A stretch of DNA of 64,000 nt from NCBI GenBank assembly GCA_018110905.1, contig JAGBAZ010000055.1, positions 1 to 64,000 of the forward strand, in the 5' to 3' direction. This DNA is from Oscillospiraceae bacterium. GTDB lineage: Bacteria; Bacillota; Clostridia; Oscillospirales; Ruminococcaceae. The position numbers and the translations under genes are program-made. The first letter of the stretch is position 1. Each line of letters opens with the position of its first letter. The notes under the pieces are model-generated. The model was not told the DNA's origin, did no database searches, and worked only from the letters and a program-made list of their open reading frames with translations. Of the stretch, positions 1 to 64,000 are shown piece after piece.

Positions 1-33
1 ACCAGGGGTTTTGTTAAGCCTAAAGGCAACAAT

Positions 34-70
34 AAAAAACGGAACAAAACAAAGTTTTGTTCCGTTTTTT
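34..70. terminator. Bidirectional terminator downstream of mntP
   Basis: A 17-bp inverted repeat (arm AACGGAACAAAAC) with a 3-nt loop is flanked by A and T runs on both sides, so it can stop transcripts from either strand. It lies 50 nt past the mntP stop codon. Bases 1-33 hold nothing I can assign; one frame has a stop near base 15, so a plus-strand gene may end at the window edge. Confidence 0.75.
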
Positions 71-122
71 ATTATGTAATGTTGTTTAACTTTACATGCG
101 TATAATGGCTTTAATATGCGGT

Positions 123-683
123 TTAAGCACCAAAAAAGAGATGTTCGATAAGAATTTTTGTTCCGAGAAAAACAAGCACAATTCCTCCGAAAAGTTCCGC
201 TTTCGACTTATATTTTGCACCGAAAACGCTTCCGATTTTGATTCCTGCGGCAGAAAAAAGGAAGGTTGTAACACCTATCAAAGCAACCGCAAGAAGAATA
301 TCCACTTTAAGAAATGCAAACGTAATTCCAACAGCAAGGGCATCGATGCTCGTTGCAACAGCAAGCACAAACATCGCTTTGAATCCAAAGGACGAATCCT
401 GATCATTTTCTTCCTCTCTGGATTCCTTAACCATATTGAATCCTATTATTCCAAGCAGAATAAATGCAACCCAATGATCGATGCTCGTAATATATTGCTC
501 GAAAGTTGAACCGAGCAGAAAACCGAGAAGAGGCATAAGCGCCTGGAAACCGCCAAACCATATTCCGGCAGAAATCATATGTTTCGGTTTGATTCTTCCG
601 ACGGAGAGACCTTTGCAAATTGAAACCGCGAAGGCATCCATGGAAAGGCTTACCCCTATTAAAAAAAGCTCAATTATTGACAA
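123..683 (-). CDS. mntP: Manganese efflux pump MntP (DUF204)
   Basis: This is a polytopic inner-membrane manganese exporter of 186 residues, the usual MntP length. Two homologous halves of three helices each are visible: the first opens [20 protein letters not shown] and the second carries [15 protein letters not shown]. Both contain the conserved Asp needed for Mn2+ transport (MDAFA and IDALA). The start is a TTG at 683, seven nt after GGAGGGG. The frame stays open upstream to 818, but that stretch is a riboswitch and terminator, so a longer protein is not credible. The upstream yybP-ykoY element independently supports the manganese assignment. Confidence 0.93.
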
Positions 684-700
684 AATTGACCCCTCCAATA

Positions 701-739
701 TAAAAAACAAAGACTTATCCGCAAAACGCGGATAAGTCT
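701..739 (-). terminator. Riboswitch-controlled attenuator in front of mntP
   Basis: A GC-rich hairpin of two GACTTATCCGCG-type arms around a short AAAA/TTTT loop is followed on the minus strand by a T-rich run. It sits between the aptamer and the mntP ribosome binding site. Its 5' arm contains CTTAT, which is also the 3' half of the aptamer closing stem (partner ATAAG near 810-815). The two structures therefore exclude each other, so ligand binding should allow read-through. Confidence 0.85.
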
Positions 740-818
740 CATCATTTAAAGCAATGCCAGGATAAAATCCAGTCTGTTGACATAGCTGCGCATATGCGCC
801 GACTACTCCCTTATTCAA
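728..818 (-). ncRNA. yybP-ykoY manganese riboswitch (aptamer)
   Basis: On the minus strand the leader reads GGGAGTAGTC, a small GCGCATATGCGC stem, GTCAACAGACTGG, then ATCCTGGCATTGC and GATGAGACTTATC. These blocks match the yybP-ykoY consensus (GGGGAGTAG, GTCAAC, CCTGGCA-TTGC, GAGACTT) in order and spacing. The family senses Mn2+ and usually turns on efflux genes such as mntP by blocking a terminator. Here it is followed by exactly such a terminator and by mntP. Confidence 0.92.
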
Positions 819-824
819 GCGGCA

Positions 825-853
825 ATTATATCAGATTTTCCCAAAAAAGTCAA
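825..853 (-). promoter_or_regulatory. Sigma-A type promoter of the mntP riboswitch transcript
   Basis: The minus strand has TTGACT, a 17-nt spacer and a perfect TATAAT. The predicted transcript start near 818 lies right at the 5' edge of the riboswitch aptamer. Confidence 0.88.
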
Positions 854-860
854 CGCGTGC

Positions 861-1541
861 TCAAATTTCTTTTCCCGTTTCGGAATCATATATATTCTCA
901 TAAACCGCATAATAGAACGGCGGAATTCTTCTGTCAATATGGAAACATCCGAAAAACCACTTGCTGAATTTACATGTTGTGGAAACTTCATTAAGAAAAG
1001 CATGGAGATTATTAAAGCAGTTGCTTTCCATTTCAAGGAAACCGCGCATTTTGAAACCGGCATCATAAGTAACTATATAATCAAACTTATGCTCAGCTTT
1101 TTCAAGGTTTTCACGGGCGTGCTCACATTCCTGCTCATTCGGAAGTCTTACAAAATCCGGGCACTCGCGAAAATCAGAAACATCAAGTTCTTCATCATCT
1201 CCGCCGCCGAAGGCAAAAATTTTTTTGCCTTCAATCTCAAAAACTTCCCCGCGCATAAGCTGATATATGTTTTCGGATATTTTTCTTGCTTTTCCTCCGC
1301 AAAAATCAACTTTCGGAAACTTTTCAAGAAGCTCGAAATTTTCGTGAGCACCTTCCACAAAAAGAATCTGATATTTTCTTTTTGAAAGCCATTTTATATT
1401 GCTCAATTCTTCTTTAGATTCATTCCAGACAAAGCCAAAATCTCCGCAAACTATGATCGTATCGCCTTTTTTGATTTTTTTTGCAGAATTTGTTTTGAAT
1501 CTTGAAATTTCTCCATGTGTATCGCCGGTAAAATAAATCAT
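861..1541 (-). CDS. Metallophosphoesterase-fold protein with lost metal ligands
   Basis: The 226-residue protein has the calcineurin-like metallophosphoesterase fold. Motif I (GDTHGE: Asp7, His9) and motif II (CGDFG: Asp34) are intact. Motif III reads GAHEN, not GNHEN (Asn to Ala65). The VTHxxP-type His is replaced in VTYDAG (Tyr159). The GHxH motif reads GCFH (first His to Cys199, His201 kept). Three of the usual metal ligands are thus missing, so it may be a pseudoenzyme or bind metal differently. The chosen ATG at 1541 follows GGAGG by six nt; the open frame extends 12 codons further without support. It is a single gene with no clear partner. Confidence 0.8.
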   Translation of the reverse strand: MIYFTGDTHGEISRFKTNSAKKIKKGDTIIVCGDFGFVWNESKEELSNIKWLSKRKYQILFVEGAHENFELLEKFPKVDFCGGKARKISENIYQLMRGEVFEIEGKKIFAFGGGDDEELDVSDFRECPDFVRLPNEQECEHARENLEKAEHKFDYIVTYDAGFKMRGFLEMESNCFNNLHAFLNEVSTTCKFSKWFFGCFHIDRRIPPFYYAVYENIYDSETGKEI

Positions 1542-1625
1542 TTTTTCCTCCGGAATCAATATAATCAAACCGGTCAAAAATTAACAAAAGATTAATTTTA
1601 TACCAAACCGGAATAAATTAAAAAA

Positions 1626-1662
1626 TAACCTATTCCATTATACACCATTTTTTGCTATAATA
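1626..1662 (+). promoter_or_regulatory. Possible promoter for the S11-like gene
   Basis: A good TATAAT box lies in TTGCTATAATATC just upstream of the S11-family gene. The -35 candidate 17 nt upstream (TTCCAT) is poor, so the assignment rests mainly on the -10 box and position. Confidence 0.45.
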
Positions 1663-1729
1663 TCAATATAGTATATAAAAAAACAATTTTCATCAGGATT
1701 TTGAATTTTTATATGGTTCGGAGGAAATT

Positions 1730-3058
1730 ATGAAAAAAGCATTATCTCTTATTCTTGCCGTAATAATGGCGCTTTCCTGCTGTGTATCCGCTTTTGCAGC
1801 AACAAAATACCAGCCTTCTTTTGAAATAAATTGCGAATCTGTTTATCTTGCGGACGAAAACGGAAACGTTCTTTTTGAACAGAATCCCGAACAGCGTATG
1901 TATCCCGCAGAGCTTGTTCAGATCATGACAGCTATTGTTGTAATCGAAAACATCGAAGCTGTCGGCGGATGGGAAGCCGAAGCTGCTTATGAAATGAGCA
2001 CCCAGAACTTTCTTTACGAAAACCGTCACGGCGGAATCATTTCCACCGGTATGCTTTCCGGAAACGTCTTTACTGCGGACGAACTTTTCCATTCGATGGT
2101 AATCGCTTCCGGTTACGACGCAGCAATGACACTTGCAAAACTCATCGCGGGAAGTCAGGACGCTTTTGTTGAACTTATGAATCAAAAAGCGGCGGAACTC
2201 GGCGCACGCGATACAAACTTCACAAACTGCCACGGTCTTCATGATACTGCAAACTATACAACCGCTTACGATATGTATCTTATATCCAAATATGCAATGG
2301 GGCTTGATAAATTCAAAGAAACCGTTGCAAAAACTTCCTATACCTGTGAGGAAAGCGATACCCATAAAAAACTTGTCTGGAATACCAACAACGGTCTTGT
2401 TGCAAGCGGAAATATTCATTATTACTCCCCTGTTACCGGAATAAAATCCGGCTACAGTGCCGAAGTTGGAAGAAACGTTTCCTCTTACGCCGAATATGAA
2501 GGTTTTTCCTATTACCAGGTAAACATGGGAGCACCTTTTGAACTTGACGAAGGTTACAACCTTGCTCTTTATGATGCAAAACAGCTTTACAACTGGGCTT
2601 TTACTGAATTTGAAGTAAAAACCATTGTTGAATCCGGCTCCCAGATCGGTGAAGTACCCCTTGAACTTGCATGGCAGAAAGACCATCTTAAACTTATGAT
2701 CGGTGAAACATACCGCGCTCTTCTTCCTATTGATATCGATATTTCTTCCATTGTATATGAACCCAATCTTCCCGAATCCGTTGAAGCACCGATTGAAAAA
2801 GGTGAAAAAATCGGAACCCTTGATCTTGTCCACTCCGGTGAAGTTATCGGAACCGTTCCCCTTGTTTCCATGGAAGATGTTGAACAGAGCGAGCTTTTAA
2901 GCGGTCTTAAAAACTTTTCCGATATGACCCGTTCATTCTGGTTCAAATTTATTGTGATTGTTCTCTTCGTTCTTGTTGCTCTTTATATTGCTCTTATGAT
3001 TATCAGAAATTACAACAAGAGAAAATACGGCAACTTTAAAAAGAGAAAACGTCTTTAA
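1730..3058 (+). CDS. D-Ala-D-Ala carboxypeptidase-like protein (S11) lacking the active site
   Basis: This 442-residue exported protein has a signal peptide (residues 1-23, ending AFA), an S11 penicillin-binding domain, a beta-rich C-terminal domain (about 290-395), and a membrane anchor near 411-432 followed by a basic tail. The fold is clear from PAxxxxIMTAxVVIE and GIKSGYS. The catalytic SxxK (normally STTK) reads ELVQ at 61-64, so both Ser and Lys are gone; SGN reads SGY at 127-129. Only the KSG triad (239-241) is kept. It should not hydrolyse or bind beta-lactam-like substrates covalently, and may be a structural or regulatory wall protein. The start follows CGGAGG. A canonical paralogue lies at 53553-54647. 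Confidence 0.85.
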   Translation: MKKALSLILAVIMALSCCVSAFAATKYQPSFEINCESVYLADENGNVLFEQNPEQRMYPAELVQIMTAIVVIENIEAVGGWEAEAAYEMSTQNFLYENRHGGIISTGMLSGNVFTADELFHSMVIASGYDAAMTLAKLIAGSQDAFVELMNQKAAELGARDTNFTNCHGLHDTANYTTAYDMYLISKYAMGLDKFKETVAKTSYTCEESDTHKKLVWNTNNGLVASGNIHYYSPVTGIKSGYSAEVGRNVSSYAEYEGFSYYQVNMGAPFELDEGYNLALYDAKQLYNWAFTEFEVKTIVESGSQIGEVPLELAWQKDHLKLMIGETYRALLPIDIDISSIVYEPNLPESVEAPIEKGEKIGTLDLVHSGEVIGTVPLVSMEDVEQSELLSGLKNFSDMTRSFWFKFIVIVLFVLVALYIALMIIRNYNKRKYGNFKKRKRL

Positions 3059-3087
3059 TATTTTTTAAAATATTTTAAAAAAAACTC

Positions 3088-3116
3088 TTGACATTATAAA
3101 TCATATTGTATATAAT
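3088..3116 (+). promoter_or_regulatory. Promoter of the rplJ-rplL operon
   Basis: Perfect TTGACA and TATAAT hexamers are separated by 17 nt, as expected for a strong ribosomal protein promoter. The transcript would begin just in front of the L10 leader. Confidence 0.92.
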
Positions 3117-3121
3117 ATTAA

Positions 3122-3245
3122 CGCTGTCCAAAGACAGCAGGTGCGTTTCTGCGCTTAAACGGTCAAAATGGCCGGCCTGCCGAGGATGAGTGTTTTAATG
3201 TGATTTATTACGCTCCTTCCACGGCTCGCGGAGGGAGCGTTTTTG
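3122..3245 (+). ncRNA. Ribosomal protein L10 leader
   Basis: The region between promoter and rplJ contains a TGTC..GACA stem, GCAGGTGCG, a GGCCGGCCTGCCGAGGATGA block and a final GC-rich hairpin. This matches the Firmicute L10 leader, to which L10 or the L10-L12 complex binds to reduce its own synthesis. The last hairpin (3210-3245, arms ACGCTCC and GGAGCGT, then T5) is an intrinsic terminator, so control is probably by attenuation. Confidence 0.87.
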
Positions 3246-3293
3246 TTTATACAAATTCAGCTCCCATCACAAAGCAGGAGGTGAATTTTTAAA

Positions 3294-3815
3294 ATGGCCA
3301 GTGAAAAAATCTTGCAAGCGAAAAAAGAAGCTGTTGCAGAGCTCGTTGAAAAGCTTAAAGTTGCAAAATCCGGTGTTCTCGTAGACTACGTCGGTATCAA
3401 CGTTGCTGACGATACAAAACTTCGTCGCGAACTCCGTGAAGCAGGTGTTGAATACACCGTAATCAAAAACTCCATTCTTCGTTTCGCAGCTAAGGAAGCA
3501 GGTTACGGCGAACTCGACGCTTTCCTTTCCGGAAGCACCGCTCTCGCTCTTTCCAACGACGATCCTGTCGCTCCCGCAAAAATCCTTGGCAAATTTGCAG
3601 AAGGTTCCAACGGTAAATTCTCTCTTAAAGCAGGTTTTGTTGAAGGCGAAGTTCTTGACGAAGCAAAAGTTATCGAACTTTCCAAAACTCCCAGCAAAGA
3701 AGAGATCCTTACCATGCTCGTTATCGCTCTTTCCAGCCCCATCAAAGGCATTGCTGTTGCGCTTGACAAATATGTCGAGAAAGAAAACGGCGGAAATGAC
3801 GGCGAAGCAGCATAA
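3294..3815 (+). CDS. rplJ: 50S ribosomal protein L10
   Basis: L10 anchors the L7/L12 stalk to 23S rRNA. The protein (173 residues, usual length) begins MASEKILQAKKEAVAELVE and has the RNA-binding N-terminal domain with YTVIKNSILRFAAKEAG, and a C-terminal helix that binds L12 dimers. The ribosome binding site GGAGGTGA precedes the ATG. It is first in a two-gene operon with rplL 72 nt downstream and is preceded by an L10 leader. Codons are strongly biased, as for a highly expressed gene. Confidence 0.97.
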   Translation: MASEKILQAKKEAVAELVEKLKVAKSGVLVDYVGINVADDTKLRRELREAGVEYTVIKNSILRFAAKEAGYGELDAFLSGSTALALSNDDPVAPAKILGKFAEGSNGKFSLKAGFVEGEVLDEAKVIELSKTPSKEEILTMLVIALSSPIKGIAVALDKYVEKENGGNDGEAA

Positions 3816-3887
3816 TTGCGCAGCCTGATCGCAACACTATTTTAATTAAAGAATTACATCAAAATTATCTACAGGAGGTAAACTACA

Positions 3888-4265
3888 ATGGCTTCTGAAA
3901 AAATCCAGAACATTCTCGAAGAGATCAAAGCTCTTACTCTTCTCGAAGCAAACGAACTCAAAAACGCAATCTGCGAGGAATTCGGCGTTTCCGCTGATGC
4001 TCCCGTAATGGTAGCTGGCGCTGCAGCTGGTGCTGCTCCTGCTGCTGCAACCAAAGACAGCTGGGACGTTGTTCTCACCGGCGCTGGCGAAACCAAAATG
4101 GCTGTTATCAAAGCAGTTAAAGAAATCACCGGTCTTGGCCTTAAAGAATCCAAAGAAATCGTTGACGGCTGCCCCAAAGCAGTTAAAGAAGGCGTTTCTG
4201 AATCTGAAGCTGAAGAAATCAAAAAGAAACTCGAAGAAGCAGGCGCTTCTGTTGAAGTTAAATAA
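3888..4265 (+). CDS. rplL: 50S ribosomal protein L7/L12
   Basis: The acidic stalk protein recruits translation GTPases to the ribosome. At 125 residues it has an N-terminal dimerisation helix pair, an Ala-rich hinge (about 42-54) and the C-terminal domain with the factor-binding stretch [25 protein letters not shown] lies upstream of the ATG. Together with rplJ it forms the L10-L12 operon and is followed by a strong terminator. The fused nuclease-GTPase at 7426-10026 is the kind of factor that would contact this stalk. Confidence 0.97.
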
Positions 4266-4285
4266 TTTCCGCTTTATCGGATTGC

Positions 4286-4328
4286 AAAAAAAGCTCTTCC
4301 CTTTTCGGGAAGAGCTTTTCTTTTTTTA
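4286..4328 (+). terminator. Terminator of the rplJ-rplL operon
   Basis: Arms AAAAGCTCTTCCC and GGGAAGAGCTTTT around TTTTC are followed by a T run. The minus-strand XRE gene ends at its 3' edge, so the hairpin can serve both directions. Confidence 0.9.
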
Positions 4329-5075
4329 TTTATGCCTGATTGCTCCGAAATAAATCGGCACAAAAATCCCCAATATCGCACCAAATGAAAAACCTGTGAT
4401 CATAAAATAGCCAAGGTTTCCGCTGAAAAAAATTCTCACCAAAATTGAAGCAACCGGCAAAGCGACCATTACAATCATAAGGCTTATTCTTGCGTTTTTT
4501 ATTATATAAGGCCAGTTTCTGTTGTTATAATAAACTCCCGGAGTATGAAGACGGAAAAATCCGTCCGTATAATAATCAACTTTATTATCATCAAAATACT
4601 TCGGCAGACGTTCTTTTACAAAAAACATAAAATATGCGCCGAAAATTGCCGTAAGAATTTCTATTACAATAAGGCTCTGGTAATATTGTGCTCCGTTATT
4701 TTTATAGAAATAATATGTTGCAGCTGCACCTACCAAAAGACATATTATATAGATTTTAAACCGTTTTCTTTTTGAAATATCCGGTTCTTTGTTAAACTCA
4801 ATAGCCTTTTCAACAATTTCATCCACCTGCGAAGCATCAACCTTTTCTCCTTCGATTTTTCCGCAATTGAGAAGTTCCGCCGCAGTTACGTCAAGGGCAT
4901 CGGCAAGAGGATTGAGCATTGTGATATCTGGAAGGCTCTGTCCCCTTTCCCATTTACTGACGGCTTTATCAGAAACAAAAAGTTTTTCCGCAAGTTCCTT
5001 CTGGGTCATTCCCCGTTCCTTCCGAAGTTTTGAAACAAACTCGCCGAATTTTTCTTTATCGAGTTCAAATGTCAT
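4326..5075 (-). CDS. XRE-family regulator with a C-terminal membrane domain
   Basis: Residues 10-70 form a Cro/C1-type helix-turn-helix (LRKERGMTQKELAEKLFVSD, then KAVSKWERGQSLPD). A linker with an acidic stretch leads to four predicted membrane segments (about 107-125, 134-152, 197-216 and 224-245) separated by a short hydrophilic loop. Such membrane-tethered XRE proteins are common in Clostridia; targets are not known. The SD is GGGAGGTG, and it lies inside a 14-bp inverted repeat that brackets the -10 box (see 5078-5124), so the gene may control its own expression. It follows an ECF sigma/anti-sigma pair on the same strand. Confidence 0.8.
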   Translation of the reverse strand: MTFELDKEKFGEFVSKLRKERGMTQKELAEKLFVSDKAVSKWERGQSLPDITMLNPLADALDVTAAELLNCGKIEGEKVDASQVDEIVEKAIEFNKEPDISKRKRFKIYIICLLVGAAATYYFYKNNGAQYYQSLIVIEILTAIFGAYFMFFVKERLPKYFDDNKVDYYTDGFFRLHTPGVYYNNRNWPYIIKNARISLMIVMVALPVASILVRIFFSGNLGYFMITGFSFGAILGIFVPIYFGAIRHK

Positions 5076-5077
5076 AA

Positions 5078-5116
5078 AAACACCTCCCGGGAAAATTATA
5101 ACCCCGGGAGGTGTTT
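5078..5116 (-). promoter_or_regulatory. Inverted repeat around the -10 box, overlapping the SD of the XRE gene
   Basis: Two perfect 14-nt arms (AAACACCTCCCGGG and CCCGGGAGGTGTTT) are separated by 11 nt that contain TATAAT. The 3' arm holds the ribosome binding site of the XRE gene and is followed by T5. It could act as a terminator for the upstream anti-sigma gene, as an operator, or as an SD-sequestering hairpin on read-through transcripts. Confidence 0.75.
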
Positions 5117-5124
5117 CTTTTCAA
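5095..5124 (-). promoter_or_regulatory. Promoter of the XRE gene
   Basis: On the minus strand TTGAAA and TATAAT are spaced by 18 nt. The -10 lies in the loop of the inverted repeat, so a transcript from here would lack the 5' anti-SD arm and be freely translated. Confidence 0.6.
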
Positions 5125-5162
5125 TATTTTATCGGTGGAACAAAGGTAAACCGTCGGTAGAA

Positions 5163-6758
5163 TCAATCTTCACTCGTCCGGATTTTGCAGATTTCCATCC
5201 AGTAATGTTCTTCTTCGCCGAGAAGAACGCTTGTGATTCCGTTTTGAAGGTCAAATCCAAAATTGTTATAAACGATCTCGATTTCATCGGCACCCGAAAC
5301 AGAAGCCGTCTGTTTCGTAATATTAAGGTTTGTTCCGAGTTTTGTCACCATATCAAAACCTTCCATATCCTTTTCGCGCCTTTTTCCGACATAATCATAA
5401 CTTGCTTCCCGAAGGGTTTTTGTTCCGATTTCAACCGTTTTACCGGCGGGAACGGTTACCTCAAAAGTAACATACAGAACACGGCTTACGTAACCGGTTT
5501 CGATTATTACGTCGTCGAGCCTTCCTCTGCCGTATCTTTCAGCAGGGTCTTTCGAAAGCTGACCGTGGGCATACATAAATTCCGCAACGTATCCGAGATA
5601 TTCCTCGTTCGAAATCAAACTGCGAACAGTCGGTTCATCATCAAAATAGTGAGATTCATAATCTCCGGAAGAAATTATTTCATAAATCACTTCACCAAGG
5701 GTGCTTTCATATTCTTCTGAAAGAATACTGAAAGAATCCGTTTCTTCCCTTTTATCCCAGGAACCTTTCGATTCTCCCGCAACGGTTTTTACGCTGATAT
5801 TATTGAGAGCCTCGCCCATAACGATTACATAAATCGGGTGATTTTCAAAATCCGGATTAAAACTTTTCGGAATATAGGAACCGGCTTTTGCCCAGCCTTC
5901 CTCCGAGTTCCAGCTCATGGAGTTGAAACCATAAAAATATACGCAGGTTTTTTCGGTATCATAATCAAAAGTGACTATCATATCCGGATTGTCGATTTCA
6001 TCAAATTCCTCCATCGGCACATTATATTCAATTTCAAAGGAATAAACTTTTACCGGCTGATCCATTTTTGGATTTTCGGCAAATGCATTTTCAAGATATT
6101 CTCCGCTTTCTAAAAGAGTTTTATATTCGTGCCAGGATTCAAGACTGCTGAGGTTAAGTCTTTCAACTTCGCTTTTTTCGCCCCGTGCGGAAGCAAAACC
6201 GCCGCTGTAAGGTCCTATTTTAAGTTCGGTTTCGGCCTCTTTTCCGTCAACGGTGATTTGCGGAATTCTTGAAAGGGCGGTGCTTATATTTCCCGCAAAA
6301 GGATAAACCGCGGTAAAAGTTTTATCTTCATCGGTCATATTGGTCACGGTATAATTATCACTGATTACCGCATCGTTTTTCCAGGCATCGTAATAGACCG
6401 TTTCGCCGTTGCCATCCTCATAGCTTTCTTTATAAGTGTAATAGGGGGTAAAATCAAAATTTATACTGCGCTCAAAAGAAAGTCCATCTGTGTTTTCCAA
6501 CGCGGTAAGCGGAAATGCAGGGCCTGCATAACTCATATAATTTTCTCCCGGTTCCCGGTTTGTTCCGCCTCCTGCGGAAGCACCAAGACCTCCGTTATTA
6601 ACAATACCCACGGCTATTGCAATTACAAAACAGGCGGCAGCTCCGCCTGCCCAGCGCCAAAAATGTTTTTTTCCAAAACGAATTTTTTCTGTCTTTGCTT
6701 CATCGATATATTTATCTTCAATTTCCGTTAATGCTTCAAAAAATTTTTCGCTTTTCAT
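5163..6758 (-). CDS. Probable membrane anti-sigma factor, large form
   Basis: The 531-residue protein has a cytoplasmic N-terminus of about 45 residues, one membrane segment (about 32-51, GGAAACFVIAIAVGIV), a Gly-rich linker and a large extracytoplasmic part with no motif I can name. Its start overlaps the end of the ECF sigma gene by 4 nt (ATGA), the classic layout of a sigma factor and its membrane-bound antagonist. A smaller protein with the same layout follows the second sigma gene at 18779. Function is inferred from position and topology only; it could be a sensor for envelope stress. Confidence 0.65.
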   Translation of the reverse strand: MKSEKFFEALTEIEDKYIDEAKTEKIRFGKKHFWRWAGGAAACFVIAIAVGIVNNGGLGASAGGGTNREPGENYMSYAGPAFPLTALENTDGLSFERSINFDFTPYYTYKESYEDGNGETVYYDAWKNDAVISDNYTVTNMTDEDKTFTAVYPFAGNISTALSRIPQITVDGKEAETELKIGPYSGGFASARGEKSEVERLNLSSLESWHEYKTLLESGEYLENAFAENPKMDQPVKVYSFEIEYNVPMEEFDEIDNPDMIVTFDYDTEKTCVYFYGFNSMSWNSEEGWAKAGSYIPKSFNPDFENHPIYVIVMGEALNNISVKTVAGESKGSWDKREETDSFSILSEEYESTLGEVIYEIISSGDYESHYFDDEPTVRSLISNEEYLGYVAEFMYAHGQLSKDPAERYGRGRLDDVIIETGYVSRVLYVTFEVTVPAGKTVEIGTKTLREASYDYVGKRREKDMEGFDMVTKLGTNLNITKQTASVSGADEIEIVYNNFGFDLQNGITSVLLGEEEHYWMEICKIRTSED

Positions 6759-7309
6759 AAGGCAATTCCCTCCTTTTCAAGAAATTCCTTAAGATTTTTC
6801 CGAAGACGGAACATTTTTGAGGAAAGTTTTTTCGGCGGAATTTTCGATTTTTCCGAAAGTTCCGCAACGGAATCGCCGAACCAATATCTCCGAAGGAAAA
6901 GAATCCTTTCCTCTTTTTCAAGAGTTCCGAGCCAGCGGTTTATTGCGGCGGTTATTTCTTTGCTTTCGCTTTCCGCTTCAACGTTTTCAGAAGAAGGAAT
7001 GCATTCCTCAAGTTCCGAAAGCATTGTTTCAATTCCGCTTCGCTTTTGCGCCCTGTTTTTTCTCCAGCGGCTTATTGAAAGATTGCGGGTGATTTTTCCA
7101 AGCCAGGCGCCGAGAAAATCCGGTTTTTCCGGCGGAATTTTGTCCCAGGCTTTTCCGTAAGTATCGTTCACCGTTTCTTCGCTGTCTTCACGGTTTGAAA
7201 GAACGTTCATTGCTATTGAAAAAAGCATTTTTCCGAATTTGCGTTCGGTTTCCGCAACGGCAAGTTCGTTTCTTGCGTTATAAAGTTCGATTATTTTTGC
7301 GTCCTCCAA
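6755..7309 (-). CDS. ECF-type RNA polymerase sigma factor
   Basis: The protein (about 184 residues) contains sigma region 2 (ERKFGKMLFSIAMNVLSNRE, with VNDTYGKAWDKI) and region 4 (RRYWFGDSVAELSEKSKIP, then SKMFRLRKNLKEFLEKEG). There are two adjacent TTG codons; the second (7309) is preferred because it lies 8 nt after GGAGG and matches the MED start of the paralogue at 18222. The product should direct polymerase to a small regulon that probably includes its own operon, since the upstream region shares a motif with that of the paralogue. Confidence 0.88.
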   Translation of the reverse strand: MEDAKIIELYNARNELAVAETERKFGKMLFSIAMNVLSNREDSEETVNDTYGKAWDKIPPEKPDFLGAWLGKITRNLSISRWRKNRAQKRSGIETMLSELEECIPSSENVEAESESKEITAAINRWLGTLEKEERILFLRRYWFGDSVAELSEKSKIPPKKLSSKMFRLRKNLKEFLEKEGIAL

Positions 7310-7349
7310 CAATAATTCCTCCTTTCGGTTTTGATTTTTTAATGAGGGC

Positions 7350-7388
7350 CTTCATCAATAAAGACGCAGGTTTTTATCGGATATTCGC
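7350..7388 (-). promoter_or_regulatory. Possible autoregulated ECF promoter of the first sigma operon
   Basis: On the minus strand GCGAAT and TGCGTC are about 20 nt apart, followed by TATTGATGAAGG. The same blocks in the same order occur upstream of the second sigma gene (18168-18210). No normal TTGACA/TATAAT pair is visible here. ECF promoters often have a CGT-type -10. Confidence 0.5.
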
Positions 7389-7400
7389 AAAATTTTAAAA

Positions 7401-7423
7401 AAGGCGCAGAAATTCTGCGCCTT
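7401..7423 (-). terminator. Terminator of the GTPase-NYN gene
   Basis: Arms AAGGCGCAGA and TCTGCGCCTT form a hairpin with T/A tails on both sides, just after the stop codon of the minus-strand gene. Confidence 0.85.
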
Positions 7424-7425
7424 TT

Positions 7426-10026
7426 TTATGTCAGCTTATCAATGTTATCAAATGGGCGGTAAAAACTTTTTCTTCCGTAAGTTTCTATCGTATTTTGGAT
7501 CTGTTTGTTTATAAACTCAACTTCCTCGCGGAGTTCATTCGCGGACATGCGCAAAACACCGCTACGCAAAGCGGCAACCTGGATAAGGTTATCGGAAGTT
7601 GCAACCTTTACGTTATAATTTTTTCCGATATCCTGACAAAGTTTTTCGATATACATATCTCCGGTTTCGTTTTCCTTGGTATAGGCAACGTGGATTTCGT
7701 GATAATCGAATTTTTCGCCGTAGTTTCCTTTAACTTTATATCCGTCGAAAACCAGAACCAGTTCACATTTTGTATATCCGCGATAGTTCGCAAGGATATC
7801 CATAAGGATATGTCGGGCTGCATCGAGATTTTCGGAAGCGAGTTTTTTAAGACCTTCCCAGGCAAAGATTATATTATAGCCGTCAACGATCAAATAATCT
7901 TTTTTCTTTGCCGCAGGCGCTTTATATTCTTTCGGGCGGTCCATAACCGCTTCGGTATATTGCTTTCTGCGGATAGGGCCGAATTCCCTTTCCATTATGG
8001 CTTCGAGTTCTTTTTCGTCGATGCTGAAATTCCTGCGGAAAACTTTTACGTTCGGAATAAGCGGAATTCCGTTTTCAATGCTGAAATCGATTCCGCTGGA
8101 AACGTGCATATGTTTTTCAACTTCGTTCCATTTTACGTTTATTCCTGCGCCATGGGAACAGAAAACAGAATCCGGACTGTTGAGAACATCTGATTCCGGG
8201 TCATATCCGAATTCCGTAATAACCTCTTCGGTATTATGGCAAGGAGCGTAGCCATCGGAAAAACAGACCAGTTTTCCCCTTCCGTGGGTATAAGAAAGGA
8301 CATCTTTAAGATAGGAGCGCATTGTTGAAACAGGCGCACGGCCTGAAATTTCGACCATATCTCCTTTTGTTTCCGGATAACCGAATGTTCCGTTCATCTC
8401 TCTGATATCGTTTATGGCGCGTCCTATCTGCTCCGAAGGTATTTCAAGACGGAAAGCATAATATGGTTCAAGAAGAACGTTTTTCGCTTTCATAAGTCCC
8501 TGGCGTACTGCACGGTACGTTGCCTGGCGGAAATCACCGCCTTCGGTGTGTTTTATATGAGCACGGCCCGCAACAAGGGTTATTTTAACGTCCGTAAGAG
8601 GCGAACCGGTGAGCACACCGAGGTGTGTTTTTTCCGCAAGGTGGGTCAGAACAAGCCTTTGCCAGTTGCGGTCAAGGGTATCTTCGCTGCAGCGGGTTTC
8701 GAGCAGAATTCCGCTTCCGGGTTCGCCCGGTTCGATTACAAGATGAACTTCCGCATAATGGCGGAGAGGTTCAAAATGACCGACTCCCTCCACCGGTTCG
8801 GCAATTGTTTCACGATAGATGATTTTTCCTTCATCAAGACCGATTTCCGTTCCGAAACGTTCAGAAACCATGCTTTTGAGTATCTCTTCCTGAACTTCAC
8901 CCATAAGACTTGCGTAAATTCCGCCGAGCTGTTCGTTCCATTCAATATGGAGCTGGGGGTCTTCGTCCTCAAGCTGCTTAAGCTTCGGCAAAAACTGCGC
9001 AGGAGAAATTCCTTCCGGAAGTTTTATACGGTAAGTCAGAACAGGCTCCAGAATCGGCTCAAATCCGGCTTCTTCAAAGCCAAGACCCTGGCCGGGAAAG
9101 GTTTTTGAAAGCCCGAGAACCGCAACAACGCTTCCCTGCTTTGCCTCATCGACCGGTTCAAACTTCGCACCAGAATATATTCGGAGTATATTTGCTTTTT
9201 CCTCAATCGGTTCGGAAGAATCTTTCGGCTTATATGAAACGACCGAGCGAACTTTGAAACTTCCACCGGTGATCTTCATAAAAGTCATGCGGTTTCCCTG
9301 AATATCCCTTGAAATTTTGAAAACCTTTGCGCCAAAATCCGCCTTTTGTTCCGGTTCATCAGCAAATTCTTCAAATCCTTCAATAAATTCCGAAACTCCG
9401 TAAAGGCGCAGAGCCGAACCGAAAAAGCAAGGAAAAACCTTTCGTTCTTTTATGAGCACGGCAATTTCTTCGGTGCTCAAGCTTCCGTTTTCCATATATT
9501 TTTCCATGCTCAGCTCATTGGTAAGGGCTATGTTTTCATAAAAATCCTCGTCTTTTTCGGAAAAATCAACACAGTTTCCGGAAAGATTTTCCCGAAGATT
9601 TTTCATTATCATGGATTTATCCGTATCTTCAAGGTCCATTTTGTTTATGAAAACAAAAACCGGAACGTTATAGCGGGAAAGAAGTTTCCATAATGTTTCG
9701 GTATGGACCTGAACGCCGTCCCTTGCGCTTATTACAAGAACAGCATAATCCATAACCTGCATGGTGCGTTCGGTTTCGGAAGAAAAATCGACGTGACCGG
9801 GGGTATCGAGAAGGGTTATTTCCATATTTTCGGTTTTAATAACCGCCTGTTTTGAAAAAATGGTAATTCCGCGCTCGCGTTCAATTTCGTTGTTATCGAG
9901 AAAAGCGTTTTTGTTATCAACTCTTCCGAGCTTTTTTATTTTTCCGGTGGAATATAAAAGCGCTTCGGAAAGAGTCGTCTTTCCTGCGTCAACATGCGCA
10001 AGAATTCCGACAACCAGTTTTTTCAT
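7426..10026 (-). CDS. TetM/EF-G-like ribosomal GTPase fused to a Rae1/YacP-like NYN nuclease
   Basis: The 866-residue protein starts at the ATG at 10026 after GGGGG; the open frame runs on to 10089, but that part is promoter. Residues 1 to about 690 follow the TetM/EF-G plan: P-loop AHVDAGKT (10-17), RGIT (52-55), DTPGH (74-78), NKMD (128-131), then domains II-V. Residues 710-845 match YacP/Rae1: VDGYNII, LVLVFDGY, TKENETGD, VATSDN, and SANEL, with the acidic catalytic set kept. Rae1 of Bacillus cuts mRNA in the ribosomal A site. TetM-type factors enter the same site. The SPVS-like loop of TetM that displaces tetracycline is not recognisable (here HIKHTEGGDF), so drug resistance is doubtful. 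Likely role: a ribosome-bound surveillance or mRNA-cleavage factor (inference). It is a single-gene unit with its own promoter and terminator. Confidence 0.9.
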   Translation of the reverse strand: MKKLVVGILAHVDAGKTTLSEALLYSTGKIKKLGRVDNKNAFLDNNEIERERGITIFSKQAVIKTENMEITLLDTPGHVDFSSETERTMQVMDYAVLVISARDGVQVHTETLWKLLSRYNVPVFVFINKMDLEDTDKSMIMKNLRENLSGNCVDFSEKDEDFYENIALTNELSMEKYMENGSLSTEEIAVLIKERKVFPCFFGSALRLYGVSEFIEGFEEFADEPEQKADFGAKVFKISRDIQGNRMTFMKITGGSFKVRSVVSYKPKDSSEPIEEKANILRIYSGAKFEPVDEAKQGSVVAVLGLSKTFPGQGLGFEEAGFEPILEPVLTYRIKLPEGISPAQFLPKLKQLEDEDPQLHIEWNEQLGGIYASLMGEVQEEILKSMVSERFGTEIGLDEGKIIYRETIAEPVEGVGHFEPLRHYAEVHLVIEPGEPGSGILLETRCSEDTLDRNWQRLVLTHLAEKTHLGVLTGSPLTDVKITLVAGRAHIKHTEGGDFRQATYRAVRQGLMKAKNVLLEPYYAFRLEIPSEQIGRAINDIREMNGTFGYPETKGDMVEISGRAPVSTMRSYLKDVLSYTHGRGKLVCFSDGYAPCHNTEEVITEFGYDPESDVLNSPDSVFCSHGAGINVKWNEVEKHMHVSSGIDFSIENGIPLIPNVKVFRRNFSIDEKELEAIMEREFGPIRRKQYTEAVMDRPKEYKAPAAKKKDYLIVDGYNIIFAWEGLKKLASENLDAARHILMDILANYRGYTKCELVLVFDGYKVKGNYGEKFDYHEIHVAYTKENETGDMYIEKLCQDIGKNYNVKVATSDNLIQVAALRSGVLRMSANELREEVEFINKQIQNTIETYGRKSFYRPFDNIDKLT

Positions 10027-10060
10027 AGAATAACCCCCTTTCTTTAAAATTATAAACTTT

Positions 10061-10089
10061 ATTATACCACAACACGGCATCAAAAGCAA
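10061..10089 (-). promoter_or_regulatory. Promoter of the GTPase-NYN gene
   Basis: TTGCTT and a perfect TATAAT are spaced by 17 nt on the minus strand, 35 nt before the ATG at 10026. It abuts the upstream terminator hairpin at 10093-10111. Confidence 0.82.
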
Positions 10090-10092
10090 AAA

Positions 10093-10116
10093 ACTCCCGC
10101 TTTGCGGGAGTTTTTA
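10093..10116 (-). terminator. Terminator after the small lipoprotein cluster
   Basis: ACTCCCGC-TTT-GCGGGAGT hairpin with A and T runs on either side; it ends the minus-strand transcript that includes the gene at 10117-10470. Confidence 0.85.
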
Positions 10117-10470
10117 TTAAAGCAATTTATCCAGTTCCGAAAAATCAAATTCCTCTTTCAGCGCATCTTTTTCATATCTTATAAGTTCACCCGTTGAAAC
10201 ATTTATTTCCGCGGCATCATTTCCGAATGTGACATTTAGTTTTTCGCCATATAAAGATCCGCTGTAAACGGCGTCTTTATCGTGTTTTACTACAATTGCA
10301 ATTTTAAGGACCTTATCGGTTTTTGCGACGATTTTCATTGCATCGTGGGGTTCGTTTCTTTTGATATTTTTCGGATTAAAAATTATGTCATATTCCTCTT
10401 CATCACAGCCGATTACAAATTTTTCGTCGGTTTCAAGAACGACAGTTGCGTTTCCGCTTTGTAAAACCAT
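10117..10470 (-). CDS. Hypothetical protein, small beta-rich
   Basis: No family is recognised. The 117-residue product lacks a signal peptide or membrane segment and alternates hydrophobic and polar residues (MVLQSGNATVVLETDE, KVLKIAIVVKHDKDAVYSG) as in a small beta sandwich, with an acidic helical C-terminus. Start chosen at the ATG at 10470, 7 nt after GGGAG; earlier in-frame starts lack a ribosome binding site and overlap the preceding gene. It is last in a run with two lipoprotein genes, so it may work with them at the membrane, but this is only positional. Confidence 0.6.
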   Translation of the reverse strand: MVLQSGNATVVLETDEKFVIGCDEEEYDIIFNPKNIKRNEPHDAMKIVAKTDKVLKIAIVVKHDKDAVYSGSLYGEKLNVTFGNDAAEINVSTGELIRYEKDALKEEFDFSELDKLL

Positions 10471-10486
10471 ATTCATTCTCCCTTCC

Positions 10487-10882
10487 TTATGGATAACCTG
10501 CATCTTTAAGTTCCCATTCTTCACCTATATTTCTTACAAGAATCCAGCTCCATTTTGCAATTTCGCCTTTTTCAAGAGCACCTTCGGTTTCTTTTGAAGC
10601 AAAAAACTTCGACCGAAGAACAATTGCCTCATCTGCACTATATTGTTCCATATAGTATTTCATTTGTTTTTTGCAAAAATCTTCTTCATATTTAAGTTCC
10701 AAAAGAACATATCCTTCGGATTTTTTGATTTCTTCACAAACGATATCCATTGCTTCTTCGATATCCTCTTTTGAAAAAATCTTGGAATCTCCAACATTTT
10801 TCCGAGCCAAAAATGTAATTCCGCATCCTGAAAGACTCAGAACAATTATTGCTACAACAAATAATTTTAAAAATTTTTTCAT
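10487..10882 (-). CDS. Small lipoprotein, paralogue of its upstream neighbour
   Basis: A 131-residue lipoprotein with signal peptide and lipobox LSGC (Cys20). The mature part shares an ordered set of features with the neighbour at 10882-11277: DSKIFSKEDIEEAM, VLLELKYEE, QYSADEAIVL and WSWILVR. The start codon overlaps the stop of that gene (TGATG), so the two are translationally coupled. The pair is a tandem duplication. I do not recognise the domain; it is small enough to be a binding or structural envelope protein. Confidence 0.7.
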   Translation of the reverse strand: MKKFLKLFVVAIIVLSLSGCGITFLARKNVGDSKIFSKEDIEEAMDIVCEEIKKSEGYVLLELKYEEDFCKKQMKYYMEQYSADEAIVLRSKFFASKETEGALEKGEIAKWSWILVRNIGEEWELKDAGYP

Positions 10883-11277
10883 CAGCCGTATCCCCAGGTT
10901 TTAAGTTCCCAGAATCCGCCTTTATCACGAACCAGGATCCAGTTCCATTTTGTATATGTTTTTCCCGGTTCAAGGCTTCCGTTTTCTCCGGCAACGTAGA
11001 ATTTAGAAAGCAGGACTATCGCTTCGTCTGCATCATATTGTTCCGCCCAGCCATTCATTCTTTCTTTCGAATATTCCTCATCATATTCAAGTTCAAGAAG
11101 AACGCAGCCTTCAAAAAAGGCAAATTCACGATAAACCCGGTTCATTGCTTTTTCGATATCTCTTTCGGAATAAATTTTTGAATCATCAATGATTTTTTTC
11201 GCTGTGAAAGGAATTCCGCAGCCGGAAAGACTTATGACCAAAACCGCCGCCAATAAAATCGCAAGAACCTTTTTCAT
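10882..11277 (-). CDS. Small lipoprotein, tandem paralogue
   Basis: The 131-residue protein has a lipoprotein signal (lipobox LSGC) and a mature domain with DSKIYSERDIEKAM, VLLELEYDEE, QYDADEAIVLLS and WNWILVRD. The ATG at 11277 is preferred over a GTG three codons upstream because it lies 8 nt after AGAGGTG. It has the same length and layout as the next gene, to which it is coupled, and the two are clearly a duplication. Function unknown. Confidence 0.72.
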   Translation of the reverse strand: MKKVLAILLAAVLVISLSGCGIPFTAKKIIDDSKIYSERDIEKAMNRVYREFAFFEGCVLLELEYDEEYSKERMNGWAEQYDADEAIVLLSKFYVAGENGSLEPGKTYTKWNWILVRDKGGFWELKTWGYG

Positions 11278-11365
11278 GGAAAACACACCTCTTTTTCGGT
11301 TTATGTTTTCATTATAACTCGGGGATTTTTGTTTTCCACAGGTTTAATAAAATCTTAAAAAAGGT

Positions 11366-11743
11366 TTAAGAATCTGCTTCAGAAACCGAAACGCTTCCCC
11401 GGTGCTCTTCGCAATATATACGGAATTTTACCTTTCCCTTTGCGGAAAAATTATAAGTTCCGGTTTCTGCGTTTTCTATTTCAGTTATAATTTCTCCGTT
11501 TTGGTCTTTCGCAATTATATCGACGCTTCCTTCTTCGGTAATAACTTCGATAACCATTTCCTTCTCTTCTTTTCCGAGATTAAGAACATGGCCTTTTGTT
11601 CCGTCAAGAAAATCGTGCTTCTGGCTCCAGCTTGTTCTTGTTCCGCTTTCAATGGACATAAAAGCTTTGTAACTATCCGGTTCACAGCCGGAAAAGCAAG
11701 CACACAGCATTATGCAAAGCATAAAAACTAATATTTTTCTCAT
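11366..11743 (-). CDS. Hypothetical lipoprotein
   Basis: The 125-residue product has a lipoprotein signal with lipobox FSGC at about residue 20. The mature part is beta-rich (MVIEVITEEGSVDIIAKDQN, then GTYNFSAKGKVKFRIYCEEH), resembling a small beta-sandwich of the kind often found in Clostridial lipoproteins. It follows the HD hydrolase gene by 4 nt (11748), with GAGGTGA before its ATG, so the two are in one operon. No specific function can be given. Confidence 0.65.
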   Translation of the reverse strand: MRKILVFMLCIMLCACFSGCEPDSYKAFMSIESGTRTSWSQKHDFLDGTKGHVLNLGKEEKEMVIEVITEEGSVDIIAKDQNGEIITEIENAETGTYNFSAKGKVKFRIYCEEHRGSVSVSEADS

Positions 11744-11747
11744 TTTT

Positions 11748-12398
11748 TCACCTCAGTTCGCTGTTTTTGATCTGAGCAAGGAGTTTTTTATAAAAACCTA
11801 TCTGGTAATCGAGTTTTTCGATCCACATTTTCTTGCCCGTTTCCGTCGCAAAATCAAGGTTTTTATAGCTTTCAAGCCTTTCGATAACTTTGTTTACGTG
11901 TTCGTTTTTTTCGGGAAGGCTCATTTCGTCATATTTTACCCATTTTAAATTTTCAAAAATTCGGTAGGCATCAAAGCGGTCGATATTATCCGCATCGCCG
12001 ACAGAAAGAGCAAAAGCTGTTCTTTCCCCGGGAAAATCCGCTTCATCGTCAACGTGGATCGCAATTCCGTAGCAGATTTCTTCAATAATTTCCGGCTCGA
12101 TTCCGATTTCTTCAATGAACGGGCGGGCAATTTTTGCGGAATATCTGCCGTGGTTTCTTGCTTCTTCCCTTGTTTTGAATTCGTTTATGTAAGAAATATC
12201 GTGAAGAAGACAGGCGATTACCATTGCGTCAGAATCCATTCCCTCTTTTTCTGCGATTATTTTTCCTATGTTCGCGACCCTTACGGAATGTTCAAAACGG
12301 TAATCTTTTTCCGATTTTTTATCTGAAAAATAATCGCTTTCGTCAAATCTTTTTTTCAAAAAATCCATTGCAAGCTGAACACAGTTTTCTGCTCTCAT
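11748..12398 (-). CDS. HD-domain phosphohydrolase
   Basis: The 216-residue cytoplasmic protein carries the HD signature: FEHSVRVANIGKIIAE (first His), CLLHDISY (His-Asp pair), and later GDADNIDRFDAYR. The spacing is that of single-domain HD hydrolases acting on nucleotides or phosphoesters with a divalent metal. Its ATG overlaps the stop of the membrane protein gene upstream (ATGA). The substrate cannot be read from sequence. A second, different HD protein lies at 26905-27483. Confidence 0.8.
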   Translation of the reverse strand: MRAENCVQLAMDFLKKRFDESDYFSDKKSEKDYRFEHSVRVANIGKIIAEKEGMDSDAMVIACLLHDISYINEFKTREEARNHGRYSAKIARPFIEEIGIEPEIIEEICYGIAIHVDDEADFPGERTAFALSVGDADNIDRFDAYRIFENLKWVKYDEMSLPEKNEHVNKVIERLESYKNLDFATETGKKMWIEKLDYQIGFYKKLLAQIKNSELR

Positions 12399-13036
12399 TT
12401 TTTCTCCTTTTTACCGTTAACAACTGTTTTTACCATCTGAAAAATTCCAACCGCTACCATAAGCGTCGGAATAATTGCCAAAAATCCCATTGAACCGAAA
12501 GCGTTCCAGGGAAAAACGCTTCCACCCATCATATATAGGCAAAGTTCTCCAACCGCAAAGATAAGAAATCCAGCTGTAAAGTCAAACACGTTTACATGTA
12601 TTTTTATTTTTCCGTTTATCCAAAGCCAGCAAAATATCATAAAAAGCGGAATAAAAGTGAACATAAAACCTATTGTTATATAAGTTGCGGAAGCCGTTCC
12701 GCCTTTTATTATCGCATTTTTGGGATTTTCCGGTTCATAAAGAACCGTTCTTACACTGTCGATTTCCGGAATAACACCGCTTCCGTAATCCGTTTCAACA
12801 AAATATTCCGCACCGCCGGAATAGAAAACATATTTAAGACGATAGGTCGTTTCACCGTCATCATCTATATCATAAACGCTGTAATCCCTGAAATATCCCG
12901 GCGCTTCGAACCAATCCTTTGTTTTTATCGCAAGCGAAATGCTGTTTTTGATTCCGAGGAAAAGCAAAATTATTCCGGCAAGCAAAGCCGAAGAAAAAAG
13001 CAGAATTATTATGATTTTTTTAGGATTTATTTTCAA
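12395..13036 (-). CDS. Membrane protein, DUF3592-like
   Basis: The 213-residue protein has an N-terminal membrane segment (about 7-27), an extracytoplasmic beta-rich loop (TTYRLKYVFYSGGAEYFVET and a YEPENPKNAII motif), and three C-terminal membrane segments. This arrangement, with YxPxNP before the second helix, is typical of DUF3592 proteins of unknown function. TTG start after AGGAGG. It heads a small operon with the HD hydrolase and a lipoprotein. Confidence 0.6.
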   Translation of the reverse strand: MKINPKKIIIILLFSSALLAGIILLFLGIKNSISLAIKTKDWFEAPGYFRDYSVYDIDDDGETTYRLKYVFYSGGAEYFVETDYGSGVIPEIDSVRTVLYEPENPKNAIIKGGTASATYITIGFMFTFIPLFMIFCWLWINGKIKIHVNVFDFTAGFLIFAVGELCLYMMGGSVFPWNAFGSMGFLAIIPTLMVAVGIFQMVKTVVNGKKEKK

Positions 13037-13083
13037 AAAGCTTCGCCTCCTTTTTGTTTTATTATATCACTATTTTTCCGATA

Positions 13084-13112
13084 AAAAAAGACCGCCAGAA
13101 AGGCGGTCTTTT
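13084..13112 (-). terminator. Terminator of the aldolase gene
   Basis: AAGACCGCC and GGCGGTCTT arms around AGAAA, followed by T7 on the minus strand just after the fba stop codon. Confidence 0.88.
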
Positions 13113-13126
13113 CATCTTCTTTAAAA

Positions 13127-14062
13127 TTATGCTTTTCCGTTGCAGCCGAGAACATCAACGATTTTATGGCGAACCATTTCCTTGATGTTTTCTCTTGCGG
13201 GTTTAAGGTACTGTCTGGGGTCAAAATGATCCGGATGCTCAACGAGATGCTGACGGATGGAACCGGTGCAAACAAGGCGAAGGTCGGAGTCGATGTTGAT
13301 TTTGCAGACTGCCATTTTTGCTGCTTCGCGGAGAAGTTCTTCCGGAATACCGATTGCATCGGGCATCTGGCCGCCAAATTCGTTAACGATTTTTACCCAT
13401 TCCTGCGGAACGGAAGAAGAACCATGAAGAACGATCGGGAAACCGGGAAGTCTTTCTTCAACTTCTTTAAGAATATCGAAGCGAAGTTCGGGTTTGTGGC
13501 CGGGTTTGAATTTATAAGCACCGTGGGAAGTTCCGATTGCGATTGCAAGGGAATCAACGCCGGTTCTTTCAACAAATTCCTGAACCTGTTCCGGTCTGGT
13601 ATAGGAGGAATCTTCGGCAGAAACGTTAACGTCGTCTTCGATACCTGCAAGGGTTCCAAGTTCACCTTCAACACAAACGCCGTGTGCGTGAGCATATTCA
13701 ACAACCTGTCTGGTAAGGGCGATGTTGTCTTCGAAATCATATTTGGAACCGTCGATCATAACGGAAGTAAAACCGCTGTCGATGCAGCTTCTGCATACTT
13801 CGAAATCTGCGCCGTGGTCAAGATGAAGAGCGATCGGAAGACCGGTGTCGTAAACAGCTGCTTCAACAAGTTTTGTAAGATAGATGGGTTTAGCATAGTT
13901 TCTTGCGCCGGCAGAAACCTGAAGAATAAGGGGAGCTTTTTCTTCAGCAGCAGCTTCGGTGATACCCTGGATAATTTCCATATTATTTACGTTGAAGGCG
14001 CCGATTGCATAGCCGCCTTCATAAGCTTTTGCGAACATTTCTTTTGTTCCTACGAGAGGCAT
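13127..14062 (-). CDS. fba: Class II fructose-1,6-bisphosphate aldolase
   Basis: The enzyme splits fructose-1,6-bisphosphate to dihydroxyacetone phosphate and glyceraldehyde-3-phosphate in glycolysis. At 311 residues it has the zinc site HLDHGADFE, the second zinc region TSHGAYKFKPG, and the phosphate-binding LHGSSSVP and NIDSDLRL stretches of class II aldolases (FbaA/GatY group). ATG start after AAAGGAATG. It is a single-gene unit with its own promoter and terminator. Catalytic Asp and metal His residues appear intact. Confidence 0.95.
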   Translation of the reverse strand: MPLVGTKEMFAKAYEGGYAIGAFNVNNMEIIQGITEAAAEEKAPLILQVSAGARNYAKPIYLTKLVEAAVYDTGLPIALHLDHGADFEVCRSCIDSGFTSVMIDGSKYDFEDNIALTRQVVEYAHAHGVCVEGELGTLAGIEDDVNVSAEDSSYTRPEQVQEFVERTGVDSLAIAIGTSHGAYKFKPGHKPELRFDILKEVEERLPGFPIVLHGSSSVPQEWVKIVNEFGGQMPDAIGIPEELLREAAKMAVCKINIDSDLRLVCTGSIRQHLVEHPDHFDPRQYLKPARENIKEMVRHKIVDVLGCNGKA

Positions 14063-14099
14063 AAAAATTCATTCCTTTCAGATATAAATCTACAAATAT

Positions 14100-14128
14100 A
14101 TTCTATACTAAATTCCAAATGTTTTCAA
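14100..14128 (-). promoter_or_regulatory. Promoter of fba
   Basis: TTGAAA and TAGAAT separated by 17 nt on the minus strand, about 40 nt before the fba start. Confidence 0.75.
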
Positions 14129-14141
14129 TAGCAATAATACT

Positions 14142-14987
14142 TTATTTGGTTTTAATTCCAACGAATTTTTCCGGAAAGTTTCTTGCATAGTGGAAAAGAA
14201 ATTGTTGGGCAATTCCCGCATAATCCGTTACGCAGGGCGGCATTTCGCCGCCAAGAGCGGCAATTACACGCTTCATCCAAACGTCTGCAGGACAGCGCTC
14301 CACCCTTCCAAGCCCGTAAAGCAAAACACAGTCCGCAACTTTCGGACCTATTCCGTGAACTTTCAAAAGGCGTTCGCGCGCTTCATTAAGCGGAGCGGAC
14401 ATAAGCGATTCCAGATCAAGCGTACCTTCATAAACCTCTTTTGCTGCGGCGGAAATATATTCCGCACGGTAACCGCAGCCAAGTTTAGAATAACTTTCGG
14501 TCGGTTCTTTTGCAAGCCTTTCCGGAGTCGGAAAAGCAAAAACTCCCGGTTCGATTTCTTCGCCGAAGGCTGCGCAAAGCCTTTCAACAATTCCTTTTAT
14601 TCTCGCAATGTTGTTGTTCTGACTGATTATGAAGGTTATGAACGCTTCCCAGGGTTCCTGGCGGAGAACTCTTATTCCCGGTGCAAATTCGCATGCGTTT
14701 TTAAGCATTTCATTTGCTCCGAAATCTGATTTCAAAACATCGTAATCACGGTTAAAATCAAAATAATCAAGCCATACTTCATTGAATTCAGCTTCATCGG
14801 CACCGATAAAAGTAATTCCGTCTTTTTCCTGGCGGATTTTTCCATAAACGCCTTTGACAACGCCGCGCCAATTTCCGATTTCATCCGGTTTCCAGCGAAA
14901 ACACTGTCCGCAATCCAATGTTTCGGGAAGAGAAAGATTGCTTATATCCGTAACTTTTATTCCTTCGGAAGTTTTCTCTATTTTCAT
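14142..14987 (-). CDS. 8-oxoguanine DNA glycosylase (OGG1-type)
   Basis: The 281-residue protein removes oxidised guanine from DNA. An N-terminal OGG domain (TLDCGQCFRWKPDE) precedes the HhH-GPD core: VHGIGPKVADCVLLYGLGR, where the Lys is the expected Schiff-base nucleophile, and CPADVWMKRV, where the Asp activates it. The chosen ATG at 14987 follows AAGGTGA; the frame stays open 27 codons further but without a ribosome binding site. It is a stand-alone gene whose upstream region has a palindrome (see 15058-15081). Confidence 0.9.
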   Translation of the reverse strand: MKIEKTSEGIKVTDISNLSLPETLDCGQCFRWKPDEIGNWRGVVKGVYGKIRQEKDGITFIGADEAEFNEVWLDYFDFNRDYDVLKSDFGANEMLKNACEFAPGIRVLRQEPWEAFITFIISQNNNIARIKGIVERLCAAFGEEIEPGVFAFPTPERLAKEPTESYSKLGCGYRAEYISAAAKEVYEGTLDLESLMSAPLNEARERLLKVHGIGPKVADCVLLYGLGRVERCPADVWMKRVIAALGGEMPPCVTDYAGIAQQFLFHYARNFPEKFVGIKTK

Positions 14988-15344
14988 AAAAAAATCACCT
15001 TTTTCCGATGCTTTTTGTGCAGTTTTTTCGAGCATTTCCGACCTTTTTTGTGCTCGCTTTTTGAGCATCAGTGCTCAAAAAAATTTTACGTAAAGTCTAA
15101 TAAACTGTTTGTATGATTATGAATAAACTGTTTCCACAATGTTAAAACAACGTTTTTTCCCTTAAAAACAAGCCTTTCGCGTTAAAGTTTTCAACGTTTT
15201 CCACCAAGTTTTCCACCAAACAGTTAAAAATAATATCCCGATTGTATAATTTCTGTTTAATAAATAATCTCCAAAAACAGCGTATAAATCGTCCCATATT
15301 TTTAAAACTATATATGGATAAATTTTATGGAGGTGCAATCGCAA
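14988..15344. other. Intergenic region with a palindrome and a short direct repeat
   Basis: There is no convincing gene in this 357-nt AT-rich stretch. It contains a near-perfect palindrome at 15058-15081 (TTTTTGAGCA-TCAG-TGCTCAAAAA), several GAGCA/TGCTC words upstream of the glycosylase gene, and a tandem direct repeat at 15196-15221 (GTTTTCCACCAA twice). A TATAAT at 15245-15250 could serve the plus-strand gene at 15345. Confidence 0.5.
15058..15081. repeat. Palindrome upstream of the glycosylase gene
   Basis: Ten-nt arms TTTTTGAGCA and TGCTCAAAAA surround TCAG. It may be a terminator or an operator; no adjacent gene ends here, so an operator for the glycosylase gene is somewhat more likely. 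Confidence 0.5.
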
Positions 15345-15605
15345 ATGCTGCGCGGAGTCAATAAAAAAATTATAGAAATAAATAATGTCGAAGGCGGATA
15401 TTTTGATAAAATTTTGTTTTTTGTAAATGATGAAAAACGTTCGGAACCTGATTCTGTTCTTAATAATCAAGCTGAAAAATATGTTTCGGATTCCTGTGCT
15501 CTTAAGTACAAAAAAAGCTTTTTTTCAGGAGAAACAGCAAAAATCCTTCTTAAAATGGCAATTTCCGGCGGCATTGGACTTGCCGTCGGAACATTGCTGC
15601 TTTAA
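15345..15605 (+). CDS. Small hypothetical protein with a C-terminal membrane segment
   Basis: The product is 86 residues if translation starts at the ATG at 15345, which lies 11 nt after GGAGGTG; an in-frame ATG at 15327 overlaps that ribosome binding site and is less likely. It begins MLRGVNKKIIEINNVEGGYF, is charged in the middle, and ends in a hydrophobic stretch (ILLKMAISGGIGLAVGTLLL) that could anchor it in the membrane. I do not recognise it. It stands alone and converges on the cupin gene. Confidence 0.6.
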   Translation: MLRGVNKKIIEINNVEGGYFDKILFFVNDEKRSEPDSVLNNQAEKYVSDSCALKYKKSFFSGETAKILLKMAISGGIGLAVGTLLL

Positions 15606-15609
15606 ATGA

Positions 15610-16107
15610 TTATTTTGTAAGACGTTTTATAATAAGTTCGTGCTGAGGATATTTGCGGATAAGGTCTTCTCTTTCAAGAAGTTCAAAATCACCGAATTCA
15701 AAACCTGGAGAAACCATGCAGCCTGCAAGAGAATAGCCGGTTCCGTCCATAATGGCTCCGAAAATACTGCCTTTGGGGATAAGCACCTGGGGCTGTTCGC
15801 CGCGTTCAATATCAAGACCGAGTTTTACTCTTTCAAGTTCGCCGTTCTTATTTATAATATGAATCACCATCGGAACACCGGAATGGAAATACCAGATCTC
15901 ATCGGACTTAAGACGGTGGAAACGGGAAACATCTCTGTCTTTAAGAAGAAAATAGATGCTGGTCCAGAGTTTTCTGTTTCCGTCAAAGGAAGAATCAACA
16001 GCTTTTGCGTCGATTATATCTTTTGATTTAAGACATTCGTTATAATATCCGCCTTCGGGATGTTCTTTCATATTAAGCTTTTCAACAAAATATTTTCCTG
16101 TAAACAA
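15610..16107 (-). CDS. Cupin-fold protein, DUF985 (cupin_5)
   Basis: At 165 residues it has the DUF985 hallmarks: EHPEGGYYNECLKS near the start, SIYFLL..FHRLKSDEIWYFHSG in the first half, and GYSLAGCMVSPGFEFGDFEL near the end. These proteins have a cupin barrel and resemble sugar epimerases, but their substrate is unknown. Translation starts at TTG 16107, eight nt after AGGAGG. That SD lies in the 3' arm of the hairpin that ends the MATE gene upstream. Confidence 0.85.
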   Translation of the reverse strand: MFTGKYFVEKLNMKEHPEGGYYNECLKSKDIIDAKAVDSSFDGNRKLWTSIYFLLKDRDVSRFHRLKSDEIWYFHSGVPMVIHIINKNGELERVKLGLDIERGEQPQVLIPKGSIFGAIMDGTGYSLAGCMVSPGFEFGDFELLEREDLIRKYPQHELIIKRLTK

Positions 16108-16110
16108 AGA

Positions 16111-16164
16111 AAAAGCCTCCTAAAAAATGATACATATATTGTACCATTTTTCGGGAGGCTTTTA
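16111..16164 (-). terminator. Terminator of the MATE gene containing the SD of the cupin gene
   Basis: Outer arms AAAAGCCTCC and GGGAGGCTTTT and inner arms AAAAATG-A-TACA and TGTA-CATTTTT form one long hairpin. On the minus strand the T run follows directly, and the 3' arm includes AGGAGG (16116-16121), the ribosome binding site of the cupin gene. Confidence 0.8.
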
Positions 16165-16170
16165 AAGTCC

Positions 16171-17523
16171 TTAATCCGAAAATCTTATCTCAATTTCCCG
16201 TTTTTTACGCATGTAATAAATCGTTCCGAGAACTGCGCTCAGGATCCAGCCAAGAGGATAGCCGAGGGCAACCGCAGTGAAAGATGATGTGTATTGAGTT
16301 ACGAAGAAAAGGTATATCTGGCGGAAAACAACGAAGGAGAAAAGACGGATCGCTGTCGGGAACCTTGTATCACCGGAACCGCAAAGCGCACCGGAAAGAA
16401 CCGAACTTACCGCAACAAAAGAATAGAACGGTGTCATAAAACGGAGAAGAAAAACGCCATATTCAATAACTTCCGTTTCTTTATTGAAAAGACCGATAAG
16501 CTGGGGTGCAAAAATAAGTATCGGAACCGTAACCGCCGCTGTTGCCGCAAAAGCAAGGATAACAGCATATTTTGTGCCTTTTTGGGAGCGTTTTACATCA
16601 TGCACTCCAAGGTTTTGTCCGACGAAAGTCGTAATGCTCATGGATATACTGTCCAGCGGAATTATCGCAAAATGGTCAATTTTTATATAAGCAGACCAGG
16701 CGGCCATTACCGAAGAACCGAAGGAATTTATATAGGACTGTACAAAAACGTTTGAAAATGATGTTATGCTCTGCTGTAAAGCTGTTGGAAAACCTATATG
16801 GAAAATTTCCTTCATAACATATTTATGGATCTTTATTTTGTCCCAATGCAGCTTATAAATCCCATCTTCTTTTGTAAGCGTTCCGAGCACGAGAACAGAA
16901 GAAATTATCTGTGAAAGAACAGTTGCATAAGCTGCGCCCGCGACACCCATTTTGAAAACTATCACAAAAATAAGGTCAAAAACTATATTTACAAAAGATG
17001 AAGCTATAAGAAAATAAAGCGGGCGCTTTGAATCGCCGACCGCGCGAAGAATTGCAGCGCCCATATTATAAATCATCAGCGAAGCGATTCCGGCAAAATA
17101 TATTGTCAGATATGTTTTTGATTCGATAAAAACATCATCCGGAGTTTTCATAAACCGGAGCATATACGGAACCATAAAAACACCAAAAGCTGTTGCAACA
17201 ACGCTCAGCGCAAAAATCATTCCAATGGCGGTATGGACCGCATCCTGAAGTTTCTGCTTATTCTGTGCGCCAAAACTTCTCGCAATTACAACGGAAGCGC
17301 CGCTTGAAAGACCTGTGAAAAAACCTATGAGCATATTGACGATCGGGGTAGTTGTTCCGACCGCGGCAAGAGCCTGCTTGCTTACAAAGTTTCCGACTAC
17401 AATGCTGTCAACGGCGGTATAAAACTGCTGAAAAAGATAGCCGAGCATAAGCGGAAGTGCAAATTTTATGATTTTTTCCCATATATTGCCTTCCGTCATA
17501 AGGGTGGCGTTTTTTGAAGCCAA
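16171..17523 (-). CDS. MATE family efflux transporter
   Basis: The 450-residue polytopic membrane protein belongs to the multidrug and toxin extrusion family (NorM/DinF group). It has about twelve membrane helices in two repeats; the first repeat opens IIKFALPLMLGYLFQQFYTA and continues DSIVVGNFVSKQALAAVG, a typical MATE signature. It exports organic cations or drugs using Na+ or H+. The TTG at 17523 is the likely start, seven nt after AAAGGAGG; the ATG at 17544 lies upstream of that SD. It has its own promoter and terminator. Confidence 0.92.
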   Translation of the reverse strand: MASKNATLMTEGNIWEKIIKFALPLMLGYLFQQFYTAVDSIVVGNFVSKQALAAVGTTTPIVNMLIGFFTGLSSGASVVIARSFGAQNKQKLQDAVHTAIGMIFALSVVATAFGVFMVPYMLRFMKTPDDVFIESKTYLTIYFAGIASLMIYNMGAAILRAVGDSKRPLYFLIASSFVNIVFDLIFVIVFKMGVAGAAYATVLSQIISSVLVLGTLTKEDGIYKLHWDKIKIHKYVMKEIFHIGFPTALQQSITSFSNVFVQSYINSFGSSVMAAWSAYIKIDHFAIIPLDSISMSITTFVGQNLGVHDVKRSQKGTKYAVILAFAATAAVTVPILIFAPQLIGLFNKETEVIEYGVFLLRFMTPFYSFVAVSSVLSGALCGSGDTRFPTAIRLFSFVVFRQIYLFFVTQYTSSFTAVALGYPLGWILSAVLGTIYYMRKKREIEIRFSD

Positions 17524-17559
17524 ATTTCTTCCTCCTTTCTTCATGTTTTTCCATATTAA

Positions 17560-17588
17560 ATAATAAACTCATATTGTTTCATTTTCAA
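17560..17588 (-). promoter_or_regulatory. Promoter of the MATE gene
   Basis: TTGAAA and TATTAT spaced by 17 nt on the minus strand, about 35 nt before the start codon. Confidence 0.75.
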
Positions 17589-17720
17589 CAATTTGCGGAT
17601 AATTCTATATAAAAGTAAAAAAATGTTGAAATAATATACATTGTTTTGATTATATTAGCTGTATATTTGTCAGTTTTATTCATCAAAGTTCAAAATCTGA
17701 ATTTTTTTATTCAAAAGGCT

Positions 17721-17748
17721 TTAACAAATTCTTTTTTTGTGGTATGCT
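17721..17748 (+). promoter_or_regulatory. Promoter of the small membrane protein gene
   Basis: TTAACA and TATGCT with a 16-nt spacer. The apparent upstream ATG at 17744 is part of the -10 box, which supports the ATG at 17780 as the real start. Confidence 0.6.
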
Positions 17749-17779
17749 TTATAAAGAATTTTTCTCGGAGGATTTTTTA

Positions 17780-18124
17780 ATGAATTACATATATCTTATT
17801 CTCGGCGTTGTTCTCGGAATCGTTTTTATCGGAAGAGGAAAAAACGCAAAAAATCAAAAATTTATTCCTTATGAAGCAAAGATGAAACTTAAAACAAAAA
17901 AGACCATGGAACAATATGAAGAATGGTGCAAGACCGAAGGTCTTGGCTGCACTCTTGTTGGTCTTGGTTTTATTGTTTTCGGCGTTTCCGCAACTTTTAT
18001 GGACAGCAACGCTCTTTTGAGCACCATTATTGCAGTTGTTTCTCTTGTAATTTTTATCATCGGTTTTATGATGCGTGTTATCAATAACAAAAAACACCTC
18101 GGACATTATTTTACAAAACAGTGA
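17780..18124 (+). CDS. Small membrane protein of unknown function
   Basis: The 114-residue product has an N-terminal membrane segment (about 2-18, YIYLILGVVLGIVFI), a basic cytoplasmic loop with KTKKTMEQYEEWCKTEGLG, and two further membrane segments (about 50-68 and 74-94). No family is recognised. The ATG follows CGGAGG by eight nt. It is a single gene with its own promoter and terminator, located between the MATE gene and the second sigma operon. Confidence 0.65.
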   Translation: MNYIYLILGVVLGIVFIGRGKNAKNQKFIPYEAKMKLKTKKTMEQYEEWCKTEGLGCTLVGLGFIVFGVSATFMDSNALLSTIIAVVSLVIFIIGFMMRVINNKKHLGHYFTKQ

Positions 18125-18130
18125 AATATT

Positions 18131-18160
18131 AAAAATCCCGTCGAAAGACGGGATTTTTTT
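18131..18160 (+). terminator. Terminator of the small membrane protein gene
   Basis: AAAAATCCCGTC-GAAA-GACGGGATTTTTTT hairpin with a T run. Confidence 0.9.
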
Positions 18161-18167
18161 GAAAACG

Positions 18168-18210
18168 GCGAAACCAAAATGAATTTTTTGCGTGATATAT
18201 TGATGAAAGG
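18168..18210 (+). promoter_or_regulatory. Possible autoregulated ECF promoter of the second sigma operon
   Basis: GCGAAACC and TGCGTG are about 21 nt apart, followed by TATTGATGAAAGG, which overlaps the SD of the sigma gene. The same order of blocks is found upstream of the other sigma operon at 7350-7388. Confidence 0.5.
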
Positions 18211-18221
18211 AGGTTTTTGAG

Positions 18222-18782
18222 TTGGAAGATTTAAAAATAATCGAACTTTTTTTTGACAGAAAAGAATATGCCATTGCCGAAACGGAAAGAAAATACGGCC
18301 GTTATCTTTTAAAAATCGCTTATAACATTCTTTTTGATGCTGAAGACAGCGAAGAATGTGTAAACGACACATATATGAAGGCGTGGAACACGATTCCTCC
18401 GCAAAGGCCAAAGGTTCTTTCAACATTTCTCGGAAAAATCACAAGGCACCTTGCAATAGACGTTTTCCGCAGAAAACACGCCGGAAAACGCGGAAATTCC
18501 GAATTTGCCCTTTCCCTTTCGGAACTTGACGAATGCATTCCGGATAATCTTTCCGCCGAAGCGGAATTTGAGCAAAAAGAACTTTCTGAAAGCATAAACC
18601 GTTTTCTTGCTTCGCTTTCCAAAGAAAACCGGGATATTTTTGTTTGCCGATATTTTTATTCCGATTCTATCAAAGAAATAGCCTCCTTTTTTCAAAGCAA
18701 TGAATCAAAAATAAAAAATTCGCTTTTCCGAAGCAGAAAAATCCTTAAAGAACAACTTTTAAAGGAGGGTTTTGATTTATGA
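18222..18782 (+). CDS. ECF-type RNA polymerase sigma factor, second copy
   Basis: A 186-residue paralogue of the sigma factor at 6755-7309. Region 2 (ERKYGRYLLKIAYNILFDAE, VNDTYMKAWNTIPP) and region 4 (CRYFYSDSIKEIASFFQSNE, SLFRSRKILKEQLLKEG) are evident. TTG start after AAAGGAGG. Its end overlaps the next gene by 4 nt. The two sigma proteins share the start MED..IIEL, the ERKxG motif and the DTYxKAW motif, so they come from duplication or a shared ancestral module. Confidence 0.88.
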   Translation: MEDLKIIELFFDRKEYAIAETERKYGRYLLKIAYNILFDAEDSEECVNDTYMKAWNTIPPQRPKVLSTFLGKITRHLAIDVFRRKHAGKRGNSEFALSLSELDECIPDNLSAEAEFEQKELSESINRFLASLSKENRDIFVCRYFYSDSIKEIASFFQSNESKIKNSLFRSRKILKEQLLKEGFDL

Positions 18783-19993
18783 AAGCAGAGGATATTTCCG
18801 AAGCAATGAATAACATAAACGAAGATTTTATTGAATCTGCGAACGAAAGAAGAAAACCGAAATCAAGAAAATCCGCATGGATAAAATGGGTTTCCGCCGC
18901 CGCGGCAATCGCTGTTTTTGCTTTTGCAGGCGCAAAAGCCTTTGTTCCTAACCGGCCCGAACAAAACGATAATCCCGTTGGCGGAACAGAAAGCGAATAC
19001 GAATCGGAACTTCCGATGCTTGTTTATGAAGAAAGTTCCGCTGTCGGATACGGCTTTGAAGGATATTTGGCATACGATATTTCCGAACTTGAAAACGGTA
19101 ACCCCTGGAACGAAAAAATGGTTTTCGAGGCTCTTCCGGTTTTCCGGAACAACTCTTTCAATGAAGTCGGAATCGCCTATCCCGGAATCGGCGAAGAAGC
19201 CATGCTCCAAAAACTTAGTTCCATAACCGGCGGTGAGCACGGAGAAATTGAATATTCCCGAGTCGGAGATTTTTCTTCCGGAAGCGGAATTCCCGATGAT
19301 TTTGTTGACCGAATTGAAGTGGATTTCGGAAACCACACCATTGAAATCCAGTCAAACGGCACAGTAGTTTCAACTTACAACGGATTTGACGGAGAAGAAC
19401 TTCCGGATGACATAAGCTTTACCTATACCGAAACATCTGAAGGCGATGCTTACAGAGCCATCTCTTATATCTGTCAGAATTATTGTGATTTCCTTGATAA
19501 AGGTAATACGACGTTTGTCACTTCCGGAGATTATACTTTTGACGGTGAATTCAGCAGAAATTACCGCATCTATGATTTTTCCGGCGATGAAATAAGCGAT
19601 ATGCTGAACTTTGCCTTTAACGAAATCCAGCTTGCGCCCAACGACGAAGGAAAACTGATGCTCATAAGAGTTAACGATAAACTTTCCTGCGCGGAAAAAA
19701 TCGGCGATTATCCGATTATTTCCACCGAAGAAGCAAAGGATATGCTCCTTGACGGCGGTTATATCACAACCGCTCCATATGAAATGCCCGGAAAGAAATA
19801 TATCGCAAAAGCTGAACTTGTTTACCGCAGCGGAACCGGCGAAAACATCTGGATGCCCTATTACCGGTTCCTTGTAGAACTTCCGGAAATGGAACAGGAA
19901 AACGGACTTAAAAACTTCGGCGCATATTACGTTCCGGCGGTCAAAGCTGAATTTATAACCGGGCTTCCCCTTTGGAACGGAAGCTTTAACTGA
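18779..19993 (+). CDS. Probable membrane anti-sigma factor, small form
   Basis: The 404-residue product has an N-terminal cytoplasmic tail of about 33 residues starting MKAEDISEAMNNINEDFIES, one membrane segment (about 34-52, WVSAAAAIAVFAFAGAKAF) and a long extracytoplasmic region without a motif I can name. The N-terminal tail resembles that of the larger protein at 5163-6758, and both start inside the end of an ECF sigma gene. It probably holds the sigma factor at the membrane until a signal arrives (inference from order and topology). Confidence 0.65.
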   Translation: MKAEDISEAMNNINEDFIESANERRKPKSRKSAWIKWVSAAAAIAVFAFAGAKAFVPNRPEQNDNPVGGTESEYESELPMLVYEESSAVGYGFEGYLAYDISELENGNPWNEKMVFEALPVFRNNSFNEVGIAYPGIGEEAMLQKLSSITGGEHGEIEYSRVGDFSSGSGIPDDFVDRIEVDFGNHTIEIQSNGTVVSTYNGFDGEELPDDISFTYTETSEGDAYRAISYICQNYCDFLDKGNTTFVTSGDYTFDGEFSRNYRIYDFSGDEISDMLNFAFNEIQLAPNDEGKLMLIRVNDKLSCAEKIGDYPIISTEEAKDMLLDGGYITTAPYEMPGKKYIAKAELVYRSGTGENIWMPYYRFLVELPEMEQENGLKNFGAYYVPAVKAEFITGLPLWNGSFN

Positions 19994-20022
19994 AAAAAAC
20001 GGGCTTTTAAGCCCGTTTTTTT
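19993..20022. terminator. Shared terminator between converging genes
   Basis: AAAAAAACGGGC-TTTTAA-GCCCGTTTTTTT, able to end both the plus-strand anti-sigma gene and the minus-strand GNAT gene. Confidence 0.88.
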
Positions 20023-20485
20023 ACAGCATCAATTTATAAATTTCAATATTACCCGTTTTTCCTTCATAAACAAAGCCGTTTTTTTCGGCAATATGTTTAC
20101 TTGCGGATTGGTTTTCGTCAAATTCGATAATCAGACTTTTTATATCAAGAGTTTTTGAATATTCTATTATCCTTTTTGTAAGTTCATTTGCAATTCCAAT
20201 TCCCCAATATTTTTTATTGATTACCCAGCCGATTTCATAACCGCAGTTTTCATAACTATGGAAAATCAGATGCCCGATCACTTTTTCCGTTTCGTTAAAT
20301 TCCACGGCATAAACCAGCGGCGGTTCACAAAGACCAGCGTTTTTAATAAAATCCAACGTTTTTTCCATATCAAAAATCGGCTCAATATAATTCATAACTT
20401 CTTCGTTCGAAAGCGTTTCATACAGATCTTTTGCGTCTTCCGGGCGGAAATTTCGGATTTTGCATCTTTTTGTAAAAAGTTCCAT
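20021..20485 (-). CDS. GNAT family N-acetyltransferase (RimJ/RimL-like)
   Basis: The 154-residue enzyme starts ELFTKRCKIRNFRPEDAKDL and shows the GNAT acetyl-CoA region GYEIGWVINKKYWGIGIANE (motif A type), followed by IIEFDENQSASKHIAEKNGF. This resembles acetyltransferases acting on ribosomal proteins or small amines. The substrate cannot be told. The ATG has AGGTGA upstream, directly after a terminator hairpin, so its expression may depend on read-through or on a promoter hidden in the preceding gene. Confidence 0.82.
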   Translation of the reverse strand: MELFTKRCKIRNFRPEDAKDLYETLSNEEVMNYIEPIFDMEKTLDFIKNAGLCEPPLVYAVEFNETEKVIGHLIFHSYENCGYEIGWVINKKYWGIGIANELTKRIIEYSKTLDIKSLIIEFDENQSASKHIAEKNGFVYEGKTGNIEIYKLML

Positions 20486-20497
20486 TTTGTCACCTAT

Positions 20498-20532
20498 AAA
20501 AAAACTCCCGCAGAAATTTGCGGGAGTTTTTT
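20498..20532 (-). terminator. Terminator of the gene at 20534, just before the GNAT gene
   Basis: AACTCCCGC-AAATTTCT-GCGGGAGTT on the minus strand with a long T run. The GNAT ribosome binding site begins a few nt after it. Confidence 0.87.
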
Positions 20533-20533
20533 G

Positions 20534-21343
20534 TTATCTGTAATCGTCCATTTCAAAAGTAAAAGTTCCGACTTCGCCGAATTCGTCATACTCGATTTTC
20601 TTTCCGGGAACAACTGCGCCAACGCTGTGGGAAAGAGGAGTTACCTCGACCATTTCCCCCTTGTTTTCCATCCAGTCAAGGCGGCAAACAATAATGCTTG
20701 TGCAGATATAGTAAATATCGACAATATCTTTATTCATTGCAACATAATCTGCGCCGTCATTGGAATAACAAAGAGCTGTGCAGGGTTCTTCCCCTTCAAG
20801 AAGATTTTTTATTTTACGGATAAATTTTCCGTCTTTTTCGTCTTTTAAAAGTTCGCTTTTGATAAATTCCGCAATTTTAAGATAGTTTTCTTTCCCGTTT
20901 TTTTCAAGACCGTCTTTTTCGAGAATATCGAAAACGTTTGAATCTTCCGGAAAACCTTCGAGCAAAAGCGCAAGAGGGTTTTCTTCAACGGCCTTGCGGT
21001 AGGTCATAAGGCTTACGGTTTCGCCTTCGGCAATTTTTCCTTCAACAAAAGGAACTATCGGGTCATAGCTGAAGCGGATATATTCTTCGCCGAAAAGCGG
21101 AGATTCTTCGAAAAGCGTTTTTTCGTGATCATCAAGCGGTTTTTCGCCATTGCGAACAACCCTGTAAAGTTCAGGAGCTTTAATCTCTTTAGATGCAGAA
21201 AAAAGCATTCCGACAGTTTCATCGAGGAGATTTTCTACCTCATCTTCCGGAAGATTTTCGCGGTTTTTAAGCTTTTCCATTTTTTCGGAAAGTTCTTCCG
21301 CCGATGCTGAATTAAGTTTTTCAATGGCTTCTTCGTATCTCAT
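20534..21343 (-). CDS. Hypothetical protein, acidic, cytoplasmic
   Basis: No family is recognised in this 269-residue protein. It is rich in Glu and Lys, with a helical first half (YEEAIEKLNSASAEELSEKM) and a likely mixed alpha/beta second half ending VGTFTFEMDDYR. There is no signal peptide or membrane segment. It starts 10 nt downstream of the DUF2284 gene on the same strand with a ribosome binding site GAGGTTG-like and is followed by a terminator, so it is the last gene of that operon. Confidence 0.65.
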   Translation of the reverse strand: MRYEEAIEKLNSASAEELSEKMEKLKNRENLPEDEVENLLDETVGMLFSASKEIKAPELYRVVRNGEKPLDDHEKTLFEESPLFGEEYIRFSYDPIVPFVEGKIAEGETVSLMTYRKAVEENPLALLLEGFPEDSNVFDILEKDGLEKNGKENYLKIAEFIKSELLKDEKDGKFIRKIKNLLEGEEPCTALCYSNDGADYVAMNKDIVDIYYICTSIIVCRLDWMENKGEMVEVTPLSHSVGAVVPGKKIEYDEFGEVGTFTFEMDDYR

Positions 21344-21352
21344 TTTTCAACC

Positions 21353-21958
21353 TCAATCTTTAACTTTTATCTCTTCGGAATCGCTTAAAAGTCCGACAAT
21401 GAAAAGGAAATATTCCGGAGCTTTTCCGTTTTCGATCCAAAGGATTTTTGTGCCGAAAAGTTCTTCCGCGGTTTTAACAAGGTTTCCGCCGATGGCATCT
21501 ATTGCCGGACGGATATCGTCCTCATGGCGGCAGGGTTTTCCCTTCGGTCTTGTGCAGCGTTTGCATTTTGCACAGTGACCGCCGTCAAGAGCAAAGGAAC
21601 TGGGGTTTTCCCTTTCAACTCCCAAAATCCATTTGCTTGCAAGAATATAATTCTGGTGGCGGATTCCGAGAACAAGTTCGTCAATTTCTTCCTGGGTCAT
21701 TCCGTGTTCAATAAGATCGTCCTCAAGATACATTTTGAACGCAAAAAGATGGAGATATTTATAATTGTTCCAATATTTTTCCTTTACGTCAAAGGCATAG
21801 GGCGGACAGCCCCATTTTGCACCGTAATTCGGGCACATTTTACAGCATTCGATAAAGCGTTCAACTTCAACATAATCCTTTGCGTAATCCGCGGAAAGGA
21901 TTTTTTCATAGCTGCGCTCCACCGATTTTATTCCTTTTGCTTTTCTGAAACGAATCAT
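21353..21958 (-). CDS. DUF2284 Cys-rich metal-binding protein
   Basis: The 201-residue protein has the DUF2284 pattern: CCKMCPNYGAKWGCPPYAFD in the N-terminal part and HCAKCKRCTRPKGKPCRHED further on, giving eight or more Cys that can hold metal or an iron-sulfur cluster. DUF2284 proteins occur in anaerobes, often near redox or corrinoid genes; the function is unknown. ATG at 21958 follows AGGTGA by seven nt. It is in an operon with the two hypothetical genes on each side. Confidence 0.85.
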   Translation of the reverse strand: MIRFRKAKGIKSVERSYEKILSADYAKDYVEVERFIECCKMCPNYGAKWGCPPYAFDVKEKYWNNYKYLHLFAFKMYLEDDLIEHGMTQEEIDELVLGIRHQNYILASKWILGVERENPSSFALDGGHCAKCKRCTRPKGKPCRHEDDIRPAIDAIGGNLVKTAEELFGTKILWIENGKAPEYFLFIVGLLSDSEEIKVKD

Positions 21959-22011
21959 AAACAAATCACCTTTATAAATAAAACTGGAATTATAATATCA
22001 TAAACCGCGGT

Positions 22012-22512
22012 TTATTGCAATTCTTCCGCAAGTTTTTCCAAAATGACCCTGTATGCCGGGCGATATTCGGTTTTATATTTTTCGCTGTGGCTTACCATTT
22101 CGCCGCTATATCCAAAAAGATACTCAAGAAGTTCCTTTTCCGAAAAAGGTGTTCTCCCCTCTTTAGAAAGCTTTTTTAAAATTTCAATTTTTGGTTCAAG
22201 TTCAGTTTTTTCTCCGGAATTTGCGCTTTTTATAAAAACTTCGCAGATTTTTTCTTCCGGAATTTTAACTGCTTTTGCTTTATGCAAATCAATCCGAACA
22301 TAGCCTCCGCCAATTGGTTCGAAAAGCTGAGCATCAAAATCCCGAGTTGTGTTTTCAAGCTCATTTTTGAGCATGCTCAAAGCAAACTCTTCGTTTTTAA
22401 CAAGATGTCCGCAACCGAAAGCGCTTTGGTAACAAAGTTTTACCGCATCGACCGGCTTCATAAGCGGATATTTTTCAAAATGAAAAAGCAGGATTTTTTC
22501 AAAATTCTCCAA
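22012..22512 (-). CDS. Conserved hypothetical protein
   Basis: The 166-residue protein reads MENFEKILLFHFEKYPLMKP, then CYQSAFGCGHLVKNEEFAL and YVRIDLHKAK. The Cys/Gly/His cluster (CYQSAFGCGH) suggests a conserved functional site. I recall similar proteins in Clostridia but no named family. TTG start after AAGGAGGAGG. It is first in a probable three-gene minus-strand operon with DUF2284. The role is unknown. Confidence 0.65.
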   Translation of the reverse strand: MENFEKILLFHFEKYPLMKPVDAVKLCYQSAFGCGHLVKNEEFALSMLKNELENTTRDFDAQLFEPIGGGYVRIDLHKAKAVKIPEEKICEVFIKSANSGEKTELEPKIEILKKLSKEGRTPFSEKELLEYLFGYSGEMVSHSEKYKTEYRPAYRVILEKLAEELQ

Positions 22513-22559
22513 AAAATCCTCCTCCTTTTTTGATAAACTAAAATTTACAATTCATAAAG

Positions 22560-22587
22560 TTGAATTTTGAACTTTCGATAGTATAAT
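22560..22587 (+). promoter_or_regulatory. Promoter of the BrkB-like gene
   Basis: TTGAAT and TATAAT with a 16-nt spacer, 40 nt before the start codon. Confidence 0.75.
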
Positions 22588-22629
22588 ATAAATATATCAT
22601 AAATCAATTTATTTTTACAGAGGATTTTA

Positions 22630-23514
22630 ATGAACCACATTTTTTCCGTTAAAGGAATCATCGGTATTGCCGAAAAATTTCTTTCGCTTAAACTTAACCG
22701 TTCCGCGGCGGCTCTTTCATATTTTCTTATAATGACTCTTTTCCCGATGCTTATCTGCGTCCAATGGATTCTGAGCGTTCTGGGCGAAGACATTGTTATT
22801 TTCCTCGAGGAATTTTCGGAACTTATTCCTTCCGGAGTTCTCGCTATAATCGAAGATTATCTTTCCTATTCCGGTTCACAGTCCGGCGGACTTTTAATAA
22901 TCGGAATCTTCACCGCGGTTTATACCGGAGCTGCGGCTTTCCGTACTCTTTCGGACACTCTTCGGGAAATTTTTGAAAGCCGCGGCGGAAGCGACACAGC
23001 AAGATTTATTTTCAGTTTTGTTTATGCTGTGGCATTTCTTCTGGCTGTTTATGTTCTTGCAATAACGGTTATCGCCGGAAGATGGCTTATAACTTTTCTT
23101 GAACCTTTTTTTGCTATGATAGATTTTATTAATCTTCTTGATCTTGCCAACCTCTGGAACTGGTTCCGATTTGTAATTCTTAATATAATTTCCGCCGGAA
23201 TGCTTTATACCGTTTATTACTGCAACGCATGGCGCAGTCCCTATAAAATGAAAATTCTTCCGGGCGCGGTTTTCGGTTCGCTTGTTTTTACTGTTGTAAG
23301 CGGATTTTTTTCCTGGTTCATAAGTTCTTCGGTAAAATATTCCGCAATCTATGGTTCACTTGCTTCTGTAATAATTCTGATGCTCTGGCTTTATATCCTT
23401 GCTGACATAATCCTTCTCGGAGCTTTGATAAACAAGGAAATGAGCGAACACAAAAGTGACCCGAAAATGAAACTCCACAGCGACGTCCACAGTTTTATTA
23501 AAAAGAAGCAGTAA
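22630..23514 (+). CDS. YihY/BrkB family inner membrane protein
   Basis: The 294-residue protein has six membrane helices and the family pattern: RSAAALSYFLIMTLFPMLIC near the N-terminus, YTGAAAFRTLSDTLREIFES in the middle, and YGSLASVIILMLWLYILADI near the C-terminus. Older names such as ribonuclease BN are wrong for this family; it may be a membrane transporter or envelope factor of unknown activity. ATG after AGAGGA. It has its own promoter and terminator. Confidence 0.9.
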   Translation: MNHIFSVKGIIGIAEKFLSLKLNRSAAALSYFLIMTLFPMLICVQWILSVLGEDIVIFLEEFSELIPSGVLAIIEDYLSYSGSQSGGLLIIGIFTAVYTGAAAFRTLSDTLREIFESRGGSDTARFIFSFVYAVAFLLAVYVLAITVIAGRWLITFLEPFFAMIDFINLLDLANLWNWFRFVILNIISAGMLYTVYYCNAWRSPYKMKILPGAVFGSLVFTVVSGFFSWFISSSVKYSAIYGSLASVIILMLWLYILADIILLGALINKEMSEHKSDPKMKLHSDVHSFIKKKQ

Positions 23515-23516
23515 AC

Positions 23517-23545
23517 AAAAGCTCCCATTAAAAACGGGAGCTTTT
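23517..23545. terminator. Shared terminator between the BrkB-like and MerR-like genes
   Basis: AAAAGCTCCC and GGGAGCTTTT arms, with T and A runs usable from both converging genes. Confidence 0.85.
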
Positions 23546-23971
23546 GTAATAATCGCCGATAAGTCCGAAAACATCGGAAGGCTTTCCGCGAAGAATTATT
23601 CTCGGTGTTTTATAATTTCCGTCAAAGCTGAAATTTATATCATTATAATCTCCGTTGCTGATGCCGTAGCAAAAGAACTCCGCCGTTTCTTTGATATCAC
23701 ATTTCGGCAAATCGAGGATAACGCAGGTTTCCTCTTCCTTTTTGCTGTCATTAAGCATAAAATCATATACGACGGAATTGTTTTTTGCAACGATGCTCGG
23801 ACGCACCGCAGGATTTTTGATAAATGCGTCCACTTCTTCCGGAGTAAAATGCCAGATTCCGTTAATCTTTTCGCCTTTAAGGATTCCGGAAGCGATGTAA
23901 TTTCTTATGGTACGGTCGGAAAGACCGGTTATTAACGTAATGTGGCTTATAAGATAAAGTTCTTCTTCCAT
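23528..23971 (-). CDS. MerR/excisionase-type helix-turn-helix protein
   Basis: The 147-residue protein begins with a MerR-like winged helix: LISHITLITGLSDRTIRNYI, then a wing with GIWHFTPEEVDAFI. The second half (about 80-147) has SKKEEETCVILDLPKCDIKE and ends ILRGKPSDVFGLIGDYYKSS; this may be a ligand-binding or dimerisation domain, but I do not recognise it. TTG or ATG start near 23971 after AGGAG. Divergent from the XRE gene at 24147. Confidence 0.75.
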   Translation of the reverse strand: MEEELYLISHITLITGLSDRTIRNYIASGILKGEKINGIWHFTPEEVDAFIKNPAVRPSIVAKNNSVVYDFMLNDSKKEEETCVILDLPKCDIKETAEFFCYGISNGDYNDINFSFDGNYKTPRIILRGKPSDVFGLIGDYYKSSRF

Positions 23972-24146
23972 TTAAAAAAACTCCTTTTTATAGATTCGCC
24001 GGCTGTGATTTAATTATATCGCCCGCTCCGAAACTTTTCAATTTGAAATAACGGGAGTTTTTCATAACCGCAACCAATAGTTGACATACAGTTGGTAGTC
24101 ATTTGCGGATTTTTTTGATAACATATCATCACGGAGGTGATTTTTA

Positions 24147-24839
24147 ATGACTCTTGGTGAAAGAATCGGAAATTTAAGAAGGGACGCGGGATATTCCCAG
24201 GAATACGTTGCGGAAAGCCTTGGAGTTTCGCGCCAGGCAGTTTCAAAATGGGAAACGGACCTTTCCAGTCCGGATACCGAAAACCTTATAAAACTTGCGG
24301 AACTGCTTAATACTTCTGTGCAGTTTTTGGCAACCGGAAAGGATTTTTATTTTCCGGAAGGAAAACCCGCTCCGGAAAAGAAAAAAATAAAAATAACCAA
24401 AAAGCTTGTTATAAAAATCATCGCAATAATTATAGGAACATTGCTTTTTCTTGCCGCGGCAGCTTATGTTCTCATCGGACTTTTCGGAACGGTGCGTTTT
24501 GATTCCGCAGCTTGTTCCGGCGGTTACCGCACTTTTCTTTTTGATAAATATTCGGAAGAACTTACTGAAAAATTTCTTGAAAACATTGAAAATTCCAAAG
24601 AACGCCACCCGGTTTTTGTTTCAGCAAGACCTGTTGGAAAAGAACACGTTGAAATGAATTCTTCCAAAAGAGATATCTGGCTCACTTTTACTATTCTTGG
24701 CGAAGCAAAAAGCGGAAACGAATATGCTTACAGCGTTACCTTTAAAGGAAAGCGGATTTGGTACGACACCTATAAATGGACAAGCGTTTCCATAAACGGC
24801 GATTTTGGAAACCCCTATTTTACTTCAATATCTCCATAA
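24147..24839 (+). CDS. XRE-family regulator with one membrane helix and an outer domain
   Basis: The 230-residue protein starts with a strong helix-turn-helix (ERIGNLRRDAGYSQEYVAES, then RQAVSKWETDLSSPDTENL). A linker rich in Lys leads to a membrane segment (about 91-111, IIAIIIGTLLFLAAAAYVLI) and an outer part of about 120 residues with an FDSAACSGGYRTFLFDKYSE stretch. This topology suggests signal sensing outside and DNA binding inside. ATG after GGAGGTGA. An imperfect ACCAA...TTGGT inverted repeat at about 24071-24094 may be its operator. Confidence 0.82.
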   Translation: MTLGERIGNLRRDAGYSQEYVAESLGVSRQAVSKWETDLSSPDTENLIKLAELLNTSVQFLATGKDFYFPEGKPAPEKKKIKITKKLVIKIIAIIIGTLLFLAAAAYVLIGLFGTVRFDSAACSGGYRTFLFDKYSEELTEKFLENIENSKERHPVFVSARPVGKEHVEMNSSKRDIWLTFTILGEAKSGNEYAYSVTFKGKRIWYDTYKWTSVSINGDFGNPYFTSISP

Positions 24840-24843
24840 AAGA

Positions 24844-24875
24844 AACCACCCTCCGGAAATTTCGGAGGGTGGTTT
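24844..24875 (+). terminator. Terminator of the XRE gene at 24147
   Basis: AACCACCCTCCG-GAAATT-TCGGAGGGTGGTT, a long GC-rich stem followed by TGTTTA. Confidence 0.85.
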
Positions 24876-24889
24876 GTTTATCGATAAAT

Positions 24890-25444
24890 TCATCTGTATT
24901 TGATAGTAAATTTGGGACCGGGAATAATCTTGGAATTTTCGACATCATATATTTCCGGACTAAAATGAATAAGAATCGGTTCATCCGAATCAATAACTTT
25001 TTGAGGAATTTCTACCGCCCAATAATGTGTTTCTTCTGCAAGCGGATCCATGTGATACATCCATACATCGGAACATAAAGAATGTACATCAAAGTCTATC
25101 TGATATTTATATCCGTCAGCATATTCAACGATTACATCGTCTGTATTAAGATACAGCGTATCTTTCGACATATTATCAATTTCTATTTCAATTGCCAAAA
25201 CTTTACCGATATCATATCTGCCTGCATAATGATTTTTAAAATCCAACAATTCGCCTTCCAATAAATTTTCGCCTTTTCCGAATTTAGCGGTTACTTTTAT
25301 TGAAATATCTTCAGATGTTAATGTTTCGTTAATTTTGCCTTCAACAACTGGATTAAGTTCTTCAACAACTGGATTGGCCACATCGCATCCGCACAGAGAA
25401 AGCAACATAACAAATACCAAAATAAGCGCCAATAATTTTTTCAT
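24890..25444 (-). CDS. Lipoprotein with a DUF4352-like beta domain
   Basis: The 184-residue protein has a lipoprotein signal (lipobox LCGC) and a beta-rich domain: VLAIEIEIDNMSKDTLYLNT followed by YKYQIDFDVHS resembles the Ig-like DUF4352/telomeric-repeat-type fold of small exported proteins. ATG at 25444 follows GGAGG; the longer frame to 25522 crosses a terminator hairpin and is rejected. The ribosome binding site begins only a few nt after that terminator, so expression is likely by read-through from the structured RNA promoter at 25633-25661. Confidence 0.75.
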   Translation of the reverse strand: MKKLLALILVFVMLLSLCGCDVANPVVEELNPVVEGKINETLTSEDISIKVTAKFGKGENLLEGELLDFKNHYAGRYDIGKVLAIEIEIDNMSKDTLYLNTDDVIVEYADGYKYQIDFDVHSLCSDVWMYHMDPLAEETHYWAVEIPQKVIDSDEPILIHFSPEIYDVENSKIIPGPKFTIKYR

Positions 25445-25461
25445 TTTTTCATCCTCCTGAA

Positions 25462-25628
25462 AATAAAAAAGTGCGCAGCCGAAGCTACGCACCAAAAACG
25501 CAAGCTCCGATTGCTGCGACACAAACTTTCACTTCCATCAGTAGGTATGCGAAAATAGAGCATGCATTTTTATCATGGGATAAAAATACACACCTTACTG
25601 ACGGAATCTTATTAAGTTTGCGTCGCAG
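25462..25628 (-). ncRNA. Candidate structured RNA (6S-like or leader RNA)
   Basis: From the promoter at 25633-25661 the transcript would start at an ACTGCGACGCAAACTT segment that pairs with AAGTTTGTGTCGCAG 100 nt further on (15 bp). Above this closing stem come an internal loop, a second long stem (CCGTCAGTAAGGTGTG with CATACCTACTGATGG), a 3' bulge of 16 nt and a terminal AT-rich stem-loop. A linker then leads to a UUCG-capped terminator. The total is about 167 nt. It could be a 6S-type RNA or an attenuating leader of the lipoprotein gene. No known Rfam class is recognised with confidence. Confidence 0.65.
25465..25492 (-). terminator. UUCG-capped terminator in front of the lipoprotein gene
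   Basis: On the minus strand GTGCGTAGC-TTCG-GCTGCGCAC is followed by T6ATTTT. The lipoprotein SD begins a few nt after the T run. Confidence 0.87.
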
Positions 25629-25632
25629 TTTT

Positions 25633-25661
25633 ATTTTATCACTTTGCGTTTGCAATATCAA
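25633..25661 (-). promoter_or_regulatory. Promoter of the structured RNA
   Basis: TTGATA and TAAAAT spaced by 17 nt on the minus strand; the start point falls exactly at the foot of the long hairpin. Confidence 0.78.
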
Positions 25662-25678
25662 CAAAAATCCGAATAAAT

Positions 25679-25707
25679 AAAAAAACGGCGGGAGCATAGC
25701 CCCCGCC
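25679..25707 (-). terminator. Terminator of the mrp-HD-aminotransferase operon
   Basis: GGCGGGGGCTATGCTCCCGCC on the minus strand followed by GTTTTTTT. Confidence 0.87.
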
Positions 25708-25721
25708 CTACTTTTAAAAAT

Positions 25722-26894
25722 TCATATTTTCTGCTTCGCTTTATAGATTCTTTCAAGGGTTGCTTCAAGAACGCGTTTAGGGCAGGCGATATTGATTCGC
25801 TCAAAACCGATTCCGCCTTCGCCGAAAACATAGCCTTCATCAAAAATCGCTTCGGCTTTATGTACCATAAAGTCCTCAAGCTCTTTTTCATCCATTCCCC
25901 AGGCGCGGAAATCCAGCCACATAAGATATGTTCCCTGAAGACGATGTACTTTAACTTCCGGCATTTTTTCCGCAACAAATTCCTCGACAAATTTTCTGTT
26001 TTCATCAAGGAAAAGAAGAAGCTCGTCGAGCCATTCCTCACATTCGTCATAAGCAAGTTCGCATGCTTTATATCCGAAAATATTGAGTGAGAAATATCCC
26101 CTTGCGGCGGTCATTTTGTTTCTGTATTCCTCATTCGGAATAAAAATATTGGAAGTCTGAAGACCAGCAAGGTTGAAAGTTTTGCTTGGCGCTGTGCAGA
26201 TCGCGCAGTTGTTAAGATATTTTTCCTCAAAAGTTCCCATAGAAACGTGTTCGAATCCGGGCATTATAAGGTCGAAATGGATTTCGTCGGAAATGATGAA
26301 AACGTTGTTTTCAAGGCAGATTTCGCAAAGTTTCAGGAGTTCCTCTTTTGTCCAGATTCTTCCGATCGGGTTATGCGGGCTTGAAAGAATGCAGAGGGTG
26401 GTTTCAGGTCTTGCGGCTTTTTCCGCAAAATCCTCAAAATCGATTCTGTATTCGGTACCCTCGAGGATAAGTTCGCTTCCAAGAACGGTCCTTCCGTTTG
26501 CCTCAACACTTGAATAGAAAGGATAATAGACCGGGGTGAGCATCAAAACGGAATCACCGTCTTTTGTAAAGGCGCCGACCATTTCCTTAATTGCCGGAAC
26601 TACGCCGGCGGTCATTACGAACCATTCCTTTTTCGGAGAAAATCCATGGCGGCGCTCCATCCAGGAAGTTACGCTTTTATAATAATTTTCCGTTTCGCCG
26701 GTATATCCGAGAATGATGCTATCGAGATAATTTTTAAGACCTTCGATTATTGCGGGAGGATTTTTGAGTTCCATATCCGCAACGGAAAGCGGAACAATCT
26801 CGTCCCCTGCATCGGGAATCTGTTCATACATTCCTTCCCATTTATGGGAACCGGTGTTTCTTCTGTTGACAAGGGTTTCAAAATCGTATTTCAT
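25722..26894 (-). CDS. MalY/PatB-type PLP aminotransferase (cystathionine beta-lyase-like)
   Basis: The 390-residue class I/II fold enzyme starts MKYDFETLVNRRNTGSHKWE and matches the MalY/PatB group: VADMELKNPPAI, MTAGVVPAI, SSPHNPIGRIWTKEEL (Asn contact), SDEIHFDLIMPG (PLP Asp), and PSKTFNLAGLQ, whose Lys binds PLP. Members split cystathionine or transaminate amino acids. The ATG at 26894 follows AAGGAG; the earlier ATG at 26936 lacks a good site. It is the last gene in the mrp-HD operon. Confidence 0.92.
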   Translation of the reverse strand: MKYDFETLVNRRNTGSHKWEGMYEQIPDAGDEIVPLSVADMELKNPPAIIEGLKNYLDSIILGYTGETENYYKSVTSWMERRHGFSPKKEWFVMTAGVVPAIKEMVGAFTKDGDSVLMLTPVYYPFYSSVEANGRTVLGSELILEGTEYRIDFEDFAEKAARPETTLCILSSPHNPIGRIWTKEELLKLCEICLENNVFIISDEIHFDLIMPGFEHVSMGTFEEKYLNNCAICTAPSKTFNLAGLQTSNIFIPNEEYRNKMTAARGYFSLNIFGYKACELAYDECEEWLDELLLFLDENRKFVEEFVAEKMPEVKVHRLQGTYLMWLDFRAWGMDEKELEDFMVHKAEAIFDEGYVFGEGGIGFERINIACPKRVLEATLERIYKAKQKI

Positions 26895-26904
26895 TTTGTT
26901 CTCC

Positions 26905-27483
26905 TTATTCTTCAATTCCTTCCATTTCTTTTTCAACGGAAGCTTCGCAGGATTTCATTGCCTCAAGAGTTTTTTCAAGAAGTTCGGAAAGTTCCCAGCC
27001 AAGACGTTCCGCACCGAGTTTTATAACGTCGCGGCTGCAGCCCGCTGCAAATTTTTTATCCTTGAATTTCTTTTTAAGGCTGGAAACATCCATATCAAGA
27101 CAGCTTTTTGAAGGACGCATTTTTGTTGCTGCCCAGATAAGTCCGGTAAGTTCGTCCGCCGCAAAAAGCACTTTTTCCATCATGTGTTCCGGTTCAACGT
27201 CGGAAGTCATTCCGTAAGCATGGCTGCAGACGGCATGGATAAATCTTTCGTCAAAGCCGGCCTCACGAAGAAGTTCCGGAGCTTTTACGCAATGTTCTTC
27301 CGGCCAGTTTTCAAAGTCAACGTCATGAAGAAGACCGACGGTTGCCCAGAAATCCGCTTCATCACCGTAACCGAGTTCATTTGCGTACCAGCGCATAACG
27401 CCTTCAACGGTATAGGCATGGCGAATATGGAAAGCAACTTTGTTATATTTTTTAAGAGTTTCGACAGCAATTTCTCTGTTCAT
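26905..27483 (-). CDS. HD-domain hydrolase
   Basis: The 192-residue protein has the HD fold: HIRHAYTVEGVMRWYANELG (first His), then ATVGLLHDVDFENW (His-Asp), EEHCVKAPELLREAG and CSHAYGM. The pattern is that of small phosphohydrolases linked to nucleotides. A C-terminal acidic region (about 150-192) is helical. It lies between mrp and the MalY-like gene with short gaps (30 nt and 10 nt), so it is an operon member. ATG after GGAGG. Confidence 0.82.
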   Translation of the reverse strand: MNREIAVETLKKYNKVAFHIRHAYTVEGVMRWYANELGYGDEADFWATVGLLHDVDFENWPEEHCVKAPELLREAGFDERFIHAVCSHAYGMTSDVEPEHMMEKVLFAADELTGLIWAATKMRPSKSCLDMDVSSLKKKFKDKKFAAGCSRDVIKLGAERLGWELSELLEKTLEAMKSCEASVEKEMEGIEE

Positions 27484-27513
27484 TTTACGTCCTCCAAAAG
27501 GGTCATTCGGCTG

Positions 27514-28341
27514 TCAGCCGAGGTTTGCAAGTCTTTCGGTAACCGGATCGAGCCAGTTTTCTTCGCAATATTCAATATCGCCCGCATCGCATTTTGCGGC
27601 AACATTGGGATCCATCGGTATTTTTGCTGTAACGGGGATTCCGTATTTATCCGCAATCTCATCAATATGGCTTTCACCGAAAATGTTATGAACTTTTCCG
27701 CAGTCCGGGCATCTGAAACCGGACATGTTTTCAACAACTGCAAGAACGGGAATATCCATCATTCCTGCCATTTTGACCGCTTTTTCAACGATCATTCCGA
27801 CAAGTTCCTGGGGAGAAGTTACAACAACGATTCCGTCAACGGGAAGGGATTGGAAAACGGTGAGCGGAACATCGCCGGTGCCCGGAGGCATATCGACAAA
27901 CATATAATCAACGTCATTCCACACAACGTCCTGCCAGAACTGTTTTACCGTTCCGGCAATAACAGGTCCGCGCCATACAACGGGCTCGGTTTCGTCCTGG
28001 AGAAGAAGGTTAACGGACATAACTTCGATTCCGGTTTTGGAAAGTTCCGGAATGATTCCGGCTGCGGAACCGGTTGCTTTGTTTGTGATTCCGAAAGCTT
28101 TCGGAATTGAAGGACCGGTTACGTCCGCATCAAGAACCGCGGTTTTATATCCTTTTTTCTGCATGTTCGCGGCAAGAAGAGAGGTAACAAGAGATTTGCC
28201 TACGCCGCCTTTTCCGCTTACAACACCTATTACGTGCTTGATATCGGAAAATTCGTTCTGATCAACAAGAAAACTTTCCGGCGCCTGTCTTGAAGAACAG
28301 TTTTGGCTGCAGTGTTCGCAGTCGTGATTGCATTCGCTCAT
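27514..28341 (-). CDS. mrp: Mrp/NBP35 ATP-binding protein (iron-sulfur cluster carrier)
   Basis: The 275-residue P-loop NTPase carries a deviant Walker A (VVSGKGGVGKSLVTSLLAAN), LDADVTGPSIPKAFG, WRGPVIAGTVKQF and FVDMPPGTGD. The tail CPDCGKVHNIFGES holds the CxxC used to bridge a 4Fe-4S cluster between monomers. An N-terminal Cys-rich tail (CNHDCEHCSQNC) is added. The role is Fe-S cluster scaffolding or transfer. ATG after AAGGAGA. It is first in the mrp-HD-malY operon, downstream of a palindromic operator. Confidence 0.94.
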   Translation of the reverse strand: MSECNHDCEHCSQNCSSRQAPESFLVDQNEFSDIKHVIGVVSGKGGVGKSLVTSLLAANMQKKGYKTAVLDADVTGPSIPKAFGITNKATGSAAGIIPELSKTGIEVMSVNLLLQDETEPVVWRGPVIAGTVKQFWQDVVWNDVDYMFVDMPPGTGDVPLTVFQSLPVDGIVVVTSPQELVGMIVEKAVKMAGMMDIPVLAVVENMSGFRCPDCGKVHNIFGESHIDEIADKYGIPVTAKIPMDPNVAAKCDAGDIEYCEENWLDPVTERLANLG

Positions 28342-28366
28342 TTTTATATATCTCCTTTTTTAGTTT

Positions 28367-28380
28367 ACTAATAGATTAGT
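28367..28380 (-). promoter_or_regulatory. Palindrome at the mrp promoter (operator candidate)
   Basis: ACTAATAGATTAGT is a perfect 6+2+6 palindrome overlapping the -10 box and start point of mrp. Its position suits a repressor site, perhaps for an iron-sulfur or redox regulator; the regulator is unknown. Confidence 0.55.
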
Positions 28381-28406
28381 ATATCACTTTATTTTCAAAA
28401 AGTTAA
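28378..28406 (-). promoter_or_regulatory. Promoter of the mrp operon
   Basis: TTAACT and TATACT are spaced by 17 nt on the minus strand. Confidence 0.68.
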
Positions 28407-28522
28407 GATGTTTAAAATTTATTTTTATTTTTTGATAATTTTGTCAAAATGATGTCGCTTTTTATCAAAAAATGTGGTATAGTCTGTAATATTGACTGAT
28501 ATTTTTTAGGAGAGTGTTTAAA

Positions 28523-29452
28523 TTGGCTGCAACAGCTGTTTTCGGCGTCGCTTTTGTTGACGTAAAAGGTTTCCCCTTCGGAAAATATATTCCCACCGGC
28601 ACCAACCTTGGTAACGTAAAAATTGTTCACGGCGGAGTTTCCCGTAACGTTTGCGAGGATTTTGCAAATGTCGGAATGCCTGTTGATTTTGTAAGCGTTG
28701 CGGACCACACCCCAATCGGTCTTGATGTTGTGGATCATCTTCAGAATATCGGAGTCGGGACCGACCACATTACAATGGTTCCTTCCGGCGGAATCGGAAT
28801 GTGGCTTGCGGTCATGGACGAAAAAGGCGATCTTGCCGGTTCCACAAGCCAGATGCCCGACCTTGAAGCACTCGAATCCTTTATTGGAGCAAGAGGCGAA
28901 GAAATTGTAAAAAATTGCGAAAACATTGTTCTTGAAATCGACACCAACGAAGCAATTTCCGAAAAAGTTCTTTCCCTTGCTGAAAAATATAATAAAAAAG
29001 TCTATGTTATAGTCGGAAACCTCAGCGTTATCGGAAAACGCCCGGATTTTTTAAGCAGAGTTGACTGTTATATCTGCAACGAAATTGAGGCAGGAAAATT
29101 CTTCAACATGAATCTTGAAGAATATAAACCCGAACAGATGCTTGAAGTTGTAATTGAAAAATCCGCGGAACTTAAAGTTCCTTCCATGGTTGTTACAATG
29201 GGAAAAGACGGCGCCGTTTTCTATGACAACCGCACCGAAGAAAAAGGTCATTGCCCCTGCAACCCCTGCAACCTTGTTGATACAACCGGCGCAGGCGACG
29301 CCTTCCTTTCCGGAACCGTTATGGGTCTTACCAGAGGTTACAGCCTTGAAAAAGCGGTTAAAGCCGGAACTTTCCTTGCTTCCGCAACCATTCAGGTTGC
29401 CGAAAGTTCCTGTCCGAAGAACCCAAAGTTCTTTGAACAGTTCGAGGATTGA
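28523..29452 (+). CDS. PfkB-family carbohydrate/nucleoside kinase
   Basis: The 309-residue enzyme of the ribokinase fold shows the N-terminal GGVSRNV-like motif (VHGGVSRNVCEDFANVG), a middle VGNLSVIGKRPDFLSRV region, VVTMGKDGAVFYDN, and the active-site DTTGAGDAFLSGTVMG with the catalytic Asp. Substrate (sugar, nucleoside or pseudouridine) cannot be assigned. TTG at 28523 is preferred, nine nt after AGGAGA; the ORF start at 28514 is the SD itself. It is followed by a terminator. Confidence 0.88.
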   Translation: MAATAVFGVAFVDVKGFPFGKYIPTGTNLGNVKIVHGGVSRNVCEDFANVGMPVDFVSVADHTPIGLDVVDHLQNIGVGTDHITMVPSGGIGMWLAVMDEKGDLAGSTSQMPDLEALESFIGARGEEIVKNCENIVLEIDTNEAISEKVLSLAEKYNKKVYVIVGNLSVIGKRPDFLSRVDCYICNEIEAGKFFNMNLEEYKPEQMLEVVIEKSAELKVPSMVVTMGKDGAVFYDNRTEEKGHCPCNPCNLVDTTGAGDAFLSGTVMGLTRGYSLEKAVKAGTFLASATIQVAESSCPKNPKFFEQFED

Positions 29453-29473
29453 TTTTTTCAGAATTATAGCATA

Positions 29474-29506
29474 GGCAGACGGATAAAATCCCCGTCTGCC
29501 TTTTTT
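29474..29506 (+). terminator. Terminator of the PfkB kinase gene
   Basis: GGCAGACGG and CCCGTCTGCC arms followed by T6. The SD of the next gene (AAGGAGG) begins five nt after the T run. Confidence 0.88.
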
Positions 29507-29523
29507 GTTAAGGAGGAAAACTT

Positions 29524-30318
29524 ATGAATTTTGAGGAACTTTATCAGATAAAAGACGAAATTGAACAGATAAACAAAACTTATGACATTTTTGACGAGGA
29601 ACACCGCCTTTCTTCAAAAGCTGCAAGGGTCGAATTTTTCACCACTGTGAAATATATTGAAAAATATCTTGAACCGGGAATGAAAATTCTTGATATCGGA
29701 GCCGGCGCAGGAGAATACAGCCTTTATTTTGCCGAAAAAGGCTATGAAGTTTCCGCTCTTGAACTTGCGGATAACAATATTGCGGCTTTCAAAAGAAGGA
29801 TAAAACCCGAACATAAAATTGAGCTTGTTCAGGGAAATGCCGTTGACCTTTCGCATTTTGAAGATGACAGTTTCGATATCATTCTTATGTTCGGGCCGCT
29901 TTATCATCTTCACAGCGAAGAAGACCGTCAAAAAGCAATTTCGGAAGCAAAACGCGTTGCAAAAAAAGACGCGGTTCTTTTCTTTGCTTTTATCGGGAAC
30001 GATATGATTTTTATAACCGAACTGAATTATGATTCCAATTACATAAAAACCGGTGATTTTGACAGGAAAACTTTTAAAATGGACGACTTCCCTTTCGTTT
30101 TCCATACGGTTGAAGGATGCAGAAAAATCCTTCAAAACGGCGGAATAAAAATCATTCATGAAGTTGCTTCGGACGGCGTTTCGGAACTTATGGCGGAAAA
30201 GATAAACAGTCTTGACGATGAGGATTATGAAACCTATCTTCGCTATCATTATTATTGCTGTGAAAAGCCGGAAATGCTCGGCAGGAGCAACCACCTTTTG
30301 TTTGTTGGAAAGAAGTGA
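29524..30318 (+). CDS. SAM-dependent methyltransferase (class I)
   Basis: The 264-residue enzyme has a Rossmann methyltransferase core: GMKILDIGAGAGEYSLYFAE (motif I), YEVSALELADNNIA (motif II), GNAVDLS, and DSFDIILMFGPLYHL (motif IV). No substrate-specific domain is visible. Similar proteins modify small metabolites. ATG after AAGGAGG. The next gene follows after 4 nt, so it starts an operon with the Nudix-DUF952 and GNAT genes. Confidence 0.88.
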   Translation: MNFEELYQIKDEIEQINKTYDIFDEEHRLSSKAARVEFFTTVKYIEKYLEPGMKILDIGAGAGEYSLYFAEKGYEVSALELADNNIAAFKRRIKPEHKIELVQGNAVDLSHFEDDSFDIILMFGPLYHLHSEEDRQKAISEAKRVAKKDAVLFFAFIGNDMIFITELNYDSNYIKTGDFDRKTFKMDDFPFVFHTVEGCRKILQNGGIKIIHEVASDGVSELMAEKINSLDDEDYETYLRYHYYCCEKPEMLGRSNHLLFVGKK

Positions 30319-30322
30319 AAAA

Positions 30323-31186
30323 ATGAAAACCATTGCAAAACTTACGGATAAAACCGTTCTTGGGCTCGAAGGTGTTTCCAAAGCAGAGCCGCGGTACACT
30401 TCGAGAGCCGTTCTTCGCAATTCCAATGGAAAATTTGCCGTTATGCTGATGAAAAAAGTTGATTTTCAGCTTCTTCCCGGCGGAGGAATTGACCCCGGAG
30501 AGGATAAAATTTCCGCACTGAAAAGAGAAATCCTTGAAGAAACCGGATGCTCCTGCGATTATATAAAAGAAATCGGAATCGTCGAGGAAAACCGCGCACA
30601 CTGTGATTACACACAGATTTCTTATTACTATTTTGTTCACACAAACGGAAAAATCTCCGAAATAAATCTTACGGAAGGCGAAAAAGCCACAAAAACAGAA
30701 GTTTGCTGGCAAAACTTTGATGAAGTTTTCCGCCTTATTACGGAATTTGTTCCCAAAACGGAACAGCAGAAATTTCTTCGCGCAAGAGATACCGCCGTTT
30801 TGAAAGAAGTTAAAAACTCCTTTTCCGAATATAGTACGATTCTTCATGCTATGAAAAAATCAACATGGGAAGAATTCAGAAACAAAGATCTATGGGGCAA
30901 ACAAAATATCGAAACCGAAGGTTTCATCCATTGTTCCCAACCGGAATTTTTTTGGCGCGTTGCACCGAATTTTGACAGTATCGAAGATGAAATGGTTATA
31001 CTTTGCATTGATGAAAACAAACTTTCCGCGAAGGTAAAATATGAGGACGGTGACAATTGCGGAAGAAGCTATCCCCATGTTTACGGAATGATAAACAGTT
31101 CCGCCGTTACCGCCGTTCTTCCCTTTTTGCGTGATGAAAACGGCTGGATTAAAAATCCGGAACTTGAAAATTTTGAAGATAAATAG
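30323..31186 (+). CDS. Nudix hydrolase fused to DUF952
   Basis: The 287-residue protein has two domains. Residues about 20-165 form a Nudix domain with the box GGGIDPGEDKISALKREILE followed by ETG (complete GX5EX7REUXEEXGU). Residues about 175-280 match DUF952, a glutathione-S-transferase-like fold seen in small proteins (ILHAMKKSTWEEFRNKDLWG, IETEGFIHCSQPEFFWRVA). ATG at 30323 lies 4 nt after the methyltransferase stop. The fusion joins nucleotide-diphosphate hydrolysis with an unknown activity. It precedes a GNAT gene and lies near an ADP-ribosylglycohydrolase. Confidence 0.88.
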   Translation: MKTIAKLTDKTVLGLEGVSKAEPRYTSRAVLRNSNGKFAVMLMKKVDFQLLPGGGIDPGEDKISALKREILEETGCSCDYIKEIGIVEENRAHCDYTQISYYYFVHTNGKISEINLTEGEKATKTEVCWQNFDEVFRLITEFVPKTEQQKFLRARDTAVLKEVKNSFSEYSTILHAMKKSTWEEFRNKDLWGKQNIETEGFIHCSQPEFFWRVAPNFDSIEDEMVILCIDENKLSAKVKYEDGDNCGRSYPHVYGMINSSAVTAVLPFLRDENGWIKNPELENFEDK

Positions 31187-31188
31187 AA

Positions 31189-31632
31189 ATGGAAATTGTA
31201 AAAATTGAAAACAAAATTTTTTTAAAAGAAAAACTTATTGATTTTGCAGAAAACTGTTCATGGGAAGCAGGAAAACACCTTGCTTTTATACTTAAAGAAA
31301 ATAATTTTCTTGAATGGGAAGCGGTTTTTGCCGCGGTTGAAGATGGCGAAATAATCGGATTCTGTACCTTTTTGGAAACAGATTATTATCCAGAAAACAG
31401 ATATTCCCCTTGGATAAGTTCGATTTTTGTTGACGAAAAATTCCGCGGAAATAAAATCAGTTTTAGACTTATTGAAAATACAATTGAATATGCAAAAATG
31501 CAAAGTTTTAAGAAGGTTTACATCCCTTCGGATATGATTGGTTTTTATGAAAAATGCGGTTTTATAAAAATTGATGAACTTTTAAATTACGGCGGAGATA
31601 CAGACAATATTTTCGTCAAAGAAATATTGTAA
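31189..31632 (+). CDS. GNAT family N-acetyltransferase
   Basis: The 147-residue enzyme has the GNAT core EIIGFCTFLETDYYPENRYS and WISSIFVDEKFRGNKISFRL (motif A region, acetyl-CoA binding), then AKMQSFKKVYIPSDMIGFYE and KCGF at the end. There is no clear ribosome binding site and only 2 nt from the previous stop, so it is translationally coupled to the Nudix-DUF952 gene. The substrate is unknown. Confidence 0.82.
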   Translation: MEIVKIENKIFLKEKLIDFAENCSWEAGKHLAFILKENNFLEWEAVFAAVEDGEIIGFCTFLETDYYPENRYSPWISSIFVDEKFRGNKISFRLIENTIEYAKMQSFKKVYIPSDMIGFYEKCGFIKIDELLNYGGDTDNIFVKEIL

Positions 31633-31681
31633 CACCTCATCCGTCAGCTTCGCTGACACCTTCCCCTCAAGGGGAAGGCTT
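31633..31681. repeat. Dispersed palindromic repeat (REP-like, two hairpins)
   Basis: The stretch starts ACACCTCATCC, then GTCAGC-TTC-GCTGAC (first hairpin) and CCTTCCCC-TCAA-GGGGAAGG (second). It has the form of short extragenic palindromic repeats that occur in many copies in gut Clostridia genomes, as I recall. Only this copy is in the window. Confidence 0.7.
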
Positions 31682-31753
31682 ATTCATACTTGAAGATTGA
31701 CTTTTCTTATGTTATTATATAAGTTAGATTAATTTTGACCGGAGGATTTTTTA

Positions 31754-32950
31754 ATGATTGGTGCAATAATCGGCGATATTGCCGGAAGCATATATGAATT
31801 CAACAACATCAAAACAACCGATTTCCCGATAATCAGTGACGATTGTTTTTTTACCGATGATACCGTAATGACTTTTGCCGTTTCGGAAGCTCTTGTTAAA
31901 GGAAACCGCGACGAAACAAAAACCGAAAAAGAAATGGTAAAGGCTTTCAGAAAATACGGAAAAACCTATCCCGATGCCGGTTACGGACTTCGCTTCGGCG
32001 AATGGATTGCTTCTTCCGACCCTAAACCTTATAACAGTTTCGGAAACGGAAGCGCAATGCGCGTTTCTCCCGTTGCATGGTATTTCCACAGCCTTGAAAA
32101 GGTCGAAAAATTCGCGGAAATAAGCGCGAAAGTTACCCATGACCACGAAGAAGGGATCAAAGGCGCAAAAGCCACTGCCGCTGCAATTTTCCTTGCAAGA
32201 AACGGCAGACCCAAGGATTATATCAAACGCTACATCGAACTTAAATACAAATATAATTTCAGCAAATCCCTTGACGAAATTCGTCCTTATTATTTGTTTG
32301 ACGAAACCTGCCAGGGAACCGTTCCGGTTGCGCTCCAGGTTTTCTTCGAGGCCGAAAGTTTTGAAGATACCCTTCGTAAAGCAATTTCCATGGGCGGTGA
32401 CAGCGATACCCTTGCGGCAATCGCCTGCAGCATTGCGGAAGGTTTTTATCCCGTTCCCGCAGAAATCAAGGAACGAGCACTTGCAAAACTTGACAAAAGA
32501 CTTTCGAGCATGCTCAAAAAATGGAACGAAGACCTCAGCGTTTCTTCAAATCCCTTTGAGCACCGCGATGTTATGCTTTATACCGATTACATGCTCAGAA
32601 ATCCCCACACCGAGCGCAAAACCATTCATCATAATGACACCAACCAGGACTACGTTGTTCCGGAATATAACGAAATCATGTTCAACTTTATCCGCGATGC
32701 GGTTGCTTCCAAAAGATTCCGCAGCGATTATGCCCAGATCCTTGCAAACCACAACATAAAAAGCCACCAGGATATGGTTTGCGAAGTTTGCGACGCAAGC
32801 ATAGTTCTTCTTGAAGCGATGCTTACTGTTATCATTTCCGGCGAAAGAGTTAAACCCGGAAACGTTGCCTGGGCCGCCGAAGACGGAATCCTCGGCGATA
32901 TCCTTTATTATATCCGCAAGAAAGAAAAGGAAGAAGCTGAGAAAGAATGA
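31754..32950 (+). CDS. ADP-ribosylglycohydrolase family protein with a C-terminal extension
   Basis: The 398-residue enzyme has the DraG-type core (about 1-265): IGAIIGDIAGSIYEFNN, FTDDTVMTFAVSEAL, GNGSAMRVSPVAWYF and MGGDSDTLAAIACSIAEGF, which bind two Mg2+ ions and remove ADP-ribose from protein or nucleotide. Residues about 275-390 form an added domain (NEIMFNFIRDAV to WAAEDGILGDILYYIR) that may belong to DUF6508. ATG after CGGAGG. It overlaps the next gene by 4 nt. The substrate is not known, but the preceding Nudix gene could use ADP-ribose. Confidence 0.9.
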   Translation: MIGAIIGDIAGSIYEFNNIKTTDFPIISDDCFFTDDTVMTFAVSEALVKGNRDETKTEKEMVKAFRKYGKTYPDAGYGLRFGEWIASSDPKPYNSFGNGSAMRVSPVAWYFHSLEKVEKFAEISAKVTHDHEEGIKGAKATAAAIFLARNGRPKDYIKRYIELKYKYNFSKSLDEIRPYYLFDETCQGTVPVALQVFFEAESFEDTLRKAISMGGDSDTLAAIACSIAEGFYPVPAEIKERALAKLDKRLSSMLKKWNEDLSVSSNPFEHRDVMLYTDYMLRNPHTERKTIHHNDTNQDYVVPEYNEIMFNFIRDAVASKRFRSDYAQILANHNIKSHQDMVCEVCDASIVLLEAMLTVIISGERVKPGNVAWAAEDGILGDILYYIRKKEKEEAEKE

Positions 32951-33327
32951 CCGTTTTTGATACTGCTTTGCGTCTTCTTGAGGAAGTTTATATCGCAAAA
33001 AATTTTTCCTATGCAGAAGAACATCTTCCGGAAAATTATATCTGCCATTGTTCCGAAGGAGAAAAAAACAAGGCGGAAGCCATTGCTCTTGCTAAAAAAT
33101 ACTTAAAAAAGCACAATATTAAAAAAATCTATTCTACAGTCGATTCTTCCGACGCGGAAACAATTACTCTTGATATCCTTCTTGAATGTAATGAAAAAGA
33201 AAAATTTTTCGGATTCACCGTTGGTGAACACACCACCGTTCACAGACATAAAAAAACGTTTAAACTCAAAGACGGAGTAATTATTGAATCCCGGGACGAA
33301 TTTTCCGAATTTGAATATGAAGAATAA
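32947..33327 (+). CDS. Hypothetical protein, NTF2/SnoaL-like
   Basis: The 126-residue product begins MTVFDTALRLLEEVYIAKNF and has a KAEAIALAKKYLKKHNIKKI helix, followed by a beta sheet (ETITLDILLECNEKEKFFGF, HRHKKTFKLKDGVIIESRDE). This is the order of an NTF2-like cone, but the match is weak. It overlaps the end of the ADP-ribosylglycohydrolase gene (ATGA) and is followed by a terminator, so the two are one unit. Confidence 0.6.
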   Translation: MTVFDTALRLLEEVYIAKNFSYAEEHLPENYICHCSEGEKNKAEAIALAKKYLKKHNIKKIYSTVDSSDAETITLDILLECNEKEKFFGFTVGEHTTVHRHKKTFKLKDGVIIESRDEFSEFEYEE

Positions 33328-33358
33328 AAAAGACCCGCAATCGCGGGTCTTTTTTTTG
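33326..33358. terminator. Shared terminator between converging genes
   Basis: AAAAAAGACCCGC-AATC-GCGGGTCTTTTTTTT, usable by the plus-strand operon and by the minus-strand GNAT gene. Confidence 0.9.
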
Positions 33359-33361
33359 CTT

Positions 33362-33835
33362 TCATTTTCGTTCAATGCGGTAATATCTGAAATTTCCTTC
33401 TTCTTTGAAAAATCTGAATCCGACTTTTTCCAATACATGCTGACTTCTTGTATTCGATAAAATTGTGTCCGCATAAAGAACCGGAATGTCAAGTTCATCA
33501 AAAACATAATGTACCGCAAGCTGTTCCGCCTTTGTTCCGAAACCTCTGTCTTTATATTTTTCGTTTCTTAACGCAATTCCGAGAACAGCGCTTTCATGTT
33601 CGGAAATGTTTTTGATTATAAGCTCCCCAACCATCTCATCGCCGTACATAATTGCAAAAGTTTTGCGTCCAAGTTCCGCTTGTTTTCTTATATAGCTGTT
33701 CACTTTTTCCTCGTTGTAAACATAAGGTTCGAAGGCATTTTTATCAATATATAAGTCCGGATCGTTCTGATATTCCATGAAATATTCGTGATACATTTTT
33801 TCTGTCATTGGCAAAAGACGGATTTCAGAATCCAT
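33362..33835 (-). CDS. GNAT family N-acetyltransferase
   Basis: The 157-residue enzyme reads IRLLPMTEKMYHEYFMEYQN, then GRKTFAIMYGDEMVGELIIK and GIALRNEKYKDRGFGTKAEQ, the acetyl-CoA loop of RimJ/SpeG-like acetyltransferases, ending VLEKVGFRFFKEEGNFRYYR. ATG after AAAGGGGTGA. It may be cotranscribed with the MFS gene 33 nt upstream on the same strand. The substrate is unknown. Confidence 0.85.
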   Translation of the reverse strand: MDSEIRLLPMTEKMYHEYFMEYQNDPDLYIDKNAFEPYVYNEEKVNSYIRKQAELGRKTFAIMYGDEMVGELIIKNISEHESAVLGIALRNEKYKDRGFGTKAEQLAVHYVFDELDIPVLYADTILSNTRSQHVLEKVGFRFFKEEGNFRYYRIERK

Positions 33836-33868
33836 TGCTTCACCCCTTTTTTTGACGAAAATCGGTTT

Positions 33869-35020
33869 TTATACTTTTATTTTGTTTAATTTTTCCATTG
33901 CCGCGAACATCATAACGAGAATTGCCCCAAGATAAAACGGCAGAAGTCCCGCAGAAATATGGTTTGCCAAAATCCCGAAAAGCGGCGGCATAAAACAGCT
34001 TCCGATATAAGCGCAGGCCATCTGGACACCAACTATAGCCTGTGATTTATCCACTCCGAAATGCGCAGGAGTTGAATGGATCACACAGGGATAAATCGGT
34101 GCACAGCCAAAACCGACCAGAACGATTCCGGCCATTGCCGTTTTTTCGCCAAGCGGAAGAATTATCAGCGATATTCCGACTGCAATTATAATCTGGCCAA
34201 GACGTATCATATTTTTATCGTTCAATTTATATGTCACAAAACCGCTTATTCCCCTGCCGACGGTTATTCCGGTATAAAACAAGGTTGCAAGGCCTGCGGC
34301 GGTTTCTTTGGAAACTCCGTGTTCCATAACAAGATAACTGCTTGCCCAAAGACCGGCGGTACTTTCCAAAGCACAATAGCAGAAAAAAGCCGCCATAACT
34401 TCCTTTGCTCCGGGAATTGCAAAAATTTCTTTTATGGAAAGGGGTTTTGTTTTTACGGAATTTTTCGTGTTTGTTTTTTCTTCTTTCCAAAGCGGAAGAG
34501 TAAGAAAAAGAACGGCGGTAAGAACGATTTGCAGAATTGCGACCCAGCGGTAACCGAGATTCCAGCTTCCGTTCGTCATTGCCGCGGCAAGAAGATAAGG
34601 GCCTGTTGAAGCGCCTATTCCCCACATACAGTGGAGCCAGCTCATATGGCGGCTTGCGTAATGTATTGCGGCATAGTTGTTTATCGAAGCATCGACTCCA
34701 CCCGCTCCAAGACCATAAGGAATTGCAATTATGCAGAGCATAGGAAAAGAACTGCTTAACGAAAAACCAAAAAGCGCCGCCGCAGTCAGCGCAACACTCA
34801 TTGCGGTAACTTTTCCGGTTCCGAAACGTTTTGTCATCCTGTCGCTTAAAAGGCTGGAAACAATTGTTCCGAAACAGATTATCATCGAAATAATCCCCGC
34901 ATAGGAAACCGGAACATCAAATTCCTTCTGCATGGTCGGCCAGGCACCGCCAAGCAAAGCATCCGGCAAACCAAGACTTATAAATGATATATAAATAATT
35001 GCAAGAAGAAAACTTGCCAA
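33869..35020 (-). CDS. Major facilitator superfamily transporter
   Basis: The 383-residue membrane protein has 12 predicted helices. The loop after helix 2 reads SDRMTKRFGTGKVTAMS, the typical MFS motif A position, and YGLGAGGVDASINNYAA lies in helix 4-5. It resembles Fucp/YfkF-like sugar or drug carriers, but the substrate is unclear. TTG start after AGGAAGTG. It is followed by the GNAT gene and faces away from the XRE-TPR gene. Confidence 0.88.
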   Translation of the reverse strand: MASFLLAIIYISFISLGLPDALLGGAWPTMQKEFDVPVSYAGIISMIICFGTIVSSLLSDRMTKRFGTGKVTAMSVALTAAALFGFSLSSSFPMLCIIAIPYGLGAGGVDASINNYAAIHYASRHMSWLHCMWGIGASTGPYLLAAAMTNGSWNLGYRWVAILQIVLTAVLFLTLPLWKEEKTNTKNSVKTKPLSIKEIFAIPGAKEVMAAFFCYCALESTAGLWASSYLVMEHGVSKETAAGLATLFYTGITVGRGISGFVTYKLNDKNMIRLGQIIIAVGISLIILPLGEKTAMAGIVLVGFGCAPIYPCVIHSTPAHFGVDKSQAIVGVQMACAYIGSCFMPPLFGILANHISAGLLPFYLGAILVMMFAAMEKLNKIKV

Positions 35021-35194
35021 TTTTTCACTTCCTTTTTTAAACGCTTGCTACATTATACCACATCTGTCAATGCTTTTGATTTTACTTACGGTTAATAAAT
35101 TTGTTGAATAACTCTACCGGAAATATCTTCAAAACAGCAAAAAACGGTGTTATCATATAACCACGGTACCGAAAACAAACGGAGATGATTATTA

Positions 35195-36280
35195 ATGAAA
35201 TCAAACCTTAACGAAAATATAAAATTTTACCGCAAAGAAAAAAATCTTACACAGGAACAGCTTGCGGAAGCAATGGGCGTTTCCGTCGGAGCGGTTTCAA
35301 AATGGGAAAACGGAGCTTCCGCGCCTGAGCTTTCGCTTATTATGGAACTGGCGGATTTTTTCGGAATTTCTGTGGATGCGCTTCTTGGGTATCAAGTTCG
35401 GGACAATTCTGCAGAAAAGGTAGCGGAACGCATTGATTTGCTTCAGGACGAAAAGAAATATGACGAAGCCATTATCGAAGCGGAAAAGGCCCTTAAAAAA
35501 TTCCCTAACAACTTTGAAATTGTATATCAAAGCGCTCTTACTTTTTTTATGAAAGGACTTGAAAAATGCGATGATTCATCGCTTGAAAGAGCCCTTGAAC
35601 TTTATAACATCGCACTTACACTTTGCAACGGACCAAACGAAAAAGGAGTAGGTCCTGCAAAAATTTACCGTGATATAGCAGAAACATACGATTGTCTTGG
35701 AAAACACCGGGAAGCTGTTGAACTTCTTAAAAAATACAACGATAACGGAATGTATGATGATCTTATAGGATATATAGGTTCCACCTTTTACAGCGATGAC
35801 CCAAAATGTGTGGAATATCTTTCCGATTCGCTTGTAAACAGCCTTACGTCGCTTTTCCGCACTGCATTTGGTTTTGCAAATTATTATCAGAAAGAGGACA
35901 AAGACTGTCAGAAAGCGCTCGATGTTCTCCTCGTCTGTAAAAACATCAACGAAATGTTCCGCATTCCCGGAAAACCCTCCTATCTCGATAAAAGCAACGT
36001 TATAATCCTTGTTGCCTGCGCAAATTTTTACGCAGAACTCGGAGACACAGAAAAAGCTAAAGAATATCTTTTGGAAGCTAAAAAAACTGCTGAATATTTT
36101 GATGTAAACCCTAATTATTCCGCTGAAAATATCAGATTTTATAAAAAGGAAAAACCCGGCTCCGCAGGTGATAATTTTGGAGAAACGGCGATTGAAGGCA
36201 TTGAAAATACTATAAAATACAATAACTGCGGTTCCCCCGCTCTTGTTGAAATCTGGCAGGAGATGAAGGAAAATGGATAA
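35195..36280 (+). CDS. XRE regulator with TPR-like sensing domain
   Basis: The 361-residue protein has an N-terminal helix-turn-helix (NIKFYRKEKNLTQEQLAEAM, GAVSKWENGASAPELSLIM) and a C-terminal part of about 290 residues made of helical pairs (DEAIIEAEKALKKFPNNFEI, AETYDCLGKHREAVELLKKY, ANFYAELGDTEKAKEYLLEA) of TPR type. This is the architecture of Clostridial XRE-TPR regulators, reminiscent of the RRNPP peptide-sensing family, though that is inference. It overlaps the next ABC exporter gene by 8 nt, so both act together. Confidence 0.85.
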   Translation: MKSNLNENIKFYRKEKNLTQEQLAEAMGVSVGAVSKWENGASAPELSLIMELADFFGISVDALLGYQVRDNSAEKVAERIDLLQDEKKYDEAIIEAEKALKKFPNNFEIVYQSALTFFMKGLEKCDDSSLERALELYNIALTLCNGPNEKGVGPAKIYRDIAETYDCLGKHREAVELLKKYNDNGMYDDLIGYIGSTFYSDDPKCVEYLSDSLVNSLTSLFRTAFGFANYYQKEDKDCQKALDVLLVCKNINEMFRIPGKPSYLDKSNVIILVACANFYAELGDTEKAKEYLLEAKKTAEYFDVNPNYSAENIRFYKKEKPGSAGDNFGETAIEGIENTIKYNNCGSPALVEIWQEMKENG

Positions 36281-37991
36281 AAACAATCTGCGAAGGCAAT
36301 TCACTTTACAGTTTTGGAAAGGCAATAAAATCAGCTTTTCTATCGCAATGATCGGGTATATTCTCCAGGTTTTTGTAAATCTTATGATATCCTGGCTTTT
36401 ACAGCAATTTATAGATGCTTCTTCCGGAATCGACACCGGATTTTCTATTTTAGATCTTATATTGCTTTCAATAGTTATGGTTGCTTTACTTACATTCTGC
36501 GCGGCGTTGATATATTTTTCAAAACCGAAATTTATTTCAAAAGCAATGCGGCAATATAAAGATTTTGCGTTTTCCGAACTTACCAGAAAAGGAATTTCCG
36601 CCTTTTCAAAGGAAAACACAGCGGCTTATATTTCCGCCTTTTCCAACGATGCCGCTTCAATTGAGCAAAACTATCTTCTTAACATTTTCAATCTTGTGTT
36701 GGATTCTTTGCTTTTCTTAGGCGCAATAGCTATGATGTTTTGTTACAGCCCCCTTCTTACCGCCGCGGCAATTCTTTTCGCGCTTTTACCTGTCGCCGCC
36801 TCTTTCATTACCGGAAACCGGATTGCAAAAGCGGAAAAGGAAATTTCCGAAAAAAACGAAAGTTTTATGTCGGTTTTACGCGACGGACTTGCCGGTTTTT
36901 CCGTGATCAAAAGTTTTAAGGCTGAAATTTCTGCCATAAAACTTTTTTCGGAAAGCAACAAAAGCGTTGAAGAAGCAAAATGCCGCCGTAAAAAACTCGG
37001 AACCGTTCTTCAGATGCTCGGAACCGGAGCTGGGCTTATATCCCAGTTCGGAATTTTTATTCTGTGCGCTTATTTTGCAGTAAACGGAAAAGACGGAATA
37101 ACTCCCGGTGTTGTTATGATTTTCATGCAACTTATGGGGCTTGTTACGGAACCGATAGGAACCATTCCCGAAATGCTTGCAAACAGAAAATCCGCCGCGG
37201 CTCTTATTGACAAAATGGCGAAAGCGATTTATTCCAACACCAGAGAAGAAGGAAATTATGTTCCTGCGGCGCTTAACGAAGGAATTGAAATATCCGACCT
37301 TTGTTTTTCCTATAACGGAAAAGACAATGTTCTTGAAGACATCTGTTTTAAATTTGAAGCAGGAAAAAGTTACGCGATAGTCGGCGCTTCCGGAAGCGGA
37401 AAATCCACTCTTCTTAACCTCTTGTCCGCCGGTCATGGCGGATATTCCGGAAAAATAACTTATGACAAAACGGAGCTTCGGAATATAAGCGGAGATTCTC
37501 TTTATAATATTATTTCTATCATTCAGCAAAACGTTTTTATTTTCAACAGCTCGATCCGTAACAACATTACAATGTTCAGGGATTTTGATGATAAAGACGT
37601 TGATAACGCCGTTTTTCTCTCCGGACTTTCCGAACTTGTTTCCGAACGCGGTGAAAATTTTATCTGCGGAGAAAGCGGAAGCGGACTTTCCGGCGGAGAA
37701 CGCCAGAGAATTTCCATTGCAAGGAGCCTTCTCCGAAAAACCCCTGTTCTTCTTGTTGATGAGGCAACCGCCGCTTTGGATAAGGAAACTTCTTTTCATA
37801 TTTTAAGCACCATTTTGTCCCTTGATGAATTGACCAAAATTGTCGTTACCCATGACCTTGACAAAAATCTGCTCAAAAAATATGACTCTGTGCTCGTTTT
37901 GAAAAACGGCAAGATTTTTGAGCACGGGACATTCGATGAACTTATGGAGCGAAAGGAATATTTTTATTCCCTCTTCACAGTTTCGCAATAA
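36273..37991 (+). CDS. ABC exporter, fused membrane and ATPase half-transporter
   Basis: The 572-residue protein has six membrane helices (residues about 20-300) and a C-terminal ATPase: Walker A GASGSGKSTLLNLL, signature LSGGERQRISIA and Walker B PVLLVDEATAALD, with all catalytic residues intact. It would work as a homodimer or with a partner to export a drug, lipid or peptide. The start overlaps the XRE-TPR gene, after AGGAGATGAAGG, which suggests the regulator controls it directly. A terminator follows. Confidence 0.9.
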   Translation: MDKNNLRRQFTLQFWKGNKISFSIAMIGYILQVFVNLMISWLLQQFIDASSGIDTGFSILDLILLSIVMVALLTFCAALIYFSKPKFISKAMRQYKDFAFSELTRKGISAFSKENTAAYISAFSNDAASIEQNYLLNIFNLVLDSLLFLGAIAMMFCYSPLLTAAAILFALLPVAASFITGNRIAKAEKEISEKNESFMSVLRDGLAGFSVIKSFKAEISAIKLFSESNKSVEEAKCRRKKLGTVLQMLGTGAGLISQFGIFILCAYFAVNGKDGITPGVVMIFMQLMGLVTEPIGTIPEMLANRKSAAALIDKMAKAIYSNTREEGNYVPAALNEGIEISDLCFSYNGKDNVLEDICFKFEAGKSYAIVGASGSGKSTLLNLLSAGHGGYSGKITYDKTELRNISGDSLYNIISIIQQNVFIFNSSIRNNITMFRDFDDKDVDNAVFLSGLSELVSERGENFICGESGSGLSGGERQRISIARSLLRKTPVLLVDEATAALDKETSFHILSTILSLDELTKIVVTHDLDKNLLKKYDSVLVLKNGKIFEHGTFDELMERKEYFYSLFTVSQ

Positions 37992-38019
37992 AAAAGGCCC
38001 TCTCCGGCGGGTCTTTTTT
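37991..38019. terminator. Terminator after the ABC exporter
   Basis: AAAAAGGCCC and GGGTCTTTTTTT arms around TCTCCGGC form a stem with one G-T pair and a T run. It sits also just beyond the stop of the minus-strand frameshifted gene. Confidence 0.65.
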
Positions 38020-38822
38020 TCAGTTGTTTTTATAAGCTTCCTCTATGGAAATCATAACAATTTCGTTAAGATGTTCTATAATGAATTTCTGGGCTTTTTC
38101 GTTATAATAATTCTTGCTGTATTCGCGGTAATATTTGTTTATCTCCCAAAAACTTTCGATTCCGACCCTCATTCCCTTTTCGGTTGGTACACGGTTAAGA
38201 CTTTTTGTCTTTTCGTCAAAAGAAAGTTTGAGATAACCGTTTTCAAGAAGATATTTTGTTATCTGTACCGGAACGATCTTTTCTTTTCCTGCGGCATCGT
38301 TGATTCTTTTGGCAAGAAGTTTTACCCCGACAGGATCACGGGTTATTTCGATTTTTTCAATTTCTTCCGGTTGAATCCATATTGCTTTATCTTTTTCGCA
38401 ACGGCATATTCCGTATTTACGATATCGGAAAGCTTTTTTGCAGAAAGAAGTTTTTCAAGACTTGTAAAAGCCTTAGCATAAATTCCTCCGCATTCACGGA
38501 TTATTGGAAATTCGAGTTTCTTCCATTCCTCAATTTCAAATTTATAATAGGACATTTCCGGATTTTTTGAAGGAAGAGAAGTTATTTCATCTCTTTTGAC
38601 AATTTTTGTTTCGGAAATCTTTCCGTAATAGCGTATGCAGCCGTCTTCATCGCCGAAAGTTCCCGCCGGAAGATAAAGCGCGATATATTCAACCGGGAGC
38701 ATATTCTTTGGAACAACCGCTTCCGGAATATGATAAAATTTTTCGCTGAAATTAACCTCGAACTGTTTTTTGCTTTTAACAGTTCCGATAAGTACCGCAT
38801 GTTCCATTGTTTTATACCCCAT
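38020..38822 (-). pseudogene. Frameshifted gene (possible -1 frameshift), unknown function
   Basis: The upstream frame (38343-38822) starts ATG and reads MEHAVLIGTVKSKKQFEVNF to LLSAKKLSDIVNTEYAVAKK, then stops at 38343. In the -1 frame coding continues without stop from about 38450 to a TGA at 38020 (KDKAIWIQPEEIEKIEITRD to FIIEHLNEIVMISIEEAY), a helical domain of the type often found at the C-terminus of Clostridial proteins. No start codon serves this second part. The shift must occur between about 38450 and 38343; two A-runs fit a -1 slip (A6 at 38434-38439, A5 at 38392-38396). Either a mutation, an assembly error, or programmed frameshifting. Confidence 0.7.
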
Positions 38823-39124
38823 TTTTTCATTTCCTCATTTTTAAGATATCCTTTTTGATTAATATAGTCAAGATTGCAAAATGTTTTTATGCAATAATGC
38901 TAAATTATTTAGCCTTTCTTTATATAAAATCACGAAAAACCAAGTTTTTTTGGTTTTTTTGGACAGATTTACAATTTTTTTCAATTTTGCTGTATAATTT
39001 GTCATAATTTTGTAGAATTTGAACAAAAGTACTTGCAATTTTAAAAAAACAAGGATATCATTGAATTATATTTTTTCAGCTTAATAGATGCATTTTTAAA
39101 CCACTGAATTTGGGGGTCCTTTCT
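38823..39124. other. AT-rich intergenic region upstream of xpt
   Basis: This stretch of about 300 nt holds no convincing gene. It contains a TATAAT at 38993-38998 with TTACAA 18 nt upstream, a probable xpt promoter. No purine riboswitch consensus is seen. Small A/T-rich hairpins around 38941-38960 have no clear role. Confidence 0.5.
38969..38998 (+). promoter_or_regulatory. Probable promoter of the xpt-BMP operon
   Basis: TTACAA and TATAAT are 18 nt apart. The transcript would carry a leader of about 120 nt to xpt. Confidence 0.5.
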
Positions 39125-39706
39125 ATGAAAATTCTTGAAGAAAGAATAATCAAAGATGGAGTAGTGCGCGCCGGTAATGTCCTGAAGGTAGATTGCTTTT
39201 TGAATCACCAGATGGACATTTCTCTTTTTCAGGAAATGGCAAAAGAATGGAAAGCACGCTTCGCCGATAAAAAAATAAACAAAATCCTTACTATCGAAGC
39301 TTCCGGAATTGCAATCGCAGCAATCGTTGCAACCGCTTTTGATAATTGCCCGGTTGTTTTTGCAAAAAAGACCGAAAGCCTTAACGTTGACGGTGCGGTT
39401 TATTCTTCCAAAGTTACTTCCTTTACCAAAAAACGTACTTATGACGTTTTTGTAAGCCAGAAATATCTTTCCCCCGAAGACCACATTCTCATCATCGATG
39501 ACTTCCTCGCTGTCGGTAGCGCGCTCAACGGACTTATTGATATTGTAAAACAGTCCGGCGCAACCGTTGAAGGACTTGGAATCGCCATTGAAAAAGGTTT
39601 CCAGGGCGGCGGCGATTCTTTCCGCGAAAGAGGCTATCAGCTTGAATCCCTTGCAATTGTTGAAAAGCTTGACGCAGAAAACAACGTGATTGAATTCCGC
39701 AAATAA
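39125..39706 (+). CDS. xpt: Xanthine phosphoribosyltransferase
   Basis: The 193-residue enzyme converts xanthine and PRPP to XMP in purine salvage. It begins MKILEERIIKDGVVRAGNVL and has the PRPP motif HILIIDDFLAVGSALNGLID and the upstream IEASGIAIAAIVATAF typical of Xpt. ATG at 39125 lies after GGGGG (a weak SD); the TTG at 39110 is less likely. It precedes a BMP-type ABC transporter on the same strand, so nucleoside uptake and base salvage are linked. No purine riboswitch is visible. Confidence 0.92.
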   Translation: MKILEERIIKDGVVRAGNVLKVDCFLNHQMDISLFQEMAKEWKARFADKKINKILTIEASGIAIAAIVATAFDNCPVVFAKKTESLNVDGAVYSSKVTSFTKKRTYDVFVSQKYLSPEDHILIIDDFLAVGSALNGLIDIVKQSGATVEGLGIAIEKGFQGGGDSFRERGYQLESLAIVEKLDAENNVIEFRK

Positions 39707-39782
39707 AATCGTTAAAAACGCGCAAAAAAGCGCATTTTTATAAAAATGCTTCATGAAAAGCAAAATTTTTAGGAGGAAAAAC

Positions 39783-40976
39783 ATGAAAAAACTTCTTGCA
39801 CTTATCCTTGCACTTGTTATGGTTCTTTCTCTCGCTGCATGCGGCGAAACCCCCGAAGAACCCGAAAATCCCGAAACCCCTTCCGAAACCACCGAACTCA
39901 CCGCTGAAAACATCAAAATCGGTTTCATCCACGTAAGCGATCCTTCCGACATGGGCTACACTTACAACCATGACCTCGGAACCTGGAAAATGGCTGAAAA
40001 CCTCGGCATTTCCGAAGACCAGATCATCAACAAATACAACATCGGCGAAGACGAAGGCTGCGCAACCGCTATCGAAGAGCTTGTTGAAGCAGGCTGCAAC
40101 ATCATTTTTGCAACCTCTTTCGGTCACGGTGACTATATGACCGAAGCAGCAGCAAAACATCCTGAAATCGAATTCTGCCATGCAACCGGCGCACAGGCAG
40201 CATCTTCCGGCCTTTCCAACTATCACAACTACTTCACTTCCATTTACGAAGCACGTTACATTGCAGGCGTTGCCGCAGGTCTTAAACTCAACGAAATGAT
40301 CGAAAACGGCACCATCACCGCTGAAGAAGCTGTTATCGGTTACGTTGCAGCATTCTATTTTGAAGAAGTTATCTCCGGCTTCTCCGCTTTCTATCTTGGC
40401 GCACGTTCCGTTTGCCCTTCCGCAACCATGATCACCCTTAAAGCAGACTCCTGGTCCGACCCCGTTAAAGAAGGTCAGATCGCACAGTCCCTTATCGACC
40501 AGGGCGCTGTAATCATCAGCCAGCATTCCGACAACCCCTCTCCTGCAACCACTGCAGAAGCAGCAGGCCTTTTCCATTGCGGTTACAACTCCGACATGGC
40601 AGAAGCTGCTCCCAAAGCTTCCATCATTTCCGCACGTGCAGATTGGTCCATTTATCTCACCTATGCAGTAGAATGCGTTCTCAACGGTGAAGAAATCGCA
40701 ACCGACTGGTGCAAAGGTTTTGCTGAAGGCGCAAACTTCACCAGCCCCCTCAACGAAGCTGTTGCTGCTCCCGGCACTGCAGAAAAACTTGAAGAAGTTG
40801 CAAACGGCCTTAAAGACGGTTCCGTTCACGTATTTGCAGGTCCCTGGACCGGCGTTCATGTTTGGACCGGCGAAGCATTCGAATGCGCTGAAGGCGAATG
40901 GGTTGAAGAATCCCAGACCCAGTCTGCTCCTTACTTCGGCTACATCATCGACGGCATTACCCGCCTTGATGCATAA
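39783..40976 (+). CDS. BMP-family nucleoside-binding lipoprotein
   Basis: The 397-residue lipoprotein has a signal peptide with lipobox LAAC (Cys20) and a linker rich in Pro and Glu. The mature domain (IKIGFIHVSDPSDMGYTYNH, NIIFATSFGHGDYMTEAAAK, KHPEIEFCHATG) is the BmpA/PnrA fold that binds purine nucleosides. ATG at 39783 after AGGAGG. The gene is followed by a terminator, typical for a more abundant binding protein, and then by the ATPase and two permeases. Codons are strongly biased, consistent with high expression. Confidence 0.93.
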   Translation: MKKLLALILALVMVLSLAACGETPEEPENPETPSETTELTAENIKIGFIHVSDPSDMGYTYNHDLGTWKMAENLGISEDQIINKYNIGEDEGCATAIEELVEAGCNIIFATSFGHGDYMTEAAAKHPEIEFCHATGAQAASSGLSNYHNYFTSIYEARYIAGVAAGLKLNEMIENGTITAEEAVIGYVAAFYFEEVISGFSAFYLGARSVCPSATMITLKADSWSDPVKEGQIAQSLIDQGAVIISQHSDNPSPATTAEAAGLFHCGYNSDMAEAAPKASIISARADWSIYLTYAVECVLNGEEIATDWCKGFAEGANFTSPLNEAVAAPGTAEKLEEVANGLKDGSVHVFAGPWTGVHVWTGEAFECAEGEWVEESQTQSAPYFGYIIDGITRLDA

Positions 40977-40987
40977 TTTTTGATTTT

Positions 40988-41024
40988 AAAAATGGGGCCG
41001 TTTTTTCGGCGGCCCCATTTTTTT
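40988..41024 (+). terminator. Terminator after the BMP gene (partial)
   Basis: AAATGGGGCCG and CGGCCCCATTTTTTT arms followed by a T run; the permease genes start after read-through. A second A/T-rich stem-loop follows at about 41043-41078. Confidence 0.88.
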
Positions 41025-41149
41025 AATTTTTCCGATGATGAAAAAAGGAAGGAAAATAATTTTTTCTTCCTTTTCTGACCACCGGAATTTTGTTGTTTCA
41101 AAAGGTCTTTTTTGATTATTTTATCAGTTTTTAAGAAAGGGTGATTTTT

Positions 41150-42685
41150 TTGGAAACTGCTGCAATACAGCTTAAAAATCTCACCAAAACATTCGGAAGC
41201 GTTGTCGCAAACGATAAAGTAAGCCTTGAGATCCGCCACGGCGAGATCCTTGCGCTTCTTGGTGAAAACGGAAGCGGCAAAACTACCCTTATGAACATGC
41301 TTTCCGGAATTTATTATCCGGACGGCGGCGAGATTTTTGTAAACGGAAAAGAAGTTCTTATCGATAACCCAAGAATTGCTTTCAATTACGGAATAGGAAT
41401 GGTCCATCAGCATTTCAAACTTGTTGATGTTCTCACCGCCGCAGAAAACATGGTTCTTGGTCTTAAAGAAAAAGGACGCCTTAACACCAAAGCAATCGGC
41501 GAAAAAATGCGCAAAATCTGTGATCAATACGGATTCCACATTGACCCCGACAAAAAGATCTATGATATGTCCGTTTCTGAAAAACAGACCGTCGAAATCG
41601 TAAAAATGCTTTACCGCGGCGTTGATATCCTTATTCTTGACGAACCCACCGCTGTTCTTACTCCTCAGGAAACCGAAAAGCTTTTTGCTGTTCTCCGCAA
41701 TATGAAAAAAGACGGAAAATCCGTTGTTATCATAACCCATAAACTCAACGAGGTTATGGAACTTTCCGACAGAGTTGCCGTTCTTCGCAAAGGCGTTCAC
41801 ATAGGCGACCTTGTTACCGCGGAAACCAACCCCCAGGAACTTACAAACCTGATGGTCGGCCATGCAGTAACTCTTAATATTGAAAGAACCGACTGTCCGA
41901 ACCCCGTAAAACGTCTTGAAGTGCGCAATCTTTCCTGTGTAAACGACGATGGCGTAAGTATTCTCGACAATGTCAACTTCAATGCTTACGGCGGCGAAGT
42001 TCTCGGTATTGCCGGTATTTCCGGCTGCGGCCAGAAAGAACTTCTTGAAGGTATTGCCGGACTTCAGAAAGTTTCCGGAAGCATTATCTTCTATCCCGTT
42101 GACGGTTCCGAACCCCAGAACATCAACGGAAAATCCCCGATGGAAATCATCAAGCACGGAATTTCCCTTTCCTTTGTTCCCGAAGACCGTCTTGGCATGG
42201 GACTTATCGGAAACATGGGCCTTGCCGACAACATGATGCTCCGCAGCTATAACAAAGGAAAATCCCCTTTTGCAGACAGAAAAGCTCCCGCAGAGCTTGC
42301 TGAAAAAGTTGTTGACGAGCTCGAAGTCGTAACTCCCGGCATCAATGTTCCCGTCCGCAATCTTTCCGGCGGTAACGTACAAAAGATACTTGTCGGACGC
42401 GAAATTGCTTCCGAACCAACCGTTCTTATGAGCGCTTACGCAGTCCGCGGTCTTGATATAAACACTTCCTATACCATTTATAATCTTATGAACGAGCAGA
42501 AAAACCGCGGCGCGGCGGTAATTTATGTTGGTGAAGACCTTGACGTTCTTGTTGAGCTTTGCGACAGGATCCTCGTTCTCTGCGGAGGAAAAGTCAGCGG
42601 AATCGTTGACGGACGCACCACCACAAAAGAAGAGGTCGGCCTTCTTATGACCAGCCTTGGCGGAAAAAAGGGGGATAAAAAATAA
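41150..42685 (+). CDS. ABC transporter ATPase of the BMP/nucleoside type (two NBDs)
   Basis: The 511-residue protein has two ATPase domains. The first (about 1-240) has Walker A GENGSGKTTLMNML, Walker B ILILDEPTAVLT and a slightly altered signature (MSVSEKQTVEI). The second (about 250-505) has GISGCGQKELLEGI and LSGGNVQKILVGREI, with a weakened Walker B (LMSAYAVRGLD), as usual in the RbsA/NupO group. The TTG start follows AAAGGGTGA. It works with the binding protein and permeases on either side to import nucleosides. Confidence 0.92.
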   Translation: METAAIQLKNLTKTFGSVVANDKVSLEIRHGEILALLGENGSGKTTLMNMLSGIYYPDGGEIFVNGKEVLIDNPRIAFNYGIGMVHQHFKLVDVLTAAENMVLGLKEKGRLNTKAIGEKMRKICDQYGFHIDPDKKIYDMSVSEKQTVEIVKMLYRGVDILILDEPTAVLTPQETEKLFAVLRNMKKDGKSVVIITHKLNEVMELSDRVAVLRKGVHIGDLVTAETNPQELTNLMVGHAVTLNIERTDCPNPVKRLEVRNLSCVNDDGVSILDNVNFNAYGGEVLGIAGISGCGQKELLEGIAGLQKVSGSIIFYPVDGSEPQNINGKSPMEIIKHGISLSFVPEDRLGMGLIGNMGLADNMMLRSYNKGKSPFADRKAPAELAEKVVDELEVVTPGINVPVRNLSGGNVQKILVGREIASEPTVLMSAYAVRGLDINTSYTIYNLMNEQKNRGAAVIYVGEDLDVLVELCDRILVLCGGKVSGIVDGRTTTKEEVGLLMTSLGGKKGDKK

Positions 42686-43782
42686 TGACATACGAAAATG
42701 TAAAAAAAGAACCCCTTATCCGTATTGCAAAACGCCCGGAACTTTCTCCCAAAAAGGCGATGCTCATCAGATTTTCTTCAATAATCGTCGCTCTTCTTCT
42801 CGGAGGCCTTATAATTCTTGCACTTGGTTTTAATCCCCTTGCGGTTTACCGCGATATCGTAAAAGGTTCCCTTCTTTCCGCAACCGCACTTAAATCCACC
42901 GCAAAAATTGCAGTTCCGCTTCTCGGTGCTTCTCTTGCAATAGCGCCGGCTTTCAAAATGAAATTCTGGAACTGCGGCGCAGAAGGACAGATCACCGTTG
43001 GTGCAATAGTTTCCACCTTTTTTGCCCTTAAACTTGTCGGTGACCTTCCGAGACCGGTTTTCTTTGTTGTAACTTTCATCGTTGCGGCAATTTTCGGCGG
43101 TCTTTGGGGACTTATTCCCGCTTTCTTCAAAGCAAGATGGGGTACCAACGAAACCCTTTTCACCCTTATGCTCAACTATATCGCCATCGGATTTGTAAAA
43201 TATCTCCGAATCGGTCCCTGGATGGACAAAGGACAGATGTTCCCGAAAGTTCCGATGTTTGATAAGGCCGCAAGACTTCCCGAAATTTTCGGCGTTCATA
43301 TCGGCTGGATAATCGTCCTTGTTCTTGTAATTTTCATTTATATTTATATGAGCCGCACCAAACACGGTTATGAAATCGCTGTTGTTGGCGAAAGTATTTC
43401 CACCGCAAGATATTCCGGAATGAACGTACCGAAAATCATTATGAGAACCATGTTCCTTTCCGGTGCAATTGCAGGTATCGTAGGCTGGATGCTTGTTTGC
43501 GGAACAAACTACACCTTAAGTGACAGCACCGCAAACGGTTACGGTTTTACCGCGATCGTTGTTGCATGGCTTGCAAAACTCAACCCGTTTGTAATGGTCC
43601 TGATTTCCGCTTTCCTTGCGGTTCTTCAGAAAGGTTCCAACACCATTCAGACAAACTTTGGTATTCCCGCTTCTGCTTCCGAAGTTCTTACCGGACTTAT
43701 CCTTCTTTGCATGCTCGGAAGCGAATTTTTCATTAACTACCGCTTTGTTTTCCGCAAAAAAACTGTTGGAGGTGACGATTGA
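42685..43782 (+). CDS. ABC transporter permease, nucleoside type (first)
   Basis: The 365-residue membrane protein belongs to the BPD_transp_2 family of nucleoside/sugar permeases, with about ten membrane helices. The pattern FKMKFWNCGAEGQITVGAIV and WGLIPAFFKARWGTNETLFT is typical of YufP/NupP. Its ATG shares one nt with the stop of the ATPase gene (TAATG). It pairs with the next permease. Confidence 0.92.
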   Translation: MTYENVKKEPLIRIAKRPELSPKKAMLIRFSSIIVALLLGGLIILALGFNPLAVYRDIVKGSLLSATALKSTAKIAVPLLGASLAIAPAFKMKFWNCGAEGQITVGAIVSTFFALKLVGDLPRPVFFVVTFIVAAIFGGLWGLIPAFFKARWGTNETLFTLMLNYIAIGFVKYLRIGPWMDKGQMFPKVPMFDKAARLPEIFGVHIGWIIVLVLVIFIYIYMSRTKHGYEIAVVGESISTARYSGMNVPKIIMRTMFLSGAIAGIVGWMLVCGTNYTLSDSTANGYGFTAIVVAWLAKLNPFVMVLISAFLAVLQKGSNTIQTNFGIPASASEVLTGLILLCMLGSEFFINYRFVFRKKTVGGDD

Positions 43783-44768
43783 TGGATACTTTTCTCAGCT
43801 TTATCGTCGCCGCTGTTCTTGCGGCAACTCCCCTTCTCTTCGGTACTCTTGGTGAAATTCTTACCGAAAAAAGCGGCCACCTCAACCTTGGTGTTGAAGG
43901 TATGATGTTCATGGGCGGTGTAGCCGGCCTTGCGGGTACTTATTATTATGAACAGGCTTCCGGCGGCGAACCCAACGCTCTTGTTTCTGTAATAATCGGC
44001 ATTGTCTGCGCTTTTCTTTGCGCAATGTTCGGCGCACTTATTTACAGCTTTCTTACAATCACTCTTCGCGCGAACCAGAATGTAACCGGTCTTGCTCTTA
44101 CCACTTTCGGCACCGGCTTCGGCAACTTTTTCGGTGAAATTATGGGAACCGCCGCAGGCGGCTATGTTTCTGTCGGAACCGTTATCAAAGCCGCTTTCAA
44201 CGACGGAATACCTGTTCTCAAAGATATTCCCATAATCGGAAAACTCCTTTTCGGATACAGCTTCTTTGTCTATCTTGCCGTTGCATTTGCAATCATTCTT
44301 GCATATTTCCTTGCTAAAACAAGAACCGGTCTTAACCTTCGTGCAGTCGGCGAAAGCCCTGCAACTGCAGATGCCGCAGGTATCAACGTAACTCTTTACA
44401 AATATCTTGCCACCTGCATCGGCGGAGGAATCTGCGGTCTTGGCGGTCTTTATATTGTTATGAACACCGCCAACGGAACCGGCGGCGTTTGGGTTCATAA
44501 CAGTATCAGCGGTTACGGCTGGCTTGCTGTTGCAATAGTAATTTTTGCAACATGGAGTCCTATTAAAGCTGTTATCTGCTCTTTGGTAATAGGATCTCTT
44601 TCTGTTCTTCCCTACTACTACCAGATTCCGTTCATCCATTCCGCAATTTATGAAATCTTCCCTTATCTTGCAACTGTTGCTGTTCTTATCATGATCATCT
44701 TCCGCAAGAAGAAAAGCAATCTTCCCCCCGCAAGCCTTGGTCTTGCATATTTCCGCGAAGAAAGATAA
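43782..44768 (+). CDS. ABC transporter permease, nucleoside type (second)
   Basis: The 328-residue permease starts MDTFLSFIVAAVLAATPLLF and shows LTEKSGHLNLGVEGMMFMGG, the typical NupQ/YufQ motif. Eight to ten membrane helices are predicted. The ATG at 43782 overlaps the stop of the first permease (TGATG). It is the last gene of the importer operon and is followed by a terminator. Confidence 0.92.
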   Translation: MDTFLSFIVAAVLAATPLLFGTLGEILTEKSGHLNLGVEGMMFMGGVAGLAGTYYYEQASGGEPNALVSVIIGIVCAFLCAMFGALIYSFLTITLRANQNVTGLALTTFGTGFGNFFGEIMGTAAGGYVSVGTVIKAAFNDGIPVLKDIPIIGKLLFGYSFFVYLAVAFAIILAYFLAKTRTGLNLRAVGESPATADAAGINVTLYKYLATCIGGGICGLGGLYIVMNTANGTGGVWVHNSISGYGWLAVAIVIFATWSPIKAVICSLVIGSLSVLPYYYQIPFIHSAIYEIFPYLATVAVLIMIIFRKKKSNLPPASLGLAYFREER

Positions 44769-44779
44769 CAAACAAGTCA

Positions 44780-44807
44780 AAGCGTCCGCTCCTGCGGACG
44801 CTTTTTT
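44780..44807 (+). terminator. Terminator of the nucleoside importer operon
   Basis: AAGCGTCCG-CTCC-TGCGGACGCTT followed by T6. Confidence 0.88.
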
Positions 44808-44898
44808 CATTTTCCACTCACAAATCTTTTTTTTACTGAAATATAAGCAGAAATTTATTCAAAAACAGACTTAAAATAATAACAAATTGTGAATTTGC

Positions 44899-44927
44899 TT
44901 GAAAAAAGTCTTGTTTTATTATATAAT
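44899..44927 (+). promoter_or_regulatory. Promoter of the M23 peptidase gene
   Basis: TTGAAA and TATAAT separated by 17 nt, 40 nt before the start codon. Confidence 0.85.
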
Positions 44928-44965
44928 ATGCTGTGTATTTTTATAAAAAGTGAGGTGCATACTTT

Positions 44966-46696
44966 TTGTTAAACAAACCTGCCGAAAAAGAAAAGGCAAG
45001 TTTCGATTCTTTTTTAGAATATTTGTATCTCCGTATTTATGAGTTCTTTTATATAACAGGAATCCGTTTTATCCGCCAGATCCGCGGCGGATATCATTTT
45101 GTAACAGGACAAATCAGATATATCAAAAGCGGTGTTAAAGAATGGCTTATCAAAAGCATCCGCCATTTTTATAATTCTTTCCGAAACATCGTTCTTGGAA
45201 AGTACCACGCTTTTATGTCTTACAGCAACCGCGCGGCAGACGCTTTTGAAGTTTTACAGAACAGCAGAAGCGAAAGCAAAGAACAAAGATTTTCTGCTTT
45301 CAAAAATCTGCTTTGGTGCTGGGGAATTCTTGTCTGGAAAATTTTCTGCACAATTTTCAATTATCTTGCTCCTGTTTGCGCTGCAATAATTCTTGTTGTA
45401 ACTTTCCAGTATTTTTCGGCTCTTGAATACGGGCTTTCTCTTAAATCTGACGGAAAAACTCTTGCTTATATAACAGGCGAAGACGTTTATAACAAAGCGG
45501 AACAGATCATCCGAAGCCGAACTTCCGAGGAAACAACAGATATCGGAAACATAGCTCCGCAATTTTCTATTGTTCCGGTCAGCAGCCTTGAGCTTACCGA
45601 AGCGGAAGATCTTGCGAATATCATTCTTAAAAACTCCGGACAGAGTGTTTACGAAGGTTACGGTCTTTACATCAACGATGAATTTGTCGGTTCGACAGAT
45701 GAATCCGATAATATTCTTACCCTTCTCGATGAATACCGCGAACAGTACCGCGAAGAAGGCGATACCGAATCCAAACTTCAGTTCAAACAAAAGGTTGCGC
45801 TTGTTGACGGCGTTTTTCCTACTGAATCGATAAAGGCAACTTCCGAATTCAGACTTCTTCTCAACAGCGAAATCGAAGGAGAAAAATATCATACCGTTGC
45901 CGCCGGCGAATCCCCTTCTCTTATTGCGGACATGTATGATCTTTATTATTCCGAACTTGTTGCAATGAACCCGGGCCTTGAAGAAAACCCCACCATCAGG
46001 GTCGGACAGGATCTTATTGTTTCAAAATCTGTTTCCTACCTTAATGTAACAAGTACCCGCCGTGAAGTATATACAGAGGAAGTGCCCTATACCACAAACT
46101 ACACAAAAAGCGATAAATATTACACCACATATTCCAAAGTTACAAAAGCCGGCGTCAAAGGCGAACAGCTTGTAACTGCGCTTGTTACTTATGAAGACGG
46201 TGTTCCCGTTGCAAGGCAGGTTCTTGATGCGGTTGTTACAAAAGAACCTGTTCCCCGTGAAATGATCGTCGGAACAAAGAACCCCATCTACTCTGTCGGC
46301 AACTCTTCCGGAACAAGCAACGGTTTTATCTGGCCGACAAAAAAATCCGGCGCATATGTAAGCTGCGGAATCTGGGGATACAAAGGCCACACCGGCACGG
46401 ATATCACCGGTACCGGTTACGGTTCCAACATCTATGCTTCTGCCGCAGGACAGGTTGTTAAAGTAAAATGGGGCAGCACCGGTTACGGTTACCACGTTAT
46501 CATCAACCATGGCGACGGAATCCAGACTCTTTATGCGCATATGAGCAATATTTATGTAAAACAGGGACAATATGTTAACCAGGGCGACATAATCGGCGCA
46601 ATGGGTTCCACCGGTAACTCCACCGGAACCCATCTTCATTTTGAGATCCGTATAAACGGACAATATGTCAACCCGCTGAATTATATTTCCAAATAA
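44966..46696 (+). CDS. M23 metallopeptidase with LysM and G5 domains
   Basis: The 576-residue membrane-anchored protein has a cytoplasmic N-terminus of about 120 residues, a membrane segment near residues 130-150 (CAAIILVVTFQYFSA), then an outer part: a LysM domain (about 312-355, HTVAAGESPSLIADMYDLYY), a G5 domain (about 360-430) and a C-terminal M23 peptidase with GHTGTD, LYAHMS and THLHFE, which hold the zinc. The likely role is cell wall cross-link cutting, perhaps in division or sporulation. TTG start after GAGGTG. It is a single gene with its own promoter and terminator. Confidence 0.9.
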   Translation: MLNKPAEKEKASFDSFLEYLYLRIYEFFYITGIRFIRQIRGGYHFVTGQIRYIKSGVKEWLIKSIRHFYNSFRNIVLGKYHAFMSYSNRAADAFEVLQNSRSESKEQRFSAFKNLLWCWGILVWKIFCTIFNYLAPVCAAIILVVTFQYFSALEYGLSLKSDGKTLAYITGEDVYNKAEQIIRSRTSEETTDIGNIAPQFSIVPVSSLELTEAEDLANIILKNSGQSVYEGYGLYINDEFVGSTDESDNILTLLDEYREQYREEGDTESKLQFKQKVALVDGVFPTESIKATSEFRLLLNSEIEGEKYHTVAAGESPSLIADMYDLYYSELVAMNPGLEENPTIRVGQDLIVSKSVSYLNVTSTRREVYTEEVPYTTNYTKSDKYYTTYSKVTKAGVKGEQLVTALVTYEDGVPVARQVLDAVVTKEPVPREMIVGTKNPIYSVGNSSGTSNGFIWPTKKSGAYVSCGIWGYKGHTGTDITGTGYGSNIYASAAGQVVKVKWGSTGYGYHVIINHGDGIQTLYAHMSNIYVKQGQYVNQGDIIGAMGSTGNSTGTHLHFEIRINGQYVNPLNYISK

Positions 46697-46701
46697 GCTT
46701 T

Positions 46702-46731
46702 AAAGCTCCGTTATAAAAACGGAGCTTTTTT
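46702..46731 (+). terminator. Terminator of the M23 gene
   Basis: AAAGCTCCG-TTATAAAAA-CGGAGCTTT followed by T3-GTT. Confidence 0.87.
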
Positions 46732-46775
46732 GTTATTAATTTAAAAGTAATAAAACAAGATATTAAAGAATAATG

Positions 46776-46804
46776 TTGAAAAGATTTTGATTTTATGGTA
46801 TTAT
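46776..46804 (+). promoter_or_regulatory. Promoter of the murA operon
   Basis: TTGAAA and TATTAT separated by 17 nt, 65 nt before murA. Confidence 0.8.
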
Positions 46805-46869
46805 AATTATAACTGTAACCATCTTAATTTTTAAGTTACGATAAATATAATTTTTAAGGGGATAGAACA

Positions 46870-48159
46870 TTGGATAAATTCGTAATCAAAGGCGGCACCC
46901 CTCTTCGCGGAGAGGTCCAGGTCAGCGGCGCAAAAAATGCCGCTGTTGCAATAATTCCCGCAACGATTCTTGCGGGCGGCCCTTGCCTTCTTGAAAACAT
47001 CCCTGATATCAGCGATGTTTACACCCTTTATGATATGCTTTCCCTTATGGGAGCAACCGTTCGCGTTGTAAGCCGTACTTCGGTTTTTATTGATACAAGC
47101 AACATCACTTCCCACAAAGTTCCCGAGGACCTTGCAAGACAGCTCCGCGCTTCTTATTATTTCCTCGGCGCACTTCTCGGAAGATGCAGCGAAGCAAATG
47201 TTCCGCTTCCCGGCGGATGCGACTTCGGCGTACGTCCCATTGACCAGCATATCAAAGGTTTTGAAGCTCTTGGCGCAAACGTAAATATCGGTCACGGAAG
47301 TGTTTCCATCAGCACCGAAGGTCTTCTTGGAAGCCATATTTATTTCGACGTTGTTTCCGTCGGCGCAACCATTAACGTAATGCTTGCCGCAGTTAAAGCA
47401 AAAGGCCTTACCATTCTTGAAAACGTTGCAAAAGAACCTCATATCGTTGACCTTGCAAACTTCCTCAACTCCCTTGGTGCAGATATCCGCGGTGCAGGTA
47501 CCGACGTTATCAAGATCCACGGTGTTGAAAAACTCCACGGCGCAAACTATTCCATTATTCCCGACCAGATTGAAGCCGGAACTTACATGGTAGCCGCCGC
47601 CGCAACCAAAGGCAACGTACTTATCAGAAACGTTATTCCGAAACACCTTGAAGCTATTACCGAAAAACTTGTTAAAACCGGTGCTTCCGTAATCGAATAT
47701 GACGATGCAGTTCGTGTTTCCGGTGAAGTTGACCATTTTGAGCATGTTAACGTAAAAACCATGCCCTATCCCGGCTTCCCCACCGATATGCAGCCCCAGA
47801 TGACCACCCTTCTTGCTCTTGCTGAAGGAACCAGCATTGTAACCGAAGGTGTTTGGGACAACCGTTTCAAATATATCTCCGAACTTTGCAGAATGGGTGC
47901 TTCCATTTCCGTTGACGGAAAAGTTGCCGTTGTTCAGGGCGTTCCCGGACTTACCGGTGCCGCTGTTCGCGCAGCAGATCTCCGTGCGGGAGCTGCAATG
48001 GTAATTGCGGGACTTGCCGCAACCGGAACCACCGAAATTGAAGAAATCCACCACATTGAACGCGGATATACCAACCTTGTTGATAAACTTCGCGGACTTG
48101 GCGCGGATATCAGCAGAATTTCCGTTCCGGAAGGTTCTTCCGTTTATTCCGTAGTTTAA
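46870..48159 (+). CDS. murA: UDP-N-acetylglucosamine 1-carboxyvinyltransferase
   Basis: The 429-residue enzyme transfers enolpyruvate from PEP to UDP-GlcNAc, the first committed step of peptidoglycan synthesis. It reads MDKFVIKGGTPLRGEVQVSG and KNAAVAIIPATILAGG at the N-terminus (Lys22-type site) and has PLPGGCDFGVRPIDQH with the active-site Cys that fosfomycin modifies. TTG start after AAGGGGA. It heads the operon with the WalJ-like hydrolase, rlmH and topoisomerase genes. Confidence 0.95.
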   Translation: MDKFVIKGGTPLRGEVQVSGAKNAAVAIIPATILAGGPCLLENIPDISDVYTLYDMLSLMGATVRVVSRTSVFIDTSNITSHKVPEDLARQLRASYYFLGALLGRCSEANVPLPGGCDFGVRPIDQHIKGFEALGANVNIGHGSVSISTEGLLGSHIYFDVVSVGATINVMLAAVKAKGLTILENVAKEPHIVDLANFLNSLGADIRGAGTDVIKIHGVEKLHGANYSIIPDQIEAGTYMVAAAATKGNVLIRNVIPKHLEAITEKLVKTGASVIEYDDAVRVSGEVDHFEHVNVKTMPYPGFPTDMQPQMTTLLALAEGTSIVTEGVWDNRFKYISELCRMGASISVDGKVAVVQGVPGLTGAAVRAADLRAGAAMVIAGLAATGTTEIEEIHHIERGYTNLVDKLRGLGADISRISVPEGSSVYSVV

Positions 48160-48171
48160 AAAAATTTCAGA

Positions 48172-48197
48172 AAGCGGAGCGGTTTCCGCTCCGCTTA
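48172..48197 (+). terminator. Hairpin after murA (weak terminator)
   Basis: AAGCGGAGCGG-TTT-CCGCTCCGCTT stem followed by ATTATATTTT. It lacks a full T run, so it may allow much read-through into the next gene. Confidence 0.55.
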
Positions 48198-48220
48198 TTA
48201 TATTTTCCGGAGGTTTAATT

Positions 48221-49012
48221 TTGGCAAAATTTTTTACCATAGCCAGCGGCAGTTCCGGCAATTCGAGCTTCGTCGGCGCTTCCGGGGAAGGAATTCTTGT
48301 TGATTTTGGAATAAGCTGCCGCGGAGTTACAAACGCTCTTAAAACCCGCGGAATCGACCCGGATTCCCTTTCGGGAATTCTTATTACACACGAACACATT
48401 GACCATGTCCGCGGGCTTTCCGTTTTTTTAAGCCACCATAAAGTTCCGTTATATGCTTCCGCACCGGTGCTCAGATATCTTGCATCAAACGGACTTGTTC
48501 CGTTCAACGCCGTGCTCAACGAAATCGACGAGCACGGGCAAATCATCGGAAATATGCTGATAAAACCATTCAAAACTTCCCACGACAGCGTCGGAAGCCT
48601 TGGTTACAGCATTATAACACCCGATGAGCACCGAATCTCCATCTGCACCGACACCGGTTATATAACAGAAGAAGCCCATGAGCATCTTCTTGGAAGCGAA
48701 GCAGTGCTTATAGAATCCAACTATGATAACGGAATGCTCGATTTCGGGCCTTATCCGTACCATCTTAAAAGGCGAATCAAAGGTGCCCAGGGGCATCTTT
48801 CCAACAGCGATTGTGCCGCTTTTCTTCCGGAACTTGTTAAAAGCGGCACCACAAACATTGTTCTCGGCCACCTCAGCAAGGAAAACAACACTCCGGAAGT
48901 TGCTCTTCAAACCTGCATTTCCGAACTTTCCCTTGCGGGTCTAAAAAAAGACAAAGATTACATAATTTTTGCCGCACCGAGAAACGAACTTTCCGAAAAT
49001 ATTTTGCTTTAA
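48221..49012 (+). CDS. WalJ/YycJ-like MBL-fold metallohydrolase
   Basis: The 263-residue metallo-beta-lactamase-fold protein reads MAKFFTIASGSSGNSSFVGA and has the HxHxDH motif LITHEHIDHVRGL, then KTSHDSVGSLGYSI and CTDTGYITEE. It matches WalJ/YycJ, a 5'-3' nuclease-like protein linked in low-GC bacteria to the WalRK pathway and to mismatch repair. TTG start after CCGGAGG. It is in the murA-rlmH operon, and rlmH often follows this gene in Firmicutes. Confidence 0.9.
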   Translation: MAKFFTIASGSSGNSSFVGASGEGILVDFGISCRGVTNALKTRGIDPDSLSGILITHEHIDHVRGLSVFLSHHKVPLYASAPVLRYLASNGLVPFNAVLNEIDEHGQIIGNMLIKPFKTSHDSVGSLGYSIITPDEHRISICTDTGYITEEAHEHLLGSEAVLIESNYDNGMLDFGPYPYHLKRRIKGAQGHLSNSDCAAFLPELVKSGTTNIVLGHLSKENNTPEVALQTCISELSLAGLKKDKDYIIFAAPRNELSENILL

Positions 49013-49021
49013 GGAGGAAAA

Positions 49022-49507
49022 ATGCGCACAATAAACATTATCTGCGTCGGAAATTTAAAAGAAAAATATCTGCGCGAAGCCGCCGCAGAATATGAAAAGC
49101 GTCTTTCCGCTTACTGCAAATTAAAAATAACCGAACTTAACGAATATAAACTTCCGGATAAGCCCTCCCCTTCCGAAATTGTAAAATGCATTGAGGCGGA
49201 AGGCGCCGCCATTGCATCAAAAATTCCGCAAAACGCGGTTGTTGCGGCAATGTGCATTGAAGGCGAAATGCTTTCTTCCGAAAGTTTTTCCCAAAAGCTT
49301 GAAAATTTGATGTCCGACGAAAGCGCCAGCGAACTTTGTTTTATAATCGGCGGTTCCTATGGTCTTTCGGACGAAATCAAAAAGAGGGCGAAACTTAAAC
49401 TTTCGCTTTCGCGAATGACTTTTACACACCAGATTTCACGCGTGCTCATTCTGGAACAGATCTATCGTGCTTTCCAGATTTCCACCGGAGGAAAATATCA
49501 TAAATGA
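49022..49507 (+). CDS. rlmH: 23S rRNA (pseudouridine1915-N3)-methyltransferase RlmH
   Basis: The 161-residue SPOUT methyltransferase starts MRTINIICVGNLKEKYLREA and ends RMTFTHQISRVLILEQIYRA, FQISTGGKYHK, the hallmark of RlmH; LCFIIGGSYGLSDEI forms the knot that binds SAM. It modifies a pseudouridine in helix 69 of 23S rRNA. ATG after AAGGAGG. It lies between the WalJ-like gene and the topoisomerase subunit gene in one operon. Confidence 0.95.
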   Translation: MRTINIICVGNLKEKYLREAAAEYEKRLSAYCKLKITELNEYKLPDKPSPSEIVKCIEAEGAAIASKIPQNAVVAAMCIEGEMLSSESFSQKLENLMSDESASELCFIIGGSYGLSDEIKKRAKLKLSLSRMTFTHQISRVLILEQIYRAFQISTGGKYHK

Positions 49508-49525
49508 TTACCGGAAAGGGAAAAA

Positions 49526-51757
49526 ATGGCCAAGAAAAAGATTGAAAAACAGGAAATTAAACCACAGCAGAAAGCCAACTTTGAAAACGCCGGAATAGTT
49601 GTTGACCAGCCCATTGTTGACGTTCTTGAAAAAAACTATATGCCTTACGCCATGAGCGTAATCGTTAGCCGCGCTATTCCGGAAATTGACGGTTTTAAAC
49701 CCAGCCACCGAAAACTCCTTTATACAATGTATAAAATGGGTCTTCTCACCGGCGGAAAAACCAAATCCGCAAACATAGTCGGCCAGACGATGAAGCTCAA
49801 CCCTCATGGCGACCAGGCAATTTACGACACCATGGTCCGTATGTCCCGCGGTCACGCAGCTTTGCTCCATCCATGGATCGACAGTAAGGGTAACTTCGGT
49901 AAGGCATATTCCAGAAACATGGTCTGCGCCGCTTCACGTTATACCGAAGCGAAACTTGATAAAATTTCTGCGGAACTTTTCCGCGACATTGATAAGGATA
50001 CCGTTGATTTTGTCGATAACTATGACAACACCATGAAGGAACCCTCTCTCTTCCCGGTTACCTTCCCTTCCATCTTAGTCAACTTCAACGTCGGTATCGC
50101 GGTTGGTATGGCTTCACAGATCTGTCCTTTCAGACTTTCCGAAATCTGTGAAACGACCATTAAACTTATCAAAGATCCGGAACATGATATTCTTTCAACT
50201 CTTCCTGCACCGGATTTTGCCGGCGGCGGACTTATTGTTTATGATAAGGACGAGCTGACCAAAATATATGAAACCGGACGCGGAAGCATTAAAGTCCGTT
50301 CCAAATACCGCTATGATGAAAAGAGCAAATGTATCGAGATAACCGAAATTCCGGCAACGACCTGCGTTGAAGCGATTATCGATAAAATTCTTGAACTTGT
50401 TAAGGCAAGAAAAATTACCGAAATCTCGGATATCCGCGACGAAACCGACCTTTCCGGTCTTAAAATTGCAATTGACCTCAAGCGCGGAATCGATCCGGAC
50501 GCTTTGATGCAGAAGCTTTATAAAAGCACTCCGCTCGAGGATTCATTCTCCGCCAACTTTAACGTTCTTATCGGCGGTTCACCGATGGTCCTCGGCGTTC
50601 GCCAGATAATCAACGAATGGGTCGCATTCAGACACGAATGTGTCCGCAGAAGAATTTATTTTGATCTTAAAGGCAAAAAAGACAAACTTCACCTTCTCAA
50701 AGGTCTTCAGAAAATTCTTCTTGATATCGACAAGGCGATAAAAATTATCCGTGAAACCGAAAGCGAAAGCGAAGTTGTCCCCAACCTTATGATCGGCTTT
50801 GGAATCGACCAGATCCAGGCAGAATACGTTGCGGAAATAAAACTCCGCCACCTTAACCGTGAATATATTCTCAAGCGCACCGCGGATATCAGCGATCTTA
50901 AAAAAGAGATCGCCGAAATGGAAATTATTCTTAACGACCCGAAAAAAATCAATAATCTCATTATTGATGACCTTAAGGAAGTCATTAAGAAATATGACCA
51001 GCCGCGAAGAAGCGAAATTATCTACGTAAGCGAAACCGCAGAAGTTGAGGTTGAGGAAGAAATTCCGGATTATCCGGTAAACCTTTTCTTTACGAGAGAG
51101 GGATATTTCAAAAAAATCACTCCCCAGTCGCTTCGAATGTCCGGTGAACACAAGCTTAAGGAAGGCGATGAAATCGTTTTCTCCACCGAAAGCCATAACA
51201 CCGTTGAGCTTTTGTTCTTCAGCAACAAATGCCAGGTTTATAAATCCAGAGCCTGTGATTTTGACGATACAAAAACCAGCGTAATGGGCGATTATATTCC
51301 TTCAAAACTTGGCTTTGACGAAGGCGAAAGCGCAATTTTCATGGCAGTAGTTGAAAAATATACCGGTTTTATGGTATTCTTTTTTGAGAACGGAAAAGCC
51401 GCAAAGGTTCCCCTTTCTTCCTATGAAACAAAAACAAGGCGCAAAAAACTTATCGGTGCATATTCCGATAAATCACCTCTTGTTGCTTGCTATAATATCG
51501 AAGAGGACAAGGAATTTCTTCTTTCCTCTTCCGGCGGAAGACTTCTTCTTGTTCATACCGGCGCTATTCCTTCAAAAGCAGCAAGGGATACCCAGGGCGT
51601 TGCGGTTATGACCCTTAAGAAAAACGCCGTTGTTTCCGGTGCAAAACCTTTCAGCGAAGGTATGCTTGAAAACGCGCACCGCTTCAGAACAAGGAACCTT
51701 CCCGCTGCGGGCGCCATTCCGAAAGACGGCGACCTTTTTGAACAAATCAGTTTATAA
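49526..51757 (+). CDS. Type IIA topoisomerase A subunit (ParC/GyrA-like)
   Basis: The 743-residue protein has the breakage-reunion domain: SRAIPEIDGFKPSHRKLLYT, MYKMG, NPHGDQAIYDTMVRMS and CAASRYTEAKLDKIS, whose Tyr attaches to DNA. The C-terminal third is a beta-pinwheel-type domain (about 500-735). It lacks the GyrA-box, so ParC-like is the better call. The partner ATPase subunit is not in the window, although it normally sits next door. ATG after GGAAAGGG. It overlaps nothing; the next gene follows 31 nt later. Confidence 0.9.
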   Translation: MAKKKIEKQEIKPQQKANFENAGIVVDQPIVDVLEKNYMPYAMSVIVSRAIPEIDGFKPSHRKLLYTMYKMGLLTGGKTKSANIVGQTMKLNPHGDQAIYDTMVRMSRGHAALLHPWIDSKGNFGKAYSRNMVCAASRYTEAKLDKISAELFRDIDKDTVDFVDNYDNTMKEPSLFPVTFPSILVNFNVGIAVGMASQICPFRLSEICETTIKLIKDPEHDILSTLPAPDFAGGGLIVYDKDELTKIYETGRGSIKVRSKYRYDEKSKCIEITEIPATTCVEAIIDKILELVKARKITEISDIRDETDLSGLKIAIDLKRGIDPDALMQKLYKSTPLEDSFSANFNVLIGGSPMVLGVRQIINEWVAFRHECVRRRIYFDLKGKKDKLHLLKGLQKILLDIDKAIKIIRETESESEVVPNLMIGFGIDQIQAEYVAEIKLRHLNREYILKRTADISDLKKEIAEMEIILNDPKKINNLIIDDLKEVIKKYDQPRRSEIIYVSETAEVEVEEEIPDYPVNLFFTREGYFKKITPQSLRMSGEHKLKEGDEIVFSTESHNTVELLFFSNKCQVYKSRACDFDDTKTSVMGDYIPSKLGFDEGESAIFMAVVEKYTGFMVFFFENGKAAKVPLSSYETKTRRKKLIGAYSDKSPLVACYNIEEDKEFLLSSSGGRLLLVHTGAIPSKAARDTQGVAVMTLKKNAVVSGAKPFSEGMLENAHRFRTRNLPAAGAIPKDGDLFEQISL

Positions 51758-51788
51758 TATTTTTATATACCGAAAGGAGATTTGATTT

Positions 51789-52082
51789 ATGTACGCATTC
51801 TGCAGAAAATGGTTCGACAGAGCAAGAGATATTGCCGAGGATTTTGAATACAAGGATTATTTCTGGTGCTATCTTCTCGTTCTTCTCCTTGGAATTCTTT
51901 TCGGAATTTCCGCAAACAAAGCACTTAAATATCTTACTCCCTTCATTGCAATTTTTGCGGCTTTCGCAGCTTTTGAGGTAATGTATCCCCGCCGCGAAAA
52001 AATTGCAAAAATGCTCGACGGAACTTATGAAGACCGTTTTGTTGAATTCGAAGGAACCGAAGATATCCCCGACTTCATCTGA
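51789..52082 (+). CDS. Small membrane protein in the murA operon
   Basis: The 97-residue product starts MYAFCRKWFDRARDIAEDFE, has two predicted membrane segments (about 29-47 and 52-70), and ends in an acidic tail. No family is recognised. It follows the topoisomerase gene with GAAAGGAGA before the ATG, so it is the last operon member. It may anchor or regulate a partner, but this is a guess. Confidence 0.65.
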   Translation: MYAFCRKWFDRARDIAEDFEYKDYFWCYLLVLLLGILFGISANKALKYLTPFIAIFAAFAAFEVMYPRREKIAKMLDGTYEDRFVEFEGTEDIPDFI

Positions 52083-52090
52083 TTTTTAAT

Positions 52091-52125
52091 AAAAACGGGA
52101 ACGCCCGTTTTTTAAAGGCGTTCCC
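52091..52125 (+). terminator. Terminator with an overlapping alternative hairpin
   Basis: AAAAACGGG-AACG-CCCGTTTTTT is a short terminator (52091-52113). GGGAACGCC (52097-52105) can instead pair with GGCGTTCCC (52117-52125). The two hairpins exclude each other. It lies about 10 nt after the stop of the small membrane gene. Confidence 0.75.
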
Positions 52126-52282
52126 AAAACAAAAGCCATCCGTTTTCGATTTTTTTATATCAAGGCAAACGCTTTTTTATTCTTTTATCGAAAGCGGACG
52201 GGCTTGATTATATTTTTACCGTAAAAGCGATTATAATACCTTATAAAACAGCCAATTTTTTGATAAAATGCTAAAAAAGCCC

Positions 52283-52311
52283 TTGCAAAAGAGCGATAGC
52301 TGTGGTATTAT
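52283..52311 (+). promoter_or_regulatory. Promoter of secG
   Basis: TTGCAA and TATTAT spaced by 17 nt, 35 nt before the start codon. Confidence 0.8.
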
Positions 52312-52324
52312 ATTATAGCTATCG
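52294..52324 (+). repeat. Inverted repeat flanking the secG -10 box
   Basis: CGATAGCT (52294-52301) and AGCTATCG (52317-52324) lie 15 nt apart and bracket the -10 box. This could be an operator or a leader stem. Confidence 0.5.
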
Positions 52325-52345
52325 TGTTATTTTTGGAGGTTTATC

Positions 52346-52591
52346 ATGACTGTATATGAAATTATCGGAAGTATTCTTCTTATCATAACCTGCGTTCTCG
52401 TAACTGTTACTGTTCTTTTCCAGAGCAGCAGCAACGCTGACGGCATTTCCGCTCTTTCCGGAAAAAGCGCTTCCGCTTCCGCAGCTGAAGCAAAGAGCAA
52501 CAACGCAAAACTTGCTCGCATGACCAAAGTTCTTGCAATTGTTTTCTTTGTAATCACCCTCGCAGTTTATGCACTTAACATCTATCTTTAA
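52346..52591 (+). CDS. secG: Preprotein translocase subunit SecG
   Basis: The 81-residue protein has two membrane helices: YEIIGSILLIITCVLVTVTV and KVLAIVFFVITLAVYALNIY, separated by the polar loop LFQSSSNADGISALSGKSAS, typical of SecG. It helps SecYE move proteins across the membrane. ATG after GGAGG. It is a single gene with its own promoter and terminator; the nearby smpB or rnr neighbours often seen in Firmicutes are not present. Confidence 0.9.
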   Translation: MTVYEIIGSILLIITCVLVTVTVLFQSSSNADGISALSGKSASASAAEAKSNNAKLARMTKVLAIVFFVITLAVYALNIYL

Positions 52592-52607
52592 TTTCTGAAA
52601 ATTCACG

Positions 52608-52642
52608 AAAAAGTCCCGGACAAACTGTCCGGGACTTTTTTT
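52608..52642 (+). terminator. Terminator of secG
   Basis: AAAGTCCCGGACA-AAC-TGTCCGGGACTTTTTTT. Confidence 0.92.
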
Positions 52643-52649
52643 GTTATTC

Positions 52650-52683
52650 AAAAAATTCCGAAGCAAAAGCTTCGGAATTTTTT
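52650..52683 (-). terminator. Terminator of the minus-strand rluB operon
   Basis: AAAAAATTCCGAAG and CTTCGGAATTTTTT arms just beyond the stop of rluB, with T and A runs on both sides. Confidence 0.88.
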
Positions 52684-52684
52684 A

Positions 52685-53536
52685 TCAGGGTCTTCTTGCA
52701 AATTTCATCTTCGGTTTTTCGGTTTTGCCTGCGGCGGGTTTTGCGCCGGAATGTTTTTCAAGGGGTTTTCTGCCCGCGTTCTTCTTCGGAGTCTGTTCGC
52801 CGGGAACTCCCTTTCTGGAAAGGTTATGAAGGCCTGTAAGCTCCTCTTTGGTGAGTTCGCGCCATTTTCCCTGCTGGAGCATTCCAAGCCTTACGGTGCC
52901 TATAGAGGTCCTTTTAAGGCGGATTACGGTAAGTTCAACCGCTTCGCACATCTTTCTGATTTCGCGGTTTTTGCCTTCGGCTATTATAAACTGGAGAACG
53001 GTGCGTTCTTCGTTTTCTTCAAGAACGGTTACGGAAACCGGACGGACAAATCCGGAATCGATTTTAACACCTTCGGAAAGTTTTATAAGTTTTTCCTCAA
53101 TCCCGGTTTCGCGGACGGTTACGCGATAGGTTTTCTGGATATTGCCGCTGGGGTGCATAACCATGTTCGCAAAAGCGCCGTCGTTGGTAAGAAGTATAAG
53201 ACCTTCGCTGTTGCGGTCAAGACGTCCTATAGGATAGATTCTTGCCGGGATATCGGTAACAAGATCCATAACGGTTTTTCTTCCCATTTCATCGGAAGTT
53301 GTTGTTACAAAACCGCGGGGTTTGTTAAGGGCAACGTACCAGAGTTTTTCGCCAACGCCGGTTCTGATTTCTTCACCATTGATTGTAATTATATCTTTTC
53401 TTACGTCAACCTTCATTCCGATCTCTGCCGGATGGCCGTTGACTTTGACTTTTCCTGCGGCAATAAGTTCTTCCGCTTTTCTTCGGGAAGTGTAGCCGGA
53501 ATCGGAAATCGCTTTCTGAATTCTTGTATCCTTCAT
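52685..53536 (-). CDS. rluB: Pseudouridine synthase of the RsuA/RluB family
   Basis: The 283-residue enzyme has an N-terminal S4 RNA-binding domain (QKAISDSGYTSRRKAEELIA) and the RsuA/RluB catalytic domain with VALNKPRGFVTTTSDE, GRLDRNSEGLILLTND (active-site Asp) and IIAEGKNREIRKMCEA. It converts uridine to pseudouridine in rRNA, most likely the 23S. A basic C-terminal tail follows. ATG after GAGGAG. It is the last gene of the minus-strand cluster that begins with the M50 protease. Confidence 0.9.
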   Translation of the reverse strand: MKDTRIQKAISDSGYTSRRKAEELIAAGKVKVNGHPAEIGMKVDVRKDIITINGEEIRTGVGEKLWYVALNKPRGFVTTTSDEMGRKTVMDLVTDIPARIYPIGRLDRNSEGLILLTNDGAFANMVMHPSGNIQKTYRVTVRETGIEEKLIKLSEGVKIDSGFVRPVSVTVLEENEERTVLQFIIAEGKNREIRKMCEAVELTVIRLKRTSIGTVRLGMLQQGKWRELTKEELTGLHNLSRKGVPGEQTPKKNAGRKPLEKHSGAKPAAGKTEKPKMKFARRP

Positions 53537-53552
53537 TTTATTCTCCTCAAAA

Positions 53553-54647
53553 CTAAAAAATATCTTTTATATTATTCCAAAAACCTTTGTTTTCGGAAAT
53601 TGTTCCAACAATATTTTGCGCAACAAGCGGAGTTTCCGCAACAAGCATATCATCAAGATAGAACAGTGCTTTTCCGACGATATCGCCTTTTTCAACCGGC
53701 GCAAAAACAAAAGGCGGCTTGCTTATAACGGTTTTTATCTTTTCCGTTTCACCTTCAAAAAGAGAAGCTGAAACTTTTTTCGGAACAGCAAGAACCGTTT
53801 TTTCCGTTCCGCCGCAAACCGGAATTTCGATTTTCTCCGCAGGATTTTCGAGATTCACGGATTTAAGTTTTCCAAAATATTCTTCATAAAGCGCCGTATG
53901 ATAATTCCAGTCATCCGGGCAGCCAAGGGTCACACATATCAGCGAAACCCCTTCCCTTTCAGCTGAGGAAACAAGACAGCGCCCTGCTTTTTTTGTGAAT
54001 CCGGTTTTAACTCCGGTTGCACCATTTAAGGTTTTCAAAAGCCTGTTGTGGTTCGTTATAACTCTTGAATATGGCGGATTCCCGTATTCGACACGCAAAG
54101 TTTTTTCGCGACATATTGCAGCAAAATCCGGATTTTGCAAAGCATTTTTTGCGAGAATCGCCATATCGTAAGCAGTTGAAAAATGGTTTTTTCCGTCAAG
54201 ACCCGATGGCGTTTCGAAAGAGGTGCTTTCCAACCCCATCTCTTTTGCTCTTTTGTTCATAAGCTCTGCAAAATTTTCCACAGAACCGGAGATTTTTATT
54301 GCCGCGGCGTTTGCGGCATCGTTTCCGGAAGCAAGAAGCATTCCTTTTGCAAGAGTCCGGAGCGTAACCGAATCTCCCGGCAAAAGACCCATCGAAGAGC
54401 CTTCAACGGTTACTGCCGCCTTGGTTACGGAAAAAAACTCATCAATATTTTCTTCCTCAAGGGCAATGAGCGCAGTCATAATTTTTGTCGTGCTTGCCAT
54501 GGGAAGTTTTTCATCTTTATTATGTTCAAAAAACACTCTGCCGTTTTCTCCATCAATGAGCACGGCACCTTTCGGAACAGAAAAGCATTTCGTGCTCAAA
54601 GAAAAGCAAACGAGCACGGCAAAAAACAGTGCTGTTATTTTACGCAA
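53553..54647 (-). CDS. dacF: D-alanyl-D-alanine carboxypeptidase (S11), canonical
   Basis: The 364-residue exported protein has a signal peptide (about 1-23) and the full active site: STTK at 52-55, SGN at 107-109 and KTG at 214-216, with TPSGLDGKNHFSTAYDMAIL between. It trims pentapeptide stems in the cell wall. DacF and DacB act in sporulation or vegetative wall maturation; here the neighbourhood (scpAB, ytfJ) suggests the DacF type. The start is TTG at 54647 after GGGGTGA, which lies inside a hairpin (see 54655-54678). It shows what is missing in the paralogue at 1730-3058. Confidence 0.92.
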   Translation of the reverse strand: MRKITALFFAVLVCFSLSTKCFSVPKGAVLIDGENGRVFFEHNKDEKLPMASTTKIMTALIALEEENIDEFFSVTKAAVTVEGSSMGLLPGDSVTLRTLAKGMLLASGNDAANAAAIKISGSVENFAELMNKRAKEMGLESTSFETPSGLDGKNHFSTAYDMAILAKNALQNPDFAAICREKTLRVEYGNPPYSRVITNHNRLLKTLNGATGVKTGFTKKAGRCLVSSAEREGVSLICVTLGCPDDWNYHTALYEEYFGKLKSVNLENPAEKIEIPVCGGTEKTVLAVPKKVSASLFEGETEKIKTVISKPPFVFAPVEKGDIVGKALFYLDDMLVAETPLVAQNIVGTISENKGFWNNIKDIF

Positions 54648-54654
54648 AAGGCAT

Positions 54655-54678
54655 CACCCCGCAAAAATTTATGCGGGG
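54655..54678 (-). promoter_or_regulatory. Hairpin that includes the SD of dacF
   Basis: On the minus strand CACCCCGC-ATAAATTTTT-GCGGGGTG forms an 8-bp stem whose 3' arm holds the GGGGTGA ribosome binding site of dacF. It lies right after the ytfJ stop. On the plus strand it resembles a terminator with T6, but no plus gene precedes it. Confidence 0.65.
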
Positions 54679-54688
54679 TGTTTTTTGT

Positions 54689-55132
54689 TTATTCCTGAAC
54701 CGGTTCCTCCGGAACTTTTTCGATAATTGCGGGTTCCGCGGATTCAACGGTTACGTTATCTGCGTTCTTTTTCTTGCTGATGATTCCGGAAAGGGTGTCG
54801 ATTGCATCCGGAACCATATTTGCAACACGTTCAACAACGTTGTTTTTATCGGCGATCTGGATCATACGGACGCTTTCGCCTTTAAGAATAAGGAAAGCAA
54901 CCGGCTGGATAGTAACACCGCCGCCGGTTCCGCCGCCGAACATTTCTTTAGGGCTTGCGGAAGGAAAATCGGAACCGCCGCAGCCGAAACCTACGCTTAC
55001 TTTTGAAATGGGGATAATCGTTGTTCCGTCCGGTGTGGTGATGGGTGCACCGATTATGGAATTGGAATCAACCATACCCTTAACTTTTTCAAGGGAGATA
55101 TTTATCATACCTTCAAGATTTTTTTCGCTCAT
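54689..55132 (-). CDS. ytfJ: Sporulation protein YtfJ (GerW family)
   Basis: The 147-residue cytoplasmic protein starts MSEKNLEGMINISLEKVKGM and has VDSNSIIGAPITTPDGTTII and PISKVSVGFGCGGSDF, the YtfJ/GerW family motif, with a Gly-rich loop GGGTGGGVTIQPVAFLIL. It is needed for normal spore germination in Bacillus. ATG after AAAGGAG. It overlaps the DUF2953 gene by 4 nt; in Firmicutes these two are neighbours, so they probably work together. Confidence 0.93.
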   Translation of the reverse strand: MSEKNLEGMINISLEKVKGMVDSNSIIGAPITTPDGTTIIPISKVSVGFGCGGSDFPSASPKEMFGGGTGGGVTIQPVAFLILKGESVRMIQIADKNNVVERVANMVPDAIDTLSGIISKKKNADNVTVESAEPAIIEKVPEEPVQE

Positions 55133-55797
55133 GCAGAAGCACTCTCCTTTGCGTTAATATTCTGCCGCGGCTTTGCGGTTTTTGTTTTTTGCTCTGTTTT
55201 TTTGTTTTTCATCATTTCTTTAAGAAAGACGAAAGCCATTCTTAAAGCTCCGATTATTATTATAAGCGGGTTGAATTCAATATCAGCTCCGCCATAGATT
55301 TTGTCTTTTTCTGAAATAAAATCCGGAAAAACGCGGAATTTTGCTTTTTCGATTTTCATAAGGTTTCTGAAAAAACCGAGAACGCCCGAAAGCCATGCAC
55401 AGATCCTTCCGTATTTTATTCCGCAGGCTGCGGCGTCTTCCGCACCGATTTTCCAATAAAGTTCAAATCTGTGGAATCTTATGTTCCTAAGTATCATTTT
55501 TGCGCCGGGACCGTATTTTTGAACAATGTCGATAACCATATCGACAATTTCCTCGGCGGTCATCCTGCGTTTTTCTTTTTTGGGTTTTTCTGCGGTTTTT
55601 TCAGTTTTTTGTTTTTCTTCCTTTGGCTTTTCTTCTTTTTTCTTTTCCTTCATCGGAAAAACAGTGTAACTGAAGAAAAGAAGCAATTTTATTTTTAATG
55701 AAAAATCTTCCTTATAATCGGCAACCGCCCGGACCGGAAGCATTAAAATTCCGAGAAGAAAAAGGATTATTCCGAAAAATATAAGCCAGCCCGTCAT
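55129..55797 (-). CDS. DUF2953 membrane protein
   Basis: The 222-residue protein has an N-terminal membrane segment (about 3-21), a basic Lys/Glu-rich linker (KEKKKEEKPKEEKQ), and a C-terminal domain with LRNIRFHRFELYWKIGAEDA and DAAACGIKYGRICAWLSG, which identifies DUF2953. These proteins occur with ytfJ and scpAB in spore-forming Firmicutes. Function unknown. ATG after AGGAGG; the end overlaps ytfJ by 4 nt. Confidence 0.85.
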   Translation of the reverse strand: MTGWLIFFGIILFLLGILMLPVRAVADYKEDFSLKIKLLLFFSYTVFPMKEKKKEEKPKEEKQKTEKTAEKPKKEKRRMTAEEIVDMVIDIVQKYGPGAKMILRNIRFHRFELYWKIGAEDAAACGIKYGRICAWLSGVLGFFRNLMKIEKAKFRVFPDFISEKDKIYGGADIEFNPLIIIIGALRMAFVFLKEMMKNKKTEQKTKTAKPRQNINAKESASA

Positions 55798-55830
55798 TCA
55801 GTCGCCTCCTTATTCCTGATTTTTCAAAAA

Positions 55831-56421
55831 TTATTCTTCGCTGTCAAAAAGGGATTGCTGATCCTCAAGTTCCGCAGAAGGAACTTTTTCTTCAACTTCA
55901 GCTTCATCCGCAATGGGAGGCATATCTTCGAGAGATTCCAGACCGAAGGAACGAAGAAAAAGCGGAGTTGTACGGTAAGCAATAGGTTTTCCCGGAAGAT
56001 CGAGCCTTCCGGCTTCTTCGATAAGTCCTTTTTCAGCAAGGGTTGAAATTACGCCGGAGGAATCCACCCCACGGACCTGTTCCGCAAAAGCTCTTGTTAC
56101 CGGCTGGTTATAGGCGATTATCGCAAGAACCTCAAGAGCCGCCTGGGAAAGGGGCGCATTGCGTTTTATTTCAAAAGCACCGCGGATATAGGATTCATAT
56201 TCCGGCTTGGTGCAAAGCTGCCACTGGGTTTCAAGACGGCGAACCTCTATTGAACCTTCAAATTTTTCATATTTTGTTTTAAGACTTTCAAGAACTGCCA
56301 CTGCGGCATCTTCGTCAAGTTCCATGGCCTGGGCAACAACTTTCTGGTCAACCGGTTCCCCACCGGCAAAAAGAATTGCCTCTGCGATTTTTTCATATTG
56401 TTCCAGCTGCAGTTTCGTCAC
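55831..56421 (-). CDS. scpB: Segregation and condensation protein B
   Basis: The 196-residue protein has two winged-helix domains: YEKIAEAILFAGGEPVDQKV and ALEVLAIIAYNQPVTRAFAE, with GVDSSGVISTLAEKGLIEEA, as in ScpB. It forms the SMC-ScpA-ScpB condensin that organises the chromosome. The start codon is uncertain: GTG at 56421 is used here, but SD AAGGTGA lies just downstream of it and an unusual CTG would then be the start. It overlaps the scpA end. Confidence 0.92.
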   Translation of the reverse strand: MTKLQLEQYEKIAEAILFAGGEPVDQKVVAQAMELDEDAAVAVLESLKTKYEKFEGSIEVRRLETQWQLCTKPEYESYIRGAFEIKRNAPLSQAALEVLAIIAYNQPVTRAFAEQVRGVDSSGVISTLAEKGLIEEAGRLDLPGKPIAYRTTPLFLRSFGLESLEDMPPIADEAEVEEKVPSAELEDQQSLFDSEE

Positions 56422-57145
56422 CTTCTTTCTGTTTTTTTCGTTTCAGATTTTTACCAAGTTCAACGTTATTATTTTCGTCAACACTTATTCTTCCGTTTTT
56501 TACAAGTTCAAGAACCGCAAGGAACATTGCAACGCTTTCGCTTCTTGTGGAACCGGAAAAAAGTTCGTTCCATTTAAGCTTTGTGCGCTTATAGAGGCGT
56601 TTCAAAAGGATTATCGCCCTTGAGGGAACGGATATCAGCTTTTTATGAACAACGCCGCTGAAAGCCTCTACGGGCGGCGGAAGCTTACGCTGTTTTCTTC
56701 CCAAAGCAGACAGATATGCTTTAAGGATATCTTCCGGCGGATGGATTCTTGTATAAGTGTTATCCGCTTCAACAGGCATCGGCTTTCTTGAAAAAACGCT
56801 GTTTCCGCAAAATCTTTCCTTAAGTTCCGCCGCAACAAGCTTGCATGCCTGATATTCGATAAGTTCTCCTTGAAGTTCCTGGCGGAGTTTTTCGCCTTCG
56901 TCATCATAACGCGGAAGAAGCATTGCGGTTTTTATATAAACAAGCCTTGCGGCCATTTCGAGAAATTCCGCCGCACCTTCCATATCATCGAAATTTTCGA
57001 TATCTTTTATGGATTGGGTATATTGCTCCAGAAGTTCCGAAATGTTTATGTCACAGATATTAAGTTTGTGCTTTTGAATAAGAAAAAGCAAGAGGTCAAG
57101 AGGTCCTTCAAAAGCCTCCAGCTTATAGTTAAGTTTTTCGCTCAA
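56393..57145 (-). CDS. scpA: Segregation and condensation protein A
   Basis: The 250-residue kleisin reads YKLEAFEGPLDLLLFLIQKH at the N-terminus (the SMC-binding domain), then EFLEMAARLVYIKTAMLLPR and a C-terminal winged helix (ELVKNGRISVDENNNVELGK). It bridges SMC heads and binds ScpB. TTG start after GGAG. Its 3' end overlaps scpB by 29 nt, showing tight coupling. Confidence 0.94.
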   Translation of the reverse strand: MSEKLNYKLEAFEGPLDLLLFLIQKHKLNICDINISELLEQYTQSIKDIENFDDMEGAAEFLEMAARLVYIKTAMLLPRYDDEGEKLRQELQGELIEYQACKLVAAELKERFCGNSVFSRKPMPVEADNTYTRIHPPEDILKAYLSALGRKQRKLPPPVEAFSGVVHKKLISVPSRAIILLKRLYKRTKLKWNELFSGSTRSESVAMFLAVLELVKNGRISVDENNNVELGKNLKRKKQKEGDETAAGTI

Positions 57146-57160
57146 AATTCTATCTCCAAA

Positions 57161-57853
57161 TTAAAATTTAATTGCAAGAATGGCTGTAAGCCAGTCTATC
57201 GGTCTTGTTGCAAAATCAAGAATTCCGGTCACCGCGTTGCTTACAAAACTTATGGGACCATCAAGAACTCCGAACCAAAGGGCAACAAGCAAAGCTATAA
57301 AAATTATATTTTCATACTGCATGATTTTGAAATAAATTCTTTGCGGAAGAAAATAAGTTGCAATTCTTGAACCGTCCAGAGGCGGAATCGGAATAAGGTT
57401 GAAAACCCCAAGGGTGATGTTTATGCTTATCATATAAAGCAAAAAGGTCTGGATCGTTGCAAAAAACGCGCCGGAAATTCCCATATATGCGGGAATATAA
57501 CTTAACTTATAGAGAACCATTGAAAGGAAGGCAAGTCCGATATTTGAAAGGGGACCCGCAAGAGAAGAAAGCATCATTCCCTTTTTGGGGTTTTCAAAAT
57601 TAATCGGGTTTATCGGAACCGGTTTTGCCCAGCCAAAACCGAAAAGAATTATTGCAACAGTGCCGATAGGATCAAAATGTGCAAGCGGATTAAGGGTAAG
57701 TCTTCCCTGTCTGTAAGCGGTATGATCCCCCATTCTGTAAGCGGCATAACCATGGGCGCATTCATGTATCGGAAGCGCAATAAGTGCGACAATAAGTCTT
57801 ATTACAAGAAGATAAACAGCGGATTGTATTCCGCCGGAAAGAAAAGAAGGCAT
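57161..57853 (-). CDS. Site-2 protease family M50 metallopeptidase
   Basis: The 230-residue membrane protein has six helices and a metalloprotease site: HECAHGYAAY (HExxH) in an early helix and NLIPIPPLDGSRIATYFLPQ (NPDG-type) later. It matches the YwhC/SpoIVFB-like site-2 protease family. The start is the ATG at 57853 after AAGGAGA; the open frame continues 8 codons upstream. It heads the scpA-scpB operon, so it may act in sporulation, but the substrate is unknown. Confidence 0.88.
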   Translation of the reverse strand: MPSFLSGGIQSAVYLLVIRLIVALIALPIHECAHGYAAYRMGDHTAYRQGRLTLNPLAHFDPIGTVAIILFGFGWAKPVPINPINFENPKKGMMLSSLAGPLSNIGLAFLSMVLYKLSYIPAYMGISGAFFATIQTFLLYMISINITLGVFNLIPIPPLDGSRIATYFLPQRIYFKIMQYENIIFIALLVALWFGVLDGPISFVSNAVTGILDFATRPIDWLTAILAIKF

Positions 57854-58034
57854 TTGTTTCTCCTTTGTTTTAAACATAGTTATTTATAATATATTATATA
57901 GGAAAATCTTTCTTATTACAAGGCGAAAGGCGGCGTTTTTTGTTAAAGCCGGGTAAATTTTTTATTAATCAAAGATAAACCGTTGTTTAAAATAAAAAAA
58001 GATTAAAATAATTGGAAAAAATGCTTATAAATAC

Positions 58035-58063
58035 TTGCTTTTTTTATTAAAGTTTGATATAAT
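58035..58063 (+). promoter_or_regulatory. Promoter of rpmB
   Basis: TTGCTT and TATAAT are 17 nt apart, 40 nt before the start codon. Confidence 0.8.
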
Positions 58064-58103
58064 ACGAACGTTGACTTTCTGAAAGAACAAAGGAGGTGCC
58101 ACT

Positions 58104-58292
58104 ATGGCCAAATGTGATTTCTGCGGAAAAGGTGTTAGCTTTGGTATCAAAGTTTCCCACTCCCACAGACGTTCCAACAGAACCTGGAAAGCTAACGTTC
58201 GTCGCGTAAAAGCTCTTGTTGATGGCAAACCTTGCCACGTATATGCATGCACTCGTTGCCTGCGTTCCGGTAAAGTTACCCGCGCTATCTGA
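58104..58292 (+). CDS. rpmB: 50S ribosomal protein L28
   Basis: The 62-residue protein reads MAKCDFCGKGVSFGIKVSHS, then HRRSNRTWKANVRRVKAL, and ends ACTRCLRSGKVTRAI. Four Cys (C4-x2-C and C-x2-C near the end) make it a zinc-ribbon form of L28. ATG after AAAGGAGGTG. It is a plus-strand gene between two minus-strand blocks, with its own promoter and a downstream hairpin. Confidence 0.95.
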   Translation: MAKCDFCGKGVSFGIKVSHSHRRSNRTWKANVRRVKALVDGKPCHVYACTRCLRSGKVTRAI

Positions 58293-58381
58293 TTTTCGAG
58301 TCTAAAGTAGCTTATTTCTCCGGAAAGAGCGCTTTTCCGGAGTATTTTCAGTGTTCGAGCACAATATTTTAACATGTTAAC

Positions 58382-58417
58382 AAAAAAAGAGCAGTCGAAA
58401 ACGACTGCTCTTTTTTT
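58382..58417 (+). terminator. Terminator after rpmB
   Basis: AAAAAAAGAGCAGTCG-AAAA-CGACTGCTCTTTTTTT with long tails. Another stem (CTCCGGAAA/TTTCCGGAG) at about 58318-58341 has no T run. Confidence 0.87.
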
Positions 58418-58430
58418 GCTTTTCAATATA

Positions 58431-58460
58431 AAAAAGCGGTTCTTATGAACCGCTTTTTCT
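58431..58460 (-). terminator. Terminator of the DUF512-der-plsY operon
   Basis: AAAAAGCGGTTC-TTAT-GAACCGCTTTTT just beyond the last minus-strand gene. Confidence 0.88.
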
Positions 58461-58461
58461 T

Positions 58462-58755
58462 TTATTCTTCATCATTTTCGCTGTCATTTTCGGAATCTTC
58501 CTGTTCTTCGCCGTTAAGGATTACATAAACCCTTTTTACTCCGAAAAAAAATATCAGAAAAGGAAAAACCGCATACATTCCGAAAACAGGCCAAAGTTCT
58601 CCCCTGCTTTCTGCAGGAACCGAAACATACATTCCCGCTCCAAGCCAGATAAAAAACAAAAACACGACAAAAGTGATCACCGCAGTTGCGGTTATTCTTT
58701 TTGCTTTTTTGGAAAGCATAACTTTTTTTACTGAGAAAACTTTTTCTTTTATCAT
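58462..58755 (-). CDS. Small membrane protein of unknown function
   Basis: The 97-residue product has a basic N-terminus (KEKVFSVKKVMLSKKAKR) and two membrane segments (about 24-43, AVITFVVFLFFIWLGAGMYV; 55-74, FGMYAVFPFLIFFFGVKRVY), ending in a Glu-rich tail. No family is recognised. It overlaps plsY by 4 nt (ATGA), so it is coupled to lipid synthesis genes. Its job is unknown. Confidence 0.65.
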   Translation of the reverse strand: MIKEKVFSVKKVMLSKKAKRITATAVITFVVFLFFIWLGAGMYVSVPAESRGELWPVFGMYAVFPFLIFFFGVKRVYVILNGEEQEDSENDSENDEE

Positions 58756-59408
58756 TTGTTTTTTCTCCCGAAAGAAGGTTCTGTTCCGCTTCTGAGGCGC
58801 TTTATATTTTCCCTGTGGGCATAAAAAACCAAAAGAGCCATAAGAAGCGACATGAAAGTATAGGGAACCACTTCACCGAAGAAGTTTCTTCCCTGAAGGA
58901 AAAGAACCACGAAATTCAGCACCGGATAAAGCGAAGCGCCGCAAAGGCAAACAGCAGAAACAATTTTTATAATAAAAACCATGGGTGCAATGCCGATTGC
59001 AATTGTTACAAAAGCTATCCAGTTTAAAACAAACATTGCACCGAGAGCAGTGGAAATTCCTTTTCCTCCGCGGAACTTGAAATAGACCGGATAAATATGA
59101 CCGATCATTACAAAAAGCGCCGCTATATAAGCAAGGTCAAGGTTCATCTGAAGGCTTTTTCCGATTTCACGGGCAACAAAAACAACAATTGCGCCTTTCA
59201 AAAAGTCTCCGATGAAAGTCCATGTTGCCGCTCTTCTTCCGAAAGTGCGCAGCATATTGGTCATTCCGGCGTTTCCGCTTCCGTAATCGCGGATATCTTT
59301 TGATTTATGAAATTTTGAAATAAGAATCGCCATATTAAGGCTTCCTACAAGATAGGAAATAACCGCTGTGGCAATATAAACAAAAATCATATTTGGAAAT
59401 TCGTTCAA
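58752..59408 (-). CDS. plsY: Glycerol-3-phosphate acyltransferase PlsY
   Basis: The 218-residue polytopic enzyme transfers acyl from acyl-phosphate to glycerol-3-phosphate, an early step in phospholipid synthesis. It shows YLVGSLNMAILISKFHKSKD, RDYGSGNAGMTNMLRTFG and FKFRGGKGISTALGAMFVLN, the three PlsY motifs. The TTG start follows GGAGG. It follows der in the operon, the usual Firmicute order. Confidence 0.94.
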   Translation of the reverse strand: MNEFPNMIFVYIATAVISYLVGSLNMAILISKFHKSKDIRDYGSGNAGMTNMLRTFGRRAATWTFIGDFLKGAIVVFVAREIGKSLQMNLDLAYIAALFVMIGHIYPVYFKFRGGKGISTALGAMFVLNWIAFVTIAIGIAPMVFIIKIVSAVCLCGASLYPVLNFVVLFLQGRNFFGEVVPYTFMSLLMALLVFYAHRENIKRLRSGTEPSFGRKNK

Positions 59409-59437
59409 AGTTTTATCCTCCGAATGAATAAAAAGAA

Positions 59438-60766
59438 TCAGCCTTTGTCGTTTCCGCGTTCGCGGATTACCATTTTGATCGGCGTTCCGGTAAGACCGAA
59501 GGTTTCTCTTATCTGGTTTTCAAGATAACGCTGGTAAGAGAAATGGAAAAGATCCGCACGGTTGCAGAAAGTTACAAAAGTCGGCGGGTTTGTGGAAGCC
59601 TGGGTCATATAATAAATCTTAAGGCGTTTGCCTTTATCGGAAGGCGGCTGGACTTTTGCGGTTGCGTAAGCAAGCATATCGTTGAGCATACCGGTGGAAA
59701 TTCTTCTGCAATTCTGTTCCCTTGTGGAAACAATAAGCTCAAAGAGCTTGTTTATTCTCTGACCGGTTTTTGCGGAAATAAAAACAAAGGGTGCATAGGA
59801 CATGAAGCTGAAATCTGTCTGGAGTTTTTTGGTAAACTCGTTCATGGTGTTGGTTTCTTTTTCAATTGCGTCCCATTTGTTGATCGCGATTACACAGGCT
59901 TTTCCCTGTTCGTGGGCATAACCGGCAACTTTGCTGTCCTGTTCGGTGAATCCTTCGGTTGCATCGATCATAATTACGCAAACGTCGCTGCGGTCAACCG
60001 CCATATAAGAACGGAGAACGCTGTATTTTTCAATTTCGTTGTCAACTCTGCTTTTGCGGCGGATACCTGCAGTATCGATGAGAACGAATTTTCCGTATTC
60101 ATTTTCAACTTCGGTATCTGTTGCGTCGCGGGTGGTTCCCGCCATATCCGCAACGATAACTCTCTCTTCGCCGGCAATTTTGTTAACAAGGCTGCTTTTT
60201 CCAACGTTCGGTTTTCCGATGATGGCAACTTTTATTGTATCATCATCTTCCTCGTCTTCTTTGTCGAAATCGATATATTTGAAACATTCGTCAAGAAGGT
60301 CGCCGGTTCCGTTGCCGTGAACGGAAGAAACCGGGAACGGATCGCCAAGGCCGAGGTTATAGAATTCATAGAATTCAGGCGGCGGAGCGCCGATTCTGTC
60401 ACATTTGTTTACGCAGAGAACAACAGGTTTTCCGCTTTTGAGAAGCATTGAAGCAATGTCAGAATCGTTTGCGGTAACACCGGAATTAAGGTCTGTTACA
60501 AGGATAATTACATCGGCGCTTTCAATAGCGATGTTTGCCTGGGCTCTCATTTTGGAAAGGATTCCGTCATCGGTTTTAGGTTCGATACCGCCGGTATCCA
60601 CAAGCATTACCGTATGGTTGAGCCATTCGCATTCGCAGTAGATTCTGTCCCTTGTTACGCCGGGAGTATCTTCAACGATTGCAAGGCGTTTTCCGGTAAG
60701 TTTATTGAAAAGGGTGGATTTTCCCACATTGGGGCGACCCACTATCGCAATAATCGGTTTAGCCAT
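59438..60766 (-). CDS. der: Ribosome assembly GTPase Der (EngA)
   Basis: The 442-residue protein has two G domains and a KH-like tail. The first has VGRPNVGKSTLFNKL, DTPGVTRDR and NKCD; the second has IGKPNVGKSSLVNKI, DTAGIRRKSRVD and NKWD. Der assists 50S subunit maturation. ATG after GGAGG. It lies between the DUF512 gene and plsY, a conserved cluster in Clostridia. All nucleotide-binding motifs look intact. Confidence 0.96.
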   Translation of the reverse strand: MAKPIIAIVGRPNVGKSTLFNKLTGKRLAIVEDTPGVTRDRIYCECEWLNHTVMLVDTGGIEPKTDDGILSKMRAQANIAIESADVIILVTDLNSGVTANDSDIASMLLKSGKPVVLCVNKCDRIGAPPPEFYEFYNLGLGDPFPVSSVHGNGTGDLLDECFKYIDFDKEDEEDDDTIKVAIIGKPNVGKSSLVNKIAGEERVIVADMAGTTRDATDTEVENEYGKFVLIDTAGIRRKSRVDNEIEKYSVLRSYMAVDRSDVCVIMIDATEGFTEQDSKVAGYAHEQGKACVIAINKWDAIEKETNTMNEFTKKLQTDFSFMSYAPFVFISAKTGQRINKLFELIVSTREQNCRRISTGMLNDMLAYATAKVQPPSDKGKRLKIYYMTQASTNPPTFVTFCNRADLFHFSYQRYLENQIRETFGLTGTPIKMVIRERGNDKG

Positions 60767-60790
60767 TTTTATATTCCTCCAAACGGAATT

Positions 60791-62125
60791 TCATCCGTAA
60801 ATTACATTACATTCATCTTCGTCTTCTTCGCCGAGCATTGCGCAAAGAAGTTTATATCCATCGTTCGGCACCATGAGCACCGGAACTCCAAGTTCGTGCT
60901 CAACCCATTCCGGAGTGGTATCGTCGATAAATTTGTCGTGCTCATAGCGAAGTGTGCTTTCGCAAATAAGCACCGCATCGCCGTTTTCCCTTACTTTGAG
61001 TTGTTTTGCAATATCGCCGCCTGTAAGGAGCCCGGTAACGGTTATTTTTTCTCCGAAGAAATAGTTTTCCATCGGCAGAACATCGATTTTAAGGCCCTTA
61101 TAGCGTTTCTCGGCGGCATCTGCAAGTTCCCTGATCGTGGAAAATGCAGCTTTTCCGGTGGGAATGGTCACATGGCGGTCATATTCCCCTTCCGGGAAAT
61201 AATCAAGCGCTTCATAAAAATCGTGTTTAAGCAGGGCACAAAGACCAACACCGTCTTCAAGCTGGGTGAATTCGCCGTAATATTCATATTCCGGGAACGG
61301 AAGTTCCGCTTTAATGAAAAATTCATCCGCGGCATAGAAAACCGGTTCGCCGTATTTTTTCATACATTCCGCGCGGAATTCATCAACGATTTTTATTACC
61401 TCAAGGGAACTTTCCTTATCAAAAGGAGTAAGTTTAGGAAGACCTTCCCTGCATTTTGTAAGACCAACCGGAACGCATACCGCGCTTTCCACGGCAGGTC
61501 CGAGTTTTTCAACTTCGCTGAAGCTGTAGCGAAGCTCTTCCCCATCGTTTATTCCCGGACAGAGGACAAACTGAAGATGAAGTGTGATCCCTGCCGCAGC
61601 CATTTTTTTGAGATATTCCAGGGAATCCGCCGCATGGGGGTTCTTCATCATTTCAACCCTGAGTTTCGGGTTCATTGTATGGACGGAAACGTTTATCGGG
61701 GAAAGACGCATTTTTATAATGCGGTCGATATCCTCTTCCTCAAGGTTGGTAAGAGTTACATAGTTTCCGAAAAGGAAGCCGAGGCGGGAGTCATCGTCCT
61801 TAAAATAAAGAGTTTTGCGCATTCCCGGAGGCATCTGGTCTATAAAACAGAAGATGCATTTGTTCTTGCAGCAATGTTCCTTATCCATAAGGTAATTTTC
61901 AAAATCAAGACCAAGGTCTTCATATTCCGGTTTTTCAACTTTTACAAAACGGGTTTCGCCATTTTTCAGAAGTTCAATTTCAAGTTTTTTGTCGGTCATA
62001 TAAAAGCGGTAATCAAGAACGTCTTTTATAATGTTTCCGTTGATGGAAACAAGGCTTTCACCGGAAACAATCCCCGCTTTTTCCGCCGGTGAATTTTTTT
62101 CAACAGATGAAATTATAACTGACAA
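60791..62125 (-). CDS. DUF512 protein with PDZ and radical-SAM-like domains
   Basis: The 444-residue protein (TIGR03279 type) has an N-terminal PDZ-like domain (SSVEKNSPAEKAGIVSGESL), a CKNKCIFCFIDQMPPGMRKT motif (CxxxCxxC) with the signature of a radical SAM enzyme, and a C-terminal DUF512 domain (VLICESTLRYEHDKFIDDTT). It probably carries a 4Fe-4S cluster. The reaction is unknown. TTG start after GGGAGG. It is first in the der-plsY operon, a conserved linkage. Confidence 0.9.
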   Translation of the reverse strand: MSVIISSVEKNSPAEKAGIVSGESLVSINGNIIKDVLDYRFYMTDKKLEIELLKNGETRFVKVEKPEYEDLGLDFENYLMDKEHCCKNKCIFCFIDQMPPGMRKTLYFKDDDSRLGFLFGNYVTLTNLEEEDIDRIIKMRLSPINVSVHTMNPKLRVEMMKNPHAADSLEYLKKMAAAGITLHLQFVLCPGINDGEELRYSFSEVEKLGPAVESAVCVPVGLTKCREGLPKLTPFDKESSLEVIKIVDEFRAECMKKYGEPVFYAADEFFIKAELPFPEYEYYGEFTQLEDGVGLCALLKHDFYEALDYFPEGEYDRHVTIPTGKAAFSTIRELADAAEKRYKGLKIDVLPMENYFFGEKITVTGLLTGGDIAKQLKVRENGDAVLICESTLRYEHDKFIDDTTPEWVEHELGVPVLMVPNDGYKLLCAMLGEEDEDECNVIYG

Positions 62126-62207
62126 AGGTCCGCCCTCCCTTCGGAATAAAAAGTTTACATTATATTATAACAAATTAAATTTGTTTTTTCCATAGTTTTA
62201 TTTGCAA

Positions 62208-62690
62208 TTATTCTTTATAAACAAAGTGTTTTGTTCCTTTTCCGAGCTCGGAAAGAAGTTTCGCAGAGTCGGAAGGATAAATTTCAAGTTCCGCAGTTTT
62301 TTCAATCGGGATCCAATGGAATTCAAGGTCAGAATTTCTGCCTTCAATATGTTCTTTTGCCATGAATGTTCTGTCTTTCGGAATATCCCCATCGTTAATT
62401 TCTATTGAATAATAAAGACAGATTTGGTGACACTGACTTTCTCCCCAAGGAAAAAACGCTTCCGCAACCCATTCAAGCCCACCGACTTTTATATCGGCAC
62501 CTATTTCCTCTTTAAATTCACGAATCAGCGTTTCCTCGTTGGTTTCGCCGAATTCAACATGGCCGCCCGGAAAAGCATAGAAATTTTCGTTAGTCGGTTT
62601 TTGCAAAAGAACTTTGCCGTTCCGAACAGCAATTCCCGCAACGCGATACGAAAAAACGAAACCTTCTTTTCTGAAAAGAATATCGGACAT
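62208..62690 (-). CDS. Nudix hydrolase
   Basis: The 160-residue enzyme starts MSDILFRKEGFVFSYRVAGI and has a complete Nudix box GGHVEFGETNEETLIREFKE followed by EIG. It cleaves a nucleoside diphosphate linked to some group. ATG at 62690 follows GAGGTGA; the open frame extends 23 codons upstream into the terminator of rpmF. It stands alone in the operon or follows the L32 unit by read-through. Confidence 0.88.
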   Translation of the reverse strand: MSDILFRKEGFVFSYRVAGIAVRNGKVLLQKPTNENFYAFPGGHVEFGETNEETLIREFKEEIGADIKVGGLEWVAEAFFPWGESQCHQICLYYSIEINDGDIPKDRTFMAKEHIEGRNSDLEFHWIPIEKTAELEIYPSDSAKLLSELGKGTKHFVYKE

Positions 62691-62758
62691 AAAATCACCT
62701 CTTCCTTCAGGACGGGAGCAAGCCCACTCCCTGCACTTTAAATGTAATCTTTGCAACA

Positions 62759-62787
62759 AAAAAGAGAGGATCTTTCGACCCTCTCCT
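62759..62787 (-). terminator. Terminator of the yceD-rpmF operon
   Basis: GAGAGGGTC-GAAA-GATCCTCTC on the minus strand, followed by T6 G. Confidence 0.87.
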
Positions 62788-62799
62788 GTTTTGCAAAGA

Positions 62800-62985
62800 T
62801 TATGCTTCTTCGACTTTGACGACTTCTCTGCCTTTGTAGTATCCGCAATTCTGGCATACTACGTGGGGAGTTTTAAGTTCGCCGCACTGGGGGCATTTGC
62901 AGAATGCCGGGGCAGAGAGCTTCCAAACATTGGAACGTCTTGTATTTTTTCTTGCTTTAGAAACCTTTCTCTTCGGTACCGCCAT
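62800..62985 (-). CDS. rpmF: 50S ribosomal protein L32
   Basis: The 61-residue protein starts [20 protein letters not shown] and has two CxxC pairs (CPQC, CQNC), a zinc-ribbon L32. ATG after AAGGAGG. It follows yceD by 29 nt on the same strand, the standard order of the yceD-rpmF operon. The usual downstream plsX gene is not next; a Nudix gene is instead. Confidence 0.96.
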
Positions 62986-63014
62986 GATGAGCACCTCCTT
63001 AACAGAATTAGTTC

Positions 63015-63515
63015 TTAGCTGTCGAGCAGCATTTTTAATTTTTCAAGGCGGGGGTCGATCTGCTTTTGATTACAATTGCAGGTCTTTTCGTTTAAATCCG
63101 ATCCGCACACGGGACAGAGCCCTTTGCAGTCTTCGCGGCAAAGAAGCTGGAACGGAACTTCGAGCGTAACGTCGGTCATGATAAGCTCGTCCATATCGAT
63201 CATACCCGTCGGCACAAGGATATAGTCATCGTTGTCATCACCGGACTCAAGCTCGCGTGCGAGCCAATGTTCGAACTCATATTCTTCTTCTTTGGATGTT
63301 TCCTTGCCGCATCTGTCACAGTTATATTCAAGCACAGCGGTAGCCCTGTACTTCAATGTAACCAAGCCCGAGCGGTTTTTGAAAACGCCGCTTATCCGCA
63401 CAGGGGAACGGAAAAGTTTCTGTCCCCAAATATCCACTTCCGAAAGATCAACTTCCGTATCAAGCGGAATCTCTGTGCCTGGCGCATCGAACAATTCTTT
63501 AATATCAATAATCAT
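63015..63515 (-). CDS. yceD: YceD family protein (DUF177)
   Basis: The 166-residue protein starts [20 protein letters not shown] and has the Cys motifs [29 protein letters not shown] and [20 protein letters not shown] typical of DUF177/YceD. It is linked to 23S rRNA metabolism and usually precedes rpmF. ATG at 63515 follows GAGGGA. The open frame extends a further 33 codons through the promoter, which makes the shorter start right. Confidence 0.92.
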
Positions 63516-63543
63516 AGTAATCCCTCGCAACGCCACGGAAATT

Positions 63544-63572
63544 ATTATATCTTGATAATATGCTTTTGTCAA
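63544..63572 (-). promoter_or_regulatory. Promoter of the yceD-rpmF operon
   Basis: Perfect TTGACA and TATAAT with a 17-nt spacer on the minus strand, about 30 nt before yceD. Confidence 0.93.
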
Positions 63573-63670
63573 GCGGTTTTGGCCGTTTTTTGGCAATTTT
63601 TCGCATAAAATCATAACATTAGAATTCTATCACAGCCGGAAGCAAAATGCAAACCTTTTTTTGAAAAATT

Positions 63671-64000
63671 TTAATTATTTTTTCTGAAATCAATTCCGCT
63701 TGCCGCAAGGGAAACAAAATCGTTCTCCGCAAAGATAATGTGGTCCACAAGTTCGATCCCAACCGATTTTAAAAGGGAATAAATTTCTTCCGTAAGAAAA
63801 ATATCTTCCGAAGAAGGAATTGCAAAACCGCGCGGGTGGTTATGGGCAAGAACAACTCTTGTGGCATTTACCCTGATCGCTTCTTCCATAATTTTTCTTT
63901 TGGAAATGCTTGCTCTGTCCGAATCCCCTTCCGCAATTATGCTGCAGGAAATTATCTTATTTTTGTTATCAAGAGAAGAAAGCATTATCGTTTCAACTTT
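63671..64000 (-). CDS. radC: RadC/JAB-domain protein (C-terminal part, cut by the window end)
   Basis: The visible 109 residues are the end of a RadC-type (UPF0758) protein. The MPN/JAMM zinc motif VVLAHNHPRGFAIPSSED (HNHPxGxxxPSxxD) is complete, and the preceding ASISKRKIMEEAIRVNATRV is as expected. The frame stays open upstream to the last base of the window (KVETIM), so the ATG at 63985 is internal and the gene continues beyond the window. The role is debated (formerly called DNA repair). Confidence 0.9.
   Translation of the reverse strand, partial: KVETIMLSSLDNKNKIISCSIIAEGDSDRASISKRKIMEEAIRVNATRVVLAHNHPRGFAIPSSEDIFLTEEIYSLLKSVGIELVDHIIFAENDFVSLAASGIDFRKNN

Follow-up and report, generated by a model that had tools for sequence, protein, structure and literature searches.

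Structure of the element

The window, a stretch of 64,000 nucleotides from an Oscillospiraceae bacterium, carries on its minus strand an element (25465-25661) in which an extended -10 promoter is followed by a structured RNA of ~134 nt and a UUCG terminator, and then by the Shine-Dalgarno sequence (SD) and ATG of a lipoprotein gene (Table 1). The original prediction had described a promoter of the form TTGATA-17-TAAAAT, a transcription start at the foot of a 15-bp stem, a second, bulged stem, a 16-nt bulge and an AT-rich apical stem, and a UUCG terminator ahead of the lipoprotein SD. Sequence and scan agree on this promoter and add the extended -10 TG, P1 begins just past it, the upper parts are all present as P2, bulge and P3, and both terminator and SD were found in the sequence. 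The lipoprotein has no Pfam or NCBIfam family, and only a weak match to DUF4352 (E 0.011).

Table 1. Features of the leader and the gene behind it, in window coordinates
Feature	Position	Strand	Basis
Promoter: -35 TTGATA (25661-25656), 17-nt spacer, -10 TAAAAT (25638-25633), extended -10 TGaTAAAAT	25633..25661	-	sequence scan
P1 5' strand, 15 bp; RNA start at the foot of P1, 25628	25614..25628	-	fold and covariation
J1/2 5' side, unpaired conserved AAUA	25607..25613	-	A 79-94%, T 85-90%, A 83-85%
P2 5' strand, including P2-top GGUGUGU	25588..25606	-	fold, swap test, covariation
Apical stem P3 (UUUUUAUC/GAUAAAAA), A/U; extendable downward to P3e	25566..25587	-	scan, swap test, covariation
Apical 3' strand AAAAAUGCAUGCUCU, A-rich; pseudoknot strand for the linker	25557..25571	-	covariation, swap tests
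Remaining 3' bulge (UAUUUUC) and P2 3' strand	25533..25556	-	sequence, fold, covariation
P1 3' strand	25514..25528	-	fold and covariation
Linker UCGGAGCUUGCGUUUUU; predicted to form the pseudoknot with the apical strand or the antiterminator with the terminator 5' arm	25494..25510	-	covariation, swap tests, constrained fold
UUCG intrinsic terminator (hairpin 25493-25470), U-run to 25465	25465..25493	-	sequence; kept in family
SD AGGAGG, after the terminator	about 25458-25453	-	sequence
Lipoprotein gene, 184 aa (MKKLLALILVFVMLLSLCGCD...), ATG at 25444	24890..25444	-	translation

The RNA of ~169 nt is predicted to fold at -71.2 kcal/mol, against -39.9 +/- 3.5 kcal/mol for shuffled sequences (z = -8.9, 0/200 shuffles). 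Over 182 aligned copies the TTG of the -35 element is conserved at 84-94%, and the extended -10, TGnTAtAAT, mostly at 71-97% per position. Compensatory base changes in relatives, whose absence the original prediction had named as evidence against it, were looked for, and strong ones were found. P1 has changed on both sides in 5 of 14 pairs and is paired in 95% of cells. P2 consists of 11 bp, a bulged A and 6-7 bp; its own strands against swapped ones give a z of -31, and all six pairs of P2-top have changed on both sides.

A linker with two predicted partners

The original prediction did not describe the linker, which in the window is complementary to two other strands. The bulge/apical strand matches linker positions 25508-25494 at 14 of 15 positions, and a constrained fold gives 12 pairs between the linker and the 5' arm plus loop of the terminator. 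The first of these helices, a pseudoknot of ~15 bp (apical 25571-25557 : linker 25508-25494), is paired at 95% on 84 rows, with UA42/CG21/UG20 at one position and GC68/AU12 at the next; this alignment was built by a model lacking the pseudoknot pairing, from loci fetched with a pattern that spans the linker, not the apical strand. The second, the antiterminator, is 93% paired on a 36-row alignment, where double changes are modest (8 cells, 27/500 shuffles).

Swap tests were run after removal of near-identical copies, with relatedness not fully corrected for. In 90 non-redundant copies, the apical strand pairs with its own linker at -16.0 kcal/mol vs -13.1 kcal/mol with swapped linkers (z -11). 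The antiterminator gives a z of -6.3 in all 90 copies and of -7.7 in the 57 with divergent terminators, for example CAAUUGGAGAUGCG/UGCGUCUCUGAUUGG, while nine control strand pairs all stay at |z| < 2. The apical strand has a second partner of its own, the 5' apical strand, with which it forms P3e (z -12; 8/14 pairs changed on both sides). This longer apical stem competes with P2-top and the pseudoknot. Covariation supports the linker in two mutually exclusive predicted helices, pseudoknot and antiterminator. The terminator and antiterminator folds lie near each other in energy, the median gap being 2.2 kcal/mol across 180 copies and the gap in the window 3.2 kcal/mol (-69.3 for the terminator fold vs -66.1 for the antiterminator fold).

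Position before start codons and genes behind the leader

Among the 162 copies with enough flank for a position count, 117 show a start codon with an SD no more than 40 nt past the terminator (mode 20-22 nt), whereas in the divergent control direction, upstream of the promoter, a start codon lies this close in only 11. The remaining 45 copies have none within 40 nt, some of them having one slightly further away. It was reasonable to judge that the long open frame of the lipoprotein runs across the RNA by chance, as SD and ATG follow the terminator and this spacing is kept before unrelated genes.

A Pfam tally of the genes behind the leader shows them to be mutually unrelated: BspA leucine-rich repeats (12/89), OB-fold (tRNA_anti-like) lipoproteins, AMP-ligases and Ltp lipoproteins, and further zinc ribbons, CHAP and M23 peptidases, collagen repeats, a PIN7 protein and an EcoRI-type methylase. 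By a crude heuristic, the adjacent products cluster as exported: 29% carry a lipobox, vs 6% of neighbouring genes, and 34% another N-terminal signal or TM segment, vs 18% of neighbours. Because a conserved leader precedes unrelated genes, a cis-acting role is suggested. Small cysteine/histidine-rich proteins (e.g. KYIYNPKTNCLHIEGCCCHAKP...CKIC) also recur behind the leader (L009, L040, L069, L140), and the one at L069 has no Pfam family.

Distribution and novelty

Homologues were searched with BLAST and a covariance model, R1, of 134 positions. The genome itself holds five full copies (on C41, C63, C5, C22 and C44), and copies within one genome are only about 77-84% identical. Within the order, 125 of the 394 genomes and 68 of the 169 genera have the family; within the class, 74 of 291 genomes have it, and a single genome can hold at least 11 copies. 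In a phylum sample, roughly 240 genomes from other classes of the Bacillota gave no match at E<=1e-4, and R1 is thereby also shown to be specific. The named records belong to the Clostridia (Oscillospiraceae, Ruminococcaceae, Ruminiclostridium and others), and most are metagenome-assembled genomes from the gut or rumen of herbivores; one labelled R. flavefaciens (L242) fits the family pattern. A plasmid or phage element is disfavoured: plasmids gave no match, and viral contigs gave none to the exact pattern. Three 'phage' records that did match are unannotated human-faecal contigs; of two inspected, one has chromosomal-looking genes and the other an integrase.

No family of Rfam 15 matches at gathering score, nor is there a credible sub-threshold match, diverged copies and the longer subtype included. 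A literature search found no earlier description of the leader family, though one elsewhere stays possible. The family appears to be new, although a terminator-controlling leader is a known kind of element.

Tandem arrays and a longer subtype

Several genomes carry tandem arrays of the leader, with four units at L108, three at L240 and two each at L051, L070, L152 and L173. The units inspected are each equipped with a promoter and a terminator, and their P1 stays paired in different sequences. Gene-less units with kept structure may have a trans-acting role. At L108 (565-1506) the spacers of the four units carry similar short frames, MNAFNLNLKxLNIRIH, possibly tiny genes or remnants.

A longer subtype of about 200 nt has an extra hairpin and the same 3' core, and comes from the same order of bacteria; at L240 long and short copies stand side by side in tandem. 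In the longer subtype (L256-L275, L019, L045, L046) behind the extra hairpin, GGGnAUA...UAUACCC, come a U-run and a pseudoknot complementarity of 15 bp that hardly varies. Around 500-690 of L043, a lipoprotein gene is preceded by a different and shorter leader set between the promoter and terminator of the family; the switch domain may have been lost here by a natural deletion.

A putative attenuation switch

Comparison of the copies shows the predicted pairings of P1, P2, P3e, pseudoknot and antiterminator, their mutual exclusion, and the conservation of the putative promoter and of the position before start codons. We consider it probable (roughly 75%) that the element attenuates transcription in cis, as a leader that belongs to an RNA family apparently not described before. 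It has the marks of a riboswitch, namely a covariation-supported structured domain in a 5' leader and a platform with mutually exclusive helices, and judged from its sequence it is most likely an orphan riboswitch candidate that chooses between stop and go of transcription. From the dedicated promoter, the transcript would form a long hairpin of P1, J1/2, P2, bulge and P3. In the OFF state, the linker would invade the A-rich apical strand as a pseudoknot of about 15 bp, leaving the terminator to fold and end transcription. In the ON state, the apical strand would be kept in P3/P3e and the linker would pair with the terminator 5' arm and loop, giving read-through into the surface-protein gene. 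The choice between terminator and antiterminator would be regulated and decided by a small molecule or a protein, and the sign of the switch is presumed to be negative, with the ligand turning the gene OFF by stabilising the pseudoknot. Through the leader, a signal probably switches surface-protein genes on and off.

Copies that lack a close downstream gene, together with the tandem arrays, speak against a simple model of one leader for one gene. Geometrically, the pseudoknot would have to bridge P1 and P2 (about 14+19 bp) via a short linker, which would require a sharp bend at J1/2. A compensation of P1 and P2 lengths, as a sign of side-by-side packing, was not found, the two showing no compensating correlation across copies. 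A leader peptide read from AAAAAUG was likewise discarded, as it has no visible SD and its AUG varies, being AUA in L008 and L024.

Alternative explanations

The anatomy described above would be the same if an RNA-binding protein, acting at J1/2 or the bulge, picked between terminator and antiterminator. This sub-case of the attenuation leader is somewhat unlikely; the conserved unpaired AAUA and U-rich bulge, and a regulon of envelope proteins with no metabolic theme, are in its favour. We regard it as quite unlikely that the element is an autonomous multi-copy sRNA, in which a terminated transcript of 160-170 nt acts in trans and the downstream genes are incidental or reached by read-through. 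Such an RNA would explain the strong promoter and terminator of its own, the copies that lack a close gene and the gene-less tandem arrays whose P1 is nonetheless paired in different sequences (L108 565-1506, L240). However, in most copies the start codon is fixed 15-30 nt past the terminator, before unrelated genes, a plain sRNA would have no obvious use for a covarying antiterminator, and some arrays resemble relics of gene loss, as at L051, where the sequence behind copy 1 is a decayed duplicate of the gene start.

The original prediction offered two readings, a 6S-like RNA and a riboswitch-like leader of the lipoprotein gene. Position, compensatory changes and exclusive pairings support the latter. 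6S RNA or a 6S paralog is rejected as very improbable in spite of a length near 170 nt, the long hairpin with a central asymmetric bulge and a promoter of its own: a search of Rfam that included 6S gave no RF00013 match at gathering score, the 6S gene of this genome lies elsewhere (C11:42916-43108, 60 bits), and the element has many copies, mostly leading into a gene. We give equally little credence to a MITE-like mobile repeat or chance palindrome. Its dispersed copies, many per genome, are what a mobile repeat would produce, but compensatory changes occur in several helices and already go most of the way to refuting this reading, promoter and terminator are conserved outside the palindrome, same-genome copies share only about 77-84% identity, and neither a plasmid match nor, in viral contigs, an exact match to the pattern was found.

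Relation to known systems and implications

Like terminating riboswitches, the attenuation leader has a conserved structured domain in a 5' leader, an intrinsic terminator just before SD and ATG, and a switching strand common to two exclusive helices. It differs from them in matching no Rfam riboswitch, in a regulon of surface and accessory proteins, not one pathway, and in recurrent tandem copies, each with its own promoter where inspected. The c-di-GMP riboswitches (GEMM-I, c-di-GMP-II) occur in many copies per genome before surface-protein genes and are an analogue of the regulon of the leader. c-di-GMP is nevertheless unlikely as the ligand: a search of all Rfam families gave no match to the c-di-GMP riboswitch families, and this genome, 97% complete, yielded no GGDEF protein, whereas 8 of 14 control genomes did yield one. 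6S RNA (RF00013) shares with the leader the long hairpin with a central bulge, a similar length and its own promoter, but the leader has no match to its model, is multi-copy and is coupled to downstream genes.

ToxI leaders of type III toxin-antitoxin systems also run from a promoter through a structured RNA, sometimes tandem, to a terminator and then a gene, as the leader does. Unlike in these systems, the genes behind the leader are not of one toxin family, and its tandem units are spaced at about 200-270 nt and, where inspected, each have a promoter. By Pfam, the adjacent products include no type III toxin family, and a PIN7 gene lies behind one array only.

In its widest form the proposal is tentative and, to us, slightly short of an even chance: the leader would be a new riboswitch class in about one quarter to one third of sampled Clostridia genomes, in which three-strand exchange between apical strand, linker and terminator arm senses a cellular signal and sets the expression of envelope and surface proteins, and in which tandem self-promoted copies add control or a trans-acting RNA. 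Should it prove to be a riboswitch, Rfam 15 would be lacking a large orphan class, one that reaches at least 11 copies in a single genome among gut and rumen Clostridia. Such a class would imply that an unrecognised signal coordinates the surface lipoproteins and adhesin-like repeat proteins of these bacteria. Ordinary in vitro assays can address the question of the ligand directly, and the two exclusive helices offer clear mutants.

Other elements in the window

Behind the aminotransferase gene lies a terminator-like palindrome, GTAGGGCGGGGGCtatGCTCCCGCC (25687-25711, minus strand). This genome has seven copies of it, spread over both strands, and relatives have more, which makes it a small dispersed repeat. 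On the plus strand, 3110-3254 is an ordinary ribosomal protein L10 leader (RF00557, 71.4 bits).
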